A stretch of DNA of 62,343 bases, taken from Melioribacteraceae bacterium (GTDB lineage: Bacteria > Bacteroidota > Ignavibacteria > Ignavibacteriales > Melioribacteraceae). Both the position numbers and the translations under genes were made by a program. The stretch lies in assembly GCA_015493615.1 (NCBI GenBank), contig WGCV01000060.1, positions 1 to 62,343 of the forward strand. The letters are read 5' to 3'. Shown here piece by piece: positions 1 to 62,343 of this stretch (position 1 is the stretch's first letter; each line of letters starts with the position of its first letter). A model generated the notes under the pieces. It was not told the origin of the DNA and searched no databases. It worked only from the letters and a program-made list of their open reading frames with translations.

Positions 1-90
1 ATTGTATTTTATGTATCGCTCCTACGGAGCTTTTGATTGGAGATTAATTGTTTATTACAGAGGTTTTGCTCCTACGGAGCAAGTACAAAA
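1..90. repeat. REP-like hairpin pair
   Basis: Two identical short palindromes, GCTCCTACGGAGC at 18-30 and 68-80, lie 37 bp apart in AT-rich DNA. Paired short hairpins of this kind are typical of REP sequences between genes. A weaker hairpin (ACCCTTAT..ATAAGGG) follows near 189-209. No gene is visible in 1-411. Confidence 0.55.
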
Positions 91-265
91 TCATATCATC
101 TATGTAAATATCAGAAAGTTTTGCATAACTCAACCTGGACAAGCCGGAAACAAAATTAGAAAAAGTTGGACAAAAAAATAATCTCTGAAACCCTTATCAA
201 TAAGGGATTTTAGAGTATTTGGAAAAATATTTTGCCACAAATAACACGAATTTTACTGACAAGGT

Positions 266-426
266 ACTAAAATTGTAATATTAAGCTCGCCAATCCGCCA
301 AGGCGGAGGAGGAGTGGAAGCCGTCCGAAATATCTCAAAATTTGGTATAATTGCCGGTTCTGAGATTCTTCTTCCCGACTTTGTCGGGACTCAGAATGAC
401 AAATTATTGGGTTATGCAAAACCTTC
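266..426. repeat. R1 MITE-like repeat, copy 1 (left end degraded)
   Basis: The right end TTATGCAAAACCTTC matches the R1 terminal repeat seen in eight other copies. The interior carries the R1 hallmarks: the CCGCCAAGGCGG hairpin, a GTCCGAAATATCTC block and a GAGATTCTTCT block. The outermost left terminal repeat is not recognisable. The right end lies inside the 3' end of the ArsA-like gene and supplies its last codons and stop. Confidence 0.75.
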
Positions 427-1320
427 TAAAAATCCATTCTCTTTCAGATAAACTTCCAAGTTGGATAATCCGGTTATTGATTCATCTTTAAGCGGGTAGT
501 GGCGGATTTCATATTCGCTGAAAATCTTTTCAAGCTCTTCAACCGGAATTTCCGCCTTAAACTTATTAATAAAAACCTTCCTGATTTTCAGCTCGGCAAA
601 TTTAAGTTTTTCAACAATAAGTTTCGATTCGGCAAGAGAGAGTTTATCCTGGTTCATAACAAGCACAAGTTGAGTCCGGTCTTGATTTTCCAATACTTTG
701 CGTGCGTCGGTGTATTCGTCAAGCTGATTGTTCAATTTATTCAGCAGTTTATCTCTCTGAAGTTCAATATTTCCAAACTTAATTTTAGTTACGATTTCTT
801 TTTTGTCGATAATATCGTTTCGTAGGTCAACTAATTTCTCCAACCAGATTTGAGATAATTTCGGAAGGGATAAAAACTTTAGCGTCAGTCCGGTCGGAGG
901 CATATCGAATATAATTCTGTCAAACTGCGTATATTTATTTAAGAAATATGTAAACGCCCTAAGAAGCGCGTATTCCTCAATACCCGGAGAGTAGCGGACA
1001 ATCCCGAAATGTTTGTCGAGACTTAACGCGGTTAAGTAGGAATAACTTTTCGTCATCTGTTTCTGCATGTCATCAAGATAGTGGTTAACCCAGTAATCGA
1101 GATTAATTTCCGCAACCGAAAGGGTTTTTGAAAGGGCTTTCGGCTTTCCCGACATTTCCATCTCAAAAATATCGCCCAGATTATGCGCCGGGTCCATTGA
1201 GGCAAGTAACACTTTTTCGCCGGTTAAAGATTTTTCAACAGCATAAAGGGAAGATGTCGTTGATTTCCCTACTCCTCCTTTTCCGAGGAAAAACATTATT
1301 TTCTGTACTTTTTTATCCAT
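412..1320 (-). CDS. ArsA/Get3-family ATPase
   Basis: P-loop ATPase of the SIMIBI/ArsA class. The N-terminus (residues 9-22) carries a deviant Walker A motif, GKGGVGKST. The switch II region reads DMPPTGLTLKFLSLP, close to the ArsA signature D-x-A-P-T-G-H-T-L-R but with Leu for the His. At 302 residues it is a single-domain form of the kind that dimerises; cargo (tail-anchored proteins, metalloid or other) cannot be told from sequence. Last gene of a four-gene minus-strand operon with cstA; its ATG overlaps the stop of the preceding 94-codon gene (TAATG). Its final four residues and stop codon are encoded by an R1 repeat end, so the native C-terminus was probably replaced. Confidence 0.85.
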   Translation of the reverse strand: MDKKVQKIMFFLGKGGVGKSTTSSLYAVEKSLTGEKVLLASMDPAHNLGDIFEMEMSGKPKALSKTLSVAEINLDYWVNHYLDDMQKQMTKSYSYLTALSLDKHFGIVRYSPGIEEYALLRAFTYFLNKYTQFDRIIFDMPPTGLTLKFLSLPKLSQIWLEKLVDLRNDIIDKKEIVTKIKFGNIELQRDKLLNKLNNQLDEYTDARKVLENQDRTQLVLVMNQDKLSLAESKLIVEKLKFAELKIRKVFINKFKAEIPVEELEKIFSEYEIRHYPLKDESITGLSNLEVYLKENGFLEGFA

Positions 1321-1604
1321 TAGTGAACATCCATAATTGAAACTAAATCTGAAATCGGTGAATTAGCCGTGGAAATTTTATCCATCATGATGATAAGTTC
1401 TTCCTCCATATAAGGAAGTAAGTCCAATGTAATCTGCATCGGCGGAGCGGGCATTCCGACAAACGAACCGATAACGACAATGGCAAAAATATTCTGCAGT
1501 TCGTAGAGTTCATATTCAACTATCTCGGTAGCTTTCTCCTTTGCCGCAGCGTCGAATGCGCTCCAATATTCTTTAAGTTTTTTCTTTATTTTCTCTTTAT
1601 CCAT
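1320..1604 (-). CDS. conserved-looking 94-residue protein in the cstA-arsA operon
   Basis: No family recognised. ATG at 1602-1604 is preferred over an upstream in-frame ATG at 1638-1640, because it gives a short overlap with the preceding gene's stop, typical of coupled genes. The N-terminal third is a Lys/Glu-rich helix (MDKEKIKKKLKEYW); the middle is hydrophobic (IFAIVVIGSFVGMPAPPMQ), with a Pro-rich turn, possibly one membrane-inserting segment; the tail is acidic. The stop overlaps the ArsA start, so translational coupling and a shared function with that ATPase are likely. It could be a partner or membrane substrate of the ATPase (inference). Confidence 0.7.
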   Translation of the reverse strand: MDKEKIKKKLKEYWSAFDAAAKEKATEIVEYELYELQNIFAIVVIGSFVGMPAPPMQITLDLLPYMEEELIIMMDKISTANSPISDLVSIMDVH

Positions 1605-2043
1605 TTTGAAGTTCCTTAACGCGAAAGATTTTTTTGTCAAAGTTTATTTTCTTTTCCGAAGGATAATGATAATACATTGCATAGATTGCGGCAAGAACAA
1701 TTCCGCCGAAATAGAAAGGATCCATATTTAGCAGAGCTGAAACAAATGCAAGATAAGGAGAAATTGCAATAACTTTTATAATAGATTCTTCATACTTTAC
1801 GAACTCTTCTTCAGTAGAGAATTTTTTCTCCTTCAATTTTGAAAAGAAGTAAACTCTTAAAAAAATCGGGATTGCAACGCCAACCGCAATTGCAAGGATG
1901 AAGAGTATTATCGGTAAAGATCGGGAAGGAGCCGCATGAACTCCTTCCCATAATTTTGATTGCTGCAGAAAGTAAACAACGAATGCCAATAAAACCGGAG
2001 GCAATATCAATACAAAATATTTCTTCTGCAGTTTTTTAATCAT
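1597..2043 (-). CDS. small multi-pass membrane protein
   Basis: A 148-residue protein with about four hydrophobic segments (residues roughly 8-28, 42-66, 88-107 and 110-127), a basic loop between the second and third, and a basic cytoplasmic-looking tail. No family recognised. It starts 2 bp after the cstA stop and overlaps the next gene by 8 bp, so the operon is tightly coupled. A role as accessory subunit of the CstA transporter is possible but only positional. Confidence 0.7.
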   Translation of the reverse strand: MIKKLQKKYFVLILPPVLLAFVVYFLQQSKLWEGVHAAPSRSLPIILFILAIAVGVAIPIFLRVYFFSKLKEKKFSTEEEFVKYEESIIKVIAISPYLAFVSALLNMDPFYFGGIVLAAIYAMYYHYPSEKKINFDKKIFRVKELQNG

Positions 2044-2045
2044 TT

Positions 2046-3785
2046 CTACTCATAAGATTTAACAGCTCCCGTTTCGGGATCATAATCTAACGAATCAATA
2101 TTCACAAATCGTCTAATTGCTTCGAATACAATCCAAACAACTGAAAGCATGATTAAGAGATTGATAACCGAAAGAAGAACATTCCCTTTATTCATAAAAT
2201 TGATTTGGTTGAGCCACAATGCCCAGAATGAAACCACAATCATGAATGCCGCGGGAATCGCGCTTATCAGCCATTTTAATCCGCCGCGTGTTTTCAGGAA
2301 TACGGAAATGATTATCAAAGCCAGTCCGGCAAGCGTTTGGTTTGTCGCTCCGAATAAGGGCCACAAGTTTAATGCGCCTTTTCCGTTTGCTCCGCTCGAG
2401 AAAATAAGAGCTAAAGCAAGAATAATCACAACGCTGGTTGAAACATATTTGTTGCCGAAAGCTTTCGGGAAAGTTTCCGTTAAGATGTAGCGCTGAATTC
2501 TTGTCGCGGTATCCAATGTTGTTCCGGCAAATGAGACAACGAATACGCCCATAATTACCTGAGCGATGTGGTTCGGAATGCCGAGTGTCTCAATCATATT
2601 GGCAGAACCGATTACAAACGCGCCTACCTTAGAGCCTAAGCCCTTTGCGGCTGCCCATGAAGCGTAGTGGTGCGTCCAAGCGGGAATTCCGGTAAGAACC
2701 GTTCCATCTTTTAATGTGTAGCCCATTCCGATACCTGCTGCAACTGCAATGATAACTAAAGTTGCAAGCGCGCCTTCCATCAGCATAGAGCCGTAACCGA
2801 CAAACAACGAATCGGTTTCTTTACGAACCTGACGGGCTGAAGTTCCGGATGAAACAAGCGAATGCCAACCCGATATCGCGCCGCAAGCAATCGTTACGAA
2901 TAAGAAGGGCCACATTGGCGGAGCCGCCGCCGGAGTTGCCTGAACTGCTGGAGCGACAATATTCAGATTTCCGCCGAAAGCTGCAACTAATACGCCAAGC
3001 GACATTAAAGCCATTGCAACAATAAGCTGATGCGAGTTAAGGAAATCTCTCGGCTGCAATAATGCCGTAACCGGAAGAACCGAAGCAAAAAATGCATAAA
3101 TCAGCAGAATAATAGACCAAACGCCTATTGAAGAAAGACCAAACATTCCGCCAACATGTATTGGAACAAAAGCGCCTATTACAACCGTTACGTACATAGT
3201 TACAACGCCGATAATAGACCAAGTTGTAATATTGGCTCCTTTTTTATAAACCACATAACCGACATACATTGCAATCGGTATTTCAAGCCAGACCGGCAAA
3301 ACCGTTCCGGGGAACATTTTGAATAGAACCGCCATAACCAATCCGAAAATCGATACGATAATCCAGATCTCTATGAATATTACAAAGAAAATTACAAGTC
3401 TTGTACGGCTGCTTAAATAGAGAGCGGTGTATTCGGAGATAGATTTACCTTTATTTCTCATCGAAATTAAAAGCGAACCGAAATCATGAACTGCGCCCAT
3501 CATTATTGAGCCGATGAAAACCCATAGTAATGCGGGAACCCAGCCCCAAATTATTGCTATTGCAGGACCTACGATAGGACCTGTTCCGGCAATGGAAGTG
3601 AAGTGGTGTCCAAAGATTACCTCTTTTTTTGTCGGCACAAAATCAGTGCCGTCTTCAAACTCAACTGCGGGGGCTGTGTTATCGTCGGAAATCTTAAATA
3701 TTTTATTCCCGACATACTTGCCGTAAAGTTTGTACATCAAAAGGTAACCGGCGAAAGCAAGGATCATTATTAGTAATGCGCCCAT
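2046..3785 (-). CDS. cstA: carbon starvation protein A (CstA-type transporter)
   Basis: Inner-membrane transporter of the CstA family, which in enterobacteria takes up peptides and/or pyruvate. Seen: 579 residues, more than a dozen hydrophobic helices, the N-terminal family signature (KKEVIFGHHFTSIAGTGPIVGP, in part, residues 53-74), and WGWVPALLWV. The length is on the short side (E. coli CstA is about 700 residues), matching the shorter CstA forms of many other phyla. A GGAGG ribosome-binding site lies just upstream (minus strand) of the ATG. First gene of the operon running to the ArsA-like ATPase. Confidence 0.92.
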   Translation of the reverse strand: MGALLIMILAFAGYLLMYKLYGKYVGNKIFKISDDNTAPAVEFEDGTDFVPTKKEVIFGHHFTSIAGTGPIVGPAIAIIWGWVPALLWVFIGSIMMGAVHDFGSLLISMRNKGKSISEYTALYLSSRTRLVIFFVIFIEIWIIVSIFGLVMAVLFKMFPGTVLPVWLEIPIAMYVGYVVYKKGANITTWSIIGVVTMYVTVVIGAFVPIHVGGMFGLSSIGVWSIILLIYAFFASVLPVTALLQPRDFLNSHQLIVAMALMSLGVLVAAFGGNLNIVAPAVQATPAAAPPMWPFLFVTIACGAISGWHSLVSSGTSARQVRKETDSLFVGYGSMLMEGALATLVIIAVAAGIGMGYTLKDGTVLTGIPAWTHHYASWAAAKGLGSKVGAFVIGSANMIETLGIPNHIAQVIMGVFVVSFAGTTLDTATRIQRYILTETFPKAFGNKYVSTSVVIILALALIFSSGANGKGALNLWPLFGATNQTLAGLALIIISVFLKTRGGLKWLISAIPAAFMIVVSFWALWLNQINFMNKGNVLLSVINLLIMLSVVWIVFEAIRRFVNIDSLDYDPETGAVKSYE

Positions 3786-3940
3786 TTTTCCTCCTTGGAT
3801 GTAGTTATTGATTTAGTTAGGTGGGGTTTAAGGAGTATATGTGTAGTGTAGCTTTTTTTCATTGTGAATGCTGAATATTTTAGATATTCAAAAATATGAA
3901 AAAATATTCTATTGAAAAAATGTTAGATAATATTCAAAAT

Positions 3941-3983
3941 AAAAAAGCCGTTTCAAAAGAAAATTATTCTAATGAAACGGCTT
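3941..3983 (-). terminator. Rho-independent terminator of the Spy-like gene
   Basis: On the minus strand AAGCCGTTTCA pairs with TGAAACGGCTT across an AT-rich loop and is followed by a run of T. It lies about 20 bp after the stop of the minus-strand Spy-like gene. Confidence 0.85.
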
Positions 3984-4004
3984 CCGGGGGCTATGAGAAA
4001 TGTT

Positions 4005-4535
4005 TTACTTCATCATCATTCTTTGTTGGCGCATGTTTTGTCGCTGCATGTTTTGTTGGGGCATATTTTTGCAGTTTGATTTTTTATTCATCATCATTCC
4101 TTTTCTCATCATTCCTTTTTTACCGTGCTGCATAAATTTGTTAAATACTTTTGTCCATACAGCTCTTTGGTCTTTATCAAGAATATTATAAATTTTGTAC
4201 CAGGTAGCAATTCTGCTTTTTCCCATTTTTGCTTTTAAATCGGAGATTTTTCCGGTAAGCGAAAACAGCTTGCTCTTGTCCACGTTGTTATCGTTCATCA
4301 TTTTCTGCAAATCCAAACGAAGCTTCTGAATTTCGGCTCTTGTGTCAATTGCCGCTTTTCTCTGAGCAAAAATAATATCGTCAAATTTCTTTGACTGCTT
4401 CTCGGTTAAATTTAATTTGTTTTTAACCAGTTGGTGCATTCCGCCGTAATTGCCGTCTTTATTCATCATCGGCTGTGCAAAAATAGCCGAAATGGAAAAT
4501 AATGCGATAAGTAATGAATAACTTAGTTTTTTCAT
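4005..4535 (-). CDS. Spy/CpxP-like periplasmic protein, Met-rich tail
   Basis: Secreted helical protein (176 residues from the ATG at 4533-4535, preceded by a CAGGAGTT ribosome-binding site). N-terminal signal peptide MKKLSYSLLIALFSISAIFA. The core LNLTEKQSKKFDDII..RKAAIDTRAEIQKL resembles the Spy/CpxP/periplasmic metal-sensor family (LTxxQ motif), which act as periplasmic chaperones or stress sensors. The last about 45 residues are Met/Lys/Gln/Asn-rich (KGMMRKGMMM), unlike classical Spy, and may bind soft metals such as copper (inference). Transcribed away from the ECF sigma gene from a promoter of the same sequence pattern, so it is a likely regulon member. Confidence 0.8.
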   Translation of the reverse strand: MKKLSYSLLIALFSISAIFAQPMMNKDGNYGGMHQLVKNKLNLTEKQSKKFDDIIFAQRKAAIDTRAEIQKLRLDLQKMMNDNNVDKSKLFSLTGKISDLKAKMGKSRIATWYKIYNILDKDQRAVWTKVFNKFMQHGKKGMMRKGMMMNKKSNCKNMPQQNMQRQNMRQQRMMMK

Positions 4536-4572
4536 TTTGTAACTCCTGTTTTTATTTTTTGTGATTTGATAT

Positions 4573-4602
4573 TTAGACACACCCGAAGTAAAAATGGTTT
4601 AA
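4573..4602 (-). promoter_or_regulatory. ECF-type promoter of the Spy-like gene
   Basis: Minus strand: -35 element TTAAACC (4596-4602), 16-bp spacer, -10 element TGTCTAA (4573-4579), 38 bp before the ATG. The same two elements with the same spacing occur on the plus strand before the ECF sigma gene; the -10 resembles known ECF -10 elements (GTCTAA). Two exact 7-mers at equal spacing are unlikely by chance. Confidence 0.7.
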
Positions 4603-4944
4603 AGGAAAATTATTTTTTTTGAAAAATAAGGAGCAATGGAAAAACTTTTATCGGTTAAAATTATTATTAATTCGCAGCGGCGGATATTGAACGGAGTCCT
4701 ATTTGTAAGCAAAAAATAAATTGTGTTAAAAAAGCCAATAATTTTGTAACGCGAATACTATATTATAATATTACAATTTAGATTCTCGTTTTTTATGTTA
4801 AGATTTTAGTAAATGGTTCATTGTCGTAAAAAATCAAGGTTCAAAGGCACAGAGGCACAAAGGTTCATAGGTTTTTACTTTTGCGCCTTTTTCCGCCGGG
4901 GCGGATTGCGATTTACCCCGACAGGTAATATTATTTACTATTTA

Positions 4945-4974
4945 TTAAACCGAAACGAGCATTGATGTGTCTAA
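4945..4974 (+). promoter_or_regulatory. autoregulatory ECF-type promoter
   Basis: TTAAACC (4945-4951), 16 bp, TGTCTAA (4968-4974), ending 20 bp before the ATG of the ECF sigma gene. It is identical in both boxes and spacing to the divergent promoter of the Spy-like gene. Autoregulation by the ECF factor is the usual arrangement. The rest of 4603-4944 shows no gene, only AT-rich DNA and a low-complexity AGGTTCAAAGGCACAGAG stretch near 4838-4872. Confidence 0.7.
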
Positions 4975-4994
4975 TATATTGATAACGGAAATTA

Positions 4995-5537
4995 ATGAGC
5001 GAACAAGAAGATAAAAGACTGATTGAGGAATTTCTTGCAGGCAGTGAAGCTGCATACAATATGCTGGCAAGAAAGTACAGAAGCAGAATTTACTGGCATG
5101 CTCGGCGTATGGTGGGAAACCATGAAGACGCCGATGAAGTGGCTCAGGAAACGCTGATTGCCATTTATAAAAAGGTTAAGGATTTTAAAGCGCTCTCTTC
5201 TTTTTCGACATGGGTTTACAAAATTACTTCTTCCCGTTCTTTGAATCTTATCAGAAAAAGGAAAGTTAAAAACTTTGTAACTTTGGATTTTCTGAAAGAT
5301 AAACAGAATAAAGAAGACATTATTAAAAATTTTGAAGATAAAGAAAAACTAAAAGAGGTTGAAAAAAGATTAATGAAGTTGCCCGATAAACAGCGTGAAG
5401 TTTTTGTTCTGCGTCACTTTGAAGAACTTTCCTACAATGAGATTTCGGAGATAACTGGACAGGCAATCGGGACATTAAAAGCCAACTATTTTCATGCTCT
5501 GAAAAAAATAGTAAAGGAAAACGGCGATGAAAAATAA
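4995..5537 (+). CDS. ECF RNA polymerase sigma factor
   Basis: A 180-residue sigma-70-family ECF factor. Region 2 spans about residues 10-90 (ADEVAQETLIAIYKKV, FSTWVYKIT, RSLNLIRKRK) and region 4 about 120-175 (LPDKQREVFVLRHF, YNEISEITG helix-turn-helix). It directs transcription of an envelope-stress regulon under control of the downstream membrane anti-sigma, with which it overlaps by 11 bp. Neighbouring Spy-like genes and the shared promoter suggest a CpxP/Spy-type envelope or metal stress response. Confidence 0.92.
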   Translation: MSEQEDKRLIEEFLAGSEAAYNMLARKYRSRIYWHARRMVGNHEDADEVAQETLIAIYKKVKDFKALSSFSTWVYKITSSRSLNLIRKRKVKNFVTLDFLKDKQNKEDIIKNFEDKEKLKEVEKRLMKLPDKQREVFVLRHFEELSYNEISEITGQAIGTLKANYFHALKKIVKENGDEK

Positions 5538-6111
5538 TGATACAATATTAAAATATTTAAGCGGGCTTTTAGATGAAAGGGAGAAGGCAAATTTTGAAAA
5601 AGAGTTGGTGGAAAATTCTGATTTAAAAAAAGAATTTGAACGGATTTCAAAAGAGCTTGATGATTTAAAAATTACTCCGGAAGTTGATAATGTCTATTTT
5701 GCAAATCTGGAGCAAAAAGTTAAAAGTAAATCAACAGGAAAATCAAAAACTCATAATCTCGGATTTTCTTTAGGTTTGGGAGCAGTTTTTTCAATCCTTT
5801 TTATTATTGCAGTATATAATTTTATATTTGATAAATCCGGAAATAATGTAAATTCAGACAAAATTACATCTACAATTGTACTGAGCAGTGATGACCTTGC
5901 TGACAGTTATTCGATTGACGATTTGGAAAATCTTGGTATTTCGACGGACGATTATTTCTCGGCAGGTCTTTCCGAATTAAGCGATAAAGATATTATCTCA
6001 TTTTTGGATAACACCACTTTTGACGATATTTCCGAATCACTTTTTTCGGATATTTCAAAAAGTGATAATTTTTCTGAAATGATAGACGAATTGAAAAATT
6101 TAAAATATTAG
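5527..6111 (+). CDS. membrane-anchored anti-sigma factor (putative)
   Basis: A 194-residue single-pass protein: acidic/helical cytoplasmic N-terminus (residues 1-75, with YLSGLLDEREKANFEKEL as in anti-sigma ASD-like domains), one membrane helix (about 78-100), and an acidic Ser/Asp-rich extracytoplasmic part. There is no His-Cys zinc motif, so it is not a ZAS type. Function inferred from overlap with the sigma gene and topology. Second gene of a three-gene operon. Confidence 0.75.
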   Translation: MKNNDTILKYLSGLLDEREKANFEKELVENSDLKKEFERISKELDDLKITPEVDNVYFANLEQKVKSKSTGKSKTHNLGFSLGLGAVFSILFIIAVYNFIFDKSGNNVNSDKITSTIVLSSDDLADSYSIDDLENLGISTDDYFSAGLSELSDKDIISFLDNTTFDDISESLFSDISKSDNFSEMIDELKNLKY

Positions 6112-6119
6112 GTGACAAA

Positions 6120-6632
6120 ATGAAGAAAATGATAATAATTCTGTTAGTGTTCTCCTTTAGTTCAAGTTTTTATGCTCAGTCTCGTAAAAATAATATGATG
6201 AGAATGCATGACAGAATGATGCGAAATCATAGCAGAGAACTCAGAATGCTGGAGCAATTAAAATTAATAGAATATCTTAAACTGGATGAAAATCAAGCTG
6301 TTCGGTTTTCTGCGCGCAGAAATAAATATCTGGCTGAACAAGACTCACTACTTCGGATAAAAAGAAATCTTACCGATTCTCTCTCTGCGTTAATAGCGGA
6401 TCACGCAGGAAACAGATCTTATAAAAAAATAGTAAACCAAATCTTTGAAACGGATAAAACCCTTATCACCCAAAAAAAATCTTTCTTAAAAAATCTATCT
6501 GATTTCCTTTCCCAGGAACAAATTGCCAAAATAGTTGTTTTTGAAAATAGGTTCAAAAAGGACATAATGAGAATGATGTTTAAGAGAAGAAGCGGCTTAA
6601 ATCCGAAAGATGTTCCGCCGCGAGAGGAATAA
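6120..6632 (+). CDS. Spy/CpxP-like periplasmic protein
   Basis: A 170-residue secreted protein: signal peptide MKKMIIILLVFSFSSSFYAQ, then a Met/Arg/His-rich stretch (MMRMHDRMMRNHSREL) and a predicted all-helical domain with LKLDENQAVRFSARR, the Spy/CpxP-like LxLxxxQ motif. Starts 8 bp after the anti-sigma stop, so it is probably the extracytoplasmic sensor or effector of this sigma system. Paralogous in style to the divergent Met-rich protein. Confidence 0.7.
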   Translation: MKKMIIILLVFSFSSSFYAQSRKNNMMRMHDRMMRNHSRELRMLEQLKLIEYLKLDENQAVRFSARRNKYLAEQDSLLRIKRNLTDSLSALIADHAGNRSYKKIVNQIFETDKTLITQKKSFLKNLSDFLSQEQIAKIVVFENRFKKDIMRMMFKRRSGLNPKDVPPREE

Positions 6633-6688
6633 GTAATTATTTCTGTTGCTTTTAAATAAAAGGTGTCCTATTTTTGCAAATTCAAAAT

Positions 6689-6772
6689 GCGGAAGTGGTG
6701 AAATTGGTATACACGCTATCTTGAGGGGGTAGTGCTCGAAAGGGCGTGCGGGTTCAAGTCCCGCCTTCCGCA
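6689..6772 (+). tRNA. tRNA-Leu (anticodon GAG)
   Basis: Class II tRNA of 84 nt. The acceptor stem GCGGAAG pairs with CTTCCGC (6765-6771), discriminator A. D-arm GTGAAATTGGTATACAC, anticodon loop CTTGAGG giving GAG, long variable arm (TGCTCGAAAGGGCGT) and a T-arm with GGTTCAAGTCC. The 3' CCA is not encoded. Confidence 0.96.
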
Positions 6773-6803
6773 CAAAGTTTTTTAAAAGGGAAAGGAAAAG
6801 AAA

Positions 6804-7577
6804 ATGAAGAAGTTCATAACACTTGCCGTCGTCTTCCTTGTTGCGGTTGTAACTTTAACCGCCCAAGTAGCGGATATGACTAACCAAGCCAAGGAATTAT
6901 ATAATGCCGGGAATAAATTGTTAAAGTCCGGCGATTACAATGGCGCCATTGCAAAATATGACGAAGCGCTCAAAAATTCGGAAGATTACAGAATTTTATA
7001 TCAGAAAAGTATCGCTCTTAAGAAATTAAGAAAGTACAAAGACGCTGAAGGCATTTTGTTAAGATGCATTAAAGCAAATCCGGATTTCGCCTCGGCATAC
7101 AACGGATTGGGAACTACTTATTATGCGTTAAAAGAATACCGGAAAGCAATTGACGCTTTTAAGAAGTTTCAGGAAAAATCAGATAATCCGAAGTTGAAAA
7201 AACGCGCTAATTTGTATCTTTCCATTGCTTACACAAAATTAGCCGATGTTGAAAAAAGAAACCACAATAATGATAAAGCTCTTGCCGCTTTGAATGAAGC
7301 CGTAAAGTACAACCCTTACGATGCATCCTACCTGATGATGGCTGAACTTTATACGGACAAAGGTCAGTTTCAGAAAGCTTTGGAGGCTGCAAACAACGCA
7401 TTGAAATATCGCGGGAAACGCTCTAAAATTTCGAAAGGCGCTGTTTATTATTACAAAGGTTTGGCGTTAAAAGGTCTCGGAAAAAAAGAAGAGGCAAAGA
7501 GAAGTTTCAACTTGGCGTTGACCGACAGACAGTACAAGCAGAATGCAAAGTATGAACTGAAGATGCTTAACAGATAA
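6804..7577 (+). CDS. secreted tetratricopeptide repeat protein
   Basis: A 257-residue protein with signal peptide MKKFITLAVVFLVAVVTLTA and about five TPR units from residue 24 to the end (GNKLLKSGDYNGAIAKYDEAL, in part; AYNGLGTTYYALKEYRKAI; ALEAANNALKYRG). TPRs mediate protein-protein contacts; the periplasmic partner is unknown. Ribosome-binding site AAAGGAAAAG before ATG. Monocistronic, closed by a strong terminator. Confidence 0.88.
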   Translation: MKKFITLAVVFLVAVVTLTAQVADMTNQAKELYNAGNKLLKSGDYNGAIAKYDEALKNSEDYRILYQKSIALKKLRKYKDAEGILLRCIKANPDFASAYNGLGTTYYALKEYRKAIDAFKKFQEKSDNPKLKKRANLYLSIAYTKLADVEKRNHNNDKALAALNEAVKYNPYDASYLMMAELYTDKGQFQKALEAANNALKYRGKRSKISKGAVYYYKGLALKGLGKKEEAKRSFNLALTDRQYKQNAKYELKMLNR

Positions 7578-7600
7578 ATTTAATTTTAATTTTTATTATT

Positions 7601-7632
7601 AAGCCGACCTTTTCAAGGTTGGCTTTTTTTTT
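7601..7632 (+). terminator. Rho-independent terminator
   Basis: AAGCCGACCTT and AAGGTTGGCTT form a stem with a G-T wobble and a 3-nt loop, followed by nine T, 23 bp after the TPR gene. Confidence 0.92.
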
Positions 7633-7646
7633 AATGGAGAAGCAAA

Positions 7647-8288
7647 TTGAAATACAAACACATCCTTTGGGATTGGAACGGAACATTGTTCGACGATGTG
7701 GTTTTATGCGCCGATATTATGAACAATATATTGCGTCGTCGAAATATGGGAAAAATATCTCTTGAAGATTACAAAACGGTTTTTGACTTTCCCGTCCGCA
7801 ATTATTACGAGGCTGTTGGTTTTTCGAATTTGGACGATAAGCTTTTCCACGATTTGAGCGTCGAGTTTATCGAAGAGTATGAAGCAAGGAAATTAGATTT
7901 CGGTCTCAACAAGGATGCTTTGGAAATACTTCAGAAGATTAACTCTGCCGGAATTGAGCAATCCGTTCTTTCGGCGTATTCCCAGCATACTTTGGAGGAA
8001 ATTGTCGAGCATTTCGGAATAAGTAAATATTTTGTCAGACTTGCGGGATTGGATAATATTTATGCCGCAAGTAAAATAGAAAACGGCAAACTCCTGATTA
8101 AAAAACTGGGCTTAAATTCCGGAGAAGCGTTGATGATTGGCGATACTTTGCATGACAAAGAAGTAGCCGATGAAATCGGGGCAGACTCGGTACTGCTCTC
8201 TACAGGTCATCAATCTAAAGAAAGGTTAATCAAGGCGGCAGTTCCGGTTATCGATAATTTACTGGAACTGGAAAAATTCATTTTTTGA
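7647..8288 (+). CDS. HAD-superfamily hydrolase (phosphatase-like)
   Basis: A 213-residue haloacid-dehalogenase-fold protein resembling phosphoglycolate phosphatases. Motif I is DWNGTLFDD (residues 9-17), motif II VLSAYS, motif IV GDTLHDKEVADEIGA. The second aspartate of the usual DxD is Asn here; the DWNGTL variant occurs in a HAD subgroup, but it removes the usual general acid/base, so activity is uncertain. Start is TTG, placed 6 bp after GGAGA; the nearby ATG at 7634 is out of frame. Substrate unknown. Confidence 0.82.
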   Translation: MKYKHILWDWNGTLFDDVVLCADIMNNILRRRNMGKISLEDYKTVFDFPVRNYYEAVGFSNLDDKLFHDLSVEFIEEYEARKLDFGLNKDALEILQKINSAGIEQSVLSAYSQHTLEEIVEHFGISKYFVRLAGLDNIYAASKIENGKLLIKKLGLNSGEALMIGDTLHDKEVADEIGADSVLLSTGHQSKERLIKAAVPVIDNLLELEKFIF

Positions 8289-8649
8289 TTCGAGAGAAAT
8301 TATTTTGCGGTTTAAAAGCTGAGGTTGAATATTCAGGAGATTGCCACACCCCGATTTCATCGGGGTTCGCAATGACAATGTGCTCTTTTAATTTTACCGT
8401 CCGCTCGGACGTTATAATATTTGTCATTCTGCTCCTCCGCCAAGGCGGAGCGGGAGAAGAATCTCCGAACCGGAGTTTTAGCTAATCCCAATTTTGTCAG
8501 GAGCGGGTATTTTATTGGAAACATACTAATGCCGATTGGTTAGTAAATAATTATTTCCCGCCTGTTCGCTGAGCCGCTTCGGTTTCATTGCTTTTCAGGT
8601 TCTCATTAATTACCTTTAATGTTCTAATATTTTATGGAGTTTTATTTAA
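8289..8649. repeat. gene-free stretch with repeat fragments
   Basis: Holds one GAGATTGCC..CGCAATGACA unit (8337-8380, with a CCCCGAT/ATCGGGG hairpin) of a repeat family also found near 18.7 and 26.2 kb, and an R1-interior-like fragment (GTCATTCTG, CCGCCAAGGCGG, GAGAAGAATCTC; 8424-8475). The rest up to secA is AT-rich and presumably contains its promoter; no specific box recognised. Confidence 0.55.
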
Positions 8650-11600
8650 ATGTTATCAAATATATTAAAGAAAGTTTTCGGCGATAAAAACAAAAAAGCC
8701 GTAAAAGATTTATGGCCGATTGTTGATAAAGTAAACGAAGAATACAAGAAATTAGAAAATCTCAGCGACGACGAACTGCGCGAAATAACTGCGGAATTTA
8801 AGAACAGACTGCAGGAAGAAACCAAAGAACTGCGCGAAGAAATCGAGGGAATAAAAGAGAAGCTGAAATTAGACGAGATCGACGAAGACAGAAACGATTT
8901 ATATGATAAACTAGACAAACTGAACGAAGAGTTAGACGAAAAATACGAAGAAATCCTTGACGACATTTTACCTCAAGCTTATGCCGTTGTAAAAGATACC
9001 TGCCGCAGATTGGTAGGAAAAACTTGGGAAGCCGCCGGACAAAAAGTAACCTGGGATATGATTCCATACGATGTTCAAATTATTGGCGGTATTGTTCTCC
9101 ATCAGGGAAAAATTGCAGAGATGGCAACGGGCGAAGGTAAAACATTGGTCGCCGCTTTTCCGCTTTACCTCAATGCGCTTACCGGTCGGGGAGTTCACCT
9201 TGTAACGGTTAACGATTATCTTGCCAAGCGCGACAGCGAATGGATGGGCGAAATTTTTAAATTCCACGGACTCACGATCGGATGTATCCTTAATACAATG
9301 TCGCCGGAAGAACGGAAAAAAGTTTACAATATGGATATTACATACGGAACCAATAACGAGTTCGGTTTCGATTATCTCCGCGACAATATGGCAATCGATA
9401 AGGAAAACCGCGTTCAGCGCGAGCATAATTATGTAATCGTCGATGAAGTTGACTCTGTATTAATTGACGAAGCCCGTACGCCTCTTATTATTTCCGGTCC
9501 TGTTGAAAGCGACGACCAGCGCTTTTTCGATATGAAACCGCGCGTGGAACGCCTTGTAAGAAAACAGCAAAAATTCGTAGCCGAAATAGTTCAGAAAGCC
9601 GAACAGCTATTGCAGACAGGCGATCCGAAGGACAAAAAAGAAGCGGGCGTTCATCTGCTTCGCGCTCACAGAGGTTTTCCGAAAAACAAAAAATTGGCAA
9701 AACTTCTTGCCGAGCCGGAATATAAAAAACTGTTGCAGCAAACCGAATTGGAATACCTTCGCGAAAAAGGAAAGTATATGCATATCATTGACGACGAGCT
9801 ATATTACGCCATCGATGAGAAGCTGAATACTATCGACCTTACGGAAAAGGGACGCGACGAATTAGCCGCCGCTTCTTCCGAAGGAAAAGACTTTTTCGTA
9901 CTGCCCGATCTCGGCGAAGAAATAAGTGTTTTGGAAAACGACGAGTCTCTTTCCGAAGAGGAAAAAAGGAAAAAGAAGGACGCGCTTTACAAACTTTACA
10001 GCGAGCGAAGCGATACGATTCACACGCTAAATCAGCTGTTGCGCGCTTACACTATGTTTGAGCGCGACGACGAATACGTCGTTACCGAAGAGGGAAAAAT
10101 TGCAATCGTTGACGAATTTACCGGACGCGTTTTGCCCGGACGCCGTTATTCCGACGGTCTGCATCAAGCGATTGAAGCTAAAGAAAATGTAAAGGTTGAA
10201 AAAGACACTCAAACTCTTGCCACAATTACGCTTCAGAACTATTTTCGTCTTTATAAAAAATTAGCCGGTATGACCGGAACCGCAGAGACGGAGGAAGGCG
10301 AGTTCTGGGAAATCTATAAACTTGAAGTTGTTGTAATTCCAACGAACAAACCGATTGCGCGCGTTGACGAGGAAGATGCAATTTACAGAACCAAACGAGA
10401 AAAATATGCCGCGGTAATTAATAAAATTAAGGAATTAAAATCCGCTGGACGTCCCGTTCTTGTGGGCACTACAAGCGTTGATGTTTCCGAAACCTTAAGC
10501 CGGATGCTCAAGCGGCAGGGAATTCAGCATAATGTTTTGAACGCAAAGCAGCATAAGCGTGAAGCTGAAATTGTCGCTTATGCCGGTCAGCCGGGAGCGG
10601 TTACTATCGCAACCAACATGGCGGGTCGCGGAACGGATATTAAACTCGGGGCGGGAGTTGTAGAAAAAGGGGGGCTTTACATACTCGGCACCGAAAGACA
10701 CGAATCACGCCGCATCGACAGGCAGCTGCGCGGACGCGCCGGTCGCCAGGGCGATCCGGGAACAAGTAAGTTTTTTATATCTCTCGAAGATGATTTGATG
10801 CGCCTTTTCGGCAGCGACAGAATTACAAATGTAATGGGCAAACTCGGGCTTGAAGAAGGGGAGGCAATCGAGCACTCGATGATTACAAAGTCGGTGGAAC
10901 GCGCTCAGAAAAAAGTTGAAGAGAACAACTTTGCCATAAGAAAAAGACTGCTGGAATATGACGATGTAATGAATCAGCAGAGGGAAGTAATCTACACCCG
11001 CCGCGGCAAAGCCCTTGAAGGGGAGAGATTAAAGGACGATATTTTTGAACAGCTCGAAGATTATGTTGACGATCTTCTCGATAAATATTTGGAAGACGGC
11101 GAAGTTGAAAAGATTCACGATGCCCTTTTGCAGCACTTACTTATCGATGTAAAAATTTCGCCCGATGAAATAGAAACCTTAAAGCACGAAGGCGCAAAAG
11201 AAAGGATAATGGAAGCTGCGCGTAAGTTCTACAAGGAAAAGGAAGAGATGCTCGGTTCCGAACTCCTTGCCCGTATTGAACGTTATGCGGTGTTGAGCGT
11301 AATCGATGAAAAGTGGAAAGAACATCTCCGCGAAATGGACGATTTGAAAGAAGGTATCGGACTGAGAGCTTACGGACAAAAAGACCCGTTGCTTGAGTAC
11401 AAAGGAGAAGCGTTTAACCTGTTTGTCGAGCTGCTTAAAACAATCAGAGATGAAACCATTTCACTTACATTTAAGCTTTTCCCGCAGGAACCGGAAGAAG
11501 TTCAGCAGAAGCGTAAAAAATCACGAAGCATTACAGTTAGGAAAGAGAGCGCGGACAACATGGGAATTCGTACGGCGGGACAAACCGACGAAGGCGCTCA

Positions 11601-11712
11601 GCGCGGAAAACAACAACCGGTTGTACGCGTTGAGAAGAAAATCGGACGGAACGACCCATGCTGGTGCGGAAGCGGCAAGAAGTACAAAAATTGTCACGGT
11701 AAAAACGCATAA
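8650..11712 (+). CDS. secA: protein translocase ATPase SecA
   Basis: Motor ATPase that drives preproteins through SecYEG. Walker A MATGEGKT near residue 158, Walker B VIVDEVDSVLIDEART near 262, the helicase motif GTDIKLG, and QLRGRAGRQGDPG. The C-terminus has the SEC-C zinc motif CWCGSGKKYKNCHG. At 1020 residues it is about 120 longer than E. coli SecA; part of the excess is a charged insertion in about residues 300-380 (KKEAGVHLLRAHRGFP region), as in Bacteroidota/Chlorobi SecA. First gene of a run with a PII gene 12 bp downstream. Confidence 0.97.
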   Translation: MLSNILKKVFGDKNKKAVKDLWPIVDKVNEEYKKLENLSDDELREITAEFKNRLQEETKELREEIEGIKEKLKLDEIDEDRNDLYDKLDKLNEELDEKYEEILDDILPQAYAVVKDTCRRLVGKTWEAAGQKVTWDMIPYDVQIIGGIVLHQGKIAEMATGEGKTLVAAFPLYLNALTGRGVHLVTVNDYLAKRDSEWMGEIFKFHGLTIGCILNTMSPEERKKVYNMDITYGTNNEFGFDYLRDNMAIDKENRVQREHNYVIVDEVDSVLIDEARTPLIISGPVESDDQRFFDMKPRVERLVRKQQKFVAEIVQKAEQLLQTGDPKDKKEAGVHLLRAHRGFPKNKKLAKLLAEPEYKKLLQQTELEYLREKGKYMHIIDDELYYAIDEKLNTIDLTEKGRDELAAASSEGKDFFVLPDLGEEISVLENDESLSEEEKRKKKDALYKLYSERSDTIHTLNQLLRAYTMFERDDEYVVTEEGKIAIVDEFTGRVLPGRRYSDGLHQAIEAKENVKVEKDTQTLATITLQNYFRLYKKLAGMTGTAETEEGEFWEIYKLEVVVIPTNKPIARVDEEDAIYRTKREKYAAVINKIKELKSAGRPVLVGTTSVDVSETLSRMLKRQGIQHNVLNAKQHKREAEIVAYAGQPGAVTIATNMAGRGTDIKLGAGVVEKGGLYILGTERHESRRIDRQLRGRAGRQGDPGTSKFFISLEDDLMRLFGSDRITNVMGKLGLEEGEAIEHSMITKSVERAQKKVEENNFAIRKRLLEYDDVMNQQREVIYTRRGKALEGERLKDDIFEQLEDYVDDLLDKYLEDGEVEKIHDALLQHLLIDVKISPDEIETLKHEGAKERIMEAARKFYKEKEEMLGSELLARIERYAVLSVIDEKWKEHLREMDDLKEGIGLRAYGQKDPLLEYKGEAFNLFVELLKTIRDETISLTFKLFPQEPEEVQQKRKKSRSITVRKESADNMGIRTAGQTDEGAQRGKQQPVVRVEKKIGRNDPCWCGSGKKYKNCHGKNA

Positions 11713-12063
<351 letters not shown>

Positions 12064-12069
12064 CTTAAA

Positions 12070-14292
12070 GTGAGAGTTCGTAAAAATATATTGATTTTTC
12101 TTCTTGTCGCGCTGCTCGGCGGATGCAGTATGTGGGATAACTTCATTACCTACTTCAACACGTTTTACAATGCCCAGCGCGATTACAATCTGGCGCTCGA
12201 ATCGATAAAAAAATCGAAGCCGGATCCTTTTGAATTTAAATTCAAAAAAATACCTAATGACGCTCGAAAATTATTCGGGAATGTAATTGCAAATCTTTCC
12301 GACATCCTCCAACATCATCCTCATTCAAAATATGCAAATCCCTCTCTTCTGATGCTGGGAAAAGTTTTCTATTATGAAAAACAATTTCCGAAAGCCGAGC
12401 GAAAGTTCAGGGAGCTTGCTTCAAAAGGGAAAACCGAGTTTTATCTCGAAAATTTACTTTGGACGGCAAAAACGGATTTGCAGATGCGCAAATTTAACGA
12501 CGGACTGAAAATTCTTCAAATCGTAAAACAGAAAGCTTCCGAAGAGGAAAATTTGAATTTGCTCACTGAAGCGTATATTTCCGAAATAGCTTTCTTCATC
12601 TTCCGCGAACGCTATGACGATGCGATTGTTGACGCAAAGGCGATGTTTAACGTTACGGACGACGACGCTACCAAATCTCTTCTTGCCTATGAAATCGGCA
12701 ACCTTTATAAAAAAATCGGCAAGTACGACGACGCATCCGTCTGGTACGCCAAGGTGCTCGATTTTTCTCCCGACTTTGAAACTGAATTCCGGAGCAAATT
12801 GGAATACGCCAAAATGCAAAGGGAACTCGGCAATTACGATAAAAGCGAACAACTGCTTTTATCTTTAAGAGACGATGATAAATTTGCCGATTACCGTGAT
12901 GAAATTGAGGAAGAACTCGGACTGCTTTATTTCAAGATGGGAGAAATCGGAGAAGCGATTTTTCAGTTTACCACGGTTGACTCGCTTTACAAAGCCAAAC
13001 CGACGGGCGGCGAAGCAAAGTTTATGCTCGGTCGGATAATGGATGACATATACCATAATTACGACAGCGCTTATACTTATTACCAGGGCGTCGGGAAATC
13101 CAAAGCGCCCGATTCTCTGAAACTTGCCACGCGCAAACGGCTTAATCTTTTGGATTCATATTTCAAATCCTCGAAATCACAGCGCAAATATTATAAGCAG
13201 TATCTTTATGCAAGCGATTCTTCGGCTTTCACCAAGGATTCTCTCGCTTATGAAAATTACCTTCTCCTAAACAGCAAAGAAACTTCTCCCGATTCGCTTA
13301 ATAAAGCCGATTCAACCAAAAATAAAAATCTTGCTCAGAATTTAACGATTGAAGAACGGCTTGCTCTTTTCAAAAAGAAAGAGAGGGAAGACGCCAAAAA
13401 AGTTTTGAAACCGCAGCGTCCGAAGCTTAGCGCCGATTCGCTGAAAACTCTTCTTGCGGAAACATATTTGAGAAAAGGTAATCTTTTCTTCTCCGAACTG
13501 AACGTTCTCGATTCGGCATTTATCTACTACAATAAAATCATCAATGATTTTGATTCTACTTACTACGATCCCGACGCTTACTTTAACCTCGGAGCTTATT
13601 ACAGAGTAGTCGCCGATTCGGCAAAAGGAGATAGTCTTTTCCGCTACGTTGTTAAGAAGTATCCTTTCAGTCCTTACGCCGAAATTGCCGCTAAAAAATT
13701 GGGGATAATCAGAAACGTAACAAGCGGCGATCCGGCTCAGCAGGCTTACTTAAAAGCTGAAGCCGAGATGGACAGCTCCCGGTATTTGTCGGCGCTTCCG
13801 AAGCTGAAAGAAATTCCGAAGAAATATCCTAAGTCCCCCATTGTTCCTCAAGCGCTTTACACCGTCGGATGGATTTACGAAAATATTTCCTTCAATCCCG
13901 ATTCCGCCTACGCTTACTACAAAAAGTTGACCCGTAAATACAAGACAACCGAATACGCCCGCGCGGCTAATCCCAAAGTTAGAGCATGGGAAAATAAAAT
14001 AAGGGAAGAGGAGCGCAAGCTGAAGGCGCGGGAAGATTCAATTAAGCTTGCAGCAAAACAGGATTCCTTAAAAGCAGTTGCCGATAAGCAATTAAAAGCC
14101 GCTCCGAAAAATAAAAATGAGGAGAAAACTGCCGCTCCTCAAAATAAAGTAAATTCCGCCGGGAAAGGGACAAAGGAAAAGTCGGTTAAGACGCCGGCGA
14201 ATAAATCGGCAAAATTAAATAAACCCCAAGCAGATACTGCTAAAAACATAAAACAGCCTAAAAATTTAGTTCCCAAAAAGAAAAAACCGTAA
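12070..14292 (+). CDS. large TPR lipoprotein, possibly PorW/SprE-like
   Basis: A 740-residue lipoprotein. GTG start, signal peptide with lipobox LLGGC (Cys about residue 17), then YFNTFYNAQRDYNLALE, and many TPR-like helical repeats to about residue 640, ending in a Lys/Ala-rich low-complexity tail. The N-terminal NTFYNA motif and TPR lipoprotein layout recall PorW/SprE, a T9SS accessory lipoprotein of Bacteroidota (resemblance from memory). A T9SS cargo gene at 27 kb fits. Starts 6 bp after glnB. Confidence 0.8.
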   Translation: MRVRKNILIFLLVALLGGCSMWDNFITYFNTFYNAQRDYNLALESIKKSKPDPFEFKFKKIPNDARKLFGNVIANLSDILQHHPHSKYANPSLLMLGKVFYYEKQFPKAERKFRELASKGKTEFYLENLLWTAKTDLQMRKFNDGLKILQIVKQKASEEENLNLLTEAYISEIAFFIFRERYDDAIVDAKAMFNVTDDDATKSLLAYEIGNLYKKIGKYDDASVWYAKVLDFSPDFETEFRSKLEYAKMQRELGNYDKSEQLLLSLRDDDKFADYRDEIEEELGLLYFKMGEIGEAIFQFTTVDSLYKAKPTGGEAKFMLGRIMDDIYHNYDSAYTYYQGVGKSKAPDSLKLATRKRLNLLDSYFKSSKSQRKYYKQYLYASDSSAFTKDSLAYENYLLLNSKETSPDSLNKADSTKNKNLAQNLTIEERLALFKKKEREDAKKVLKPQRPKLSADSLKTLLAETYLRKGNLFFSELNVLDSAFIYYNKIINDFDSTYYDPDAYFNLGAYYRVVADSAKGDSLFRYVVKKYPFSPYAEIAAKKLGIIRNVTSGDPAQQAYLKAEAEMDSSRYLSALPKLKEIPKKYPKSPIVPQALYTVGWIYENISFNPDSAYAYYKKLTRKYKTTEYARAANPKVRAWENKIREEERKLKAREDSIKLAAKQDSLKAVADKQLKAAPKNKNEEKTAAPQNKVNSAGKGTKEKSVKTPANKSAKLNKPQADTAKNIKQPKNLVPKKKKP

Positions 14293-14302
14293 AGGAAACT
14301 CG

Positions 14303-14956
14303 ATGAATATCGAAGAGCTTTTGAAAATTATTTCCGGCGGTGAAAATCTTACGGTTGAGTTTAAACAACAATTTACCGGATATGAAAAAATCGCGAAAGA
14401 GATGATTGCATTTGCAAACACTTCAGGCGGACTACTGATATTCGGGGTGCGAGATAACCGGAAAATTCTCGGAATTGAGAGCGAGAAAGAAATTGCCGAG
14501 CTTGTAAAAGAAACCGCGGAGCAATATTGTAATCCTCCTCTCGAATATGAAATTTCGTTTCCCGAAATAAAAAAGAAAATGCTTGCCGTTGTTTCCGTAA
14601 AGCCCTCTTCAAATAAACCTCACAGAATAGAAGACTACAAAGAAAAATTAGATATTAACACCGCCGCCGTTTATATCAGGATTAATGATAAAAGCGTGCT
14701 TGCCGGAAAGGAAATGATTAAACTGATGCTTCTGCGGGGGGACGACAATCCGTTGAAAAAATATGAATTCGGAAAAAATGAGAAAGCGGTATTCAGATAT
14801 CTTGAAAACAATGAGACAATAGACGCAAAAGCTTTGAGTAAATTTGCAAATATTTCGATGCGGAGGGCGTCCCGCACATTAATAAATTTAGTGCGCGCTA
14901 ATTTGCTTATGATTCATACAAAGGATAACGGAGAAAATTACTTCTCGGAAAGATAA
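14303..14956 (+). CDS. AlbA_2 (Schlafen-like) domain transcriptional regulator
   Basis: A 217-residue protein. The N-terminal AlbA_2 domain (residues 10-130) is marked by GENLTVEFKQQF, EMIAFANTSGGLLIFGVRD and AAVYIRINDKSV. The C-terminus (about 150-215) looks like a winged helix (AVFRYLENNETIDAKALSKF). Such proteins bind nucleic acid; exact role unknown. Last gene of the secA-glnB-lipoprotein run (10-bp gap, GGAAACTCG before ATG). Confidence 0.8.
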   Translation: MNIEELLKIISGGENLTVEFKQQFTGYEKIAKEMIAFANTSGGLLIFGVRDNRKILGIESEKEIAELVKETAEQYCNPPLEYEISFPEIKKKMLAVVSVKPSSNKPHRIEDYKEKLDINTAAVYIRINDKSVLAGKEMIKLMLLRGDDNPLKKYEFGKNEKAVFRYLENNETIDAKALSKFANISMRRASRTLINLVRANLLMIHTKDNGENYFSER

Positions 14957-14959
14957 ATT

Positions 14960-15280
14960 ATCCCGAAATTGTCATTAGACTAATAGTTTATAATGACTGC
15001 CATCATGAAAAGTTCTGTTAAGTTATTAAATAACAACATGTTAGCCAATCGCCAAATTGTTAACTATAGAAAAACCCCACGTAAGAAAATCTTACTCGTT
15101 CTATTTGTAGCACAGATTGATTAGTGAGCTTGCGAACGGTCTCCGCCACCGGCGGACTGTGGCTGAAATAATTTAGCGTCAAGCTGTTTTTTCGCAGATT
15201 GCAAGCAATCTACGCTACAAAAAACGTTTTGTTATTTAAGTTTTTAGAGCTGGAAAATTTTTCTAATGACAATTTTGGGA
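14960..15280. repeat. R2 repeat, copy 1
   Basis: Element of about 320 bp with imperfect outer inverted repeats: left TCCCGAAATTGTCATTAGA, right TCTAATGACAATTTTGGGA. Interior landmarks are AAGTTATTAAATAACAAC, ATTAGTGAGCTTGCG, the CCGCC..GGCGG hairpin, and GCAGATTGCAAGCAATC (self-complementary). Flanked by ATTAT at both ends, a possible 5-bp target duplication. Related copies at 36.4-36.8 kb and 53.2-53.4 kb. The right end abuts the stop codon of the anti-sigma gene. Confidence 0.7.
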
Positions 15281-16573
15281 TTATTTTACCGGAAACGCGC
15301 CGAAGTAAACGGTGCTGCCGGAAGGGAATTCCGAACCGCTTGCAGGCTCTTTGGTCATGCGGAACATTTCTATTTCCTCGAACGGAATATGAGGAATTTT
15401 ATTCAGCGGATAAAATTTTTGTCCTTCTTTCGGATGAAAAACGCCGACCGAATATGACTGCCCTTTGCTTATTAACCAAAGCTGCAAAGATTCTTTATCG
15501 CTGATTTTAGGAATTCTCAAAAATTGCAGAACTCCCATTCGGCTCGATGGAGAAAGAAGCACACGCGCGTCGTAGCTGCCTTGGTCGGCTGTTCCCGCCA
15601 GCGGCACGACTATTAAATCCTTCTGATTAAACGATTCAATTAAAGGAAGATTTGAAGCGATAAAATCGTTTTTCGAATTTACTTCCGATTGTAAAACCGT
15701 TTTCTCCTTTTGCAGCGTAGTTACTTTTTCGGTAAGATTTGATTTGGTCGAGAAATAAAGAATTAACAAAATAACCGCGACCAGTATCGATACGGCTGTA
15801 ACAATTTTTGCCGATAAAGTATTAAAAAACGAACCGTTTCCTTCTTCGCATTCCTCTACGGGTACAGGGCGTTCGTTATCTTCAATTACTTTGTCTCCGG
15901 GAGGAACAATCATTGTTGTTCTGACGGTTTTTTTAACCGTTACATGCGAAAAAGATTCGGATTCTTCGTCCCGCGGAACCGTAACTTTTTCCTTTTTCTT
16001 CTTTTCCGCTTTCGGAGCAAAAATCGGTTCTTCCTCAACATGTGGTTTATTCGTATCTTCTTCAGGAAGTTCTTCCTTTACCGTAGTTTTAACGGTTACT
16101 TTGCTTTCAGGTTCTACTTCAAAATCCGAAGCAGGAGTTTCCGGAACGGCTGTGCCGCTCTCTATAGTAAGATCTTCTTCCTTAACTTCTTTCTTCTCTC
16201 TTTTGGAAGCGCTCTTGAATGAAACTTCTTCGGGAACTTCAATCTCAATATCTTCGGGGGAAGATTCCTTCTCAACTTCTTTTTTCTTGCTTTCCAATAT
16301 TTCCCGAAGATGGGCTTTTTTTGTTTTTGTGATTATTTTCTGCGGCGCTTCATTATCGGGAATTTGCTGAAAGATTTTGTTCTGCAGAGACGCGGGAGGA
16401 GCTTCATCTTCAAGAATAATGGGAATCAGCGCCGCAACATTCTGAAGTTCGCCCAATTCGTCCTTGTTAATTTCTCCGCCGTTATCGATATAATCGAGGA
16501 ATTGAACAAGATTGGCGTTGTCCAAACAACCTGCGACATAAGCGCTCATCATTTCTTTTAATGTTTCAGCCAT
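15281..16573 (-). CDS. anti-sigma factor with RskA-type domain
   Basis: A 430-residue single-pass protein. The cytoplasmic N-terminus (1-70, MAETLKEMMSAYVAGCLDN) is followed by a long charged linker rich in Lys/Glu/Thr (about 100-245), one membrane helix (about 257-278, ILVAVILLILYF), and a C-terminal RskA/anti-sigma-K domain (DLIVVPLAGTADQGSYDARV, LQLWLISKGQ, PVYFGAF-like end). RskA proteins hold their sigma factor until proteolysed. The linker is unusually long. Starts 2 bp after the sigma gene. Confidence 0.85.
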   Translation of the reverse strand: MAETLKEMMSAYVAGCLDNANLVQFLDYIDNGGEINKDELGELQNVAALIPIILEDEAPPASLQNKIFQQIPDNEAPQKIITKTKKAHLREILESKKKEVEKESSPEDIEIEVPEEVSFKSASKREKKEVKEEDLTIESGTAVPETPASDFEVEPESKVTVKTTVKEELPEEDTNKPHVEEEPIFAPKAEKKKKEKVTVPRDEESESFSHVTVKKTVRTTMIVPPGDKVIEDNERPVPVEECEEGNGSFFNTLSAKIVTAVSILVAVILLILYFSTKSNLTEKVTTLQKEKTVLQSEVNSKNDFIASNLPLIESFNQKDLIVVPLAGTADQGSYDARVLLSPSSRMGVLQFLRIPKISDKESLQLWLISKGQSYSVGVFHPKEGQKFYPLNKIPHIPFEEIEMFRMTKEPASGSEFPSGSTVYFGAFPVK

Positions 16574-16575
16574 TC

Positions 16576-17154
16576 TTATTCCATCAACAAGTTTTCTCTG
16601 AGATTATAAACCGCGTTCTTAATTTTAACGCGCACCGTTTCAACCGGAATATTTAATTTTCCGGCGATTTCATTGAGAGTGTAACCGTCGTAATACGCAA
16701 GGTGCAGAACATATTTTTGCGCGTCGGTAAGCTTATCCAGCGCTTCTTCAAAATTAGGCTTAATTTTCTGAGCTAAGTCTAACGTAATAGAATCAATACC
16801 TTCGGCAAGTCGGGGAAGAATAAATCTGTTCTCGTAATCGTCGTCGTAATATTGCGATGCCGAAAGAGAGTTACGTCCTCTCCGCGCGCTGTCAACGGCG
16901 CGGTTGCGCGCAAGTGTAATTATCCATGTGTAGGGATTGTCGGGCTGTTCGGCATATTTGTGCGCCTTATTCCAAATTATAAGAAAAACTTCTTCAAGCA
17001 GACCGGCGGCAATTTCAGGCTCGCCTACTATTTTTTTAATCAGAGGGAAAAGTAATTTGGAGTACCTGCGGTAAATTTCAACCAAAGCGGTTTTGTCGCG
17101 CTTGATAACCAGCGTCATTAAATCGGAATCCGTTAACGATGAATATGCGTTCAA
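16576..17154 (-). CDS. ECF RNA polymerase sigma factor (SigK/RpoE-like)
   Basis: Up to 192 residues. Region 2 (about 20-95: LVEIYRRYSKLLFPLI, LLEEVFLIIWNKAH, NPYTWIITLARNRAVDSAR) and region 4 (about 130-185: LTDAQKYVLHLAYYDG, LNEIAGKLNIPVETVRVKI). Operon with the RskA-type anti-sigma. The longest frame begins at a TTG; the ATG at 17116-17118 (MTLVIKRDK) is an alternative start that still covers region 2. No copy of the TTAAACC-N16-TGTCTAA promoter was seen upstream, so it probably uses a different promoter class from the 5-kb sigma. Confidence 0.9.
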   Translation of the reverse strand: MNAYSSLTDSDLMTLVIKRDKTALVEIYRRYSKLLFPLIKKIVGEPEIAAGLLEEVFLIIWNKAHKYAEQPDNPYTWIITLARNRAVDSARRGRNSLSASQYYDDDYENRFILPRLAEGIDSITLDLAQKIKPNFEEALDKLTDAQKYVLHLAYYDGYTLNEIAGKLNIPVETVRVKIKNAVYNLRENLLME

Positions 17155-17573
17155 CTTAACCCAGGTTTATTATAAAATCTATTAAAAAGAATCTTAATTT
17201 TTTAAAGTAAAATTAAAGATACAAAAAATCAATTAATTGTTGAAAAAACATAATTAATTACAGACCCGAATCGACTTTAAATTTGTAAAGGAAAATCTTT
17301 TCCCAAGTCAATAATAGATCTGTATTCCGATTAATCAAATAACCGCTTTTTACCGTTCGGTGCAAGATTATCGAACCGGAGGGTAATACAAAACGTTCAT
17401 TTTTGTTTTTCGTTAACTTGATTTAAAGTATTTGAATAGTTTTATTTTTTGTGGTAGTGTCGCTCTGTATGCGCCGTCGTCGGTACACGCGGGGCGGATG
17501 GATAATTTTTCATTTTTTGAATATTCATTTTTTACTACTTTTCACATCTTAATTTCTTTTAGTTCACGGTAAT
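17155..17573. other. gene-free divergent intergenic region
   Basis: About 420 bp between the second sigma gene and argF. Very AT-rich, with one GC-rich patch (GCGCCGTCGTCGGTACACG near 17470). It must hold both divergent promoters. I see no repeat, RNA or ARG box that I can support. Confidence 0.5.
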
Positions 17574-17600
17574 TTGATAATAACAATTACGGAGATAAAA

Positions 17601-18602
17601 ATGGCTGTAAATCTTAGAAACAGAAACTTTCTGAAATTACTTGATTTCAATCAGAGCGAAATACGGTTTTTGCTTGACCTGGCAAAAAACTTGAAGAGCG
17701 CAAAGTACGGCGGATACGAAGAGCCGAAGTTAAAAGGGAAAAACATCGCGCTCATTTTTGAAAAATCATCCACACGTACAAGATGCGCGTTTGAAGTTGC
17801 CGCACACGACCAGGGCGCGAACGTTACGTATCTCGGCCCGAGCGGCTCGCAAATCGGGCATAAGGAAACAATGAAGGACACGGCTCGAGTTCTCGGGAGA
17901 ATGTATGACGGAATCGAATACCGCGGTTTCGGACAGGAGATTGTTGAGGAACTCGGGAAGTACGCCGGAGTTCCGGTTTGGAACGGACTGACAAACGAGT
18001 TTCATCCGACCCAAGTTCTGGCTGATTTCATGACTATGGAAGAATCGAGCGGAAAGCGCCCTGAGAATATCGCTTTCTGTTATATGGGCGACGCGAGATT
18101 TAATATGGGAAACTCTCTCCTTGCAGGCGGAGCGATAATGGGCATGGACGTTCGCCTTTGCGCGCCGAAGGAATATTGGCCCGATGATTCACTCGTGAAC
18201 CAATGCCGAGCGATTGCAGAGCATTCCGGAGCGAAAATAACTTTGACTGAAGATGTTAAAGAAGGCGTTAAAGGTGTTGATTTTATTTACACGGATGTTT
18301 GGGTCTCGATGGGAGAACCCGCTGAAGTTTGGGAAGAAAGAATAAAAGCGCTTAAGCCGTACCAGGTTAATATGGAAGCTGTTAAGGCGAGCGGTAATCC
18401 TAAAGTTAAATTCATGCATTGTCTCCCTGCGTTTCACAACCGCGATACGAAAGTAGGCGCGGAGATTTACGAGAAATTCGGTTTGGACGGAATGGAAGTA
18501 ACCGAGGATGTATTTGAGTCCGAACACTCGATAGTTTTTGACGAAGCTGAAAACCGCATGCACACTATTAAAGCCGTAATGGTTGCGACGCTCGGAGCGT
18601 AA
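17601..18602 (+). CDS. argF: ornithine carbamoyltransferase
   Basis: Converts ornithine and carbamoyl phosphate to citrulline in arginine synthesis. The ATG at 17601 is preferred (GGAG ten bases upstream, [16 protein letters not shown] start typical of the family), giving 333 residues. Carbamoyl-phosphate loop [29 protein letters not shown] and the catalytic HCLPAFHN are all present; the ornithine-binding D-x-x-x-S-M-G appears as DVWVSMGEP. No other arg genes adjacent. Confidence 0.95.
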
Positions 18603-18669
18603 TTTTAGCGCTGCAATTGATAACAAGTTGTTGTTGTGAATAAGTCCGAAGAACGACTGCGGGAATCTC

Positions 18670-18725
18670 AAACAAGCACGCGTCATTACGAGCGAAGTGG
18701 AACGAAGCGCGGTAATCTCACGGGA
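18670..18725. repeat. GCGTCATT..GGTAATCTC repeat unit
   Basis: CGCGTCATTACGAGCGAAG followed by GCGCGGTAATCTC, a single unit of the widespread CGTCATTGCGAG..GCAATCTC type. Related units lie at 8.34 and 26.1-26.3 kb. Confidence 0.5.
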
Positions 18726-18823
18726 ATTTAACTTATTCCGGTTAAACTGTTTTTGGAATTTTATTCGTTGGTATGCGGAGTAATTTTAAGATTATATTTG
18801 ATACTTAAAAAAGCGGCAATAAT

Positions 18824-20176
18824 ATGAGCAAAACCAAAACAAAGTTTGTCTGCGCAGAGTGCGGTTACGAATCTCCGACGTGGCTCGGGAAGTGCCCTTC
18901 TTGCGGAGCGTGGAATACTCTTGAAGAAGTTAAAGTTCTTCCCAAAAACGCGAAGCGGGATTCCCGCGGTATGTCGGCGGATATGGAAATATTCACGCTT
19001 AACGGCGCGGTAACTTCTGAGAGCAGACGAATCTTAACCGGCATAAGCGAGTTTGACAGAGTACTCGGCGGCGGGTTAATGCCCGGCTCGATTGTGCTTG
19101 TCGGCGGCGATCCCGGCATCGGGAAATCGACGCTTGTGATGCAGGCTTCGACGCGCGTAAACTCGGAAGTCCTTTATGTATCGGGGGAGGAATCTGTAAA
19201 CCAGATTAATATTCGCGCCAAGCGTCTCGGAGTACTTGCGGAAAACGTTAAACTTTTTGCCGAAACCGATTTCGAACGGATACTCTCGGCAATTGACAAA
19301 GTTAAGCCTAAGGTTGTAATTATCGATTCGATACAAACCGTTTACGACCCGAATTACGAAAACGCTCCTGGCACGGTTACGCAAGTCCGCGAAGTTACGG
19401 CGCGCTTGATGCAGCTATCCAAAACAACGGGAATCGTTTCAATTATTATCGGACATGTAACAAAGGACGGATTTATAGCGGGACCGAAAATTCTTGAACA
19501 TATTGTCGATACGGTACTGCAATTCGAAGGAGAAAAAAATCATGCGTACAGAATTCTCCGCGCTCAGAAAAACAGATTCGGGAACACGAATGAAATCGGC
19601 GTTTTTGAAATGGGAGAAACAGGGCTGAAAGAAGTTCTGAATCCGAGCAAGATTTTTCTTGATCAGAGGGAAACCGAAACTCCCGGCTCGGTAATAACGG
19701 CAAGTCTCGAAGGAACGCGCGCCGTTCTGCTTGAAGTTCAGGCTCTTGCAACTCCGACCAATTACGGAAATCCGCAAAGAGTTTCGACCGGATTTGATTA
19801 CCGGAGACTATCGATTTTACTTGCCGTATTGGAAAAGCGCGCGAAACTGAGAGTCGGGACACACAACGTTTTCCTCAATATTGCCGGAGGACTTAAGATA
19901 GTTGAGCCGGCGATTGATTTGGCTGTATGCGTTGCGGTTGCTTCAAGTCTTTTTAATAAAGCCGTTGACGGTGAGGCGGTTTTTATCGGGGAAGTGGGAC
20001 TTGGAGGCGAGGTCAGAACTGTAAGTCAAATAGAGAAAAGAATTGCCGAAGCGCAGAAGTTGGGCTTTACTAAAATTTTTCTTCCGAACGGGAATATGAA
20101 AAGTCTGAAAGGGAAAAAGGTTGAGAATGTTATTCCCGTGAAAAATATTAACGATGTATTTAACGGCTTGTTTTAA
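18824..20176 (+). CDS. radA: DNA repair protein RadA/Sms
   Basis: A 450-residue RecA-like ATPase that promotes branch migration in recombination. N-terminal zinc finger (CAECGYESPTWLGKCPSCG, residues 11-29), Walker A GGDPGIGKST (about 97), the RadA-specific KNRFG motif (about 253) and a C-terminal Lon-protease-like domain (about 290-450). Standard length. Apparently monocistronic. Confidence 0.96.
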   Translation: MSKTKTKFVCAECGYESPTWLGKCPSCGAWNTLEEVKVLPKNAKRDSRGMSADMEIFTLNGAVTSESRRILTGISEFDRVLGGGLMPGSIVLVGGDPGIGKSTLVMQASTRVNSEVLYVSGEESVNQINIRAKRLGVLAENVKLFAETDFERILSAIDKVKPKVVIIDSIQTVYDPNYENAPGTVTQVREVTARLMQLSKTTGIVSIIIGHVTKDGFIAGPKILEHIVDTVLQFEGEKNHAYRILRAQKNRFGNTNEIGVFEMGETGLKEVLNPSKIFLDQRETETPGSVITASLEGTRAVLLEVQALATPTNYGNPQRVSTGFDYRRLSILLAVLEKRAKLRVGTHNVFLNIAGGLKIVEPAIDLAVCVAVASSLFNKAVDGEAVFIGEVGLGGEVRTVSQIEKRIAEAQKLGFTKIFLPNGNMKSLKGKKVENVIPVKNINDVFNGLF

Positions 20177-20272
20177 TGGTATTTTTGAGAAGAATATTAT
20201 CTTTGTGCCGCTCAACATTCGGAAGGAACCGGCTTGGAATATTTTAATAGTTTTTAATTTGAAGGAAAAAAG

Positions 20273-20728
20273 ATGGAGAAGATTAAAATAAAATTTCAGA
20301 GAATTACTGAAAAATTTAACGAGATTCCCCTCCCCAAATATGAAACATCGGGGAGCGCGGGAATGGATATTCGCGCGGCGCTTGACGAACCTTTTATGCT
20401 GAAAGCGGGCGCGGTCGGTTTGATCCCGACCGGCTTAAGGGTTGAAATTCCGGAAGGGTACGAAATACAAGTCCGTCCCCGAAGCGGCTTGGCGCTGAAA
20501 CACGGCATCGGTTTGCTGAATTCGCCCGGCACAATTGATTCCGATTACAGAGGCGAAATAAAAATCATTATGTTTAATTTTAGCAAGGAGGATTTCGTTA
20601 TAAATAGCGGCGAGCGGATTGCGCAGTTAATCGTCAGCAAGGTGTATCATGCTGAGGTTGTCGATTCGGATGAACTTACGGAAACAAAGCGGGGCGAAGG
20701 CGGTTTTGGCCATACAGGGAAAGGATGA
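20273..20728 (+). CDS. dut: dUTP diphosphatase
   Basis: Trimeric dUTPase (151 residues) that hydrolyses dUTP to dUMP. All five family motifs are visible: [39 protein letters not shown] and the C-terminal arm [19 protein letters not shown] precedes the ATG. Confidence 0.96.
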
Positions 20729-20752
20729 CCAATCACAGATAGTGGTAGATGT

Positions 20753-20800
20753 CAAACGCGAGACGCGAGACGAAAGACGCGAGACGCGAGACGAATGACA
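20753..20800. repeat. GACGCGA short tandem repeat
   Basis: Several near-exact copies of GACGCGA/GACGAAA in a row (GCGAGACGCGAGACGAAAGA). A similar AAGACGC tract lies at 59935-59995, beside another R1 copy. The remainder of 20801-20947 holds nothing recognised. Confidence 0.6.
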
Positions 20801-20952
20801 AATTTGAGATTAAGCTATACCGTACTTTATTATTCGGATCCCGTCTCAGGCGTGATTAGCAGTCCATTTCGGTAGGTTATACAAAACTTTTTTATGGTTA
20901 AACTCTACTGTGAAAATTAGTTTTTTCTTCTGAACTTCAATAAAAATTATTA

Positions 20953-21138
20953 GAAAGCTTTGCATAACCCCGTAAAATGTCATTCTGAATGGAGCGGAGC
21001 GAAATGAAGAATCTCAAAACCGGTAATTATGCCGAATTTAGAGATATTTCGGACGGTTTCCACTCCGCCCCCGACGAAAAGCGGTCGGGGTAAACGTGGC
21101 GGACCCAATATGATAAATTTAGGTTGTGCAAAGGTCTC
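20953..21138. repeat. R1 MITE-like repeat, copy 2 (complete)
   Basis: A 186-bp element with ends GAAAGCTTTGCATAACCCC and GGTTGTGCAAAGGTCTC (imperfect inverted repeats), flanked on both sides by TATTA (20948-20952 and 21139-21143). The longest R1 copy; the interior holds CCCCGAC/GTCGGGG-type hairpins. Between it and dnaE (21144-21307) nothing else is recognised. Confidence 0.88.
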
Positions 21139-21307
21139 TATTACTCTTTTTGCATGTGCTCGTTATCCATTTAAAACGCTGAAGTCCTTTGTCAACAAGG
21201 GGATGCAGAGTTTGTCTTTTCGCTAAAATTTCCTCTTTCTTCATTAAAGAAATCCTTATTTTTCCACTTAAAATTACAACGGTTAATTTAAAGAAAAAGG
21301 TTTCAGA

Positions 21308-24300
21308 ATGGGAGATTTTGTCCATCTTCATAATCACTCCGACTACAGTTTGCAAGATGCCGCCGCAACAATCGACAGTTTGATAAAAGCGGCTGTTGAC
21401 GACGGAATGCATGCCATAGCGCTTACAGATCACGGAACGATGTTCGGAATATCAAAATTTTATAAGGTTGCAAAGAAAAACGGAATTAAGCCGATAATCG
21501 GCATGGAAGCGTATATCGTTATGGATGGAAGCAGGTTCGACAGAGGGAAACAGAATCCGCCCGTTAACGGCGGCGCAAAAAGGAAACGCTACAATCACTT
21601 GATTTTATTGGCGAAGAACGCTACGGGATATAAAAACCTGATGAAACTTTCCTCTATCGGTTATCTCGAAGGATTTTACTACAAGCCGAGAATTGATATG
21701 GAAGTACTGCGGCAATATCATGAAGGATTAATCTGCACAACGGCTTGCGCTTCGGGACCGGTTGCCGCGCCTCTTATTCAAGGAGATTTTGAAAAGGCAA
21801 AGTCAAATGCGATTTTGCTTCACGAACTTTTCGGGGATGATTTTTATCTCGAAATTCAAGACCACGGGTTGGACGACGAAAAGTGGGTGCTTGAAGGAAT
21901 GCCGAAACTTTCAAAGGAACTCGGCATTAAGATGATTGCGACGAACGATATTCATTATGTAAAACAGGAACATGCCGTAGCGCATAATATTCTGCTTCAT
22001 CTCGGCGACAGAACGGGGAATGTAAATTATAAGGAGCTCCGTTACAGGACAGACCAGATTTATTTTAAGACGACCGCAGAGATGAAAGAGCTGTTCGGCA
22101 AGTATGAAGGGGCGATAGAGAATACGCTTGAAATTGCGGATAAAGTAGATTTCGATTTTGATTTCTCAAAATTTTATTATCCCAAATTTCCGATACCTGA
22201 AGATTCCCCCGCCAAGACCCTTGACGAATATTTTGAGATTCTTGCCGAAGAAGGTTTGCACAAACGGTTTGACGAAATCACAAAGGAAATCCGTGAGCGG
22301 TTTGATTATGAAATCGGCGTTATTAAGTCGATGGGGTACTCCGGATATTTCTTAATTGTTCAGGATTTTATAAACGCTTCAAGAGAGCGCGGAATTCCGG
22401 TCGGGCCCGGACGCGGCAGCGCGGCGGGAAGTTTGGTGGCGTATGCGCTTGGTATTACAAATGTTAATCCTCTTGATTACGATTTGCTTTTCGAGCGATT
22501 TTTGAACCCGGCAAGAAAATCAATGCCTGATATTGACGTTGATTTTGCCGACGATCAGCGCGGCGAGGCGATTGAGTATGTAACGGAAAAGTACGGCAGG
22601 GAATCCGTTTGCCAGATTGTTACATTCAACAGGTTATCTTCTCGCGCTGTTTTGAAGGATGTTGCGCGGGTGCTGCAAATTCCGATTCCCGTTGTGGAAA
22701 AAATCACAAAGTTTATTCCGACTAAGTTCGGAAAAGTTTATACAATAGAAAAAGCTCTTGCTGAGGTCCCGGAACTGAAGTGGGTAAACGAGTCGAAAGA
22801 TGAGAAGATAAAAGAGCTGATTACTTATTCCAAAATCTTGGAGGGAATGAACCGCAACCTTTCCAAACACGCGGCGGGCGTAGTTATTGCTCCGGAGGAT
22901 GTCAGCAACTTTGTTCCCCTTGCCAAGTACGGTCCGAACGGCGATGTGGTAACGCAATATAATATGAAGGAGTTAGAAGACCACGGACTGCTGAAGATGG
23001 ATTTTCTCGGACTGCGGACACTCTCTATAATAAGAGATACTATTGCATTAATAAAGCAGACGCACGGAATAGATCTGGACATTGACTCCATCCCGATTGA
23101 CGACAAAAAGACTTTCGAGCTTTTCGGAAAGGGACAAACAACCGCCGTGTTCCAGTTTGAGTCTGCGCCGATGAGGGAATATCTGAAAAAGTTAAAGCCC
23201 TCCCGTTTAGAGGACTTGGTCGCGATGAACGCGCTTTACCGTCCGGGTCCAATGGAGAATATCGATTCCTTTATCAGAAGAAAACACGGGAAGGAAAAGA
23301 TTGAGTATCTGCATCCCGACCTTGAACCAATCCTCGGAACAACCTACGGCTACATTGTTTATCAGGAGCAGGTAATCCAGATAGCCAATAAAATAGCGGG
23401 AATGTCGCTTGCGGAAGCGGATATTCTCCGGCGCGCGATGGGGAAAAAGCAAGCAGAAGCGATGCTTGAGCAGAAAGCCAAGTTTGTCGAGAGCGCCGAG
23501 AAAAACGGAATCAAGAAAAAGATTGCGGAAAAGATTTTTGACGACATTAACAAGTTTGCAAATTACGGGTTTAATAAAAGTCACGCTGTCGCTTACAGTC
23601 TTGTGGCTTACCAAACGGCTTATTTGAAAGCGCATTTTCTTCCTGAGTTTCTTGCCGCCAATTTAACCAACGAAGTTTTAAACACCGACAAAATCGCGAG
23701 TTTCCTTGAAGATTGCCGGAAGCTGAAGGTGGAAGTTCTTCCGCCGAGCGTAAACAGACCTTCGGTTAAGTTCAGCGTTGATAACGGTAAAATCGTTTTC
23801 GGGATGTCGGCGATTAAAAACGTCGGGGAAAAAGCCGTCGTGGAAATCGAAAGAGCGAGGAAAGAATACGGAAAAGATTTCACCACATTGTTCGAGTTCT
23901 GCAGCGCGGTTGATACTCACATTGTAAACAAGCGCGTTCTTGAAGGACTTACGCTTTCGGGAGCTTTTGATCAGCTGGAAGGAAGTCGCGCCGAGATATT
24001 TTACAGTATCGAATCGGCGATTGACTTTGCACAAAAGGTGCGAACGTTTAAGGAGAAGTTTGACGACGGGCTTTTCGGAGGGACGGCGGAAGTGGAAAAT
24101 ATTTCCGAGCCGGAGCTGGAGAAAGTTCGTCCGTGGGATAAAAGCGTCGAGCTGGAAAAGGAGCGGGAGGTACTCGGCTTTTATTTAACGGGGCATCCGC
24201 TGCGTGATTTTGAGAAGGAATATTACGCGTTTTCTACTGTGCATCTCGGAGATCCCTCTACGTTTAAGGACGACGAGGAGCGTGTGCGCGTGTGCGTTGT

Positions 24301-24772
24301 TGTTACCGATTTAAAAACAAAAATCGACCGCTCCGGCAAAGAGATGGCGTTTATGAAGTTTGATGATTTGACCGGCTCCTGCGAGGCGATAATGTTCGGA
24401 CGCGATTTTGCCAAGCACAAGGAAAAGATTGCAAAGGGAAAAACGCTTCTCGCAATAGGTAAAATAGAAAGCAGCGGCGATAGTATTAAATTGCAGATAG
24501 ACGACGTTGTTCCGCTTGAGGAAGTTAAAAAGGAGTTGACGAAGACTGTTGTTTTTAAGATAGACGCTAATCAACACGATGCCGGAACCATAAAATCCCT
24601 TAAGGATATTCTTGATAAACATCCCGGGAAAGCGGCTGCGCGAATTTTTGTGCTTGATAATAAATCAAAACGGGAATTTGTAATTGAAGCCAGGGTCGCT
24701 CCGGAGGAGGAACTTTTTAATGCCGTTGAAGAATTGCTTGGGGATAATTCGATTTTGTTTGCTTTGAATTGA
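21308..24772 (+). CDS. dnaE: DNA polymerase III alpha subunit
   Basis: Replicative polymerase catalytic subunit, 1154 residues, normal for DnaE1. The N-terminal PHP domain (HLHNHSDYSLQDAAATID, ALTDHGTMFG) retains the metal-ligand histidines. The catalytic aspartates lie in PDIDVDFADD (about residue 405); GPGRGSAAGSLVAYALGI and the fingers YRPGPMENIDSF follow. A C-terminal OB fold (about 990-1070: RVRVCVVVTDLKTKIDRSGK) binds single-stranded DNA. The stop is followed directly by an R1 repeat. Confidence 0.97.
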   Translation: MGDFVHLHNHSDYSLQDAAATIDSLIKAAVDDGMHAIALTDHGTMFGISKFYKVAKKNGIKPIIGMEAYIVMDGSRFDRGKQNPPVNGGAKRKRYNHLILLAKNATGYKNLMKLSSIGYLEGFYYKPRIDMEVLRQYHEGLICTTACASGPVAAPLIQGDFEKAKSNAILLHELFGDDFYLEIQDHGLDDEKWVLEGMPKLSKELGIKMIATNDIHYVKQEHAVAHNILLHLGDRTGNVNYKELRYRTDQIYFKTTAEMKELFGKYEGAIENTLEIADKVDFDFDFSKFYYPKFPIPEDSPAKTLDEYFEILAEEGLHKRFDEITKEIRERFDYEIGVIKSMGYSGYFLIVQDFINASRERGIPVGPGRGSAAGSLVAYALGITNVNPLDYDLLFERFLNPARKSMPDIDVDFADDQRGEAIEYVTEKYGRESVCQIVTFNRLSSRAVLKDVARVLQIPIPVVEKITKFIPTKFGKVYTIEKALAEVPELKWVNESKDEKIKELITYSKILEGMNRNLSKHAAGVVIAPEDVSNFVPLAKYGPNGDVVTQYNMKELEDHGLLKMDFLGLRTLSIIRDTIALIKQTHGIDLDIDSIPIDDKKTFELFGKGQTTAVFQFESAPMREYLKKLKPSRLEDLVAMNALYRPGPMENIDSFIRRKHGKEKIEYLHPDLEPILGTTYGYIVYQEQVIQIANKIAGMSLAEADILRRAMGKKQAEAMLEQKAKFVESAEKNGIKKKIAEKIFDDINKFANYGFNKSHAVAYSLVAYQTAYLKAHFLPEFLAANLTNEVLNTDKIASFLEDCRKLKVEVLPPSVNRPSVKFSVDNGKIVFGMSAIKNVGEKAVVEIERARKEYGKDFTTLFEFCSAVDTHIVNKRVLEGLTLSGAFDQLEGSRAEIFYSIESAIDFAQKVRTFKEKFDDGLFGGTAEVENISEPELEKVRPWDKSVELEKEREVLGFYLTGHPLRDFEKEYYAFSTVHLGDPSTFKDDEERVRVCVVVTDLKTKIDRSGKEMAFMKFDDLTGSCEAIMFGRDFAKHKEKIAKGKTLLAIGKIESSGDSIKLQIDDVVPLEEVKKELTKTVVFKIDANQHDAGTIKSLKDILDKHPGKAAARIFVLDNKSKREFVIEARVAPEEELFNAVEELLGDNSILFALN

Positions 24773-24778
24773 TTAGTA

Positions 24779-24950
24779 GAGACCTTTGCAAAACCTAAAA
24801 TTGTCATATTGGGTCCGCCAATCCGCCAATCCGCCAAGGCGGAGGAGGAGTGGGAGCCGTCCTCAATATCTCTAAACTCGGTACTATTACCGGTTTTGAG
24901 ATTCTTCTCCCGCCAAAAAACGGCGGTATCAGAATGACAAAATTCCCCCC
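24779..24950. repeat. R1 MITE-like repeat, copy 3 (right end lost)
   Basis: Left end GAGACCTTTGCAAAACC is preceded by TAGTA (24774-24778), 2 bp after the dnaE stop. The interior has a duplicated CCAATCCG and the CCGCCAAGGCGG hairpin. The copy loses R1 similarity after TCAGAATGACAAAATTC. It is followed (24955-25075) by another palindromic module, TTGTCATTCTGAACGG..GGAACTCAGAATGA, sharing only the inner R1 motifs. Confidence 0.75.
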
Positions 24951-25127
24951 TGCTTACATTTGTCATTCTGAACGGAGAGAAGCGAAGTGAAGAATCTCCT
25001 TACCAGCACCGTTGCAAATCCAAATATTGAGATTCTTCTCTCGCAGGGGTGGGAACTCAGAATGAAACCACTGCTTATCATTGGAACAGCAAATTATTAA
25101 GTTACACAATACTTTTTACTACTACTA

Positions 25128-25197
25128 GAAGGCTTTGCATAACCCCGAAAATTGTAATTCTGATCCCGCCTTGGCTGGAGAAGAATCTCAAAATTAG
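25128..25197. repeat. R1 MITE-like repeat, copy 4 (truncated)
   Basis: Left end GAAGGCTTTGCATAACCCCG is preceded by TACTA. The copy is inverted relative to copy 3 and breaks off after GAAGAATCTCAAAATT. No second end found before the next gene. Confidence 0.7.
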
Positions 25198-25308
25198 AAT
25201 TTGCGCAAATAATAATTCGGCCTTTTTTCACGTTTAGTTTTTTGTTTGGTTAAATAAGAATAATTTTTAACTTAATAGTTCTAATATTTGAAAATTTAAG
25301 GAGATTCC

Positions 25309-26109
25309 ATGAATAAGAAATGGGCTTTGATACTCGGGGCATCGAGCGGATTCGGAGGCGCAACCGCAATAAAATTAGCGGAAGCGGGATATGGTATAAT
25401 AGGAATTCATTTGGACAGACAAGCCACTATGGCAAATGTTGATGCGATTAAGGAAAAGATAACCGGATTCGGAAGCGAAGCTTTGTTTTATAATATAAAC
25501 GCCGCGGATGAAGAAAAACGCAACTCGGCGCTTGACGAAATAAAAGAAAGATTTTCCGAATCGGGAGAAAAGATAAATGTTCTGATGCACTCTTTGGCTT
25601 TCGGAACGTTAAAGGATTTTATCACTCCGGACGGCAAACCGGGAATTTCTCCGAAGCAGATGAATATGACTCTCGACGTTATGGCGCATTCGATTGTTTA
25701 CTGGACTCAGGGAGTAGTTGTGAGAGACTTGTTTGCCGATAACGGACGCATTTTCGGGATGACAAGCTCCGGCTCGGTTGAGGTTATTCCGACTTACGGC
25801 GCGGTTTCTGCGGCTAAAGCCACGCTGGAATCCCACATTCGTCAGCTTGCGGTTGAATTGGCTCATCGCGGAATTACTGCAAACGCAATAATGGCGGGCG
25901 TTACCGACACTCCTGCGTTGCGGAAAATACCCGGCAATGATATTTTACTGGAAGGCGCGAGAGCAAAAAATCCGACAGGACGTTTAACTACTCCCGAGGA
26001 TGTGGCGAACGCAATTGTTCTTTTAAGTGATGAACGAGCCTCGTTTATTACAGGCAATGTTATTCAGGTTGACGGCGGCGAATTGATTTCCGCTATTCGA
26101 CCGGTGTAA
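25309..26109 (+). CDS. enoyl-ACP-reductase-like short-chain dehydrogenase
   Basis: A 266-residue SDR. N-terminal Rossmann GASSGFGGATAIKLAEAGY. The active site reads YGAVSAAKA, that is Tyr-x6-Lys, the spacing of FabI/FabL enoyl-ACP reductases rather than Tyr-x3-Lys of classical SDRs. C-terminal GNVIQVDGG is typical. The GASSGFGG loop is more FabL-like than FabI-like. Likely last step of fatty-acid elongation, NAD(P)H dependent; FabI/FabL assignment open. AAGGAGATTCC before ATG. Confidence 0.8.
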   Translation: MNKKWALILGASSGFGGATAIKLAEAGYGIIGIHLDRQATMANVDAIKEKITGFGSEALFYNINAADEEKRNSALDEIKERFSESGEKINVLMHSLAFGTLKDFITPDGKPGISPKQMNMTLDVMAHSIVYWTQGVVVRDLFADNGRIFGMTSSGSVEVIPTYGAVSAAKATLESHIRQLAVELAHRGITANAIMAGVTDTPALRKIPGNDILLEGARAKNPTGRLTTPEDVANAIVLLSDERASFITGNVIQVDGGELISAIRPV

Positions 26110-26119
26110 GTTGATTTTG

Positions 26120-26220
26120 GAGATTGCAGCGTCGCTACGCTCCTCGCAATGACGGTGTTAATTGTCATTGCACCGTCGCGTCATTGCGAGGAAGGAACTT
26201 GTGACTGACGAAGCAATCTC
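26120..26220. repeat. long inverted repeat of GAGATTGC..CGCAATGACG units
   Basis: Two units face each other: GAGATTGC (26120) to TCGCAATGACGGTG, then CACCGTCGCGTCATTGCGA to GCAATCTC (26220), able to fold as one long hairpin of about 100 nt. It lies just after the SDR gene. A third single unit follows at 26281-26317. The rest of 26110-26408 contains no gene. Confidence 0.65.
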
Positions 26221-26280
26221 AATAATAAACTTGCAAATGCTTGAATGTTAAATATTACTGGCAAGGTTGAAGATTCATAA

Positions 26281-26317
26281 GATTGCCGCGCTTACTTCGT
26301 TCGCTCGCAATGACAGT
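26281..26317. repeat. single GATTGCC..CGCAATGACA unit
   Basis: GATTGCCGCG and TCGCTCGCAATGACA form one copy of the same family as the preceding long inverted repeat. Confidence 0.5.
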
Positions 26318-26408
26318 GCTTTTTTATTGAGGTTACAGCTTCGTTTTACTTACAATTATATGATGTAAAAGCAAATTCTAATTAAGAAAAAAGAAAAAAG
26401 GAAATAAT

Positions 26409-26732
26409 ATGGCTAAAATAGAATTTACGGATCAAAACTTTGAGCGGGAAGTTTTAAAATCTGACGTGCCTGTTGTAATTGACTTCTGGGCAATTTGGTG
26501 CGGACCGTGTAAATTGGTAGCACCTATAATGGACGAACTTGCCGAAACTTACGAAGGCAGAGCTAAAATTGGTAAGCTTGACGTTGACGTAAACCAGCAA
26601 ACCGCTATAAAATATGGGGTTCGCAGCATTCCGACCGTTTTATTTTTTAAAGACGGCGAAGTTAAGGATATTGTTATCGGCGCAGTCAACAAACAAGTTT
26701 TTATCGATAAATTGGAAAAATTGTTAAATTAA
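26409..26732 (+). CDS. trxA: thioredoxin
   Basis: A 107-residue cytosolic thioredoxin with the redox motif WAIWCGPCK (Cys-Gly-Pro-Cys, residues about 31-34) and the cis-proline loop SIPTVLFF. Thioredoxin supplies electrons to ribonucleotide reductase and other disulfide targets. The usual WA[EPS]WCGPC has Ile at the third position. Apparently monocistronic. Confidence 0.95.
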   Translation: MAKIEFTDQNFEREVLKSDVPVVIDFWAIWCGPCKLVAPIMDELAETYEGRAKIGKLDVDVNQQTAIKYGVRSIPTVLFFKDGEVKDIVIGAVNKQVFIDKLEKLLN

Positions 26733-26985
26733 CCAAACAATATATCCGTTGTCTTTATTGATAATACTTGATTTTAAAATCACAAATATTTATTTTCATT
26801 TTGATTTTTATGGATAATCTTTTATGTTTATTCTTCAAGGCTTAGAAATTATTGGTTAGGATATCAATTTTTGAATTAATACATTGAAGTTTCGACATAG
26901 TTCTTTACAGCATGAAAGAGAAAAAAAGTAAAATCATTTTACTATTAACTAATTAATCTAACAACAAACTAAAGGAGTAACACGT

Positions 26986-28800
26986 ATGTTACGAAAAATT
27001 TCTACTTTGTTAGCTGTTGCAATATTCGTTGTTTTTGCAACAAAGCTTTACTCGCAGGAAAAACCTGTTCAGCAAAAATTTGCAAAAAAGATTGATGTAA
27101 ATGCTGAAATTAATGTGCCTCTAACCAATACGGGAGCTGTTAAAGGCGCTAAAGGCGAATTAATATTTAACACAAATTATGACTACCCATCAAATAGCCA
27201 AACAAGACCAATGCTGGTACTTGATGATTTTGACGGCGATGGAGTTAAAAATCCGGTTATGGTTGGAATGTCAAGATTGGCAAGTAACGTGGATGGTAAC
27301 AGATATGTAAACTTAGCTTTACGAGTTGATGTATCCACATGGGTTGCCTTTTCAGTATATGATGTTAACGCTTATACTGGTTGGGGATCTATCCAAACAG
27401 CTACATCCGGAAATCTTGCAGGAAATGCTTTGATTATGGCTCACCAGGGCGGCGTTACGGTGCCTGCTATTTATAATTATGATATGGACGAAGTTACAGA
27501 AGAACCGTCCTTTGCCGGAAACTTCCCTAGCTTTGCTTATTCTGTAGTGAATAACAAGACTATGTACTTGGGAGATGGAGGCGCTTTTTCAACTACAACT
27601 CCTTGGACGAGTTTTGATTCTTTAAATACTTTAGCCGGTTTTTTTGCCCAAGTTAGCGGCGATACAAGTTTAGGCTCTAATTTTGATACTGAGGTTGGCG
27701 TTCATGTATCTCCTGACGGAAACCATTTTAGCGCTTTTTCAACTGTTGGAAGAGATGGAAATGCATTTGACGGAACTCCTCTTGATAGAGTAAATCTTGC
27801 CGCATTGGTTTATTCCAATGACGCTGGAGAAACTTGGAATTATGAAGAAGTGGCAAAATGCGGCGTTACCGGAACAATCTCAAATCGTCCGGATTATGCT
27901 CCTCTTTTTGCAAATTTCGGTCAGAGCCAATCCTTAGTAGATAATAATGGAGTTGTTCATCTGGGAATCAATGGTTACTCTGTTGATATGGCAAGCGATA
28001 CAGCTGCTGTTTTTCCTGCATTATATTGGAATAGCAGGGATAAGAAATTTATTGCGTTAAGCGATGTTGTAGTAGAACATGATACAAACATTATAAATGG
28101 TTATCCCGGCAATGGTATTGGAAATGCATATGAATCGGTTGGCGCAACAGCTGACGGCGGATTTGTTTTCGTTGCTTGGCAATCCCCCGAGTATAAAGAT
28201 GGAAGTCTTAATATGGCATCAACCGGAGTATATTACACAGATGTTTCTTATGCATATTCCGTTGATGGCGGAAGAACATTTTCCGATCCTCAGATTTTAG
28301 TCGGAGCTACAGATGTTGACGAATGTTATCCTTATGTTGCGGACGAAGTCGAATATAATTCGGATAAGGGCACTGCAACAGTTCATTTCGTATATTATGA
28401 TGACGCAATACCCGGTGTAAGTTTATTTGGCGAAGGCGACGGAAGCGACGACGGAGCTTGGTACTACGATGAAATTGAAGTTCCTTATACACCGACAGGC
28501 GTTAATGATCAACAAGTAGTTACAAGCTATTCCTTGTCCCAGAACTATCCTAATCCGTTCAACCCGACAACTCAGATTAGCTTTGCTCTTAAAGTTGATT
28601 CCAAAGTTCAGTTAAATGTTTACAACTTGTTAGGACAAGTTGTGGCAAGTAAAGTTTACGGTAACTTAAATGCCGGAACTCATAAATACACATTTGACGG
28701 CTCAAATCTTACCAGTGGAGTTTATTTCTACGACATCAATGTTGAAGGTGTTGACGGATCTAGATTCTCAGCAACAAAGAAAATGATGTTGCTCAAGTAA
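26986..28800 (+). CDS. secreted beta-propeller-like protein with T9SS sorting domain
   Basis: A 604-residue exported protein. Signal peptide at residues 1-23 (FATKLYSQ end). The middle has sialidase/BNR-like elements (HVSPDGNHFSAFST, AYSVDGGRTFSDPQILVG). The C-terminal about 90 residues form a type A T9SS sorting domain: LSQNYPNPFNPTTQISFAL, VQLNVYNLLGQVV, LTSGVYFYDINVEG, ATKKMMLLK. Expected to be secreted by T9SS and then anchored or released. Strong SD (GGAGTAACACGT before ATG). Substrate unknown. Confidence 0.88.
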   Translation: MLRKISTLLAVAIFVVFATKLYSQEKPVQQKFAKKIDVNAEINVPLTNTGAVKGAKGELIFNTNYDYPSNSQTRPMLVLDDFDGDGVKNPVMVGMSRLASNVDGNRYVNLALRVDVSTWVAFSVYDVNAYTGWGSIQTATSGNLAGNALIMAHQGGVTVPAIYNYDMDEVTEEPSFAGNFPSFAYSVVNNKTMYLGDGGAFSTTTPWTSFDSLNTLAGFFAQVSGDTSLGSNFDTEVGVHVSPDGNHFSAFSTVGRDGNAFDGTPLDRVNLAALVYSNDAGETWNYEEVAKCGVTGTISNRPDYAPLFANFGQSQSLVDNNGVVHLGINGYSVDMASDTAAVFPALYWNSRDKKFIALSDVVVEHDTNIINGYPGNGIGNAYESVGATADGGFVFVAWQSPEYKDGSLNMASTGVYYTDVSYAYSVDGGRTFSDPQILVGATDVDECYPYVADEVEYNSDKGTATVHFVYYDDAIPGVSLFGEGDGSDDGAWYYDEIEVPYTPTGVNDQQVVTSYSLSQNYPNPFNPTTQISFALKVDSKVQLNVYNLLGQVVASKVYGNLNAGTHKYTFDGSNLTSGVYFYDINVEGVDGSRFSATKKMMLLK

Positions 28801-28828
28801 TTTAATCTTATTTGAGTTATTGAATATT

Positions 28829-28865
28829 AAAAGGGGGCGCTGAAATATGCGCCGCCTTTTCTTTA
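28829..28865 (+). terminator. imperfect Rho-independent terminator
   Basis: AAAAGG-GGGCGC and GCGCC-GCCTTTT pair around an AT-rich loop, with T-rich DNA after, 30 bp beyond the T9SS cargo stop. Confidence 0.7.
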
Positions 28866-28930
28866 TTAGAAACAGACATTTTTTTCAGTTATCTTAATAT
28901 GTTTTTATCTCTATTAAAATTGGAGTTGAT

Positions 28931-31804
28931 ATGAAAAAGTTAGGGACTTTTTCAAAATTAATTGTATTCCTATTAATTTTGGGGACAAGCCTCTTCGCAC
29001 AATCCGGTGTAGGTAAAATGGCCGGAACGGTTAAAGACGCCGATACCGGCGAACCGTTGATTGGAGCGAATGTTACGCTTGTCAATACGAACTTAGGAGC
29101 CGCGGCAGATATTAACGGAGAATATAAAATCCTTAATATTACTCCCGGCACCTATTCCGTAAAGTTCAGTTTTGTCGGTTACCAAGATAAAGTTGTAAAC
29201 AACGTTCGCATTATCCCCGGCGTTACTTTCGAACTTAATGTTAAGCTAAAAGCCGGAGTTGATTTGCAGGAAGTTGTTGTAACCGATAACAGATTGTTTG
29301 AAGCAAAAGCGACAAACACGGTAAAAGTAATTGATTCCGAAAGCATTAACCGGTTGCCTGTTAAAGGCGTTTCCAACTTGGCTTCATTGCAAGCCGGCGT
29401 TGTAAAAGCAGAAGGTTCCGGCGGTGTTGACGGAAACGCAACTTTGAATGTTCGTGGCGGACGCGGCGGCGAAGTTGTTTACATTGTTGACGGCGTTGTT
29501 CAAAACGACCCGTTGTTCGGAAATAATAATGCGGTTTTAAGTAACGCCGCTATTGAGCAGATTTCTTTCCAGGTTGGCGGTTACGAAGCCAAATACGGAC
29601 AAGCTCAGTCCGGTATTATTAATATTACTACAAAATCCGGTTCTCCTTATTACAAAATTCATTTGGACGGATTAACTTCATCATTTACTGATGACTACGG
29701 TTATAACCTTTATACCGGAACTCTCGGCGGTCCGATTATACCGGGAAACACGAATCATACTTTCTTTATTTCGGCTGAAAGAGGCTGGTTTAAAGATCAT
29801 TCCCCTTCGGCTCAGGGTATTAATTTCCAGTCGATCGGAAAGTCAATGCCTTATTTGCCGAATAACGATCAGGGAACATGGAAGTTTTCAGCTAAAACTT
29901 ACCACAACTTAGGTCATGGCATTACAATGAGATTAAGCGGTATTTATAACAGTTATATTAGCCGTGGATTTATTTATGTTTATGCAAAAAATAACTCCGA
30001 CCATAACAGAAAGAATATTGGGGACAACTTATCGTTAACTTCACAGATATCACAAAATGTTACCGAAAACTCTTTTTGGAATGTAACGCTTGGCTATCGT
30101 ACAAATTATTCCGCATCAGGCGATGGAGTATTCTTTGATAACTTAGAGTCGTACGGCGACACATTAACTAATCCTTATACTCCTTCTCAAGGTAATGATT
30201 ATGCGCTACGTTATGACTCACTCGGTATTTTTGCTTCACATGGACGTGTAAGTAACAATTATAATAAAAATCAAACTCAAACGTTCTCCATTGACGGAAA
30301 CTTTACCGCTCAGATGGACAAGCATTTGTTTGAAGCAGGTTTTGGAGCTAACTATAGTATCATGAGATATTATTCAATTGCGCCAATGCAGATAGCTCAA
30401 GATATAAGAGACAGAACAATTCACACTACGGCAAGCGACGGAAGCGATTCTACTTATATTTTGCCGGCTGTCTCTAAACAAGAAAGATATGCCAGACAAA
30501 GGCCGAGTTATTTCGGTTATGATATATTTGGAAATGCCACCGACGATAGTACGGGCATAGTTGGTCCCCAGAAACCTACTTTTGTTTACGGTTATGTTCA
30601 AGATAGATATGAGCTGGAAGACTTGGTAATCAATCTCGGTATCCGTATGGATTACTTTGATTCTCAAGCTCGTATTCTTAAAAATCCGAACTTACCTTAT
30701 GCAGGCGGAACGGATCCTGATAATTTTGATAACGGTGATTTCAAAATCAAAGATCCGGAACTTTATTTTTCGCCACGTCTTGGTTTGGGATTCCCTGTTA
30801 CCGAAACAACCGTTTTTCATGCTCAGTACGGGCGTTTTATTCAGGCTCCGAGATTGTTTGATCTCTACCCGAGAGAAAACAGACTCGATTTAATGAAACA
30901 AACGTCTGACTTTGGCGTAGATAACGGCTGGGTAAGCAGCGAAATCACAACACAATATGAAATAGGATTCAGACAGGTATTGGGTGATAATACCGCAGCA
31001 TTGAATATTACAGCTTTTTATAAGAATACACAGGGACTGGTAAATACTACCGTAGAATTTTACCAAAGACAGCCTGGCGGCGAAAACTTACGTTATTTCC
31101 CGCATGCAAATACTGACTTCGGTACTATCAAAGGGTTAGCGTTTACATTGGATATCCCGAGAATCAGTTACTTCTCGGCTTCAGTGAACTATACTTATTC
31201 ATTTGCCGAAGGAACAGGTTCATCACAGAGTTCATCATATATGGCGGCGTTCCGTAACCTCGGTACCGACGGATTACCGAAAGTAATCGCTCCTTTGGAC
31301 TTTGACCAAAGACATACCGGAGTTATTAACTTAAACTTCTTTATCCCTAAAGGCGAGGGAGGAATGCTTGAAATGTTATCCGCGGATATGTTGGTTTCTT
31401 TCAACAGCGGAAGACCTTACACACCTCTCCAGACTCAGAATCTATTAAATGATGACAGTAACTACGGAGATACAAAGGGATATATTAACTCACGATACGG
31501 TCCCGGTTCAATGACAGTTGATTTCAAAGTCGAAAAAACATTTGCTATCGGCGATAACTTAGGTATAACCCCCTATTTATGGGTAAACAATTTATTTAAC
31601 GCTAAAAATGCGGTAAGCGTTTGGAGATCCACAGGTTCGCCTGAAACAACAGGATTTTTAGCTACTGCCGAAGGAAAAACTTATGCTGCGCAGAATGGTC
31701 AGAACTGGGTTTATGATTATGAAGCTCTCGAAAGGGATCCCGGAAATTTCGGACCTCCTCGGTTGATTAAGGTCGGCGTTAAAATGAATTTTTCGACAAA
31801 ATAA
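28931..31804 (+). CDS. TonB-dependent receptor with CarboxypepD_reg-like domain
   Basis: A 957-residue outer-membrane protein. Signal peptide (1-23), carboxypeptidase-regulatory-like beta domain (GTVKDADTGEPLIGANVTL, residues about 30-110), plug (about 120-235; ATLNVRGGRGGEVVYIVDG, ISFQVGGYEAKYGQAQSG) and a beta-barrel to the last strand IKVGVKMNF. SusC-like N-terminus, but no SusD partner follows. Ligand unknown; no cobalamin riboswitch is visible in the 130-bp leader. First of three genes with PorV-like at the end. Confidence 0.9.
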   Translation: MKKLGTFSKLIVFLLILGTSLFAQSGVGKMAGTVKDADTGEPLIGANVTLVNTNLGAAADINGEYKILNITPGTYSVKFSFVGYQDKVVNNVRIIPGVTFELNVKLKAGVDLQEVVVTDNRLFEAKATNTVKVIDSESINRLPVKGVSNLASLQAGVVKAEGSGGVDGNATLNVRGGRGGEVVYIVDGVVQNDPLFGNNNAVLSNAAIEQISFQVGGYEAKYGQAQSGIINITTKSGSPYYKIHLDGLTSSFTDDYGYNLYTGTLGGPIIPGNTNHTFFISAERGWFKDHSPSAQGINFQSIGKSMPYLPNNDQGTWKFSAKTYHNLGHGITMRLSGIYNSYISRGFIYVYAKNNSDHNRKNIGDNLSLTSQISQNVTENSFWNVTLGYRTNYSASGDGVFFDNLESYGDTLTNPYTPSQGNDYALRYDSLGIFASHGRVSNNYNKNQTQTFSIDGNFTAQMDKHLFEAGFGANYSIMRYYSIAPMQIAQDIRDRTIHTTASDGSDSTYILPAVSKQERYARQRPSYFGYDIFGNATDDSTGIVGPQKPTFVYGYVQDRYELEDLVINLGIRMDYFDSQARILKNPNLPYAGGTDPDNFDNGDFKIKDPELYFSPRLGLGFPVTETTVFHAQYGRFIQAPRLFDLYPRENRLDLMKQTSDFGVDNGWVSSEITTQYEIGFRQVLGDNTAALNITAFYKNTQGLVNTTVEFYQRQPGGENLRYFPHANTDFGTIKGLAFTLDIPRISYFSASVNYTYSFAEGTGSSQSSSYMAAFRNLGTDGLPKVIAPLDFDQRHTGVINLNFFIPKGEGGMLEMLSADMLVSFNSGRPYTPLQTQNLLNDDSNYGDTKGYINSRYGPGSMTVDFKVEKTFAIGDNLGITPYLWVNNLFNAKNAVSVWRSTGSPETTGFLATAEGKTYAAQNGQNWVYDYEALERDPGNFGPPRLIKVGVKMNFSTK

Positions 31805-31845
31805 TTGAAATCAAACTTGTATAATAGTAAAAAGAGGTTTATATA

Positions 31846-34800
31846 ATGAATAAACTAAAATTAATTTCGGTAAAGTTTTTGGTCGCTTTGCTGGTATTTT
31901 CCTTCGTCGGACTTAATGCTGCCGACAGAAAAGACGGAAAATTACAAAAGCCCAAAGGCGATCAAAACTATGGAGACGCTTACCGTCTATGGGTTAACAA
32001 TATTAATCTTCCTCTCAATGATGTTGGAAAGATTGCCGATGTTAACATTCCTCCTCAAGGAAGCTATGGAAGATATGACGGAAAAGGCGTTATTTACAGT
32101 TCCGGTTTTTTGATGAGCGGTTACACAAACGGACTTCTTTGGGCCAACGGTGAAGCCTCGTCGTCAAGAATTGAAGATTTCGTTCCCGGTTCGATTGACA
32201 CGAGCAATCCAGGTCAAACAATATCCCGAGGCATTTTTGTCGTTAAATCAAGCGATGAACCTTTCGGCGAGTCGTGGCAGGACTGGGCTGACGCGGTAAA
32301 AGGCGGAGCTTATTTCTATGACGGCGACGGCGACGGGGTTTACAATCCGGTAGATAAAAACGGAAACGGAAAATGGGACCCGGATGAAGATATGCCGGAT
32401 TTGCTCGGCGACGAAACTGTATGGTGTGTTTATAATGACGGATTGCCGGCTGCGAATAGACAGTTCACGGATGTTAATCCTCAGGGAATTGACATCAGGC
32501 AAACAGTTTGGGCATACTCCACTTCCGGAGATCTGGGAGATATTATTTTTATCAGATATTCCATTGTTAACCGCGGCACTGTGGCTAATGTAATTGACTC
32601 TGTATATTTTGGAGTTTGGGCTGACCCTGACCTTGGCGATTATCTTGATGACTTAGTCGGCAGTGACAGAGCTCTTAACGCCGGTTACGTTTACAATGAC
32701 GGTGCTGACGCCCAATTTGGCGCAAACCCTCCTACTTTTCTCATTGACTTTTTCCAAGGACCGTGGGAATTTACTAATGATCCTAACGACGAAGCATATA
32801 ACGTAAAAGGTCCCATAATGGGAATTGATACCATTAAAGGAGCAAAAAATCTTCCCTTGACTTCGTTTGTTGAATATATGAACGGGGTTACAGGGCAACA
32901 GGATCCTCAAACAAAGGAAGAAGCGCGTAATTATTTGGAAGGTAAAAACCAAGCCGGGCAGGTAATTGATCCTTGTAACTGGCAATTCGGAGCTGTTCTT
33001 GGCGGAGTAGATTGCCATACGGTTGACGGTCGTTTTATGTATTCAGGTGATCCTGTTACATTAACAGGATGGATAAATACCGCTCCTGTTGATCAACGTC
33101 AAATGTCTAACACCGGCCCATTCAAGTTGGAAAAAGACAAAGCCGTTGATATAGTGGTCGCTTATGTAATAGGTAGATCCAAGACATCTGCTTTGGCTTC
33201 CGTTAAAAAAACAAAGCAAATAGACAGAGCCGCACAGTTTGTTTATCAAAATAACTTTAATTATCCTTCGCCACCGCCGGTTGTGAAACCTGTAATTCAA
33301 ACGACGGATAATAAAATTGAGTTAATTTGGAATACTGCGGAACAGATGGGTTATCGGTCGCTTGGAAATGGGTATGATATGCGTTTTGAAGGATATGAAG
33401 TTAATATGTATCAGGCTCCAAATACGGCCGATAAAGAAGGCGGTATGACAAATAAAATAACCATTGCAAAATATGATGTTGCAAACGATATTAAAACCGT
33501 TATTAAAGAGGACGGAGTAAGTCTTGAAAGAACCGTTATTTATCAAGGCGGTACACAGTTGGATTCCGCAATTTATTCAAATCCTAAGACAGGTTGGGTA
33601 AAATTATCAATTACAACCGATCCGTTTACAAATGGTCCTCTAATTAAGGGAAAACCTTACTTTATTTCGATAACCGGATTTGCCTTGAATTACGATGAGA
33701 TAGTTCGTTTGGATGCTCTTGGAAACTATATGATACCGGGAACTGCAACTGTAGGTATGGTGGCAAATGTACCAACATTGTTAAAAGACGAATCAAGCAT
33801 TGTCGGTATTGTTCCGGGTGCAAGAGAGTATGAACCTTTCAGAGATAATGTTAATACTAAACATATTCAAGGGGCTGCAACAAATGAAGTAACATATACA
33901 CTATATGATAAAAATAGTTCAAGCTCCCATGAATATCAGGTTGGTTTTTATCTGGATAGTTTGAGCGCAGTTTATAGCTTGTATTATTATATAAAAGATA
34001 ATACGACGAATACTATTATAGCGGATTCGTCTAAAAATTATGATAATGCTGCCGGGTTAACGGAGATGGTGGACGGCTTTACTGTTGACGTTCCATGGAA
34101 AGTTCCTGCGCAACCTGAATACAATTCTTTGGACTGGGCTATTCCTTACAAAAACGATACTACCGGAGCTTTCTATATCGGAAATGATCTTGATACCAAC
34201 AAAGTGAAACTTTTGATTCTTAATCAATTGAATTCCGATGCAATCAGAGCAAACCGGATGAGAAGAGTGGAACTGCGATTTGGCGTTACCAGTAAAGGTT
34301 ATAGATATATTTATAAAAGACATGCTTATAAATATGCGGAAGCCTCCGATCCCGGTCATGGATTTGTTGACCTACCTTTCCAGGCATGGGTTGTTGACGA
34401 TCGATTCGGCGAACAGTATCAGCTTGCTGTAGGATATACGGAAGATGCAAGAGTTCCTGATTCAGTCTCTATGTCCGGAGTTTATAATCCAAGTAATGAT
34501 CTTTCCAAAACAAAAGAATATATCATCATTTTTGATAGTCCGTATGATCCTACCGGAAGCAATATCGTTTATACCGGCGATCATAACCAAGCAAATTATA
34601 GTAACGGATATACGCTTAGCGCAGCCGGCATTTCCGACTCAATTAAGGCGATTGCTCACTCTCCGTTCTTTAATACAATGTATTTGGTTGGGTTGGAAAG
34701 AATTGACACTACCGGAACATTCAATCCCACCGGAACTTTGGTTATTACTCCGGAATATTTCCTAACGGAAAAAGACAAATATTCATTTGTCCCCAAAGTT

Positions 34801-35166
34801 AACATGGATGACGCCGAAGCTAAGTCAATGTTCGAAAAAGTGAACGTATATCCTAATCCGCTTTATGCGTACAATCCGATTGGAAGTTACGTACAAGGCG
34901 ATAAATACAAACCTGACGAACCGTTCGTTACGTTTAGTAATTTACCGAATGAAGTGACTATCAAAATCTTCTCACTCAGCGGAACTAAACTTAGAACATT
35001 GGAGAAGAACGATACAAACCCATTCTTGAATTGGGATCTTAAAAACGAAGATGGATTACGAGTAGCTTCAGGCATGTATATTGCGATTGTATCAAATCCG
35101 AAGTATGGAGATAAAGTACTTAAATTCGCAATCATTATGCCACAAAAGCAAATACAGAGATATTAA
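31846..35166 (+). CDS. large secreted protein with divergent T9SS-type C-terminus
   Basis: A 1106-residue exported protein. Signal peptide (FLVALLVFSFVGLNAAD). The N-terminal third has acidic Asp/Gly-rich patches (DGDGDGVYNPVDKNGNGK), possibly calcium-binding as in dockerin/thrombospondin-3-like repeats. The end (about 1010-1106: VNVYPNPLYAYNP, VTIKIFSLSGTKLRTL, GLRVASGMYIAIV) resembles a T9SS type A domain but has an insertion after YPNP and an unusual KQIQRY tail. Located between TonB receptor and PorV-like genes, suggesting a surface complex. Confidence 0.75.
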   Translation: MNKLKLISVKFLVALLVFSFVGLNAADRKDGKLQKPKGDQNYGDAYRLWVNNINLPLNDVGKIADVNIPPQGSYGRYDGKGVIYSSGFLMSGYTNGLLWANGEASSSRIEDFVPGSIDTSNPGQTISRGIFVVKSSDEPFGESWQDWADAVKGGAYFYDGDGDGVYNPVDKNGNGKWDPDEDMPDLLGDETVWCVYNDGLPAANRQFTDVNPQGIDIRQTVWAYSTSGDLGDIIFIRYSIVNRGTVANVIDSVYFGVWADPDLGDYLDDLVGSDRALNAGYVYNDGADAQFGANPPTFLIDFFQGPWEFTNDPNDEAYNVKGPIMGIDTIKGAKNLPLTSFVEYMNGVTGQQDPQTKEEARNYLEGKNQAGQVIDPCNWQFGAVLGGVDCHTVDGRFMYSGDPVTLTGWINTAPVDQRQMSNTGPFKLEKDKAVDIVVAYVIGRSKTSALASVKKTKQIDRAAQFVYQNNFNYPSPPPVVKPVIQTTDNKIELIWNTAEQMGYRSLGNGYDMRFEGYEVNMYQAPNTADKEGGMTNKITIAKYDVANDIKTVIKEDGVSLERTVIYQGGTQLDSAIYSNPKTGWVKLSITTDPFTNGPLIKGKPYFISITGFALNYDEIVRLDALGNYMIPGTATVGMVANVPTLLKDESSIVGIVPGAREYEPFRDNVNTKHIQGAATNEVTYTLYDKNSSSSHEYQVGFYLDSLSAVYSLYYYIKDNTTNTIIADSSKNYDNAAGLTEMVDGFTVDVPWKVPAQPEYNSLDWAIPYKNDTTGAFYIGNDLDTNKVKLLILNQLNSDAIRANRMRRVELRFGVTSKGYRYIYKRHAYKYAEASDPGHGFVDLPFQAWVVDDRFGEQYQLAVGYTEDARVPDSVSMSGVYNPSNDLSKTKEYIIIFDSPYDPTGSNIVYTGDHNQANYSNGYTLSAAGISDSIKAIAHSPFFNTMYLVGLERIDTTGTFNPTGTLVITPEYFLTEKDKYSFVPKVNMDDAEAKSMFEKVNVYPNPLYAYNPIGSYVQGDKYKPDEPFVTFSNLPNEVTIKIFSLSGTKLRTLEKNDTNPFLNWDLKNEDGLRVASGMYIAIVSNPKYGDKVLKFAIIMPQKQIQRY

Positions 35167-35176
35167 TTTGAGTCAT

Positions 35177-35199
35177 GCGGAACGGAACTTCCGTTCCGC
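35177..35199 (+). terminator. perfect intergenic hairpin without T-run
   Basis: GCGGAACGGAA and TTCCGTTCCGC form an 11-bp perfect stem, closing just after the stop of the 1106-codon gene and 40 bp before the PorV-like ATG. There is no poly-T, so it may be a processing or mRNA-stability element inside the operon rather than a terminator. Confidence 0.55.
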
Positions 35200-35239
35200 T
35201 TACTCTGATTGATGTAAAAAATATTTGGAGAAATAAAAA

Positions 35240-36262
35240 ATGAGAAAAATACTAATATTACTTATCGTATTTAGCTTCACTGTAGTATCTTTTGCAGGTG
35301 ACGCTGCTCGTAGAGGTACATCAGGAGCCGATCAGTTATTGATTCCTGTCGGCGCTCGTTCAATTGCCACTGCAGGCGCTTTCTTGGCTAACACCCATGG
35401 AGTTGAAGCTATTTACTATAATCCTGCCGGACTTGGCAGTATGACAGGAACGGAAGCAATGTTTGATTATTCAAAATACATTGCCGACATCAATATTTCC
35501 TACCTTGCTGTCGGAACAAACTTAGGCGATATAGGCTCGATTGCTTTATCATATAAAAACATCGGATTCGGCGATATTCCTATCACCACTTATGATAATC
35601 CCGACGGTACCGGTGAAACTTACAGCCCTTCGTATGTTACTTTGGGCTTAACTTACTCTAAAGAACTTACCGATAGAGTAATCGCCGGCGTAACAATGAA
35701 AGTTATTCATGAAGGAATTCAAAATACAACCGCAAACGGTTGGGCATTGGATTTCGGCGTTCAGTACAACTTTAACAAACAATTGTCCTTAGGCGTTGTT
35801 GTTGCAAATATCGGCGATAATATGAAATATGCCGGAGCTGATTTGCAGCAGAGAACATTGATTCCCGGAAGCGCATTGGGTTCGGGTACCGGAGTTTATA
35901 CCCCGATTACCGAAGAATTCGAAATTCCGAGTTATTTTGATTTAAGCGCATCTTACAAATTTATGTTTGATGCAAATAATTCATTATCGCTCGCAGCCGC
36001 TTTCAGAAACAACAATAACTTGGATGATATAGTTAGAGGCGGAATTGAATACGACTTCATGAACATGCTTTATTTACGCGGTGGATACAATTACTACACA
36101 GGCAACCAAGACAACTACATTTATGATTATGCTCTTGGAGCAGGCGTTTACTGGGAAATGGTTGACGGCGTTAAAATTAAATTTGATTACGCTTTCCGCC
36201 ATGTAAAAGAAAACGCATTAGGCAGCAGTAATGTATTTACACTTACATTAGGTCTTGACTAA
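35240..36262 (+). CDS. PorV/PorQ-like outer-membrane protein (UPF0164)
   Basis: A 340-residue beta-barrel protein of the UPF0164/PorV type. Signal peptide MRKILILLIVFSFTVVSFAG, then RRGTSGADQLLIPVGARSIA and GVEAIYYNPAGL, the family's N-terminal signature, and alternating strands to FTLTLGLD. In T9SS, PorV is the outer-membrane shuttle that carries cargo from translocon to attachment complex. Genomes of this group often carry several paralogues, so whether this is PorV itself is open. GGAG SD; closed by a terminator. Confidence 0.85.
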   Translation: MRKILILLIVFSFTVVSFAGDAARRGTSGADQLLIPVGARSIATAGAFLANTHGVEAIYYNPAGLGSMTGTEAMFDYSKYIADINISYLAVGTNLGDIGSIALSYKNIGFGDIPITTYDNPDGTGETYSPSYVTLGLTYSKELTDRVIAGVTMKVIHEGIQNTTANGWALDFGVQYNFNKQLSLGVVVANIGDNMKYAGADLQQRTLIPGSALGSGTGVYTPITEEFEIPSYFDLSASYKFMFDANNSLSLAAAFRNNNNLDDIVRGGIEYDFMNMLYLRGGYNYYTGNQDNYIYDYALGAGVYWEMVDGVKIKFDYAFRHVKENALGSSNVFTLTLGLD

Positions 36263-36291
36263 GATTGTATCTTAATCAAATAGATTAATTG

Positions 36292-36320
36292 AAAAGGCGT
36301 CCAATCGGACGCCTTTTTTA
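36292..36320 (+). terminator. Rho-independent terminator
   Basis: GGCGTCC (36296-36302), loop AATC, GGACGCC (36307-36313), then six T. Follows the PorV-like gene by 30 bp. Confidence 0.95.
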
Positions 36321-36337
36321 TTTTGGCGCTTAATTTC

Positions 36338-36724
36338 ATCCCAAAATCCTCAATAGGAAAATTGCTAATGACCACTATTATAAGAATGCTTTGCATAACT
36401 CAATTTATTTGTCATTCTGATCCCGCCTTGGCGGGAGAAGAATCTCAAAACTGGTAATTACACTGAATTTAGAGATATTTCGGACGGCGTCCACCGTCCT
36501 CAATATGACAAATTTAGGTTATGCAAAGGTTTCTAGAAGAAAGTTGAGCTAAGAAAATCTTACATATCCAACTTGTTCAACTTGTAGCACAGTCCGCCTA
36601 AGGAGGAGATTAGTGAGCTTGCGTTCGTTCTCCGCCGCGGCGGACTGTGGCAATTAATAATTTAGCGTTATGTTTATTTATTCGCAGATTGCAAGCAATC
36701 TACGCTACAAAAAATGTTTTGTTC
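36338..36724. repeat. R2 repeat, copy 2, split by an R1 insertion
   Basis: R2 landmarks are present on both sides of the R1 element: left ATCCCAAAAT..CTAATGACCACTATT, right GAAAGTTGAGCTAAGAAAATC, TAGCACAGTCCGCC, TTAGTGAGCTTGCG, then GCAGATTGCAAGCAATC and GCTACAAAAAATGTTTTGTT. The joined left and right parts line up with copies 1 and 3. Confidence 0.65.
36384..36533. repeat. R1 MITE-like repeat, copy 5
   Basis: A 150-bp element with ends GAATGCTTTGCATAACTC and GGTTATGCAAAGGTTTC. Flanks TATAA and TAGAA differ at one base. Inserted within R2 copy 2. Confidence 0.82.
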
Positions 36725-36790
36725 TTTGTTACTTTTCAAAAACTTATTAATTTAGTTTCAAAATATTTGATGTGAATTAAGAGGAAGCAA

Positions 36791-38158
36791 ATGAAAAAAA
36801 TACTTTTAGTATTGTTGATGTTCACCGCAGTTTTAACGGCTCAGTCGAGCAAAAAGTTTTTTAATTTTGAATATGATATGACTCCTTTCAGATATGATTC
36901 CGCTTCAATCCGTTACGAATTTTACTACTCTGTCGCGGATACCGGGTTTGTTCACACATACTCTGAAAAGGGCATTTTCATCTATCCGCGTATTGATATT
37001 GCAATAGTACGCACTGCCGACAGTATTCTGGTGATGAATCAGCCGTATATTGTACGATATACAATATTAGATACTAACAGAACTCAGATTTTTCTCGGAA
37101 AGTTTGATATAAAACTCGATCCCGGCAAATATAAAATGCAGGTGGCAATCGGAGATTATTACGACTCGGCTAAAGTTGACTATTACCATACAACGCTTGA
37201 TGTTAAGAAAAAAACTCCCCCTTTTATCAGCGGAATCGAACTGGCTTCCAAACTGATTACAGGTTCAAAAAACAACAAATCTAATTTTTATAAAAACTGC
37301 ATGGAAGTTTATCCCAATCCGAGAGCGACTTTTTACGAAAAAATGCCGGTAGTTTTTTATTACACTGAAATTTACGGCTTAGAGGACTATCACAAACCGC
37401 TGAAGTTCAGAATTAAGCTGACTAACTCTCTCGGAAAAGTTGTCTGGAAGAAGGAAAGCCCTCTCAACACAGGCAAAAATGCGGTTGCCGATCCCGGCTT
37501 TATTCGTCTTAAAAACTTTATGTCGGGCAAATACGATATTACCGCGGATTTGGTTGATGAGACGGGGAAAATATTGGACGAAGAGAATAAAGATTTTTAT
37601 TACGTAAGTTCTGTTGTCGCCGATTCCAATTACAACATAAACGACGCTTTAGTAAAGCATAACTTTCTTGCCAGTCCCTTTGCCATACTAAGCGGGCCTG
37701 AATGCGACGCAATCTTTAAGTCGTCAAAATGCCTTGCAAGCGAAGACGAAATTTGGCAATATTCACAGTTGGACAGTACAAAACAAAAGGAAGTTTTCCT
37801 CTATTCATTCTGGCAGAAAAGGGATGAAAATCCTTCCACTCCTGAAAATGAAACTTACGAACAGTTTAAGGAAAGAGTAAAATATGCCGATAAAAGATTT
37901 AAAGAATATAAAAAACGGGGAAGTTTAACCGACCGCGGAATAGTTTATATCAAATACGGAGAGCCGAGTAAGATTATCAGAAAACAGAATGATTATTACA
38001 ACCAGCCCTACCAAATTTGGTATTATTACAATATCGAAGGAGGCGTTGAATTCATTTTCGGAGATCAAAACGGCTTGGGTATGTACAGATTGCTTCATTC
38101 AACTAAACGGGGAGAGCGACACGACCCGAATTGGATGGACAGACTGAAAGTAAGATGA
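36791..38158 (+). CDS. GWxTD-type domain protein (first of tandem pair)
   Basis: A 455-residue exported protein. Signal peptide (LLVLLMFTAVLTAQ), beta-rich N-terminal half, and a C-terminal helical/beta domain from about residue 325: EVFLYSFWQKRDENPSTPEN, YADKRFKEYKKRGSLTDRGIVYIKYGEP, YQIWYYYNIEGGVEFIF. This resembles the GWxTD domain common in Ignavibacteria/Chlorobi/Acidobacteria, but the name-giving Gly-Trp-x-Thr-Asp reads Gly-Ser-Leu-Thr-Asp. Function unknown. Paralogue of the next gene, separated from it by an R1 element. Confidence 0.78.
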   Translation: MKKILLVLLMFTAVLTAQSSKKFFNFEYDMTPFRYDSASIRYEFYYSVADTGFVHTYSEKGIFIYPRIDIAIVRTADSILVMNQPYIVRYTILDTNRTQIFLGKFDIKLDPGKYKMQVAIGDYYDSAKVDYYHTTLDVKKKTPPFISGIELASKLITGSKNNKSNFYKNCMEVYPNPRATFYEKMPVVFYYTEIYGLEDYHKPLKFRIKLTNSLGKVVWKKESPLNTGKNAVADPGFIRLKNFMSGKYDITADLVDETGKILDEENKDFYYVSSVVADSNYNINDALVKHNFLASPFAILSGPECDAIFKSSKCLASEDEIWQYSQLDSTKQKEVFLYSFWQKRDENPSTPENETYEQFKERVKYADKRFKEYKKRGSLTDRGIVYIKYGEPSKIIRKQNDYYNQPYQIWYYYNIEGGVEFIFGDQNGLGMYRLLHSTKRGERHDPNWMDRLKVR

Positions 38159-38159
38159 T

Positions 38160-38200
38160 AATTACAAATTATAAATTACAAATTACAAATTATTAATTAA
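38160..38200. repeat. AATTACAAATT tandem repeat
   Basis: Three to four near-copies of AATTACAAATTATAA directly after the GWxTD gene; low-complexity AT repeat. With the R1 copy it fills the 311-bp gap. Confidence 0.55.
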
Positions 38201-38248
38201 GAATTAGAGAACTTTGAACTCAAGATTCCGAGCATGATTAAACAGAAA

Positions 38249-38421
38249 GAAGGCTTTGCATAACCCCGTAAAATGTCATTCTGAGTCCCGACAAAGTCGG
38301 GAAGAAGAATCTCAAAACCGGTAATTATACCGAATTTAGAGATATTTCGGACGGTTTCCACTCCTCCGCCTTGGCGGATTGGCGGACTCAATATGACAAA
38401 TTTAGGTTGTGCAAAGGTCTC
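38249..38421. repeat. R1 MITE-like repeat, copy 6 (complete)
   Basis: A 173-bp element with ends GAAGGCTTTGCATAACCCCG and GGTTGTGCAAAGGTCTC, flanked by AGAAA at 38244-38248 and 38422-38426. The internal CCGCCTTGGCGG hairpin is present. Confidence 0.9.
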
Positions 38422-38469
38422 AGAAAGTAAATTAGCGTTCAATTTCGACAAACAAGGGAAAACAATAGC

Positions 38470-39816
38470 TTGAAAAAACTTTTAATATTATTTTTTATTG
38501 CCTCAACTGTTTTCGGGCAGAACGGCGGAGTAAATTTTGATTTTGATTACTCTCAGTTTTTCTTTAGCGATTCATCGAATTACATCGAGTTTTATTATCA
38601 GATTGAGAAAAGAGGACTTGAAGCCGCAAAATCGGAAACGGGAGATAAACTTTCCGTAATTATGCGGGTTATTCTTTGCGATAGGCAAGATACAACGAAC
38701 AATATTGTAAAAGTATTTTCCGTTAAATCATCCGCCGATACGCTTAACAAAAAGAACGAGATGCTGGGACAGTTTCAGCTGGTTGTTCCTTTCGGGAAGT
38801 ACAATCTGACCTTTTCCGTGATTGACGACAATAACAAAAAGAACATAAAAACGCTGGACGATAAACTCGAAGTAGCGCCTTTCCCTAAGGATAAACCGTC
38901 GCTGAGTAACATTGAACTTGGAAGAAACATTATTAAATCTGAAGATGAGAAATCAATATTTTATAAAAACACTTACAAGGTTCTTCCTAATCCGAGCCGG
39001 ATTTATTCCCCGCTTGAGCCTGTTGTATTCTTTTACGCCGAAGTTTATAATCTGAAAAAGTCTTTCGGCAAAAGCGTTAATTTTCTGACTGTCGTGTTAA
39101 ATCCCAACGGGGAAAAAGTTTATCAGAGAAAATCTTTAATATCAACAAAAAATAACTCGGTTGTGAAAGTCGGACAAATTAATCTGAAAGGAGAACCGAC
39201 AGGCGCGTACAATTTAATGCTTGCGATTGTCGATACAACCGTAAACTACGCATATACTTCTTCCAAAAGGTTTTTTCTGATTAATCCGAATGTTAAAATT
39301 GACAGCAGCTTCAGCGGAAAAATTTCAGTGAGTTCACGTTTCAGCGGAATGAGTTCGGACGAAGCGGATTTGTTTTTTAAGAAGCTGCGCTACATTGCTT
39401 CGCGTGATGAAAAAAAACAATTTGAGGAATTGAAAACGCCCGAACAGAAACAGAGATTTTTAACCCGTTTCTGGAAAAATCATGATAAAAATCCCGCGAC
39501 GCCTCAGAATGAGTTTATGGACGAATATATGCGCCGGTTGGATTACGTTAATCGCAAGTTTAAAACCCGGACTCATCCCGGATACATGACGGACATGGGA
39601 AGAGTTTATCTTACTTACGGTCCGCCCGATACAATTGACCGTTATCCCAACAACATTTCTACCAAACCTTACGAGCTTTGGTATTATCATAATATTGAAG
39701 GTGGAGTGGTTTTTGTCTTTGTCGATATGCTCGGCATCGGGGAATACGATTTGGTGCATTCCACAAAACGGGGCGAAGTTAACAATATACGCTGGCGTCA
39801 GCTTATCGGGGAATGA
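38470..39816 (+). CDS. GWxTD-type domain protein (second of tandem pair)
   Basis: A 448-residue exported protein with a TTG start and signal peptide KKLLILFFIASTVFGQ. The C-terminal domain (about 310-448) carries RFLTRFWKNHDKNPATPQNEF and HPGYMTDMGRVYLTYGPPD; the GWxTD core is GYMTD here, closer to consensus than in the upstream paralogue. It also shares YELWYYHNIEGGVVFVF and HSTKRGE with it. Function unknown. Overlaps the acyltransferase gene by 4 bp (ATGA), so the pair may serve the envelope. Confidence 0.8.
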   Translation: MKKLLILFFIASTVFGQNGGVNFDFDYSQFFFSDSSNYIEFYYQIEKRGLEAAKSETGDKLSVIMRVILCDRQDTTNNIVKVFSVKSSADTLNKKNEMLGQFQLVVPFGKYNLTFSVIDDNNKKNIKTLDDKLEVAPFPKDKPSLSNIELGRNIIKSEDEKSIFYKNTYKVLPNPSRIYSPLEPVVFFYAEVYNLKKSFGKSVNFLTVVLNPNGEKVYQRKSLISTKNNSVVKVGQINLKGEPTGAYNLMLAIVDTTVNYAYTSSKRFFLINPNVKIDSSFSGKISVSSRFSGMSSDEADLFFKKLRYIASRDEKKQFEELKTPEQKQRFLTRFWKNHDKNPATPQNEFMDEYMRRLDYVNRKFKTRTHPGYMTDMGRVYLTYGPPDTIDRYPNNISTKPYELWYYHNIEGGVVFVFVDMLGIGEYDLVHSTKRGEVNNIRWRQLIGE

Positions 39817-40694
39817 TGATTTTTAACAGGGACAAAGCGGAATATCTGGTTTTTTCAATTATCAGCAAAGCGGTTATTTTAATCGGGTTTAAGCGGGTAA
39901 AATATCCAGCCAAAGCGCTGGCATTCTTATTTCTCAATGTAATCCCGATTCGTAAAAAAGTAGTAATTGAAAATTTACGCAAAGCTTTTCCCGAAAAATC
40001 TGATAAAGAAATTTTATCGATTGCAAAAAAAAATTATCTGAGCTTTGCAATTACTTTCCTTGAGATTATGGCAATGCCCGGACTGACGGAAAAGAATGTG
40101 CTCGATTATGCGGAAAGCGATTCGTTAGATGTTCTTAAAGAAGCCGCCGGCAAGGGAAAGGGTGTTTTTATGCTTACCGCTCATTTCGGTAATTGGGAAT
40201 ACGCCGGGACGTGGATTGGGGTTAAGTTGAATCGTTCAATTCTCGGATTGGCGAAAAAGCAGCGCAATCCTTACGTAAATGATTGGCTTACTATGATGCG
40301 GGGAAAGTTCGGCAACCGCGAGTTGCGTCCCGGAGCGGGGTTGCGCGCGCTTATATCGGCGGCGCGTAAGGGGGAAATTATCGGAACGGTGGGCGATCAG
40401 CGAGGCTCTAAGGAAGGACCGAGAGTTAAATTCTTCGGGCATGATACGGCTTGCTACACGGGAACGGCGGCGCTTTCAGTAAAGCTGGGAACTCCTATTG
40501 TTCTTTCTTTTTATATCAGGCAGGCAGACGGGACATACTATCTTACATTTGAAAAATTTGAGTGTAAAGAGGATGACGAGTTTTTCGACAATCCTGAAAT
40601 ATGTTTAACTCAAAAGTATTTTAAACGACTCGAAGAAGTTATAAGAAAACATCCGGAACAGTGGCTTTGGATGCACAATATTTGGAAGTATTGA
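39813..40694 (+). CDS. lysophospholipid/lipid A acyltransferase (LpxL/HtrB family)
   Basis: A 293-residue inner-membrane-associated acyltransferase. A hydrophobic N-terminal segment (residues 10-45), the catalytic H-x4-E in TAHFGNWEYAG, and GTVGDQRGSKEGPRVKFFG as in LpxL-type enzymes. It adds a secondary acyl chain to lipid A or a related lipid. Translationally coupled to the upstream GWxTD gene; followed by a GT9 glycosyltransferase, supporting LPS-type envelope synthesis. Confidence 0.88.
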   Translation: MMIFNRDKAEYLVFSIISKAVILIGFKRVKYPAKALAFLFLNVIPIRKKVVIENLRKAFPEKSDKEILSIAKKNYLSFAITFLEIMAMPGLTEKNVLDYAESDSLDVLKEAAGKGKGVFMLTAHFGNWEYAGTWIGVKLNRSILGLAKKQRNPYVNDWLTMMRGKFGNRELRPGAGLRALISAARKGEIIGTVGDQRGSKEGPRVKFFGHDTACYTGTAALSVKLGTPIVLSFYIRQADGTYYLTFEKFECKEDDEFFDNPEICLTQKYFKRLEEVIRKHPEQWLWMHNIWKY

Positions 40695-40831
40695 TTAGGA
40701 TTAATAAATATCCGGAGAATTTTAACGCGCACTTTTTTGAATGCGACCGGTAAACGCATTGGAACGTTTCAAATTAAAAAGTCATAAAAACTACAAACAA
40801 AGAACAAAGAACTACGAACAAATAACTAAAC

Positions 40832-41845
40832 ATGAAAATTCTTTTAATTCAAACGGCATTTTTGGGAGACGCGGTTTTAACGCTTCCTCTTATTGAAAAA
40901 TTATCGGTTAAGTTCCCCGGGTCGGAAATTGACGTAGTTTCCCTTCCTTCAACTCAATCTGTATTTTCCCTTTCACCTTTTGTAAACAAAACTATTCCCT
41001 TTGACAAAAAAGGAAAAGAAAAAAGTTTTACCGCGACTTTAGCGTTTGGTTTTCATTTAAGAAAAAACAATTATGATTTTGTCGTTTCTCCTCACCGTTC
41101 TGCGAGGAGCGCAATCATTTCTTTTTTAACCGGCGCGCCTGTGCGGATTTCATTTGATACGGCTTCGCTTTCTTTTCTATATACGGAACGCGCAGTTTAC
41201 AGAAAAGATTTTCATGAAGTAAAAAGGAATTTAAGTCTAATTTATTCTGAAGATGAATTGACACGTTGGAAGATTATTCCCAAAGTTATAATTTCGGCTG
41301 CGGATAAAGAAAAGGTCGCTTCTATTTTGAATACTGATTCATTAAAAAAATTAGCGCTGATAGCTCCCGGTTCCGTTTGGGAAACAAAAAAATATCCCTC
41401 TGAATATTATAGAGAGATTGCCAAACATTTTATCAACAAAGGATTTTCCGTGGGTTTGATAGGGGGAAAAGAAGACGCTGAATTGTGCGGTGAAATTTCA
41501 GATTCCGGTACAGGAAAAATCTTAAATTTCTGCGACAAGTTTACAATTCCGCAATCGGTTGAATTATTGAAAAAGGCTGACATTCTGATTACGAACGATA
41601 GCGCCCCGACGCACTTGGGAGTTATTGCCGGAATCAAGGTTTTAACAATTTATACATCGACTGTTCCGGAATTCGGTTTTTATCCTTACAATGAAGGGAG
41701 TTCCTACATTAGTCTTGATATGGACTGCAAACCGTGCGGAATACACGGAAAAACAAAATGCCCCCTCGGACATTTTAACTGCGGCAACAATTTAATGCCG
41801 GAAACAGTAATCGCCAAAGCAGAAGAAATGATTCGCAAAATCTAA
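40832..41845 (+). CDS. glycosyltransferase family 9 (heptosyltransferase II-like)
   Basis: A 337-residue GT-B fold enzyme. MKILLIQTAFLGDAVLTLPL is the classic GT9 N-terminus; PHRSARSAIISFLTGAPVRI follows; C-terminal APGSVWETKKYP and LITNDSAPTHLGVIAG mark the nucleotide-heptose site. Likely transfers a heptose to the LPS inner core. The C-terminal Cys cluster (CKPCGIHGKTKCPLGHFNCG) is common in this family. Confidence 0.9.
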   Translation: MKILLIQTAFLGDAVLTLPLIEKLSVKFPGSEIDVVSLPSTQSVFSLSPFVNKTIPFDKKGKEKSFTATLAFGFHLRKNNYDFVVSPHRSARSAIISFLTGAPVRISFDTASLSFLYTERAVYRKDFHEVKRNLSLIYSEDELTRWKIIPKVIISAADKEKVASILNTDSLKKLALIAPGSVWETKKYPSEYYREIAKHFINKGFSVGLIGGKEDAELCGEISDSGTGKILNFCDKFTIPQSVELLKKADILITNDSAPTHLGVIAGIKVLTIYTSTVPEFGFYPYNEGSSYISLDMDCKPCGIHGKTKCPLGHFNCGNNLMPETVIAKAEEMIRKI

Positions 41846-41988
41846 ATCCTAATAAAATCATAAAAAATCTTAATAAATCAGCGTCCTATTTTTTTTTGAA
41901 GTTCATCTTCGTTCATTTGTAAAAAAAGTTTATGTATAACGGAAGTGGAATCATTATATTTTAAAATTACATTTAAAATATTTGGCAG

Positions 41989-42822
41989 ATGAAATTTAAA
42001 GATTTTAAAAAATCGTCAATTTATATAATTCCGAATCTTCCTTCAAAAGAGATGAAACGGTACAAGCTTTCCTTGTGGAGGTTAATCGGATATTTGACCG
42101 CCTATTCCGTTTCTTTAATTCTGATTGTATTTCTCCTTTTTACATTTTCACCACTTCGAAAGGCGATTTTTTGGGTAGATAATCCCCAGATTGCACAGCA
42201 GCGGCAGAAGATTGCAAAACTTGAAACTCAAGTTGTACTGCTGACAAAGGAACTGGGAAAAGTAGCAAAACTGGACAGACGGCTGAAGTACGCAATAATA
42301 TTAGCCGGCACAGATTCGCTTGATTCCAGCGCGGCTATTTACGATACGTTAAAGAGTGAAAAAATAAAAAACAAAATGGATGGCGGTTCTATCCTTTTTG
42401 TAGCGGAAAAGTTCTTCAAGAAATTTTTCCAAGCCGACCAGAAAGAAAACGGTTTTTTTTTGATTAGTCCCGTAAAGAAAACTTTAATCATAAAAGAATT
42501 TGAACCGAAAGAAAGCCATTTCGGAATAGATTTTGCGGTAAAACCGAACACGGAAATTTATTCGCCCGCTTCCGGATATGTGATTTTTTCCGGATTTACC
42601 GCTTTGGACGGAAATATTTTGATAATCGAGCATAAAAATAATTTCAGAACGGTTTTGAAGCACTGCAACATTCTGCTGAAAAAAAGCGGAGATAAGGTTT
42701 ATCAGGGGGAACTTGTAGCGTTAAGCGGTAACAGCGGAGTAAACACCAGCGGGCCTCATCTTCACCTTGAACTTTGGCATGGCGATAAAATTTTAAATCC
42801 GAGAGAATATTTAATAAAATAA
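41989..42822 (+). CDS. M23 (LytM-type) metallopeptidase
   Basis: A 277-residue membrane-anchored cell-wall hydrolase. One membrane helix at about residues 31-53, a short coiled-coil (AQQRQKIAKLETQVVLLTKEL), then the M23 domain (about 170-270) with zinc ligands in HFGIDFAV (H-x3-D) and HLHLELW (HxH). Forms an operon with a bactofilin 9 bp downstream, a pairing known from several phyla where the two control cell shape. Confidence 0.92.
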   Translation: MKFKDFKKSSIYIIPNLPSKEMKRYKLSLWRLIGYLTAYSVSLILIVFLLFTFSPLRKAIFWVDNPQIAQQRQKIAKLETQVVLLTKELGKVAKLDRRLKYAIILAGTDSLDSSAAIYDTLKSEKIKNKMDGGSILFVAEKFFKKFFQADQKENGFFLISPVKKTLIIKEFEPKESHFGIDFAVKPNTEIYSPASGYVIFSGFTALDGNILIIEHKNNFRTVLKHCNILLKKSGDKVYQGELVALSGNSGVNTSGPHLHLELWHGDKILNPREYLIK

Positions 42823-42831
42823 GGAAGTTTT

Positions 42832-43200
42832 ATGGGCAAAAAGGAATCTTTCTCAACCGGCGAAATCAGTATTTTAAGCGCCGATGTTGTTTTGGAAGGG
42901 AAAATAAAGAGCAACGGAAGTCTGCGAATTGATGGAACCGTAAAAGGCGATGTGGAAGTTAAGGAAAGTCTTACGATTGGAGAAACGGCTAAGATTACAG
43001 GCGATGTTAAAGCGCAGAATGTAACGCTCAGCGGAACAATAGAGGGGACCGTAACAGCCGGAGAAAAAGTCGTTCTCGAAAGTTCGTCGCGGCTTTCGGG
43101 AGATATAGTAGCCAAGCGGCTGAAGATTTCCGAAGGAGCTGTTTTTGATGGAAAAAGCTCTATGAGCGGAAACGGACAAATTTCAGAGCACATAAAATAA
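42832..43200 (+). CDS. bactofilin
   Basis: A 122-residue polymer-forming protein (DUF583). Repeating beta-helix pattern: NGSLRIDGTVKGDVEVKESL, TIGETAKITGDVKAQNVTLS, GTIEGTVTAGEKV. Bactofilins form nucleotide-independent filaments on the membrane and recruit cell-wall enzymes. AAGGAAGTTTT SD; last gene before the ATP synthase operon, 4 bp upstream of atpZ. Confidence 0.93.
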   Translation: MGKKESFSTGEISILSADVVLEGKIKSNGSLRIDGTVKGDVEVKESLTIGETAKITGDVKAQNVTLSGTIEGTVTAGEKVVLESSSRLSGDIVAKRLKISEGAVFDGKSSMSGNGQISEHIK

Positions 43201-43204
43201 AGCA

Positions 43205-43471
43205 TTGAAAAAGCTTGAGGATAAAACTTTAACCAAGCTGGCGAAAGCTTATCAGGAGATGAGCGTTTATCTCGGCTTGGGAATTCAGATGGCGGCGACA
43301 ATCGTTATAATGTTCTTTTTGGGGAAGTGGCTTGATGATTATTTTGACGCCAAACCGATCCTTACTATAACGTTTTCGTTGTTCGGCGGTTTTGCCGGAA
43401 TATATAATTTTATTCACACAACAATAAATATTGATAAGAAGCCGAAGGAAAAATCCGATGAAGAAAAATAG
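43205..43471 (+). CDS. atpZ: AtpZ/AtpI-type ATP synthase accessory protein
   Basis: An 88-residue protein with two membrane helices (about 25-41 and 48-68; MAATIVIMFFLGKWLDDYF, ITFSLFGGFAGIYNFI), the arrangement of AtpZ. Start is TTG directly after the bactofilin stop. AtpZ-type proteins assist assembly or cation handling of the F0 part; position at the head of the atp operon supports this. Confidence 0.82.
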   Translation: MKKLEDKTLTKLAKAYQEMSVYLGLGIQMAATIVIMFFLGKWLDDYFDAKPILTITFSLFGGFAGIYNFIHTTINIDKKPKEKSDEEK

Positions 43472-43850
43472 CCTCTATGCTGTCGGGGTTCTACTCCTCG
43501 GACTTATTGCGCTGCTGATTTTGAGAGACGAGGGAATTGTTTCTTCCGAAATATTAACCGCTTACTATTACGGAGCGGGATTAAATTTAATCAATTTTCT
43601 TATTGCATTCGGACTTTTTGCTTACTCTGTAGATAAATCGACGAACGCTTTTATCAAAATTACTCTCTTTTCCATTGTTTTTAGAATCGGTATTTTACTT
43701 ATTGGAGTAATTATTATCATAAAATTGTTGAATATTGATAAAACGGCTTTTATATTTACCTTCTTTATAATATATTTTATTTTTCTTTTATTTGAAATAG
43801 TGTACTATAAACATAGGTTAACACAAAAGAGTAAATATGTTAATAGCTGA
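43458..43850 (+). CDS. AtpI-like membrane protein of the atp operon
   Basis: A 130-residue protein from the ATG at 43458 (MKKNSLYAVGVLLLGLIALL), preferred over an upstream in-frame ATG at 43431. Four membrane helices; overlaps atpZ by 14 bp and atpB by 14 bp. Its position and topology match the UncI/AtpI-like gene often found before atpB; sequence identity of the family is weak, so the name is not certain. Confidence 0.65.
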   Translation: MKKNSLYAVGVLLLGLIALLILRDEGIVSSEILTAYYYGAGLNLINFLIAFGLFAYSVDKSTNAFIKITLFSIVFRIGILLIGVIIIIKLLNIDKTAFIFTFFIIYFIFLLFEIVYYKHRLTQKSKYVNS

Positions 43851-44673
43851 ATTGCCGTTAGTTGCCCAGCATGTTGCCGATAAGGTCGAACATGCCGAAG
43901 AACAAGGGGGCGGATGGATTATCCATCATATTCTTGATAATTACAATTTCCTCGGGATTTACCCTTTGCCGAGAATTCATCTTTTCGGTATGGACTTGTC
44001 CATCACAAATCATGTGATGTTTATGTTCATGGCGGCGATTATTGTCTTCTTCATTATGAAGTATGTCGCTAATTCCTACGGAAAGTCAAGAGTTCCCCAC
44101 GGTTTCGCGAATTTAATGGAAATACTGATTGTTTTTATCCGCGATGAAGTTGTAAAACCTACTCTCGGCAGCGGATATGAAAAATTCCTTCCTTTTCTTT
44201 TAACATTATTCTTTTTTATACTTACTCTAAATTTATTCGGATTGGTGCCTTACGGCAGCGCGGCTACAGGCGATATTGCTGTAACCAGCGGTTTGGCTAC
44301 GCTTTCGTTTCTTGTAATTCAGGGAGCGGGAATGAAAAAAGCCGGCGTAATCGGATATTTTAAAGGAATGATTCCGCACGGAATCCCGTCGTGGGTTCTT
44401 CCGATTATGTTTATTGTTGAAATTCTTGGAATTTTTACAAAACCTTTCGCTTTGGCTGTTCGTCTTTTCGCGAATATGACCGCCGGGCACGTGGTTATTT
44501 TTTCTCTAATCGGATTAATATTTATTCTGAAAACGCTTTGGGTATCGCCCGTTTCAGTCGGCTTTGCCCTCTTTATATATTTACTCGAAATTTTGGTTGC
44601 CTTTATTCAGGCGTATATTTTTACAATTTTGTCGTCTCTCTTTATCGGGATGGCAGTACATCAGGAACATTAA
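43837..44673 (+). CDS. atpB: F0F1 ATP synthase subunit a
   Basis: A 278-residue subunit a, forming the proton channel with the c-ring. The essential Arg lies in LAVRLFANMTAGH; several membrane helices; GYEKFLPFLLTLFFFILTLN. The N-terminus is extended and His/Glu-rich (HVADKVEHAEEQGG). Confidence 0.95.
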   Translation: MLIAELPLVAQHVADKVEHAEEQGGGWIIHHILDNYNFLGIYPLPRIHLFGMDLSITNHVMFMFMAAIIVFFIMKYVANSYGKSRVPHGFANLMEILIVFIRDEVVKPTLGSGYEKFLPFLLTLFFFILTLNLFGLVPYGSAATGDIAVTSGLATLSFLVIQGAGMKKAGVIGYFKGMIPHGIPSWVLPIMFIVEILGIFTKPFALAVRLFANMTAGHVVIFSLIGLIFILKTLWVSPVSVGFALFIYLLEILVAFIQAYIFTILSSLFIGMAVHQEH

Positions 44674-44701
44674 TAATCTAATAAATTAAAGGAGACAAAA
44701 G

Positions 44702-44932
44702 ATGGAATGGGCATCAGCATTGGCATACTTAGGAGCCGGTATCGGAGCAGGATTAGTTGTTATCGGAGGCGGACTTGGAATCGGTAGATTAGCCGGTCAG
44801 GCAATGGACGCAAGCGGAAGACAACCGGAAGCTTCGGGAGATATTAGAACTTCTATGATTATTGCAGCCGCTCTTATCGAAGGTATTTCGTTGTTCGGAT
44901 TAGTTATTGCAATTCTTTTAGCTTTGAAGTAA
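44702..44932 (+). CDS. atpE: F0F1 ATP synthase subunit c
   Basis: A 76-residue hairpin proteolipid. Helix 1 with the glycine motif GAGIGAGLVVIGGGLGIG; helix 2 with the ion-binding Glu in AALIEGISLFGLVIA. There is no adjacent Ser/Thr after the Glu and no Gln-type sodium signature, so proton coupling is more likely. AAGGAGACAAAAG SD, consistent with high expression. Confidence 0.96.
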   Translation: MEWASALAYLGAGIGAGLVVIGGGLGIGRLAGQAMDASGRQPEASGDIRTSMIIAAALIEGISLFGLVIAILLALK

Positions 44933-44969
44933 ACGGGGTTTTTACTCAGTTTAATCTAAGGAAATTAAA

Positions 44970-45515
44970 ATGATATTAAAACCATTAATAGCATTGTTAG
45001 CTTTTTCGGAAGGAGGACCACAGAGTTTTCTTCTCGATATTAATCCCGGCGTTGTAATTTGGACGACCATAGTATTCTTACTCCTTTTGTGGGTGCTTAA
45101 GAAAACTGCTTGGAAACCGATTTTGAACGCTTTGGATGAAAGGGAGACTTTTATTAAGGAATCCTTGGAAAAAGCGGAAAATGCGAGAAAAGAGGCTGAA
45201 GAACTTCTGCGTGAGAACAAAGAGCGTTTGGCAAAAGCCGAAGAAGAAGCTCAGAAAGTGATTGAACAAGGAAGGGAATACGCTGAAAAAGTTAAAGAGC
45301 AGATTCTTGCCGAAAGCAAGGATGAAGCTCGTAAAATGATTGACGAAGCAAAGGTTCTTATCGAAAGAAGACAAGATGAAGCTTTTGCACAGCTCCGTTC
45401 GGAAATCGCGGTTATTGCAGTCGGCGCCGCCGAAAAAATAATCAAAGAAACTCTGGACGAGGAAAAACAGAAAAAGTTAATCGACACTTATATTGACGAA
45501 TTAAAGAAAAATTAA
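44970..45515 (+). CDS. atpF: F0F1 ATP synthase subunit b
   Basis: A 181-residue peripheral-stalk subunit: one membrane helix (about 28-46, IWTTIVFLLLLWVLKKTAW) followed by a long charged coiled coil (AREEAEELLRENKERLAKAEE-like repeats). Located between atpE and atpH as usual. Confidence 0.94.
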   Translation: MILKPLIALLAFSEGGPQSFLLDINPGVVIWTTIVFLLLLWVLKKTAWKPILNALDERETFIKESLEKAENARKEAEELLRENKERLAKAEEEAQKVIEQGREYAEKVKEQILAESKDEARKMIDEAKVLIERRQDEAFAQLRSEIAVIAVGAAEKIIKETLDEEKQKKLIDTYIDELKKN

Positions 45516-45517
45516 GA

Positions 45518-46057
45518 ATGAGCAATTATAACGTTACATTCAGATATGCCGAAGCTTTTACGGAACACGCCGCCGATAAAGGCGTTTACGAAAAAGTAAT
45601 TCAGGATGTTGAATTAATTTTCAACACTTTGGAAGGTTCGCGAGAGTTGCGGAATTATCTTTCGTCGCCTGTTTTAAAGGAAACAAAGAAAAAAGAAATA
45701 CTTGCGGCGATTTTCGGCGATAAAGTTTCCGATGTTACTTTGCAGTTCTTAAATTTTGTTGTTGATAAAGGAAGAACGGAAATGCTTCCTGAAATTATGC
45801 AGCGTTTTCTCGAAATTCGGGACGAAAAGGAAAATATTACCGATGTGGTTTTGAAATCGGCGATTTCCCTTGATGATGCTTTGGCTGATAAAGTGAAATC
45901 GAAGATGGAAGATTATACCGGTAAAAAGGTTCGTTTTCATAATGTTGTGGACGAATCGATTATTGGCGGATATACGGCGCAGATTAAGGATACCGTTGTG
46001 GACGCTTCGGTTAAACGCCAATTGGAAAGATTAAAGAAAGTATTAATTGAAGATTAA
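45518..46057 (+). CDS. atpH: F0F1 ATP synthase subunit delta
   Basis: A 179-residue OSCP/delta protein linking stalk to F1. YAEAFTEHAADKG at the N-terminus and IIGGYTAQIKDTVVDASVKRQLERL near the C-terminus are family hallmarks. Starts 2 bp after atpF. Confidence 0.94.
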   Translation: MSNYNVTFRYAEAFTEHAADKGVYEKVIQDVELIFNTLEGSRELRNYLSSPVLKETKKKEILAAIFGDKVSDVTLQFLNFVVDKGRTEMLPEIMQRFLEIRDEKENITDVVLKSAISLDDALADKVKSKMEDYTGKKVRFHNVVDESIIGGYTAQIKDTVVDASVKRQLERLKKVLIED

Positions 46058-46087
46058 AATTTAAAAAGTTAATAAAAAGGTTTGAAT

Positions 46088-47638
46088 ATGGCTCAAGTAA
46101 GACCTGAGGAAGTTTCAGCGATATTGCGTAAGCAATTAGCCGGATTTGACAGTGAAGTAGATGTTTATGACGTTGGCACCGTACTCCAGGTAGGCGACGG
46201 AATCGCCCGCGTTTACGGTTTATCAAAAGTGATGGTTTCCGAGTTGGTCGAGTTTCCTCACGGGGTAATCGGAATGGTGCTTAACCTTGAAGAAGACAGC
46301 GTGGGATGCGTGCTTTTCGGTGAAACAAGTTTAATTGAAGAAGGGGATACCGTTAAAAGAACCAAACGTCTCGCTTCTTTCCCTGTAGGCGACGCTATGC
46401 TCGGAAGAGTTGTTGATCCGCTCGGTCATCCGATTGACGGCAAAGGTCCGGTGCAAGGCACAACATATATGCCGATCGAAAGAAAAGCTCTCGGCGTTAT
46501 CGCGCGGCAGCCTGTAAAGGAGCCGCTGCAGACCGGTATTATGGCTGTGGACGCTATGATTCCGATAGGACGCGGACAAAGAGAATTGATTATCGGCGAC
46601 CGTCAGACCGGAAAAACGACAGTTGCGCTTGACGCCATTATTAATCAAAAATATACCCATACCGAAGAAGCTAAGGCAGTAGGAGTTGAACCTGTTTACT
46701 GCGTTTATGTCGCTGTCGGACAGAAAAACTCTACCGTGGCTCAGGTTGTAGCTAAGTTGGAAGCGTACGGCGCAATGGAATACACAACCGTGGTTTCGGC
46801 TCCCGCTTCGTCGCCCGCTCCAATGCAGTATATTGCTCCTTATTCCGGAGCGACAATGGGCGAATATTTTCGCGATCAGGGAAAACACGCTCTTGTAGTT
46901 TACGACGATTTATCCAAGCAGGCTGTTGCATATCGTGAACTTTCGCTTTTGTTAAGAAGACCTCCGGGCCGCGAAGCTTACCCCGGCGACGTTTTCTATC
47001 TTCATTCAAGATTGCTTGAACGCGCGTCGAAACTCAGCGACGAATTAGGAGGCGGAAGTTTAACCGCGCTGCCGATTATTGAAACGCAGCAGGGCGACGT
47101 ATCGGCATATATTCCGACAAACGTAATTTCGATTACGGACGGACAAATTTATCTTGAGCCGAATTTGTTTAACTCCGGCGTACGTCCCGCAATTAACGTT
47201 GGTATTTCGGTATCGCGCGTGGGCGGTAATGCGCAGATTAAAGGAATGAAGAAAGTAGCCGGTACTTTGAAATTGGATTTGGCTCAGTACCGCGAACTCG
47301 AAGCGTTTGCAAAATTCGGTTCCGATCTTGATAAAGCGACCCGCGACACCTTGGCTAAAGGCGAAAGATTAGTGGAATTGCTGAAGCAGAATCAGCACGT
47401 TCCTATTCCTGTCGAAAAGCAGGTTGTTGCAATTTTCTACGGAACAAAAGGATTCTTGGAAACAATTCCCGTAAAAGACGTAAAACGTTTCCAGAAAGAA
47501 GTTATTGAGTTTATCGAAATTAACTACAGCGATGTATTGGAAACGATCAGAAGCGAAAAAGTACTTTCCGATGAAACAGTTGCAAAGTTGAATGAAATCG
47601 GTAAAGAATTTCTCGCAAAATTTCAGGTAACAGAATAA
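46088..47638 (+). CDS. atpA: F0F1 ATP synthase subunit alpha
   Basis: A 516-residue regulatory subunit. Start taken at ATG 46088 ([20 protein letters not shown]); an in-frame TTG lies 6 bp upstream. P-loop [15 protein letters not shown], and [42 protein letters not shown] (in part) as in all AtpA. Strongly conserved. Confidence 0.97.
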
Positions 47639-47661
47639 GAGCAGGCTAAGCAGAAGGAACT

Positions 47662-48549
47662 ATGGCAACTTTACGAGATATTAAGCAGAGAATCGGCGGA
47701 GTAAAAAATACTCAGAAAATTACACGCGCAATGAAGATGGTTGCGGCGTCAAGATTAAGACGCGCTCAGGAAAATATGTCGAACGCGCGCCCTTACACTC
47801 GTAAAATTACTGAAGTTCTCACAGACTTAATGCTGCTTACGAAAGAGTTGGAACTTCCGCACTTTAAGGAACGCGAGGAAATTAAAAAAGTGGCAATTAT
47901 TGTCGTAACCGCAGATCGCGGACTCTGCGGAAGTTTTAATGTTAATATATTTAAAGCCGTTGAAGAAGAGATTGCCGAAAAATATCAGGCTCTTGCAGAT
48001 GCAGGAAATGTTTCATTGTTCTTGATCGGAAAAAAAGGAAACGATTATTTTTCGCACAGGGAAGTTCCCATCGCGGAAAAACATCTTGGTATTTTTTCAA
48101 ATCTTCATTTTGAATTTGCGGCAAAATTTACAACAAGTTTAACTAATCGATTTATCAGCGGAGAATTTGACAAAGTTGTATTGGTTTATAACGAATTTAA
48201 ATCTGTTATTCAGCAGAATTTAAGAGTAAAGCAACTTCTCCCGATCCTTCCGATTGATACTCCTTCTGAAGAAGAAAACAAGAACTCGGATTACATTTAC
48301 GAGCCCGGTAAAAAGGAAATAATAGAAACCTTAATTCCCAGATATTTGAATACTCAAGTTTGGAATGCTTTGCTTGAATCGTATGCGGCTGAATTAGGCG
48401 CAAGAATGACGGCAATGGACCAGGCTACGGAAAATGCCGATGAAATGATTAATCAGCTTCAAATCACTTATAATAAAGCGCGTCAAGCTGCAATAACAAA
48501 AGAAATTATCGAAATCGTTTCCGGAGCTAACGCTCTAAAAGAAGGATAA
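47662..48549 (+). CDS. atpG: F0F1 ATP synthase subunit gamma
   Basis: A 295-residue rotor shaft. N-terminal MATLRDIKQRIGGVKNTQKI and the C-terminal helix ending TKEIIEIVSGANAL are diagnostic; TADRGLCGSFNVNI in the middle. Last atp gene here; atpD (beta) and atpC (epsilon) are absent from the operon. Confidence 0.96.
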   Translation: MATLRDIKQRIGGVKNTQKITRAMKMVAASRLRRAQENMSNARPYTRKITEVLTDLMLLTKELELPHFKEREEIKKVAIIVVTADRGLCGSFNVNIFKAVEEEIAEKYQALADAGNVSLFLIGKKGNDYFSHREVPIAEKHLGIFSNLHFEFAAKFTTSLTNRFISGEFDKVVLVYNEFKSVIQQNLRVKQLLPILPIDTPSEEENKNSDYIYEPGKKEIIETLIPRYLNTQVWNALLESYAAELGARMTAMDQATENADEMINQLQITYNKARQAAITKEIIEIVSGANALKEG

Positions 48550-48597
48550 TTTGAATTAATCAAAAAAAATTATTATTTTTTAAGGCTAGCTTGATAT

Positions 48598-49923
48598 ATG
48601 CTTGAAGATTTAACACTAAAATTAGATAAAGCGCTCAAAAAAGTTACCGGACAAGGTAAAATTAGCGAGCAAAATATATCCGATACTCTTCGTGAGATTC
48701 GGCGTGTTCTTTTGGATGCTGACGTTAATTACAAAGTTGCAAAAAAGTTTGTAGATGATGTAAAGGAAAAAGCGCTCGGAACGGAAGTCCTGGCTTCTGT
48801 TACCCCGGGACAGCTGATTACAAAAATCCTTTACGATGAATTGACCAAGTTACTCGGCGAGGAAAGCAGGGAATTAAAATTAAATCCCACCGGAATCACG
48901 GTGATTTTGCTTGTCGGTTTGCAAGGTTCCGGTAAAACTACTTTTGCCGGAAAATTGGCGCGGTATCTGAAATCACGAAAAAGAAGCGTTCTTTTAACTG
49001 CTGCCGATATTTACAGACCTGCCGCAATCGATCAGCTGAAGCTGCTCGGTAAAAGCATTGATACTCCCGTTTTTACTATTGACGGAAGTAAAGACGCCGT
49101 AAAAATTGCTGAAGAATCTGTTAAATATGCTAAAGAAAATCGCATTAATACGGTAATTATCGATACCGCCGGTCGTCTTCATGTTGATGAAAATCTGATG
49201 GACGAGGTTAAACGGATTAAGGAAGCTGTAAATCCTACGGAAACCTTGTTTGTTGTAGATTCCATGACCGGACAGGACGCGGTGAATTCCGCGAAAGCGT
49301 TTCACGAACAGGTTTCGTTTGACGGAATTATTCTGACGAAAATGGACGGCGATTCGCGCGGCGGATGCGCTTTGTCGATTAAAGCCGTGGTAAACGAGCC
49401 GATTAAGTTTATGAGTCTCGGAGAAAAACTGGAATCTCTCGAGGTTTTTCATCCGGAACGTTTGGCGTCGAGAATTTTGGGAAAAGGGGATATTATTTCC
49501 TTCGTTGAAAAAGCGCAGGAGCAAATCGACCAGAAGGAAGCCCAGGATCTCGAAAAGAAATTAATGCAGAATAAATTTGACTTTGAAGATTTTCTGAAGC
49601 AAATTAAAATGATAAAAAAAATGGGTTCTCTGCAATCCCTGCTCGGTATGATTCCGGGAATGGGAAAAGCATTGAAAAACCAGAATATTGACGATAAAGA
49701 TCTGGTAAAAGTCGAGTCGATTGTTCAGTCAATGACCAAGAAGGAAAGGCAGAACCCGAAAATTATAAATGGCAGCAGAAGAAAAAGAATTGCCCGCGGA
49801 AGCGGAAATACAATACAGGATGTTAACAGATTGCTTAAGCAATTTAAGGAAATGCAAAAAATGATGCGCATGTTGAAATCGAAAGGTGGAAAGAACATGC
49901 TTAAAAATTTTAGATTGAATTAA
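48598..49923 (+). CDS. ffh: signal recognition particle protein Ffh
   Basis: A 441-residue SRP GTPase that targets inner-membrane proteins. NG domain: P-loop GLQGSGKTTFAGKLA (about 104), DTAGRLH, TKMDGDSRGG; the M domain (about 300-441) has the RNA-binding ARGSGNTIQDVNRLLKQF. First gene of the conserved ffh-rpsP-khpA-rimM-trmD-rplS cluster. Confidence 0.97.
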   Translation: MLEDLTLKLDKALKKVTGQGKISEQNISDTLREIRRVLLDADVNYKVAKKFVDDVKEKALGTEVLASVTPGQLITKILYDELTKLLGEESRELKLNPTGITVILLVGLQGSGKTTFAGKLARYLKSRKRSVLLTAADIYRPAAIDQLKLLGKSIDTPVFTIDGSKDAVKIAEESVKYAKENRINTVIIDTAGRLHVDENLMDEVKRIKEAVNPTETLFVVDSMTGQDAVNSAKAFHEQVSFDGIILTKMDGDSRGGCALSIKAVVNEPIKFMSLGEKLESLEVFHPERLASRILGKGDIISFVEKAQEQIDQKEAQDLEKKLMQNKFDFEDFLKQIKMIKKMGSLQSLLGMIPGMGKALKNQNIDDKDLVKVESIVQSMTKKERQNPKIINGSRRKRIARGSGNTIQDVNRLLKQFKEMQKMMRMLKSKGGKNMLKNFRLN

Positions 49924-49946
49924 TTATTAATTAGGAGGATACTTAT

Positions 49947-50462
49947 TTGGCTGTTAAGTTAAGATTGAAAAGAATGGGAAAGAAAAGACAACCTATTTAT
50001 AAAGTTGTCGCTGCAGATGTTCGTTCCCCGCGTGATGGTAGATTTATAGAAGCGATTGGTTTATATAATCCGAAAACAAATCCCGCTACTGTGGAAATAC
50101 ATGAAGAAAGAGCTTTATACTGGTTGAGCGTTGGCGCGCAGCCGACTGACACCGTTAAAAACCTTCTTAGCAGAGAAGGAATTTTACTGAAAAATGATTT
50201 GATTAAGCAAGGTCTTTCCGAAGAAGTTGTCGCCGCTAAAATGGACGAATGGTACAAAGCAAGAGCGGAAAAAATTGCAAAAAGTGTGAAATCCGAGACT
50301 GAGAAAAAAGTAGTTGCAGAAGATAAAGCCGAAGAACCTCGCGAAGAAGTTAAAGAAGAGGAAACGGCGGTAGAAGAAGCTAAAGAAGTTACTGAAGAAA
50401 TTAAAGAAGAAGCAACTGACGCAGCTTCTGAATCTCCGGAAGAGGAAAAAGCTTCCGAATAA
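49947..50462 (+). CDS. rpsP: ribosomal protein S16 with acidic C-terminal extension
   Basis: The S16 core occupies residues 1-85 ([29 protein letters not shown]). The protein continues to residue 171 with a Glu/Lys/Ala-rich tail (about 110-171), roughly doubling the usual 80-90 residues; such tails occur in Bacteroidota-related S16. TTG start with TTAGGAGGATAC upstream, a strong SD that decides the start. Confidence 0.95.
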
Positions 50463-50503
50463 CTTAATTGTGCGTCTGATGTAAAATTAAATTGGTATTT
50501 CTC

Positions 50504-50737
50504 ATGAAAGAATTTATCGAATTTATTGCAAAGCATCTTGTTGACAATCCGGATAACGTAGTTGTTGATGTTGAAGAACCGGATGATCATTCTATCGAGT
50601 TGAAATTAACCGTCGGCGCGGACGACGTCGGAAAGGTGATTGGAAAGCAGGGCAAAACCGCTCAGTCCATGAGAACTCTGCTTACTGCTGTCGCTGCCAA
50701 GGAAGGTAAAAGAGCTTCCTTGAAAATTGTTGACTAA
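50504..50737 (+). CDS. khpA: KH-domain RNA-binding protein KhpA
   Basis: A 77-residue single KH domain: MKEFIEFIAKHLVDNPDNV, VGADDVGKVIGKQGKTAQSM (GxxG loop as GKQG). Start at ATG 50504. Binds RNA, in Gram-positives together with KhpB; its place between rpsP and rimM is the conserved one. Confidence 0.93.
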   Translation: MKEFIEFIAKHLVDNPDNVVVDVEEPDDHSIELKLTVGADDVGKVIGKQGKTAQSMRTLLTAVAAKEGKRASLKIVD

Positions 50738-50752
50738 GAAACCCTCGAGCTT

Positions 50753-51268
50753 TTGAAGGATTTATTTTTAGTAGCGTCAATTATTAAGCCGGTTGGGCAA
50801 GACGGCTACTTTGCGATAAAATCATTCAGTGATTTTAGCGATACTTTCGTTTCGGATCGGGAAATCTTTATTGATGTATGGGGAGACTACCGAAAATTTT
50901 ACATTCAAGATGTAATTGAAAAGAATGATAATCTTCTGTTGAAACTTAAAAATTTCGACACCGGAGAAGATGTTCGTTTTTTGATCGGGAAAGATATTTT
51001 TGTTACTTCGTCGGACAGCAGAAAATTGGACGATGAAGAATATTACATACATGATTTAATCGGGTTGAAAGTTTATCAATCCGAAAAGTTCTTTGGAGAA
51101 GTGACTGATGTCTTAACCTTAAGCTCAAACGATGTTTTGGTCGTTAACAGGGCTGACGGAAAAGAGGCATTGATACCATTTATAAATGATTATGTTTTCG
51201 ATGTGGATGTGGAAAAAGGCAGAATAACGGTCTCCGATAAGGAGGAATATTTATATGATGAGGATTGA
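50753..51268 (+). CDS. rimM: 16S rRNA processing protein RimM
   Basis: A 171-residue ribosome maturation factor. N-terminal RimM barrel starting FLVASIIKPVGQDGYFAIKS, PRC-barrel C-terminal half (DLIGLKVYQSEKFFGEVTDV, ALIPFINDYVFDVD). TTG start. Overlaps trmD by 14 bp. Confidence 0.9.
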   Translation: MKDLFLVASIIKPVGQDGYFAIKSFSDFSDTFVSDREIFIDVWGDYRKFYIQDVIEKNDNLLLKLKNFDTGEDVRFLIGKDIFVTSSDSRKLDDEEYYIHDLIGLKVYQSEKFFGEVTDVLTLSSNDVLVVNRADGKEALIPFINDYVFDVDVEKGRITVSDKEEYLYDED

Positions 51269-51938
51269 CATAATTTCCGCAGTGCCGGAATTGCTTGAAA
51301 GTCCGCTGAATACAAGTATCGTGAAGCGCGCTCAGAATAAAGGAAAGGTTGAGATTGTTGTGCACAATCTCAGAGATTATGCCTACGATAAGCATAAAAC
51401 GATTGACGATAAACCTTTTGGCGGAGGACCGGGAATGCTGCTTAAGCCGGAGCCGTTTTTTAATCTGCTTGAAAAGCTAAAAGATGAAAGAGAATATGAT
51501 AAAGTTATTTTCATGACGCCCCGCGGAAAAACGCTTAATCAGAAAATGTGCAACGAATTTTCCCTTTATGAAAACATAATTGTGATAGCCGGTCATTATA
51601 AAGGCGTTGACGAAAGAGTAATTGAAACTTTTGTAACGGATGAAATCTCAATTGGCGATTTTGTTCTTAGCGGCGGAGAACTTCCCGCTCTTATTTTTGT
51701 TGACGCAATCGTAAGACTTCTTCCCGGAGTTTTGAACGACAGCGAATCGGCGTTGCAGGATTCGTTTATGGATGGAGAAAAAATTGAAGCTCCTTATTAT
51801 ACCAGACCTGCAAATTTCAGGGGAATGGAAGCGCCTGAAGTTCTTTTATCGGGCAATGATAAGTTGATTAGAGAATGGAAAGAGGAGCAATCTAAAGTTT
51901 TAACTGAGAAATGGAAAAAAATTAATAGATCGGAGTAA
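51255..51938 (+). CDS. trmD: tRNA (guanine37-N1)-methyltransferase TrmD
   Basis: A 227-residue SPOUT methyltransferase that makes m1G37 with SAM. The knot and SAM site are seen in VIAGHYKGVDERVIE, ISIGDFVLSGGELPAL and LLPGVLND; the N-terminus MRIDIISAVPELLE and KPFGGGPGMLLKPEP are standard. Two adjacent ATGs (51255, 51258) are possible starts; GATAAGGAGG is upstream. Confidence 0.96.
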   Translation: MMRIDIISAVPELLESPLNTSIVKRAQNKGKVEIVVHNLRDYAYDKHKTIDDKPFGGGPGMLLKPEPFFNLLEKLKDEREYDKVIFMTPRGKTLNQKMCNEFSLYENIIVIAGHYKGVDERVIETFVTDEISIGDFVLSGGELPALIFVDAIVRLLPGVLNDSESALQDSFMDGEKIEAPYYTRPANFRGMEAPEVLLSGNDKLIREWKEEQSKVLTEKWKKINRSE

Positions 51939-51941
51939 AAG

Positions 51942-52289
51942 ATGAACAGAGCAACAGAATTGGTGAAAGACCAGATTAGAAGCGATTACCCCAAATTTAA
52001 ATCGGGTGACAGAGTACGCGTGCACGTAAGAGTTATTGAAGGTAACAAAGAAAGAATTCAGCAGTTTGAAGGCGACGTTATCGCAATGAAAGGAAGCGGA
52101 ATCGGAAGAACATTTACCGTCCGTAAAGTTACAAACGGCGTTGGCGTTGAAAGAATTTTCCCTTTTGCGTCTCCTAAGATTGCTAAAATAGAATTATTGC
52201 GCGAAGGTAAAGTTAGAAGAGCAAAACTTTATTATCTCAGAAAACTTTCCGGTAAAGCTGCAAGAATTAAAGATAAAAATCTTCACTAA
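51942..52289 (+). CDS. rplS: ribosomal protein L19
   Basis: A 115-residue L19: [57 protein letters not shown]. Ends the ffh-rplS cluster and is followed within 10 bp by a terminator. Confidence 0.97.
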
Positions 52290-52293
52290 TTTT

Positions 52294-52321
52294 AAGGAGC
52301 CGCTTTCGGGCGGCTTTTTTT
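52294..52321 (+). terminator. terminator abutting the next start codon
   Basis: AGCCGC (52298-52303), 6-nt loop, GCGGCT (52310-52315), then a run of T ending one base before the MqnA-like ATG. AAGGAG at 52294-52299, the only SD-like sequence near that ATG, overlaps the base of the stem. Confidence 0.88.
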
Positions 52322-53083
52322 ATGCGACTTAGGTTAGGAATCCCCGACACGATTTTTGCCGAGCTGTTTGTTTCGGTATTTCCCAAAGAGTTTTTCGCCG
52401 TTTCCAAGCATGGCAATCACGCGCTGCTTGAGCTTTTAACATTGGGCGAGATTGATTTGGCGCTTATCCCATCGCTCGAAATTATTGGGACGGACAATCT
52501 TTTTGTATCCAAGAAGTTCGGCGTTGCTTTTGACGGGCCTGTTTCGGATGATTATATTTATTTCCCAAAGGATGAAAAAAACTTAGTCAAGGTGGGGCTT
52601 GCCGGAAATGTTTCGGTGAACGAGGTTGTTCTCAGTAAAGTTATTTTCAGAGAGAATTACAATTTGGAAATCGAACAAAAGGTTCTCTCGACGCTGAAAG
52701 ACGTTGAAGATACCACTCTGATTTCCTCCGGCGATATAAATTTGGCAAACGGAAACCATACTCACGGCGAAAGTTTTTCCGAACTTGTGGCGGAGTTTAT
52801 TGATGCGCCTTATCTTAAGTTTGCGCTTGTATCAACTGTAAAAGAAAATGTTGAATTTGTAAATAATCAAATTACCGCGGTTGAGGAACAACTTGAAATT
52901 ATCTCCAAATCCGTTTTGAAGAAAGCCGGATTTTCACAGAAAACCGTTGATTTTATAACGGGAAATTTTAATTCCGTTTATTTTGAATTGACTGAAATCG
53001 AAAAGAACGGGTACGAAGATTTAAGAAAAATTCCTTTCTATTACGGATTGGTTGAAGAGCTTAAAGAAATTACGTTTGTTTGA
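52322..53083 (+). CDS. MqnA/MqnD-like protein
   Basis: A 253-residue protein with a periplasmic-binding-protein-like fold pattern: MRLRLGIPDTIFAELF, LTLGEIDLALIPSLE, LVKVGLAGNVSVNEVVL, KIPFYYGLVEELKEI. This resembles the futalosine-pathway menaquinone enzymes MqnA (chorismate dehydratase) / MqnD, but the match is loose and the substrate assignment is uncertain. The start codon directly follows the T-tract of the rplS terminator, so translation from the upstream transcript would need read-through. Confidence 0.5.
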   Translation: MRLRLGIPDTIFAELFVSVFPKEFFAVSKHGNHALLELLTLGEIDLALIPSLEIIGTDNLFVSKKFGVAFDGPVSDDYIYFPKDEKNLVKVGLAGNVSVNEVVLSKVIFRENYNLEIEQKVLSTLKDVEDTTLISSGDINLANGNHTHGESFSELVAEFIDAPYLKFALVSTVKENVEFVNNQITAVEEQLEIISKSVLKKAGFSQKTVDFITGNFNSVYFELTEIEKNGYEDLRKIPFYYGLVEELKEITFV

Positions 53084-53107
53084 TTTTCGAATCGTTTAAT
53101 CCCTCCA

Positions 53108-53147
53108 AATATTTATTCTTTTTTCTGATTATTTTTCATCTCGGAAT
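53108..53147. repeat. direct repeat, left copy
   Basis: AATATTTATTCTTTTTTCTG..TTTTTCATCTCGGAATTTC is repeated with few changes at 53724-53766, just before the His-rich gene. The two copies bracket about 580 bp of repeat mosaic. Confidence 0.5.
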
Positions 53148-53220
53148 TTCATGTCGAGGCAAGCGGCAATCTGCCAAAGAGGAAAAAGGTTCAGAGGCGC
53201 AAAGGTTCAAAAGAATTCCT

Positions 53221-53440
53221 CCAAATTGCCAACAGGCTAAAAATTTCTAATTACCACGATTGGGGAAAAGTTGAGTTAAGTTATTAAATAACAACAAGTC
53301 GGCAAATCGCCAAATGTGGGTGAAATAATTTGGAGTTATGCTGTTTTTTCGCAGATTGCAAGCAATCTACGCTACAAAAAGCATTCTGTTATTTGAGTTT
53401 TTAGAGCGGAAAATTTTTTTATTGACAATTTTGGGTTTCT
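53221..53440. repeat. R2 repeat, copy 3
   Basis: CCACGATTGGGGAAAAGTTG, AAGTTATTAAATAACAACA, GCAGATTGCAAGCAATC, GCTACAAAAAGC and AATTTTTTTATTGACAATTT match R2 copies 1 and 2; the middle (TAGCACAG to GCGGACTG) is deleted here. An R2-like outer end (ATTAGAGACAATTTTGGAAT) recurs at about 53700-53720. Confidence 0.6.
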
Positions 53441-53443
53441 AAT

Positions 53444-53598
53444 TAACCCATTGCTTCAGCAATGGGGTTAGAACGAAAAAGAAATGAAGTACAACCGGTT
53501 TACCGGTTTCGTTAACTACATGGCAGATAAACCGGTGAACCGGTTACCGAAATTATGGTTGCCTCATTAACCCACAGATAAATCAGTGGGTTAATGAG
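53444..53598. repeat. REP-like hairpin cluster
   Basis: Four palindromes in 155 bp: TAACCCATTGC/GCAATGGGGTTA (53444-53470), AACCGGTTTACCGGTT (53493-53508), AACCGGTGAACCGGTT (53529-53544) and CATTAACCCAC/GTGGGTTAATG (53565-53596). The pattern resembles BIME-type REP clusters. A related cluster lies at 58213-58276. Confidence 0.65.
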
Positions 53599-53723
53599 AA
53601 TGAATTTTTCTTTAAGTTGACAGCATTGATTTTGCGGGAGGATTAGCGAACAGCGCTACAATAAACCGCTTATTATCCGAAGTTCAGATTGAAAAAATAT
53701 TAGAGACAATTTTGGAATAATAA

Positions 53724-53766
53724 TATTTCTTCTCTTTTTTTTAATGAATTTTCATCTCGGAACTTC
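53724..53766. repeat. direct repeat, right copy
   Basis: Partner of the repeat at 53108-53147, ending TTTTCATCTCGGAACTTC 20 bp before the ATG of the His-rich gene; it probably carries that gene's leader or promoter. Confidence 0.5.
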
Positions 53767-53785
53767 GTAAATTTGTAGAAGTGAA

Positions 53786-54067
53786 ATGAGAAAATTAGCG
53801 AAAATATTGTTGCTTGCCGGCGCGCTGGTTTTTCTGGCGCAAACCTCGCTTACGTCCTTAATTCATAATCATCCGGAAGATTTGCACAGCCATTACGACT
53901 GCCCGGCATATATTCTCAGCGTTACGCTGCAGACATTTGCGTTCTCGTTTCTGATAATTTTTTCACTTCAATCGCCGTTAAAAAAGCGATTGCTTATCAC
54001 ACAACCTACCGAAAAACAATCATCCGGCAAACTCTTTTTTGTCGGCAACCGCGCTCCTCCTTTTTAA
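53786..54067 (+). CDS. small His-containing membrane protein
   Basis: A 93-residue protein with an N-terminal hydrophobic segment (residues 7-25), a short loop LIHNHPEDLHSHYDCP rich in His, and a second hydrophobic segment (about 45-62), then a basic tail. No family recognised. The His/Cys loop could bind zinc or another metal, in line with its position at the head of a metal-uptake island (inference). Confidence 0.65.
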   Translation: MRKLAKILLLAGALVFLAQTSLTSLIHNHPEDLHSHYDCPAYILSVTLQTFAFSFLIIFSLQSPLKKRLLITQPTEKQSSGKLFFVGNRAPPF

Positions 54068-54099
54068 CTCCATATTAAATTTTCGTATAACAAGTAATC

Positions 54100-54187
54100 T
54101 TTGAGTTTACTTTACCAAAGCGATACCGGACGAGATTTTGTCGCCGGAGTATGCTTTCGGTAAAATCAACTTATGCGGAAACTCGAA
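54100..54187 (+). ncRNA. structured leader RNA element upstream of the porin gene
   Basis: Nested pairing over 88 nt. Outer stem TTTGAGTTT (54100-54108) with AAACTCGAA (54179-54187). Long inner stem TTTACCAAAGC (54111-54121) with GCTTT-C-GGTAAA (54153-54164), extended by ATA/TAT, CCGG/CCGG and CGA/TCG around a 7-nt loop. There is no T-run, so it is not a simple terminator. It lies 40 bp before the porin ATG; I do not recognise it as a known riboswitch class. Confidence 0.5.
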
Positions 54188-54226
54188 AGCGTTATTAATT
54201 GGTTCTATTAATTATCGGAGGAAAAA

Positions 54227-55459
54227 GTGAAAAGGAACATTGTTGTTCTCATGATTTTCGCATTCCTTTTTGCAACGGCAAAAAGCTATGCTCAGAATGC
54301 GGATTCATTAAAGATAAAAGAAATGGAAAAGAGAATTGAAAAACTCGAGAAGAAGCAGCAGCAAAGCGAGTTTCAGAAAATATTGAGCGAAGCGGCGGCG
54401 GCTTCCGAAGAAAAAAAGGTCGAGAAGAAAACCAAAGTCTTTAAAAGCGGTCAGAGATCGCTGCAGGCGATTAATCCCGAAATGAGTTTTACCGGCGAGG
54501 GTTACGGACAGTATTCCTCAAACGAATCGGAAACGGGAACAAGCGGATTCTACTTCAGGAAATTAGGACTTCACATTGCGGGCGGACTTGATCCGTTCAG
54601 CTTTATGAAAGCCGCGGTTGAGTTTTCTCCGGAAGGAGTTGAACTCGGCGAAGCATATATTACCTGGACAAAATTCATCCCGGCTGTTAGTCTTACCGCG
54701 GGAAAATTCCGGCAGCAATTCGGAGTTGTAAACCGCTGGCATGTGCACGCCGCCGATCAATTTGATTATCCCCTTGCTCTAACTACCATTTTGGGCGAAG
54801 ACGGCTTAAATCAAATCGGAGTTTCATTCGACTGGCTGATGCCGGCAATTACGGCGAGCGCAAATGAACTTACTCTGCAGATTACAAACGGACAGAATGA
54901 ACAGTTGTTTGCAGGAAGTACATTTTCGTTTCCTTCAGTCTTAGCCCATTTTAAAAACTATTACGACATCAACCGGAATACTTACCTTGAGTTGGGGCTG
55001 ACGGGAGTTTACGGCAGTAACCGCGTAGCAACCTCCGTAGGAGATGATTTCCGGGGCAGAACAATATTAGGCGGCGCAGACCTTACTTTGAGCTGGGAGC
55101 CGGTTAATCAGTCGCTGTATCACTCCTTTGTCTGGCGATCGGAACTTTATTATGCGAATAAGGAAATCTCCGCAACCGATAGAATTAAAGCGCTCGGAGG
55201 CTACTCCTATTTTGAATACCGCTTCAACGAATGGTGGCAGGCGGGATTCCGCTTTGATTACACTCAGCCGTTCATCCAAAATAATTCGGATAAAGAGATT
55301 CGCCAGTTTGTTCCCTATATAACTTGGCAGCAAAGTCACTGGGTAAGATTGCGTCTGCAGTATAATTACCTTGACGGAAATGTTTTTGAAAAAGCAACCG
55401 GAACTGTAAGACTGCAGATGGTATTTGCGGTAGGTCCGCATAAACATGACAGATATTAA
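54227..55459 (+). CDS. outer-membrane porin-like protein of the metal island
   Basis: A 410-residue exported protein. Signal peptide MKRNIVVLMIFAFLFATAKS, a coiled-coil (LKIKEMEKRIEKLEKKQQQ, residues 27-50), then a beta-barrel with amphipathic strands and a terminal strand TVRLQMVFAVG. The C-terminus ends GPHKHDRY, a His-containing tail. Barrel plus coiled coil recalls phosphate-selective porin (OprO/P) types; given the neighbours it may admit zinc or zinc complexes. GGAGGAAAAAG SD before GTG start. Confidence 0.72.
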   Translation: MKRNIVVLMIFAFLFATAKSYAQNADSLKIKEMEKRIEKLEKKQQQSEFQKILSEAAAASEEKKVEKKTKVFKSGQRSLQAINPEMSFTGEGYGQYSSNESETGTSGFYFRKLGLHIAGGLDPFSFMKAAVEFSPEGVELGEAYITWTKFIPAVSLTAGKFRQQFGVVNRWHVHAADQFDYPLALTTILGEDGLNQIGVSFDWLMPAITASANELTLQITNGQNEQLFAGSTFSFPSVLAHFKNYYDINRNTYLELGLTGVYGSNRVATSVGDDFRGRTILGGADLTLSWEPVNQSLYHSFVWRSELYYANKEISATDRIKALGGYSYFEYRFNEWWQAGFRFDYTQPFIQNNSDKEIRQFVPYITWQQSHWVRLRLQYNYLDGNVFEKATGTVRLQMVFAVGPHKHDRY

Positions 55460-55562
55460 TAAATTAGAATTTAGAATATAGAATGTGGAATTTAGAATGC
55501 TGTTTAGGAACAGCGGTTCGAGAAATCTAAAATATTCATTAAGAAAAAATTAAGAGATGAAA

Positions 55563-56603
55563 ATGAAAAAACTTAATATATATTTACTCGCGTTCCTGAT
55601 GTTATCGGGAACAATTTTCGGCGCCAACAAGCTGAATGTTGTAACAACTCTTACAACTTATGCAAATATTGCTAAATATATCGGAAAGGATAAAATCACC
55701 GTCGCATCAATAGTAGCGGGCGATCAGGACGCCCACTTTGTTCGCCCTAAACCGAGTTACGCTGTACTTTTAAGCAAAGCGGATGTTTTTGTTTCAACCG
55801 GATTGGACCTTGAACTTTGGGTGCCGACGCTTGTTGATATGTCGAAAAACGACAAAATCCGTTCGGGACAAATCGGCTTTGTAGCCGCTTCCGACGGAAT
55901 AAAACTCCTTGAAAAACCTTCCGTGCTTTCCCGAAGCGAAGGAGGACTGCACATTTACGGCAATCCGCACATAACTACAAATCCCCTTAACTACAAAATT
56001 ATTGCGGAGAATATTGAAATCGGGCTTGAGAAAAATGATCCGGAAAATGCCGGATTTTACGAAGCCAATTTAAAAGAATTTAAACACATGATTGATGTAC
56101 ATACTTTCGGCGAAAAGCTGGTTGCATTGATGGGAGGAAAACTATTGACGAAGCTCGCCAACAACGGCAATTTAATTGATTTCCTCCGCTCTCATAATTA
56201 TCAGGGAAAGAAGATGATTGATTTTCTCGGCGGCTGGTTGAAGGAAGGGATGCCGTTTCGCGGACGAAAGGTTGTTGCGTATCATAAAAACTGGGTTTAC
56301 TTCAAGGAGTTGTTCGGTATTGAAATTATCGGGAATGTTGAGCCGAAGCCGGGTATTCCGCCTTCTCCGAAACATGTTGAGGAACTTGTATCCGAGATGC
56401 GTAAGAATAATGTAAAAGTTGTTTTGGCGGCAAACTATTTCGATGAAAAGAAAGTAACCGATATCTGCAACAAGGTCGGGGCGGTCCCGGTAATAGTTCC
56501 AATCTATGTTAACGGCGCGCCCGGCACGGAAGATGTTTTCAAATTGGTTAATCTTTGGATTACAAAACTGAACGAAGCTTTTAAAATTGCAGATCAAAAA
56601 TAA
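55563..56603 (+). CDS. metal ABC transporter substrate-binding protein (ZnuA-like)
   Basis: A 346-residue periplasmic cluster A-I binding protein. Signal peptide to IFG, then LNVVTTLTTYANIAKYIG. Candidate metal ligands: His in DAHFVRPKPS, His in GNPHITTNP, His in AYHKNWVYF, and an acidic residue near NYFDEK. It lacks the long His-rich loop of typical ZnuA, so zinc versus manganese is not settled. Start at 55557 or 55563 (two ATGs); TTAAGAG upstream. The stop is followed by an R1 copy. Confidence 0.85.
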   Translation: MKKLNIYLLAFLMLSGTIFGANKLNVVTTLTTYANIAKYIGKDKITVASIVAGDQDAHFVRPKPSYAVLLSKADVFVSTGLDLELWVPTLVDMSKNDKIRSGQIGFVAASDGIKLLEKPSVLSRSEGGLHIYGNPHITTNPLNYKIIAENIEIGLEKNDPENAGFYEANLKEFKHMIDVHTFGEKLVALMGGKLLTKLANNGNLIDFLRSHNYQGKKMIDFLGGWLKEGMPFRGRKVVAYHKNWVYFKELFGIEIIGNVEPKPGIPPSPKHVEELVSEMRKNNVKVVLAANYFDEKKVTDICNKVGAVPVIVPIYVNGAPGTEDVFKLVNLWITKLNEAFKIADQK

Positions 56604-56610
56604 TTTAGTA

Positions 56611-56766
56611 GGGACCTTTGCAAAACCTAAAATTGTCATATTGAGGACGGTGAGAGCCGTCCGAAATATCTCTGAATTCGGTATAATTACCGGTTTTGAG
56701 ATTCTTCTCCCGCTCCGCCTTGGCGGAGGATCAGAATGACAAATTTCGGGGTTATGCAAAGCCTTC
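56611..56766. repeat. R1 MITE-like repeat, copy 7 (complete)
   Basis: A 156-bp element with ends GGGACCTTTGCAAAACC and GGTTATGCAAAGCCTTC, flanked by TAGTA (56606-56610 and 56767-56771). It starts 3 bp after the binding-protein stop and ends shortly before the permease ATG, so it splits the metal-transport operon. Confidence 0.92.
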
Positions 56767-56787
56767 TAGTAAAGTGATGAGAATAAA

Positions 56788-58095
56788 ATGAATTTAAATA
56801 TTTGGGATATAATGGCTCCGGCATTTTTCGAATGCCTGATTTTGGTTGGGATACATTCCTATTTGGGATTGCATGTAATCCGCCGTAAAGTAATTTTTGT
56901 CGATTTAGCTCTTGCGCAAATTGCCGCGCTCGGCACTACAGTCGGATTCCTTTTTGGGATAATGCCGGGAAGCGCCGGCGCATATTGGTTTTCGCTTACT
57001 TTCACATTCATAGGCGCGGCGGTTTTTTCAATCGCAAGATTTAAGAATGAGAAAATTCCGCAGGAGGCAATTATCGGTTTAACATATGCGATTGCAGCGG
57101 CAATTTCCATACTTGTTATCGATAAAGCTCCGCACGGCGCCGAACATATTAAGGAAATTCTAACAGGCTCGATACTTTGGGTTAAGTGGAAAACAATTGC
57201 AGAAGCGGCGATTGTCTATTCCCTTGTCGGGATTTTTCATTTTATTTTCAGAAAGAAATTTATTCTGATATCGGAAAATCCCGAAAAGGCGGAAGCGAGC
57301 GGAATGAATGTTCGCTTCTGGGATTTTCTTTTTTATGTTTCGTTCGGTATTGTTATTACGCACTCGGTAGGTACTGCGGGAGTTCTGCTTGTGTTTGTCT
57401 TCCTTGTCGTTCCCGCAATTACATCGATGATGCTTACCGATGTTCTTTGGAAGCAGCTTGTTATCGGCTGGACGATGGGCGTATTCGTAACCGTAACGGG
57501 GCTTTATATTTCCTACATTGCAGATTTACCGAGCGGTCCGACGGTTGTTGCATTTTACGGCGCGGTTTTAACGATAGTCGCCGTTCTAATTTATCTGCTT
57601 AGGGCGGAATCGAGGAAAAAGGCGTTAACAAATATCGGATTGGGATTAGGCGTTACGATTCTGATAGTTTGGGGAATTTCACTTATGGGAAAAGCGTTTC
57701 ATGCGGAGGATTCCCACATGCACGAAAGTTCCGTTGTAACTCTACCGGTTAAGTCTGAAAGCCAAAAAGATATATCGACGATGAACGAAAATGAATTAAA
57801 AAGTTATCTTGCGAAAATCTCCGATGAGAAGAAGTTGTCAGAATTATTTAATAATGCCGGCGACGATTTTACAAAGCTAAAAATTGCGGAAAGAATTTTA
57901 ACGATTGATAAAAAAGCAGGCGCGCGCAAGCTGGTTGAACTGCTTAAAAAAAGTCCTTTCCCATTTTTCAGAAGCGAGGTTTTTGAAAAATTAAAAAAGA
58001 TAAGTCATAAAAAATTCACATATAATCCGGAAAAATCCTTCGAAGAAAATAAAAAAGGAGCAAAAGAGATTACAGCTTGGATTAATTCTTTATGA
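56788..58095 (+). CDS. metal ABC transporter permease (ZnuB-like) with C-terminal extension
   Basis: A 435-residue ABC-3 family permease. Membrane part (residues 1-300) with about eight helices; GLHVIRRKVIFVDLALAQIAALG, family EAA-like GMNVRFWDFLFYVSFG and GVLLVFVFLVVPA. Usual permeases are about 270-290 residues; here a soluble tail of about 130 residues follows a His-rich linker HAEDSHMHES (about 306-315) and is helical and charged. No ATPase gene is adjacent. Confidence 0.88.
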   Translation: MNLNIWDIMAPAFFECLILVGIHSYLGLHVIRRKVIFVDLALAQIAALGTTVGFLFGIMPGSAGAYWFSLTFTFIGAAVFSIARFKNEKIPQEAIIGLTYAIAAAISILVIDKAPHGAEHIKEILTGSILWVKWKTIAEAAIVYSLVGIFHFIFRKKFILISENPEKAEASGMNVRFWDFLFYVSFGIVITHSVGTAGVLLVFVFLVVPAITSMMLTDVLWKQLVIGWTMGVFVTVTGLYISYIADLPSGPTVVAFYGAVLTIVAVLIYLLRAESRKKALTNIGLGLGVTILIVWGISLMGKAFHAEDSHMHESSVVTLPVKSESQKDISTMNENELKSYLAKISDEKKLSELFNNAGDDFTKLKIAERILTIDKKAGARKLVELLKKSPFPFFRSEVFEKLKKISHKKFTYNPEKSFEENKKGAKEITAWINSL

Positions 58096-58212
58096 TGTTA
58101 AGCTGGAATTTCACTTTTTAAGCGAATAGATGTTGCTAATGGGGGCAGTGAGTCCGCTAAAGAAAGGTCTAAAAATCGTTGAAACGGTTATAATGTGTTA
58201 TGTGAATTACAT

Positions 58213-58276
58213 TAACCCCCGACTTAAGTCGGGGGTTAGCAATAACTTAGAGATAGTAGTAACCGCTTCAGCGGTT
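58213..58276. repeat. REP-like hairpin pair
   Basis: TAACCCCCGAC/GTCGGGGGTTA (58213-58238) and AACCGCTTCAGCGGTT (58261-58276), the same style as the 53.5-kb cluster. A weaker hairpin is at about 58175. The gap 58096-58365 holds no gene. Confidence 0.65.
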
Positions 58277-58365
58277 TATAAATTTTTGAATTTGCGTAAT
58301 AATCACCTTTTCTAAGCGGCTTGTAAATTGTTAAAAAGAAAAGAGCGTTAAACTGCGGATTATTA

Positions 58366-58467
58366 GAAACCTTTGCAAAACATAAATTTGTCAGTGTAAG
58401 TCCGCCAATCCGCCAATCCGCCAAGGCGGGAGAAGAATGACAAATTATTAGGTTCTGTAAAGCCTTC
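58366..58467. repeat. R1 MITE-like repeat, copy 8 (internally deleted)
   Basis: A 102-bp element with ends GAAACCTTTGCAAAAC and GTAAAGCCTTC, flanked by TATTA (58361-58365 and 58468-58472). The right duplication contains the stop codon of the EVE gene. Confidence 0.88.
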
Positions 58468-58469
58468 TA

Positions 58470-58940
58470 TTATTTACTCATCCGCAAAATTTCATCAAAC
58501 TCTTCTTTAGTAATCGGCATTACGGATAACCGGTTCCCGCGCTGAACAAGCTTCATATCCTGCAATTTGGGATTTTGCTTCATTTCCTGAAGCGGAACAA
58601 TTTTCTTAAACTTTTTAACAAATTTGATGTCCACCATGTACCAAGTCGGCTTTTCCTCTTTGCTTTTCGGGTCGAAGTGTTTGTCCTTAGGATCGAACGT
58701 GGAAAAATCGGGATAGCTTTCTTTAACGACTTCGGCGATTCCGACTGCAGCCGGCGGCTCGGTGTTGCTGTGATAAAAAATCACTCTGTCTCCGATTTTC
58801 ATTTCGTCCCGCATAAAGTTACGTGCTTGGTAATTTCGTACGCCGTCCCAGTAAGTTTTTCCGTCCCGCTCCAAATCATCGATGGAATAAGCGTTCGGCT
58901 CCGATTTCATAAGCCAATATTTTTTTGCTCTTCTTGCCAT
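58470..58940 (-). CDS. EVE-domain protein
   Basis: A 156-residue single EVE domain (PUA-like fold) resembling thymocyte nuclear protein 1: KYWLMKSEPNAYSIDDL, WDGVRNYQARNFMRD, GDRVIFYHSN, GIAEVVKESYPD. EVE domains read modified bases in DNA or RNA and occur in restriction and tRNA-related systems; a free-standing one has no assigned substrate. The stop codon lies in the target duplication of an R1 element. Likely operon with the upstream hydrolase (11 bp). Confidence 0.92.
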   Translation of the reverse strand: MARRAKKYWLMKSEPNAYSIDDLERDGKTYWDGVRNYQARNFMRDEMKIGDRVIFYHSNTEPPAAVGIAEVVKESYPDFSTFDPKDKHFDPKSKEEKPTWYMVDIKFVKKFKKIVPLQEMKQNPKLQDMKLVQRGNRLSVMPITKEEFDEILRMSK

Positions 58941-58951
58941 TTTATTTCCTT

Positions 58952-59812
58952 TTACTTGTTATTCTTCAAAAATTTATCGAACCAATCCTTTCTGACGCGG
59001 TTAAGTTCTTCCTTGTGATCTCTGAGAAAATGTGTCCCTTCTTCAAAGAGAAGGAGTTTTAAGTTTGTACGGTTTCGCAAAAGTTTGCGCGAGAGTTCGA
59101 TTGAATCCTCAACCGGCACGCGGTCGTCCGCGGTTCCGTGTACAATCAAAAGGGGAGTTTTCGTTGTGATTTTATCGGCGAAGTTTATTACCGAGCGTTC
59201 ATTACAGAAGCGTTCCTTTTGTTCGTCCGAGATGTCTCCGAAAGTTCGTTTAACAAGCTGCTCGATAAATTTGCTCTGTTTTTTCTCGCAGTGTAAATTT
59301 GAAACCCCTCCGACGGTAACAGCCGCTTTGAAAATATCGGTTTTCATCAGGAGAAGATAAGTCATCAATCCTCCGCGGCTCCAGCCTTCAATTCCCCAGC
59401 GACTTGCATCGGCGCTTGGTATTTCCTCGGCGAGGGGCATAAGGTTCAGAACGTCGTTCAAGTCGTTTCCGCCAAATTCCTCCCTGCCGTCGCTTCCGTC
59501 GTTTCCTCTGTATTGCGATGCAAAGACAACGTAGCCCCAGCTGGCGATAAGCCCGAAAATTCCCTGTGCGTTAAAAGAATCGATTACTCCCAGTTCCCCC
59601 AAGCCGCCTCTGTTCCAAATTATGCACGGATATTTTTCTCCCTCTTTTTTCGGATAGGCGATGTAGCCCTTTATTTTCAGTCCGTCGGAGAAGTATGTTA
59701 TTTTTTCAACGATGGCGTTTTCAACCGCTTCCTTTCCCCAGCCTGAAGCGACCATTTTTTTTTGAGAGTCATCGAGTGAAATAATACTCCGTTCGATAAT
59801 TTTACCTGTCAT
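58952..59812 (-). CDS. alpha/beta hydrolase (prolyl oligopeptidase/S9-like)
   Basis: A 286-residue enzyme. The catalytic triad is visible: nucleophile Ser in GWSRGG (about residue 145), Asp in HGTADDRVPVEDS (about 226-228), His in EEGTHFLRD (about 262). GYIAYPKKEGEKYPCIIWNRGG at the start is typical of S9/DPP-type esterases. There is no signal peptide, so probably cytosolic. First gene of a pair with the EVE protein. Confidence 0.87.
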   Translation of the reverse strand: MTGKIIERSIISLDDSQKKMVASGWGKEAVENAIVEKITYFSDGLKIKGYIAYPKKEGEKYPCIIWNRGGLGELGVIDSFNAQGIFGLIASWGYVVFASQYRGNDGSDGREEFGGNDLNDVLNLMPLAEEIPSADASRWGIEGWSRGGLMTYLLLMKTDIFKAAVTVGGVSNLHCEKKQSKFIEQLVKRTFGDISDEQKERFCNERSVINFADKITTKTPLLIVHGTADDRVPVEDSIELSRKLLRNRTNLKLLLFEEGTHFLRDHKEELNRVRKDWFDKFLKNNK

Positions 59813-59934
59813 AAATAGTTACCTGCAAAAGATTAATCAAAATCGTGTAAAGCCAAAATACCGGCTGCAAGAGTATAAAACGATAAGTCGGCATCCCAAA
59901 TTTAAGGATTTTCTTCTTCATTGGCATACGCAAA

Positions 59935-59995
59935 ACTTGAAACGCAAGACGTAAAACGCAAGACGAAAGACGTAAGACGCCAGACGAGAAACGTG
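59935..59995. repeat. AAGACGC short tandem repeat
   Basis: Repeated AAGACG(C/T)AA units (GCAAGACGTAAAACGCAAGA) directly before an R1 copy; same type as the tract at 20753-20800. Confidence 0.6.
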
Positions 59996-60010
59996 TTATA
60001 TAAAGTATTA

Positions 60011-60159
60011 GAGACCTTTGCAAAACCTAAAATTGTCATATTGAGGACGGTGGGAGCCGTCCGAAATATCTCTAAATTCGGCACTATTACCGGTTTTGAG
60101 ATTCTTCTCCCGCCAAGGCGGGATCAGAATGACAAATTTCGGGGTTAAGCAAAGCCTTC
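60011..60159. repeat. R1 MITE-like repeat, copy 9 (complete)
   Basis: A 149-bp element with ends GAGACCTTTGCAAAACC and GGTTAAGCAAAGCCTTC, flanked by TATTA (60006-60010 and 60160-60164). Best reference copy of the family. The stretch from here to 60620 holds no convincing gene. Confidence 0.92.
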
Positions 60160-60622
60160 TATTATTTATTAGCGTATTCTTTTAGAATGTTAGAGGTTAG
60201 AAAGGGCGCAGGACGGATTATCCTGTTATCCGGCGTGTTTTGTTATTCTGAGTTGAGCCGATAAACGATACGGAGAATCTCTTATAAAAATTTAAGCAAT
60301 TCTAATTCTTTTTGCAGAGAGAAAACGTTCATCGTTTAAATTTCAGAAAAACCGAAAAAGTTAATTTCATTAGAATCCGCTTGATTAAACATTGAAAATT
60401 CTCTAATTTACTTCACAAATTTGAGGATTTTATTGCGCGTCTCCGAATTAAAATATTTTGAAACCGAAAGCTTTCTGACGAATGTGAAAAATCAGAGTAA
60501 ATCACTTAATCCTTTTTCACTTACGGCAGATGTTTTATTACAAAACAAAATATTTGGTCTCCAACAACTAAGAACACCAAAAGTAGATTTATCAAGATTA
60601 CTTAACGAATATACGAACTTAT

Positions 60623-60680
60623 ATCTAACATATATTCCCGATAAACGCAATGCGTGTATTGGGAATGTTGTGGTGCATAA
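60623..60680 (+). other. attC-like imperfect palindrome (upstream)
   Basis: Stem ATTCCC-G-ATA-A-ACGC (60634-60648) pairs with GCGT-G-TAT-T-GGGAAT (60652-60666) over a 3-nt loop, with one mismatch and one G-T wobble. Outer boxes are TAAC on the left and GTTGTGGTGCATAA on the right. The right box matches the end of the palindrome at 62.2 kb (GTTGTGCATAA). Read as a short attC site. An integrase is not visible. Confidence 0.45.
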
Positions 60681-60706
60681 AAGAGACTAAAATAAAAAGA
60701 TAAATT

Positions 60707-61375
60707 ATGAAATTAAGATTTGGAAATGCCTTAATGGCAGACTTTGCCAAACCCCAGCAATCTGGCAAAATTGATGCGATAGGAATCTTTACAAGATTCA
60801 ATGCATGGGGGTATCCATGTGTTCGAAACTGGACTTTAATCTTTACAATTTATGATGTACCTAAAAATGGAATAAATATTCATATCGGTTTAAAAAGAAA
60901 ATCAAGTAAATCATTAATTACCCTTAAGACTATTGATTTAAAAGGTAGCTCTAAACCTAATAGTCATACTATTCCTATTTCGTTAAATTATAAATTCGAA
61001 AAACCCGGTGATTATACAATTATATGTTCAATAAAAGATTTTAGCAATAAATTGCGAATTCCATTTAATATTTCAACATTAGATTGGCCGACATTCACAA
61101 AAGATGATATTGATATAGTAAATAAGTTCAAAAAACAAATTCCATATCGCTTAACAGCACAAGTAAACTGTAGTGTTTGTGGCCATGCATATATATTTGA
61201 GGAATCTATTTTAAAAGATGAAGAGACGCAAGGAGGAACAATAAGGTTTCCTGAAAATGGGGTATTTGAATGTACAGAATGTGGCCATGAAATGAACCTT
61301 AAAGATATACAAGGACAATTGAGGGCTTCTTTAAAAGATAATCTAACTTTATTAAAAAGAATGCGTAATGTTTAG
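60707..61375 (+). CDS. beta-domain protein (DUF6941-like) with C-terminal zinc ribbon
   Basis: A 222-residue protein. Residues 8-125 resemble, from memory, the DUF6941 family (LMADFAKPQQSGKIDAIGIF, RFNAWGYPCVRNWTLIF), a beta-rich domain of unknown function. Residues 155-192 form a zinc ribbon: Cys155-x2-Cys158 and Cys189-x2-Cys192, each pair followed by Gly-His. Markedly AT-rich, A/T-ending codons, unlike the neighbours, which suggests transfer. Overlaps the next gene by 8 bp. Possible sensor or antitoxin partner of the HEPN-like protein (inference). Confidence 0.72.
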   Translation: MKLRFGNALMADFAKPQQSGKIDAIGIFTRFNAWGYPCVRNWTLIFTIYDVPKNGINIHIGLKRKSSKSLITLKTIDLKGSSKPNSHTIPISLNYKFEKPGDYTIICSIKDFSNKLRIPFNISTLDWPTFTKDDIDIVNKFKKQIPYRLTAQVNCSVCGHAYIFEESILKDEETQGGTIRFPENGVFECTECGHEMNLKDIQGQLRASLKDNLTLLKRMRNV

Positions 61376-62063
61376 TCCATATCACAGATTAAATAATTGT
61401 CGAAAACTTGAACGCTGGATTGATAATAATCAATCAAGAGTAACTAATGTTGTTCAAAAAGGCCATGATAGATATCATTATGCATTATTACATAAATTAA
61501 AAAGTGCCCATTTTCATCTTGAAAACTTACATGATATTTTAGTGAACACGGATGCCTCAACTGTTCTTCCTAATTCGGAAGACTTTTTACAAAAAGTTAA
61601 TATGCATATAGATAGTTTTTTCTATTCATGTGGTAGCTCATTAGATATATTAGCTAGAGAAATTTTAGTTTATTTTGATATTCCAATAACAGGTAATGTA
61701 TACTTTCACACTGCATATAATAGCATAAATCGTTCGAGACCCCACGATACCATCCTTACAAAAATATCTGATCCTACTTGGAAACAAGAATTTTCTGACT
61801 ATCGTAATGCTTTAACCCATGAAGTTTTGATTGCTGGGAATTTCTCAATTCAGTTTAATGCAACAGGGCGTAATCATCAAAAGACAATAGTATTTCCATT
61901 ACCAGATGACCCTAGGACAGACATTGAAAATAGAACATTTAGACGAAACAGTGACGCATTAACATACTGTAAAACTACATTTACAAGAATATTATCATTG
62001 ATAAATCAAATTTATGGGGAAATTGAAGAAAGAGCAAGATTAAATAATCGTTTACCATTATAG
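61368..62063 (+). CDS. HEPN-like protein with R-X4-H motif
   Basis: A 231-residue, mainly helical protein. The motif Arg146-Asn-Ala-Leu-Thr-His151, preceded by a long helix with IDSFFYSCGSSLDILAREIL (residues about 85-105), is the pattern of HEPN proteins (Cthe_2314/abortive-infection-like groups), many of which are RNases in toxin-antitoxin, Abi or CRISPR-linked systems. Catalysis is not proven by motif alone. Coupled to the zinc-ribbon gene; the two sit between attC-like palindromes. Confidence 0.68.
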   Translation: MFSPYHRLNNCRKLERWIDNNQSRVTNVVQKGHDRYHYALLHKLKSAHFHLENLHDILVNTDASTVLPNSEDFLQKVNMHIDSFFYSCGSSLDILAREILVYFDIPITGNVYFHTAYNSINRSRPHDTILTKISDPTWKQEFSDYRNALTHEVLIAGNFSIQFNATGRNHQKTIVFPLPDDPRTDIENRTFRRNSDALTYCKTTFTRILSLINQIYGEIEERARLNNRLPL

Positions 62064-62068
62064 ATTAC

Positions 62069-62204
62069 GCACCACAACAATGTATAAGCGTAATGCGGGG
62101 TTAAGTGCTTAATATGAATGAATTAACTATCAATATAATTCGGTGTAAATTAAAAGTGAAGTGCTTCAAAAACCCGCACTACGCTTATACTCACCGTTGT
62201 GCAT
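62069..62204 (+). other. attC-like imperfect palindrome (downstream)
   Basis: Starts 6 bp after the HEPN-like gene. Outer box CACAAC (62073-62078) pairs with GTTGTG (62196-62201). The arm GTATAAGCGTA (62082-62092) pairs with TACGCTTATAC (62180-62190), and TGCGGG (62094-62099) with CCCGCA (62173-62178). The 70-bp centre is AT-rich and unpaired. Two conserved arms around a variable centre, ending in GTTGTGC, is the layout of an integron attC site. Nothing else is recognised in 62205-62343. Confidence 0.62.
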
Positions 62205-62343
62205 AATTGCCCTACTACGGAAAAAGAATTGAGTTTTTAAGACAACGATACTAATAAATAAATAAAATAAATGAAGAAAAAATTAAAAAATATAAATAGC
62301 TAATAAACAGACAAATAACTTTGCGTTATTTGGGATTAAAAGG

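Follow-up and report, generated by a model that had tools for sequence, protein, structure and literature searches.

HEPN proteins adopt a four-helix bundle of two alpha-hairpins, with an Rx4-6H motif at the end of helix 3 in which a polar residue follows the arginine, and many HEPN families have a second conserved acidic motif, Ex3[KR] (PMC3710099, in the sections available). RNase activity that needs no metal (metal-independent) is a further criterion of the superfamily. HEPN toxins with upstream partners are already known, as are HEPN proteins in integron cassettes and integrons that act as defence stores. For example, table 1 of the same survey (PMC3710099) lists the family of PDB 3jrt only as belonging to a mobile integron element in Gammaproteobacteria, without a named partner, and integrons have been described as reservoirs of anti-phage genes in cassette form (Darracq et al. 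and Kieffer et al., as quoted in the available part of PMC12409362). Here we describe a two-gene cassette near the end of a stretch of 62,343 nucleotides (the window) from a Melioribacteraceae bacterium, which is the whole of contig C60 in a genome of 3.15 Mb and 67 contigs. Its genes, A and B, are probably a new small anti-virus system, since most of the other cassettes that we read in this genome hold known or suspected defence genes. The features of the locus are listed in Table 1.

Table 1. Features at the right-hand end of the window, with positions counted from its first letter.
Feature	Positions	Strand	Description
Leader, apparently non-coding	60345..60625	+	Common to C45 (86%) and C55 (82%), attI included; blastn, alignment
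attI-like recombination site	60626..60669	+	Palindrome between AAC and GTT; 44 nt identical to C53 site
Integron-type gene cassette (TT...G)	60668..62196	+	Two genes and attC; boundaries, R'/R'' complementarity, low G+C
Gene A	60707..61375	+	222 aa; DUF6941 beta-sandwich, four-Cys zinc ribbon and C-terminal helix; proposed regulator/sensor in antitoxin-like position
Gene B	61368..62063	+	231 aa; HEPN-like, R146-N147-x3-H151 and D93-x3-R97; proposed RNase effector
attC of the HEPN cassette	62065..62202	+	R'' 62065-62078; stem 62082-62099 / 62173-62190; core GTT 62196-62198
Start of next unit, truncated by contig end	62197..62343	+	Sequence from 62193 onward (151 nt) identical to the terminus of contig C53

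The unit is one integron-type cassette to the base, and positions 60668 and 62196 are integron crossover points (G|TT). The left site shares 44 of 44 nucleotides with L026:6394-6437 on contig C53; this C53 copy is flanked by the gene of a divergent tyrosine recombinase on one side and by a further gene on the other. Insertion at G|TT is seen twice: the identity with C53 ends at the core GTT, and the copies of the leader discussed below diverge directly past it. The first-pass annotation had placed the unit exactly between two attC-like palindromes. The exact boundaries and the right-hand attC stand, but the left palindrome, which we tried as an attC and rejected, is attI-like, since it resembles recombinase-proximal sites and the attC covariance model gives no match there. 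That the unit is carried as a cassette, as had been suggested, is borne out by the G|TT crossovers, the covarying attC stem and the pairing of its own R' and R''.

R'' (62065-62078) is complementary to R' at the left boundary (60667-60680) at all but one of 14 positions, which is what an attC re-formed by excision of the cassette as a circle would show. When we compared the 11 cassettes in this genome that could be read at both ends (C65, C10 and the attC at the end of C21 were left out, their ends being unreadable or off the contig), each cassette's own R' and R'' agreed at 54 of 77 positions in all, against a permuted mean of 28.4, and 2 of 200,000 random permutations scored as high; this count supersedes one on a smaller set of six cassettes (33/42; 2/720 permutations). 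Agreement was 7/7 in five cassettes, namely that of the window, C53-1, C53-2, C55 and C45, and 5, 5, 4, 3, 1 and 1 of 7 in the other six. The window cassette, C53-1, C55 and C45, all at 7/7, each come first after one of the four attI-like sites. The attC structure, of the form AAC...GTT, was drawn by hand on the tested alignment of three sites (the window and two on C53). Each of the 19 stem pairs is kept in every one of these sites, and six show two-sided compensatory change, a number that none of 500 shuffles reached. The window attC was matched by the covariance model at 62072-62202 (131 nt, 137.8 bits), the site being one of the model's three seeds.

The cassette also differs from its surroundings in composition. 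Its G+C content is 0.309, lower than that of any other stretch of this length in the contig (mean 0.405, minimum 0.318), and GC3 is 0.20 in A and 0.18 in B against 0.33-0.47 in six other window genes, so that the AT-richness noted from the letters alone was confirmed. The contig stops 147 nt past the cassette. Contigs C53 and C60 end in an identical 151 nt, the first three bases of which precede the core GTT, and so look as though one and the same unit came next in both.

Within the cassette, A and B overlap by 8 bp, as first annotated. A neighbourhood survey had been proposed as a check on their pairing, and in it each relative of B that we found adjoins a relative of A. The relatives come from one scan of a species-genome collection with B as query, which required short exact peptides and would miss distant relatives: one in a Bacteroidetes MAG (L035, ~58% identity), one in a Flavobacterium MAG (L036, ~58%) and one in a Dehalococcoidia MAG (L037, ~44-45%). 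The A relative is directly upstream each time, and the pair is thus adjacent in 4/4 genomes found with B, the spacing being an 8-bp overlap in the window, a 4-nt gap in L035, an 8-bp overlap in L036 and a 1-nt gap in L037. Beyond the query genomes, all matches in samples of 58, 395 and 349 genomes were rejected as noise. B matched 2/395 genomes of the phylum sample, its own and one of these rejected matches; in the 349-genome sample two genomes matched, the query genome and G505, where the match (E 6e-4) lies inside a 934-codon frame. The matches in G008 and G204 (E 7e-4 and 9e-4) are antisense to other ORFs, and that in G008 contains three stop codons. Among plasmids neither B nor A had a match at E<=1e-3; at E<=10 B matched one phage record (E 4) and two plasmid ones (E 2 and 7), and A matched four plasmid records (E 2-7), all of which we rejected. 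In viral contigs neither protein was found, by protein or by alignment.

The partner-first order of the genes is that of toxin-antitoxin dyads, including MNT-HEPN (PMC3710099, in the sections available), and it speaks for the main rival of an anti-virus role. According to this rival the pair is a plain, stabilising toxin-antitoxin cassette, with B the toxin and A a zinc-ribbon antitoxin, that persists by addiction and has no part in phage infection. We consider this rather unlikely, and expression is one reason. The crossover lies only 39 nt before the start of A and the cassette has no evident promoter (10 promoter-like sites against a shuffle mean of 12.2, counting the sigma-70 type only), so the pair seems reliant on an upstream promoter; such apparent dependence suits addiction poorly, and would agree with expression driven from the leader ahead of the cassette. 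A leader of ~330 nt ending in attI is common to three loci that have no recombinase gene (the window, C45 and C55), and it is followed by a different first cassette at each, with a Fic protein at C45 and a PDC-M15A pair at C55. With attI included, the window leader is 86% identical to C45 over 341 nt and 82% to C55 over 325 nt, the similarity ending at GTT, while C53 shares only the last 64 nt (92%); these copies are those among the selected own-genome stretches on which blastn was run. The leader appears to be non-coding, since in the frame of an 89-aa ORF (60421-60690), which we rejected as a gene, the differences are spread evenly over codon positions (23/26/26). A decayed recombinase was looked for to the left of the window attI and not found, and a match to SNORD25 (E 0.41, below gathering) was rejected.

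B very probably belongs to the HEPN superfamily, a placement drawn from its motif, the position of that motif and modest fold scores. The Arg146-x4-His151 noticed in the first-pass annotation reads R146-N-A-L-T-H151 and has the HEPN form, Rx4-6H with a polar residue after R. R146, N147, T150 and H151 are invariant in 4/4 genomes, at 45-59% identity among the B relatives, as are D93 and R97 of a second HEPN motif, D93-x3-R97, which has D in place of the typical E. The predicted structure (mean pLDDT 71.8) is a helical bundle of long helices, where helix 136-146 ends at R146 and H151 is in the loop that follows. Residues 146-195 are below pLDDT 50, leaving the active-site side poorly modelled, and the motif is therefore placed in the fold by the helix end only. 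When the model was compared with known structures, the first five Foldseek rows were chains of HEPN/MNT (HepT-MntA) toxin-antitoxin entries, whose length of 129-132 residues we took as that of the HEPN subunits (best E 0.68, zero matches at E<=0.001). VIA ranked the HEPN structure 4nqf first (Z 9.5, 137 aligned, 3.9 A) and the sacsin HEPN second (Z 9.2, 126 aligned, 2.9 A), both scores within the range that VIA calls common for helical bundles, and its first eight rows also hold designed bundles and gp41 constructs (Z 8.0-8.7). B had no family match in Pfam, PADLOC, NCBIfam or PHROGs, and neither B nor its profile found a HEPN chain in searches of PDB sequences (E<=1 and E<=10); a profile match to topoisomerase I (E 0.01) was put down to coiled-coil similarity.

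With modest fold scores and no matching HEPN family profile, B could in principle be some other helical-bundle protein in which R-N-x3-H is no active site. We hold this to be very improbable, given a motif that is invariant in 4/4 at such divergence and sits at the expected fold position, a second D-x3-R motif, and HEPN entries at the top of both structure comparisons. Structure prediction had been proposed as the check on a HEPN fold, and it gave a helical bundle with HEPN structures first. The earlier description of B as HEPN-like is thus upheld by the motif, the bundle and the ranking, but with fold scores that are modest (E 0.68, Z 9.5) and no family match.

A has the domains that had been read from its translation, DUF6941 (PF22091, residues 8-122, 37.4 bits against a Pfam cut-off of 27) and a four-Cys zinc ribbon, whose C155-x2-C158 and C189-x2-C192 are both invariant in 4/4 A relatives. 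Its model (mean pLDDT 81, with residues 12-26 below 50) consists of a beta-sandwich to ~125, zinc-ribbon strands at 148-197 and a helix at 199-219. The sandwich is similar to a large number of immunoglobulin-like domains (VIA ranked Wzt first, with Z 10.8, 103 aligned, 2.6 A), a likeness of predicted fold that says little on function. Identity among the four genomes falls to 33%, and the alignment of four holds 26 invariant residues in the C-terminal 97 and 15 in the N-terminal 125. The greater conservation of the C-terminal half than of the sandwich would fit a fixed partner surface combined with a shifting sensor. None of the 19 Pfam rows at E<=1 is a nucleotidyltransferase family, and no PADLOC family recognises A. 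Against PDB sequences there was a chance-level match (E 0.58) to HI0073, an MNT protein, and a profile match to HypA (0.027) was put down to zinc-ribbon similarity. The MqsA antitoxin family gives a sub-threshold match to residues 155-211 (E 0.027, 14.3 bits where the cut-off is 61.8), which favours a toxin-antitoxin pair, while the lack of any Pfam helix-turn-helix match in A argues against it. A survey of 296 phylum genomes gave three other DUF6941 loci; their frames are 139-162 aa long, and inspection by eye showed no HEPN-type partner within 1.5 kb of them.

Zinc ribbons often bind nucleic acid, and this would also suit a HEPN-fold pair for RNA processing or stress regulation, in which the ribbon of A guides B to particular transcripts and there is no abortive role. 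A stress role has been proposed for integron-cassette HEPN proteins (PMC3710099, in the sections available). We judge this reading improbable, since the distribution is rare, patchy and mobile (2/395 phylum genomes for B, one its own and one noise) and the pair keeps company with defence cassettes.

That company was examined with PADLOC families at E<=1e-5. Besides the window cassette, the genome has 12 readable cassettes and one further attC whose cassette is off the contig. Eight of the 12 matched, against 1 of 10 other window genes (Fisher p 0.011), a comparison of cassettes with single genes, in which candidate (PDC) families count as matches and ORFs shorter than 65 aa are disregarded; the ten genes were hand-picked along the contig from 29 ORFs, and the single match among them is weak (1.5e-8). 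The eight carry a CBASS cyclase with Cap15, the DUF1016/YhcG nuclease PDC-S02 (in two cassettes), AbiEi/AbiEii, the DUF3644 protein PDC-S19 with HARE-HTH, PDC-M15A, SoFic and PDC-S01. Those without a PADLOC match are C53-1 (PDDEXK_13/REase-ARP and TPR), C53-2 (AAA_5 and DUF7192), C21-a, and C10, which has only a partial attC match. The AbiEi/AbiEii cassette is a further point for a toxin-antitoxin role of the pair, whereas its defence-rich neighbours as a whole speak against plain addiction.

In the Flavobacterium MAG the pair is directly before PD-T7-3 (E 1.4e-124), an anti-phage system found by experiment (PMC9519451, in the part available), and PDC-S54 (1.4e-103). A AACGCAATGCG...GTTGTG site precedes this pair, like the window attI (local score 35, against a 95% level of 17 in 400 random stretches), and inverted AAC...GTT sites, none of them called by the attC model, can be read by eye past the PD-T7-3 and PDC-S54 genes. 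Judged from these sites, the pair may be a cassette there too. Its right-hand boundary scores 17 against the window attI, which is the 95% random level, and the recombinase gene nearest to it is an arm-domain phage-type integrase, unlike the C53 type. L035 and L037 have no site resembling the window attI (score 14), and the three neighbours scanned in L035 gave no PADLOC match. The first-pass annotation had asked whether the pair sits in defence islands or cassette arrays, and the neighbours in L036 together with the eight cassettes above point to defence-like surroundings. Its proposal of a defence or toxin-antitoxin pair is supported as to the defence-rich surroundings and the conserved unit, but the evidence does not separate toxin-antitoxin from phage-triggered abortive infection.

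Our preferred reading, to which we give a probability of about 0.58, is an abortive-defence cassette with B as HEPN RNase effector and A as regulator or sensor, triggered by phage and moved by integron-type recombination. It draws on the invariant motif of B, the position of A first and tightly adjacent, the conservation pattern of A and the defence-rich company. The mobile two-gene defence cassette would sit first behind its attI-like site. B, a predicted HEPN-superfamily endoribonuclease by motif and fold, would be toxic or growth-arresting once active, and A, which comes first and is probably coupled to B in translation, would keep it inactive through its conserved zinc-ribbon/C-terminal part. 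The more variable DUF6941 beta-sandwich would be the likely sensing part, such that a phage product or an infection-linked change frees B, and the freed B would cut RNA and so abort the infection. The C53 recombinase probably moves the cassette, acting in trans, as the shared attI-like site suggests.

This recombinase (297 aa, tyrosine type) gives two sub-threshold pieces against the integron-integrase family (111 and 99 bits, cut-off 265), which Xer-like genes of control genomes also match. No TIGR02249 integron integrase over the cut-off was found in its genome (96.8% complete), and a search of the L035, L036 and L037 genomes likewise gave none that passed. It has the C-terminal SPxDxL stretch in common with IntI1 and lacks the ~44-residue IntI1 insertion. 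The IntI-specific domain has been described as the hallmark of IntI and as required for integron recombination (PMC9668308, in the sections available), and an integron in the strict sense, with an IntI carrying this additional domain, was not found in the window's genome. A tree of 16 rows, with IntI1 as the sole true IntI and L102 left out as a wrong ORF, separated the C53 recombinase, seven relatives and IntI1 from seven Xer-type rows with 100/100 support; only this split was used, since IntI1 and own_C25 are long branches and it is therefore uncertain where among the recombinases IntI1 belongs.

The attC model found 14 sites in the window's genome, three of them its seeds, and none in L035, L036 or L037. 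At E<=0.01 there were sites in 25/58 genomes, our own included, in places as arrays (e.g. contig C306 of G019), this count having used stricter filters that missed some sites (one in G029). Genomes with a C53-type recombinase had attC matches in 14 of 18 cases against 11 of 40 without (Fisher p 0.0005, 58 genomes), where the 18 comprise 15 long copies and 3 fragments and related genomes are not independent; with long copies only, the figures are 11/15 and 14/43 (p 0.014). Four of the 18 have the recombinase yet no counted attC, and 11 genomes have attC yet no such recombinase. Recombinase and attC occur on one contig within 7.5 kb in ten hand-read cases and at two further loci. By eye, an attI-like palindrome ending in GTT was seen just upstream at 8/15 recombinase loci, C53 included, and not at the other seven. 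We tentatively suggest, at somewhat less than even odds, that the pair is one payload of an undescribed dispersed integron-like system, in which the C53 recombinase, an IntI relative without the IntI-specific domain, serves in trans several leader-attI expression sites that have no recombinase gene, are spread over the chromosome and are largely loaded with small defence systems.

If these readings are true, a small two-gene RNase defence module would be added whose type of partner has no linked function in the literature searched, and the module of HEPN and DUF6941-zinc-ribbon proteins would come already packaged for transfer. Integron searches that require the IntI-specific domain would file such systems as integrase-less cassette clusters (judging by the available sections of PMC9668308), and the contents of such cassette systems would be a source of defence genes. 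The literature searched gave no mention of DUF6941 and, in the parts available, no description of a DUF6941 and zinc-ribbon partner of a HEPN protein. Such a pair is not named among the integron-borne defence systems in the available part of PMC12409362, and the available parts of PMC9024848, PMC9668308 and PMC2426708 describe neither a recombinase of integron type that lacks the IntI-specific domain nor systems of this kind in Bacteroidetes.

The pair resembles in layout HEPN-MNT (HepT-MntA), which also has two genes, an upstream partner and a HEPN protein with Rx4H. However, the partner there is a nucleotidyltransferase, whereas here it is a DUF6941 and zinc-ribbon protein with no MNT family matched, and B carries a low-confidence stretch of ~50 residues after the motif. 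With DUF6941 (PF22091), A shares the domain, to which it adds the zinc ribbon, the helix and the HEPN partner. MqsA-type antitoxins have two CxxC pairs and are partners of a presumed RNase toxin, as A is, but the match is sub-threshold only (E 0.027) and A has no matched helix-turn-helix family. MqsR is an unrelated toxin. The family of PDB 3jrt, as far as described in the available sections of PMC3710099, resembles B as a HEPN protein in an integron cassette. Finally, the defence integrons described in the available part of PMC12409362 resemble the window in having attC cassettes that carry small defence systems, whereas the C53 system has a recombinase without the typical IntI insertion and has attI also at recombinase-less loci, behind a shared leader.

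A leader of about 330 nt, apparently non-coding and ending at attI, is common to three loci, all of which are without a recombinase gene, and the first cassette behind it differs at each. Elsewhere in the window, ORF translations from two intergenic stretches (56587-56739 and 59921-60148) were similar by eye and may represent an interspersed repeat.

Three further attC cassettes of the same genome carry known or candidate defence genes (see table); DUF3644 is counted as a HEPN family in PMC3710099, and a Fic gene comes after its cassette. The 322-aa protein on C21 had no Pfam match and appeared ATP-grasp-like by eye; its cassette is perhaps a peptide-modifying system. The AAA_5 and DUF7192 cassette, for which PADLOC gave no match at 1e-5, is a candidate system.

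Features of the cassette loci (L, fetched stretches; C, contigs of the window's genome)
Feature	Position	Contig
Leader copy	window 60345-60669	C60
Leader copy	L118:4560-4900 (-)	
Leader copy	L115:1765-2087	
CBASS, cyclase + Cap15 effector, two-gene attC cassette	L114:2494-4066	C21
AbiEi/AbiEii pair, attC cassette	L117:523-2219	C65
DUF3644 gene (PDC-S19) + HARE-HTH partner, attC cassette	L116:1890-3790	C50
Two similar 67-aa ORFs + 322-aa + 257-aa proteins, cassette	L114:178-2300	C21
AAA_5 ATPase + DUF7192, cassette	L026:8076-10179	C53
Tyrosine recombinase gene	L026:5506-6399	C53
PD-T7-3 + PDC-S54, behind the pair (Flavobacterium MAG)	L036:6928-9528	

Judged by eye, PD-T7-3 and PDC-S54 apparently form an array whose attC sites are of another type. 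Dense attC arrays were also seen on contigs C306, C324 and C286 of a relative, G019.

Recombinases of the C53 type were present in 18 of 58 genomes (the window's own counted; three are fragments), with attC lying no more than 7.5 kb away in ten cases. The C53 recombinase lacks an insertion of about 44 residues found in the integron integrase IntI1, and it clusters with IntI1, separate from Xer.
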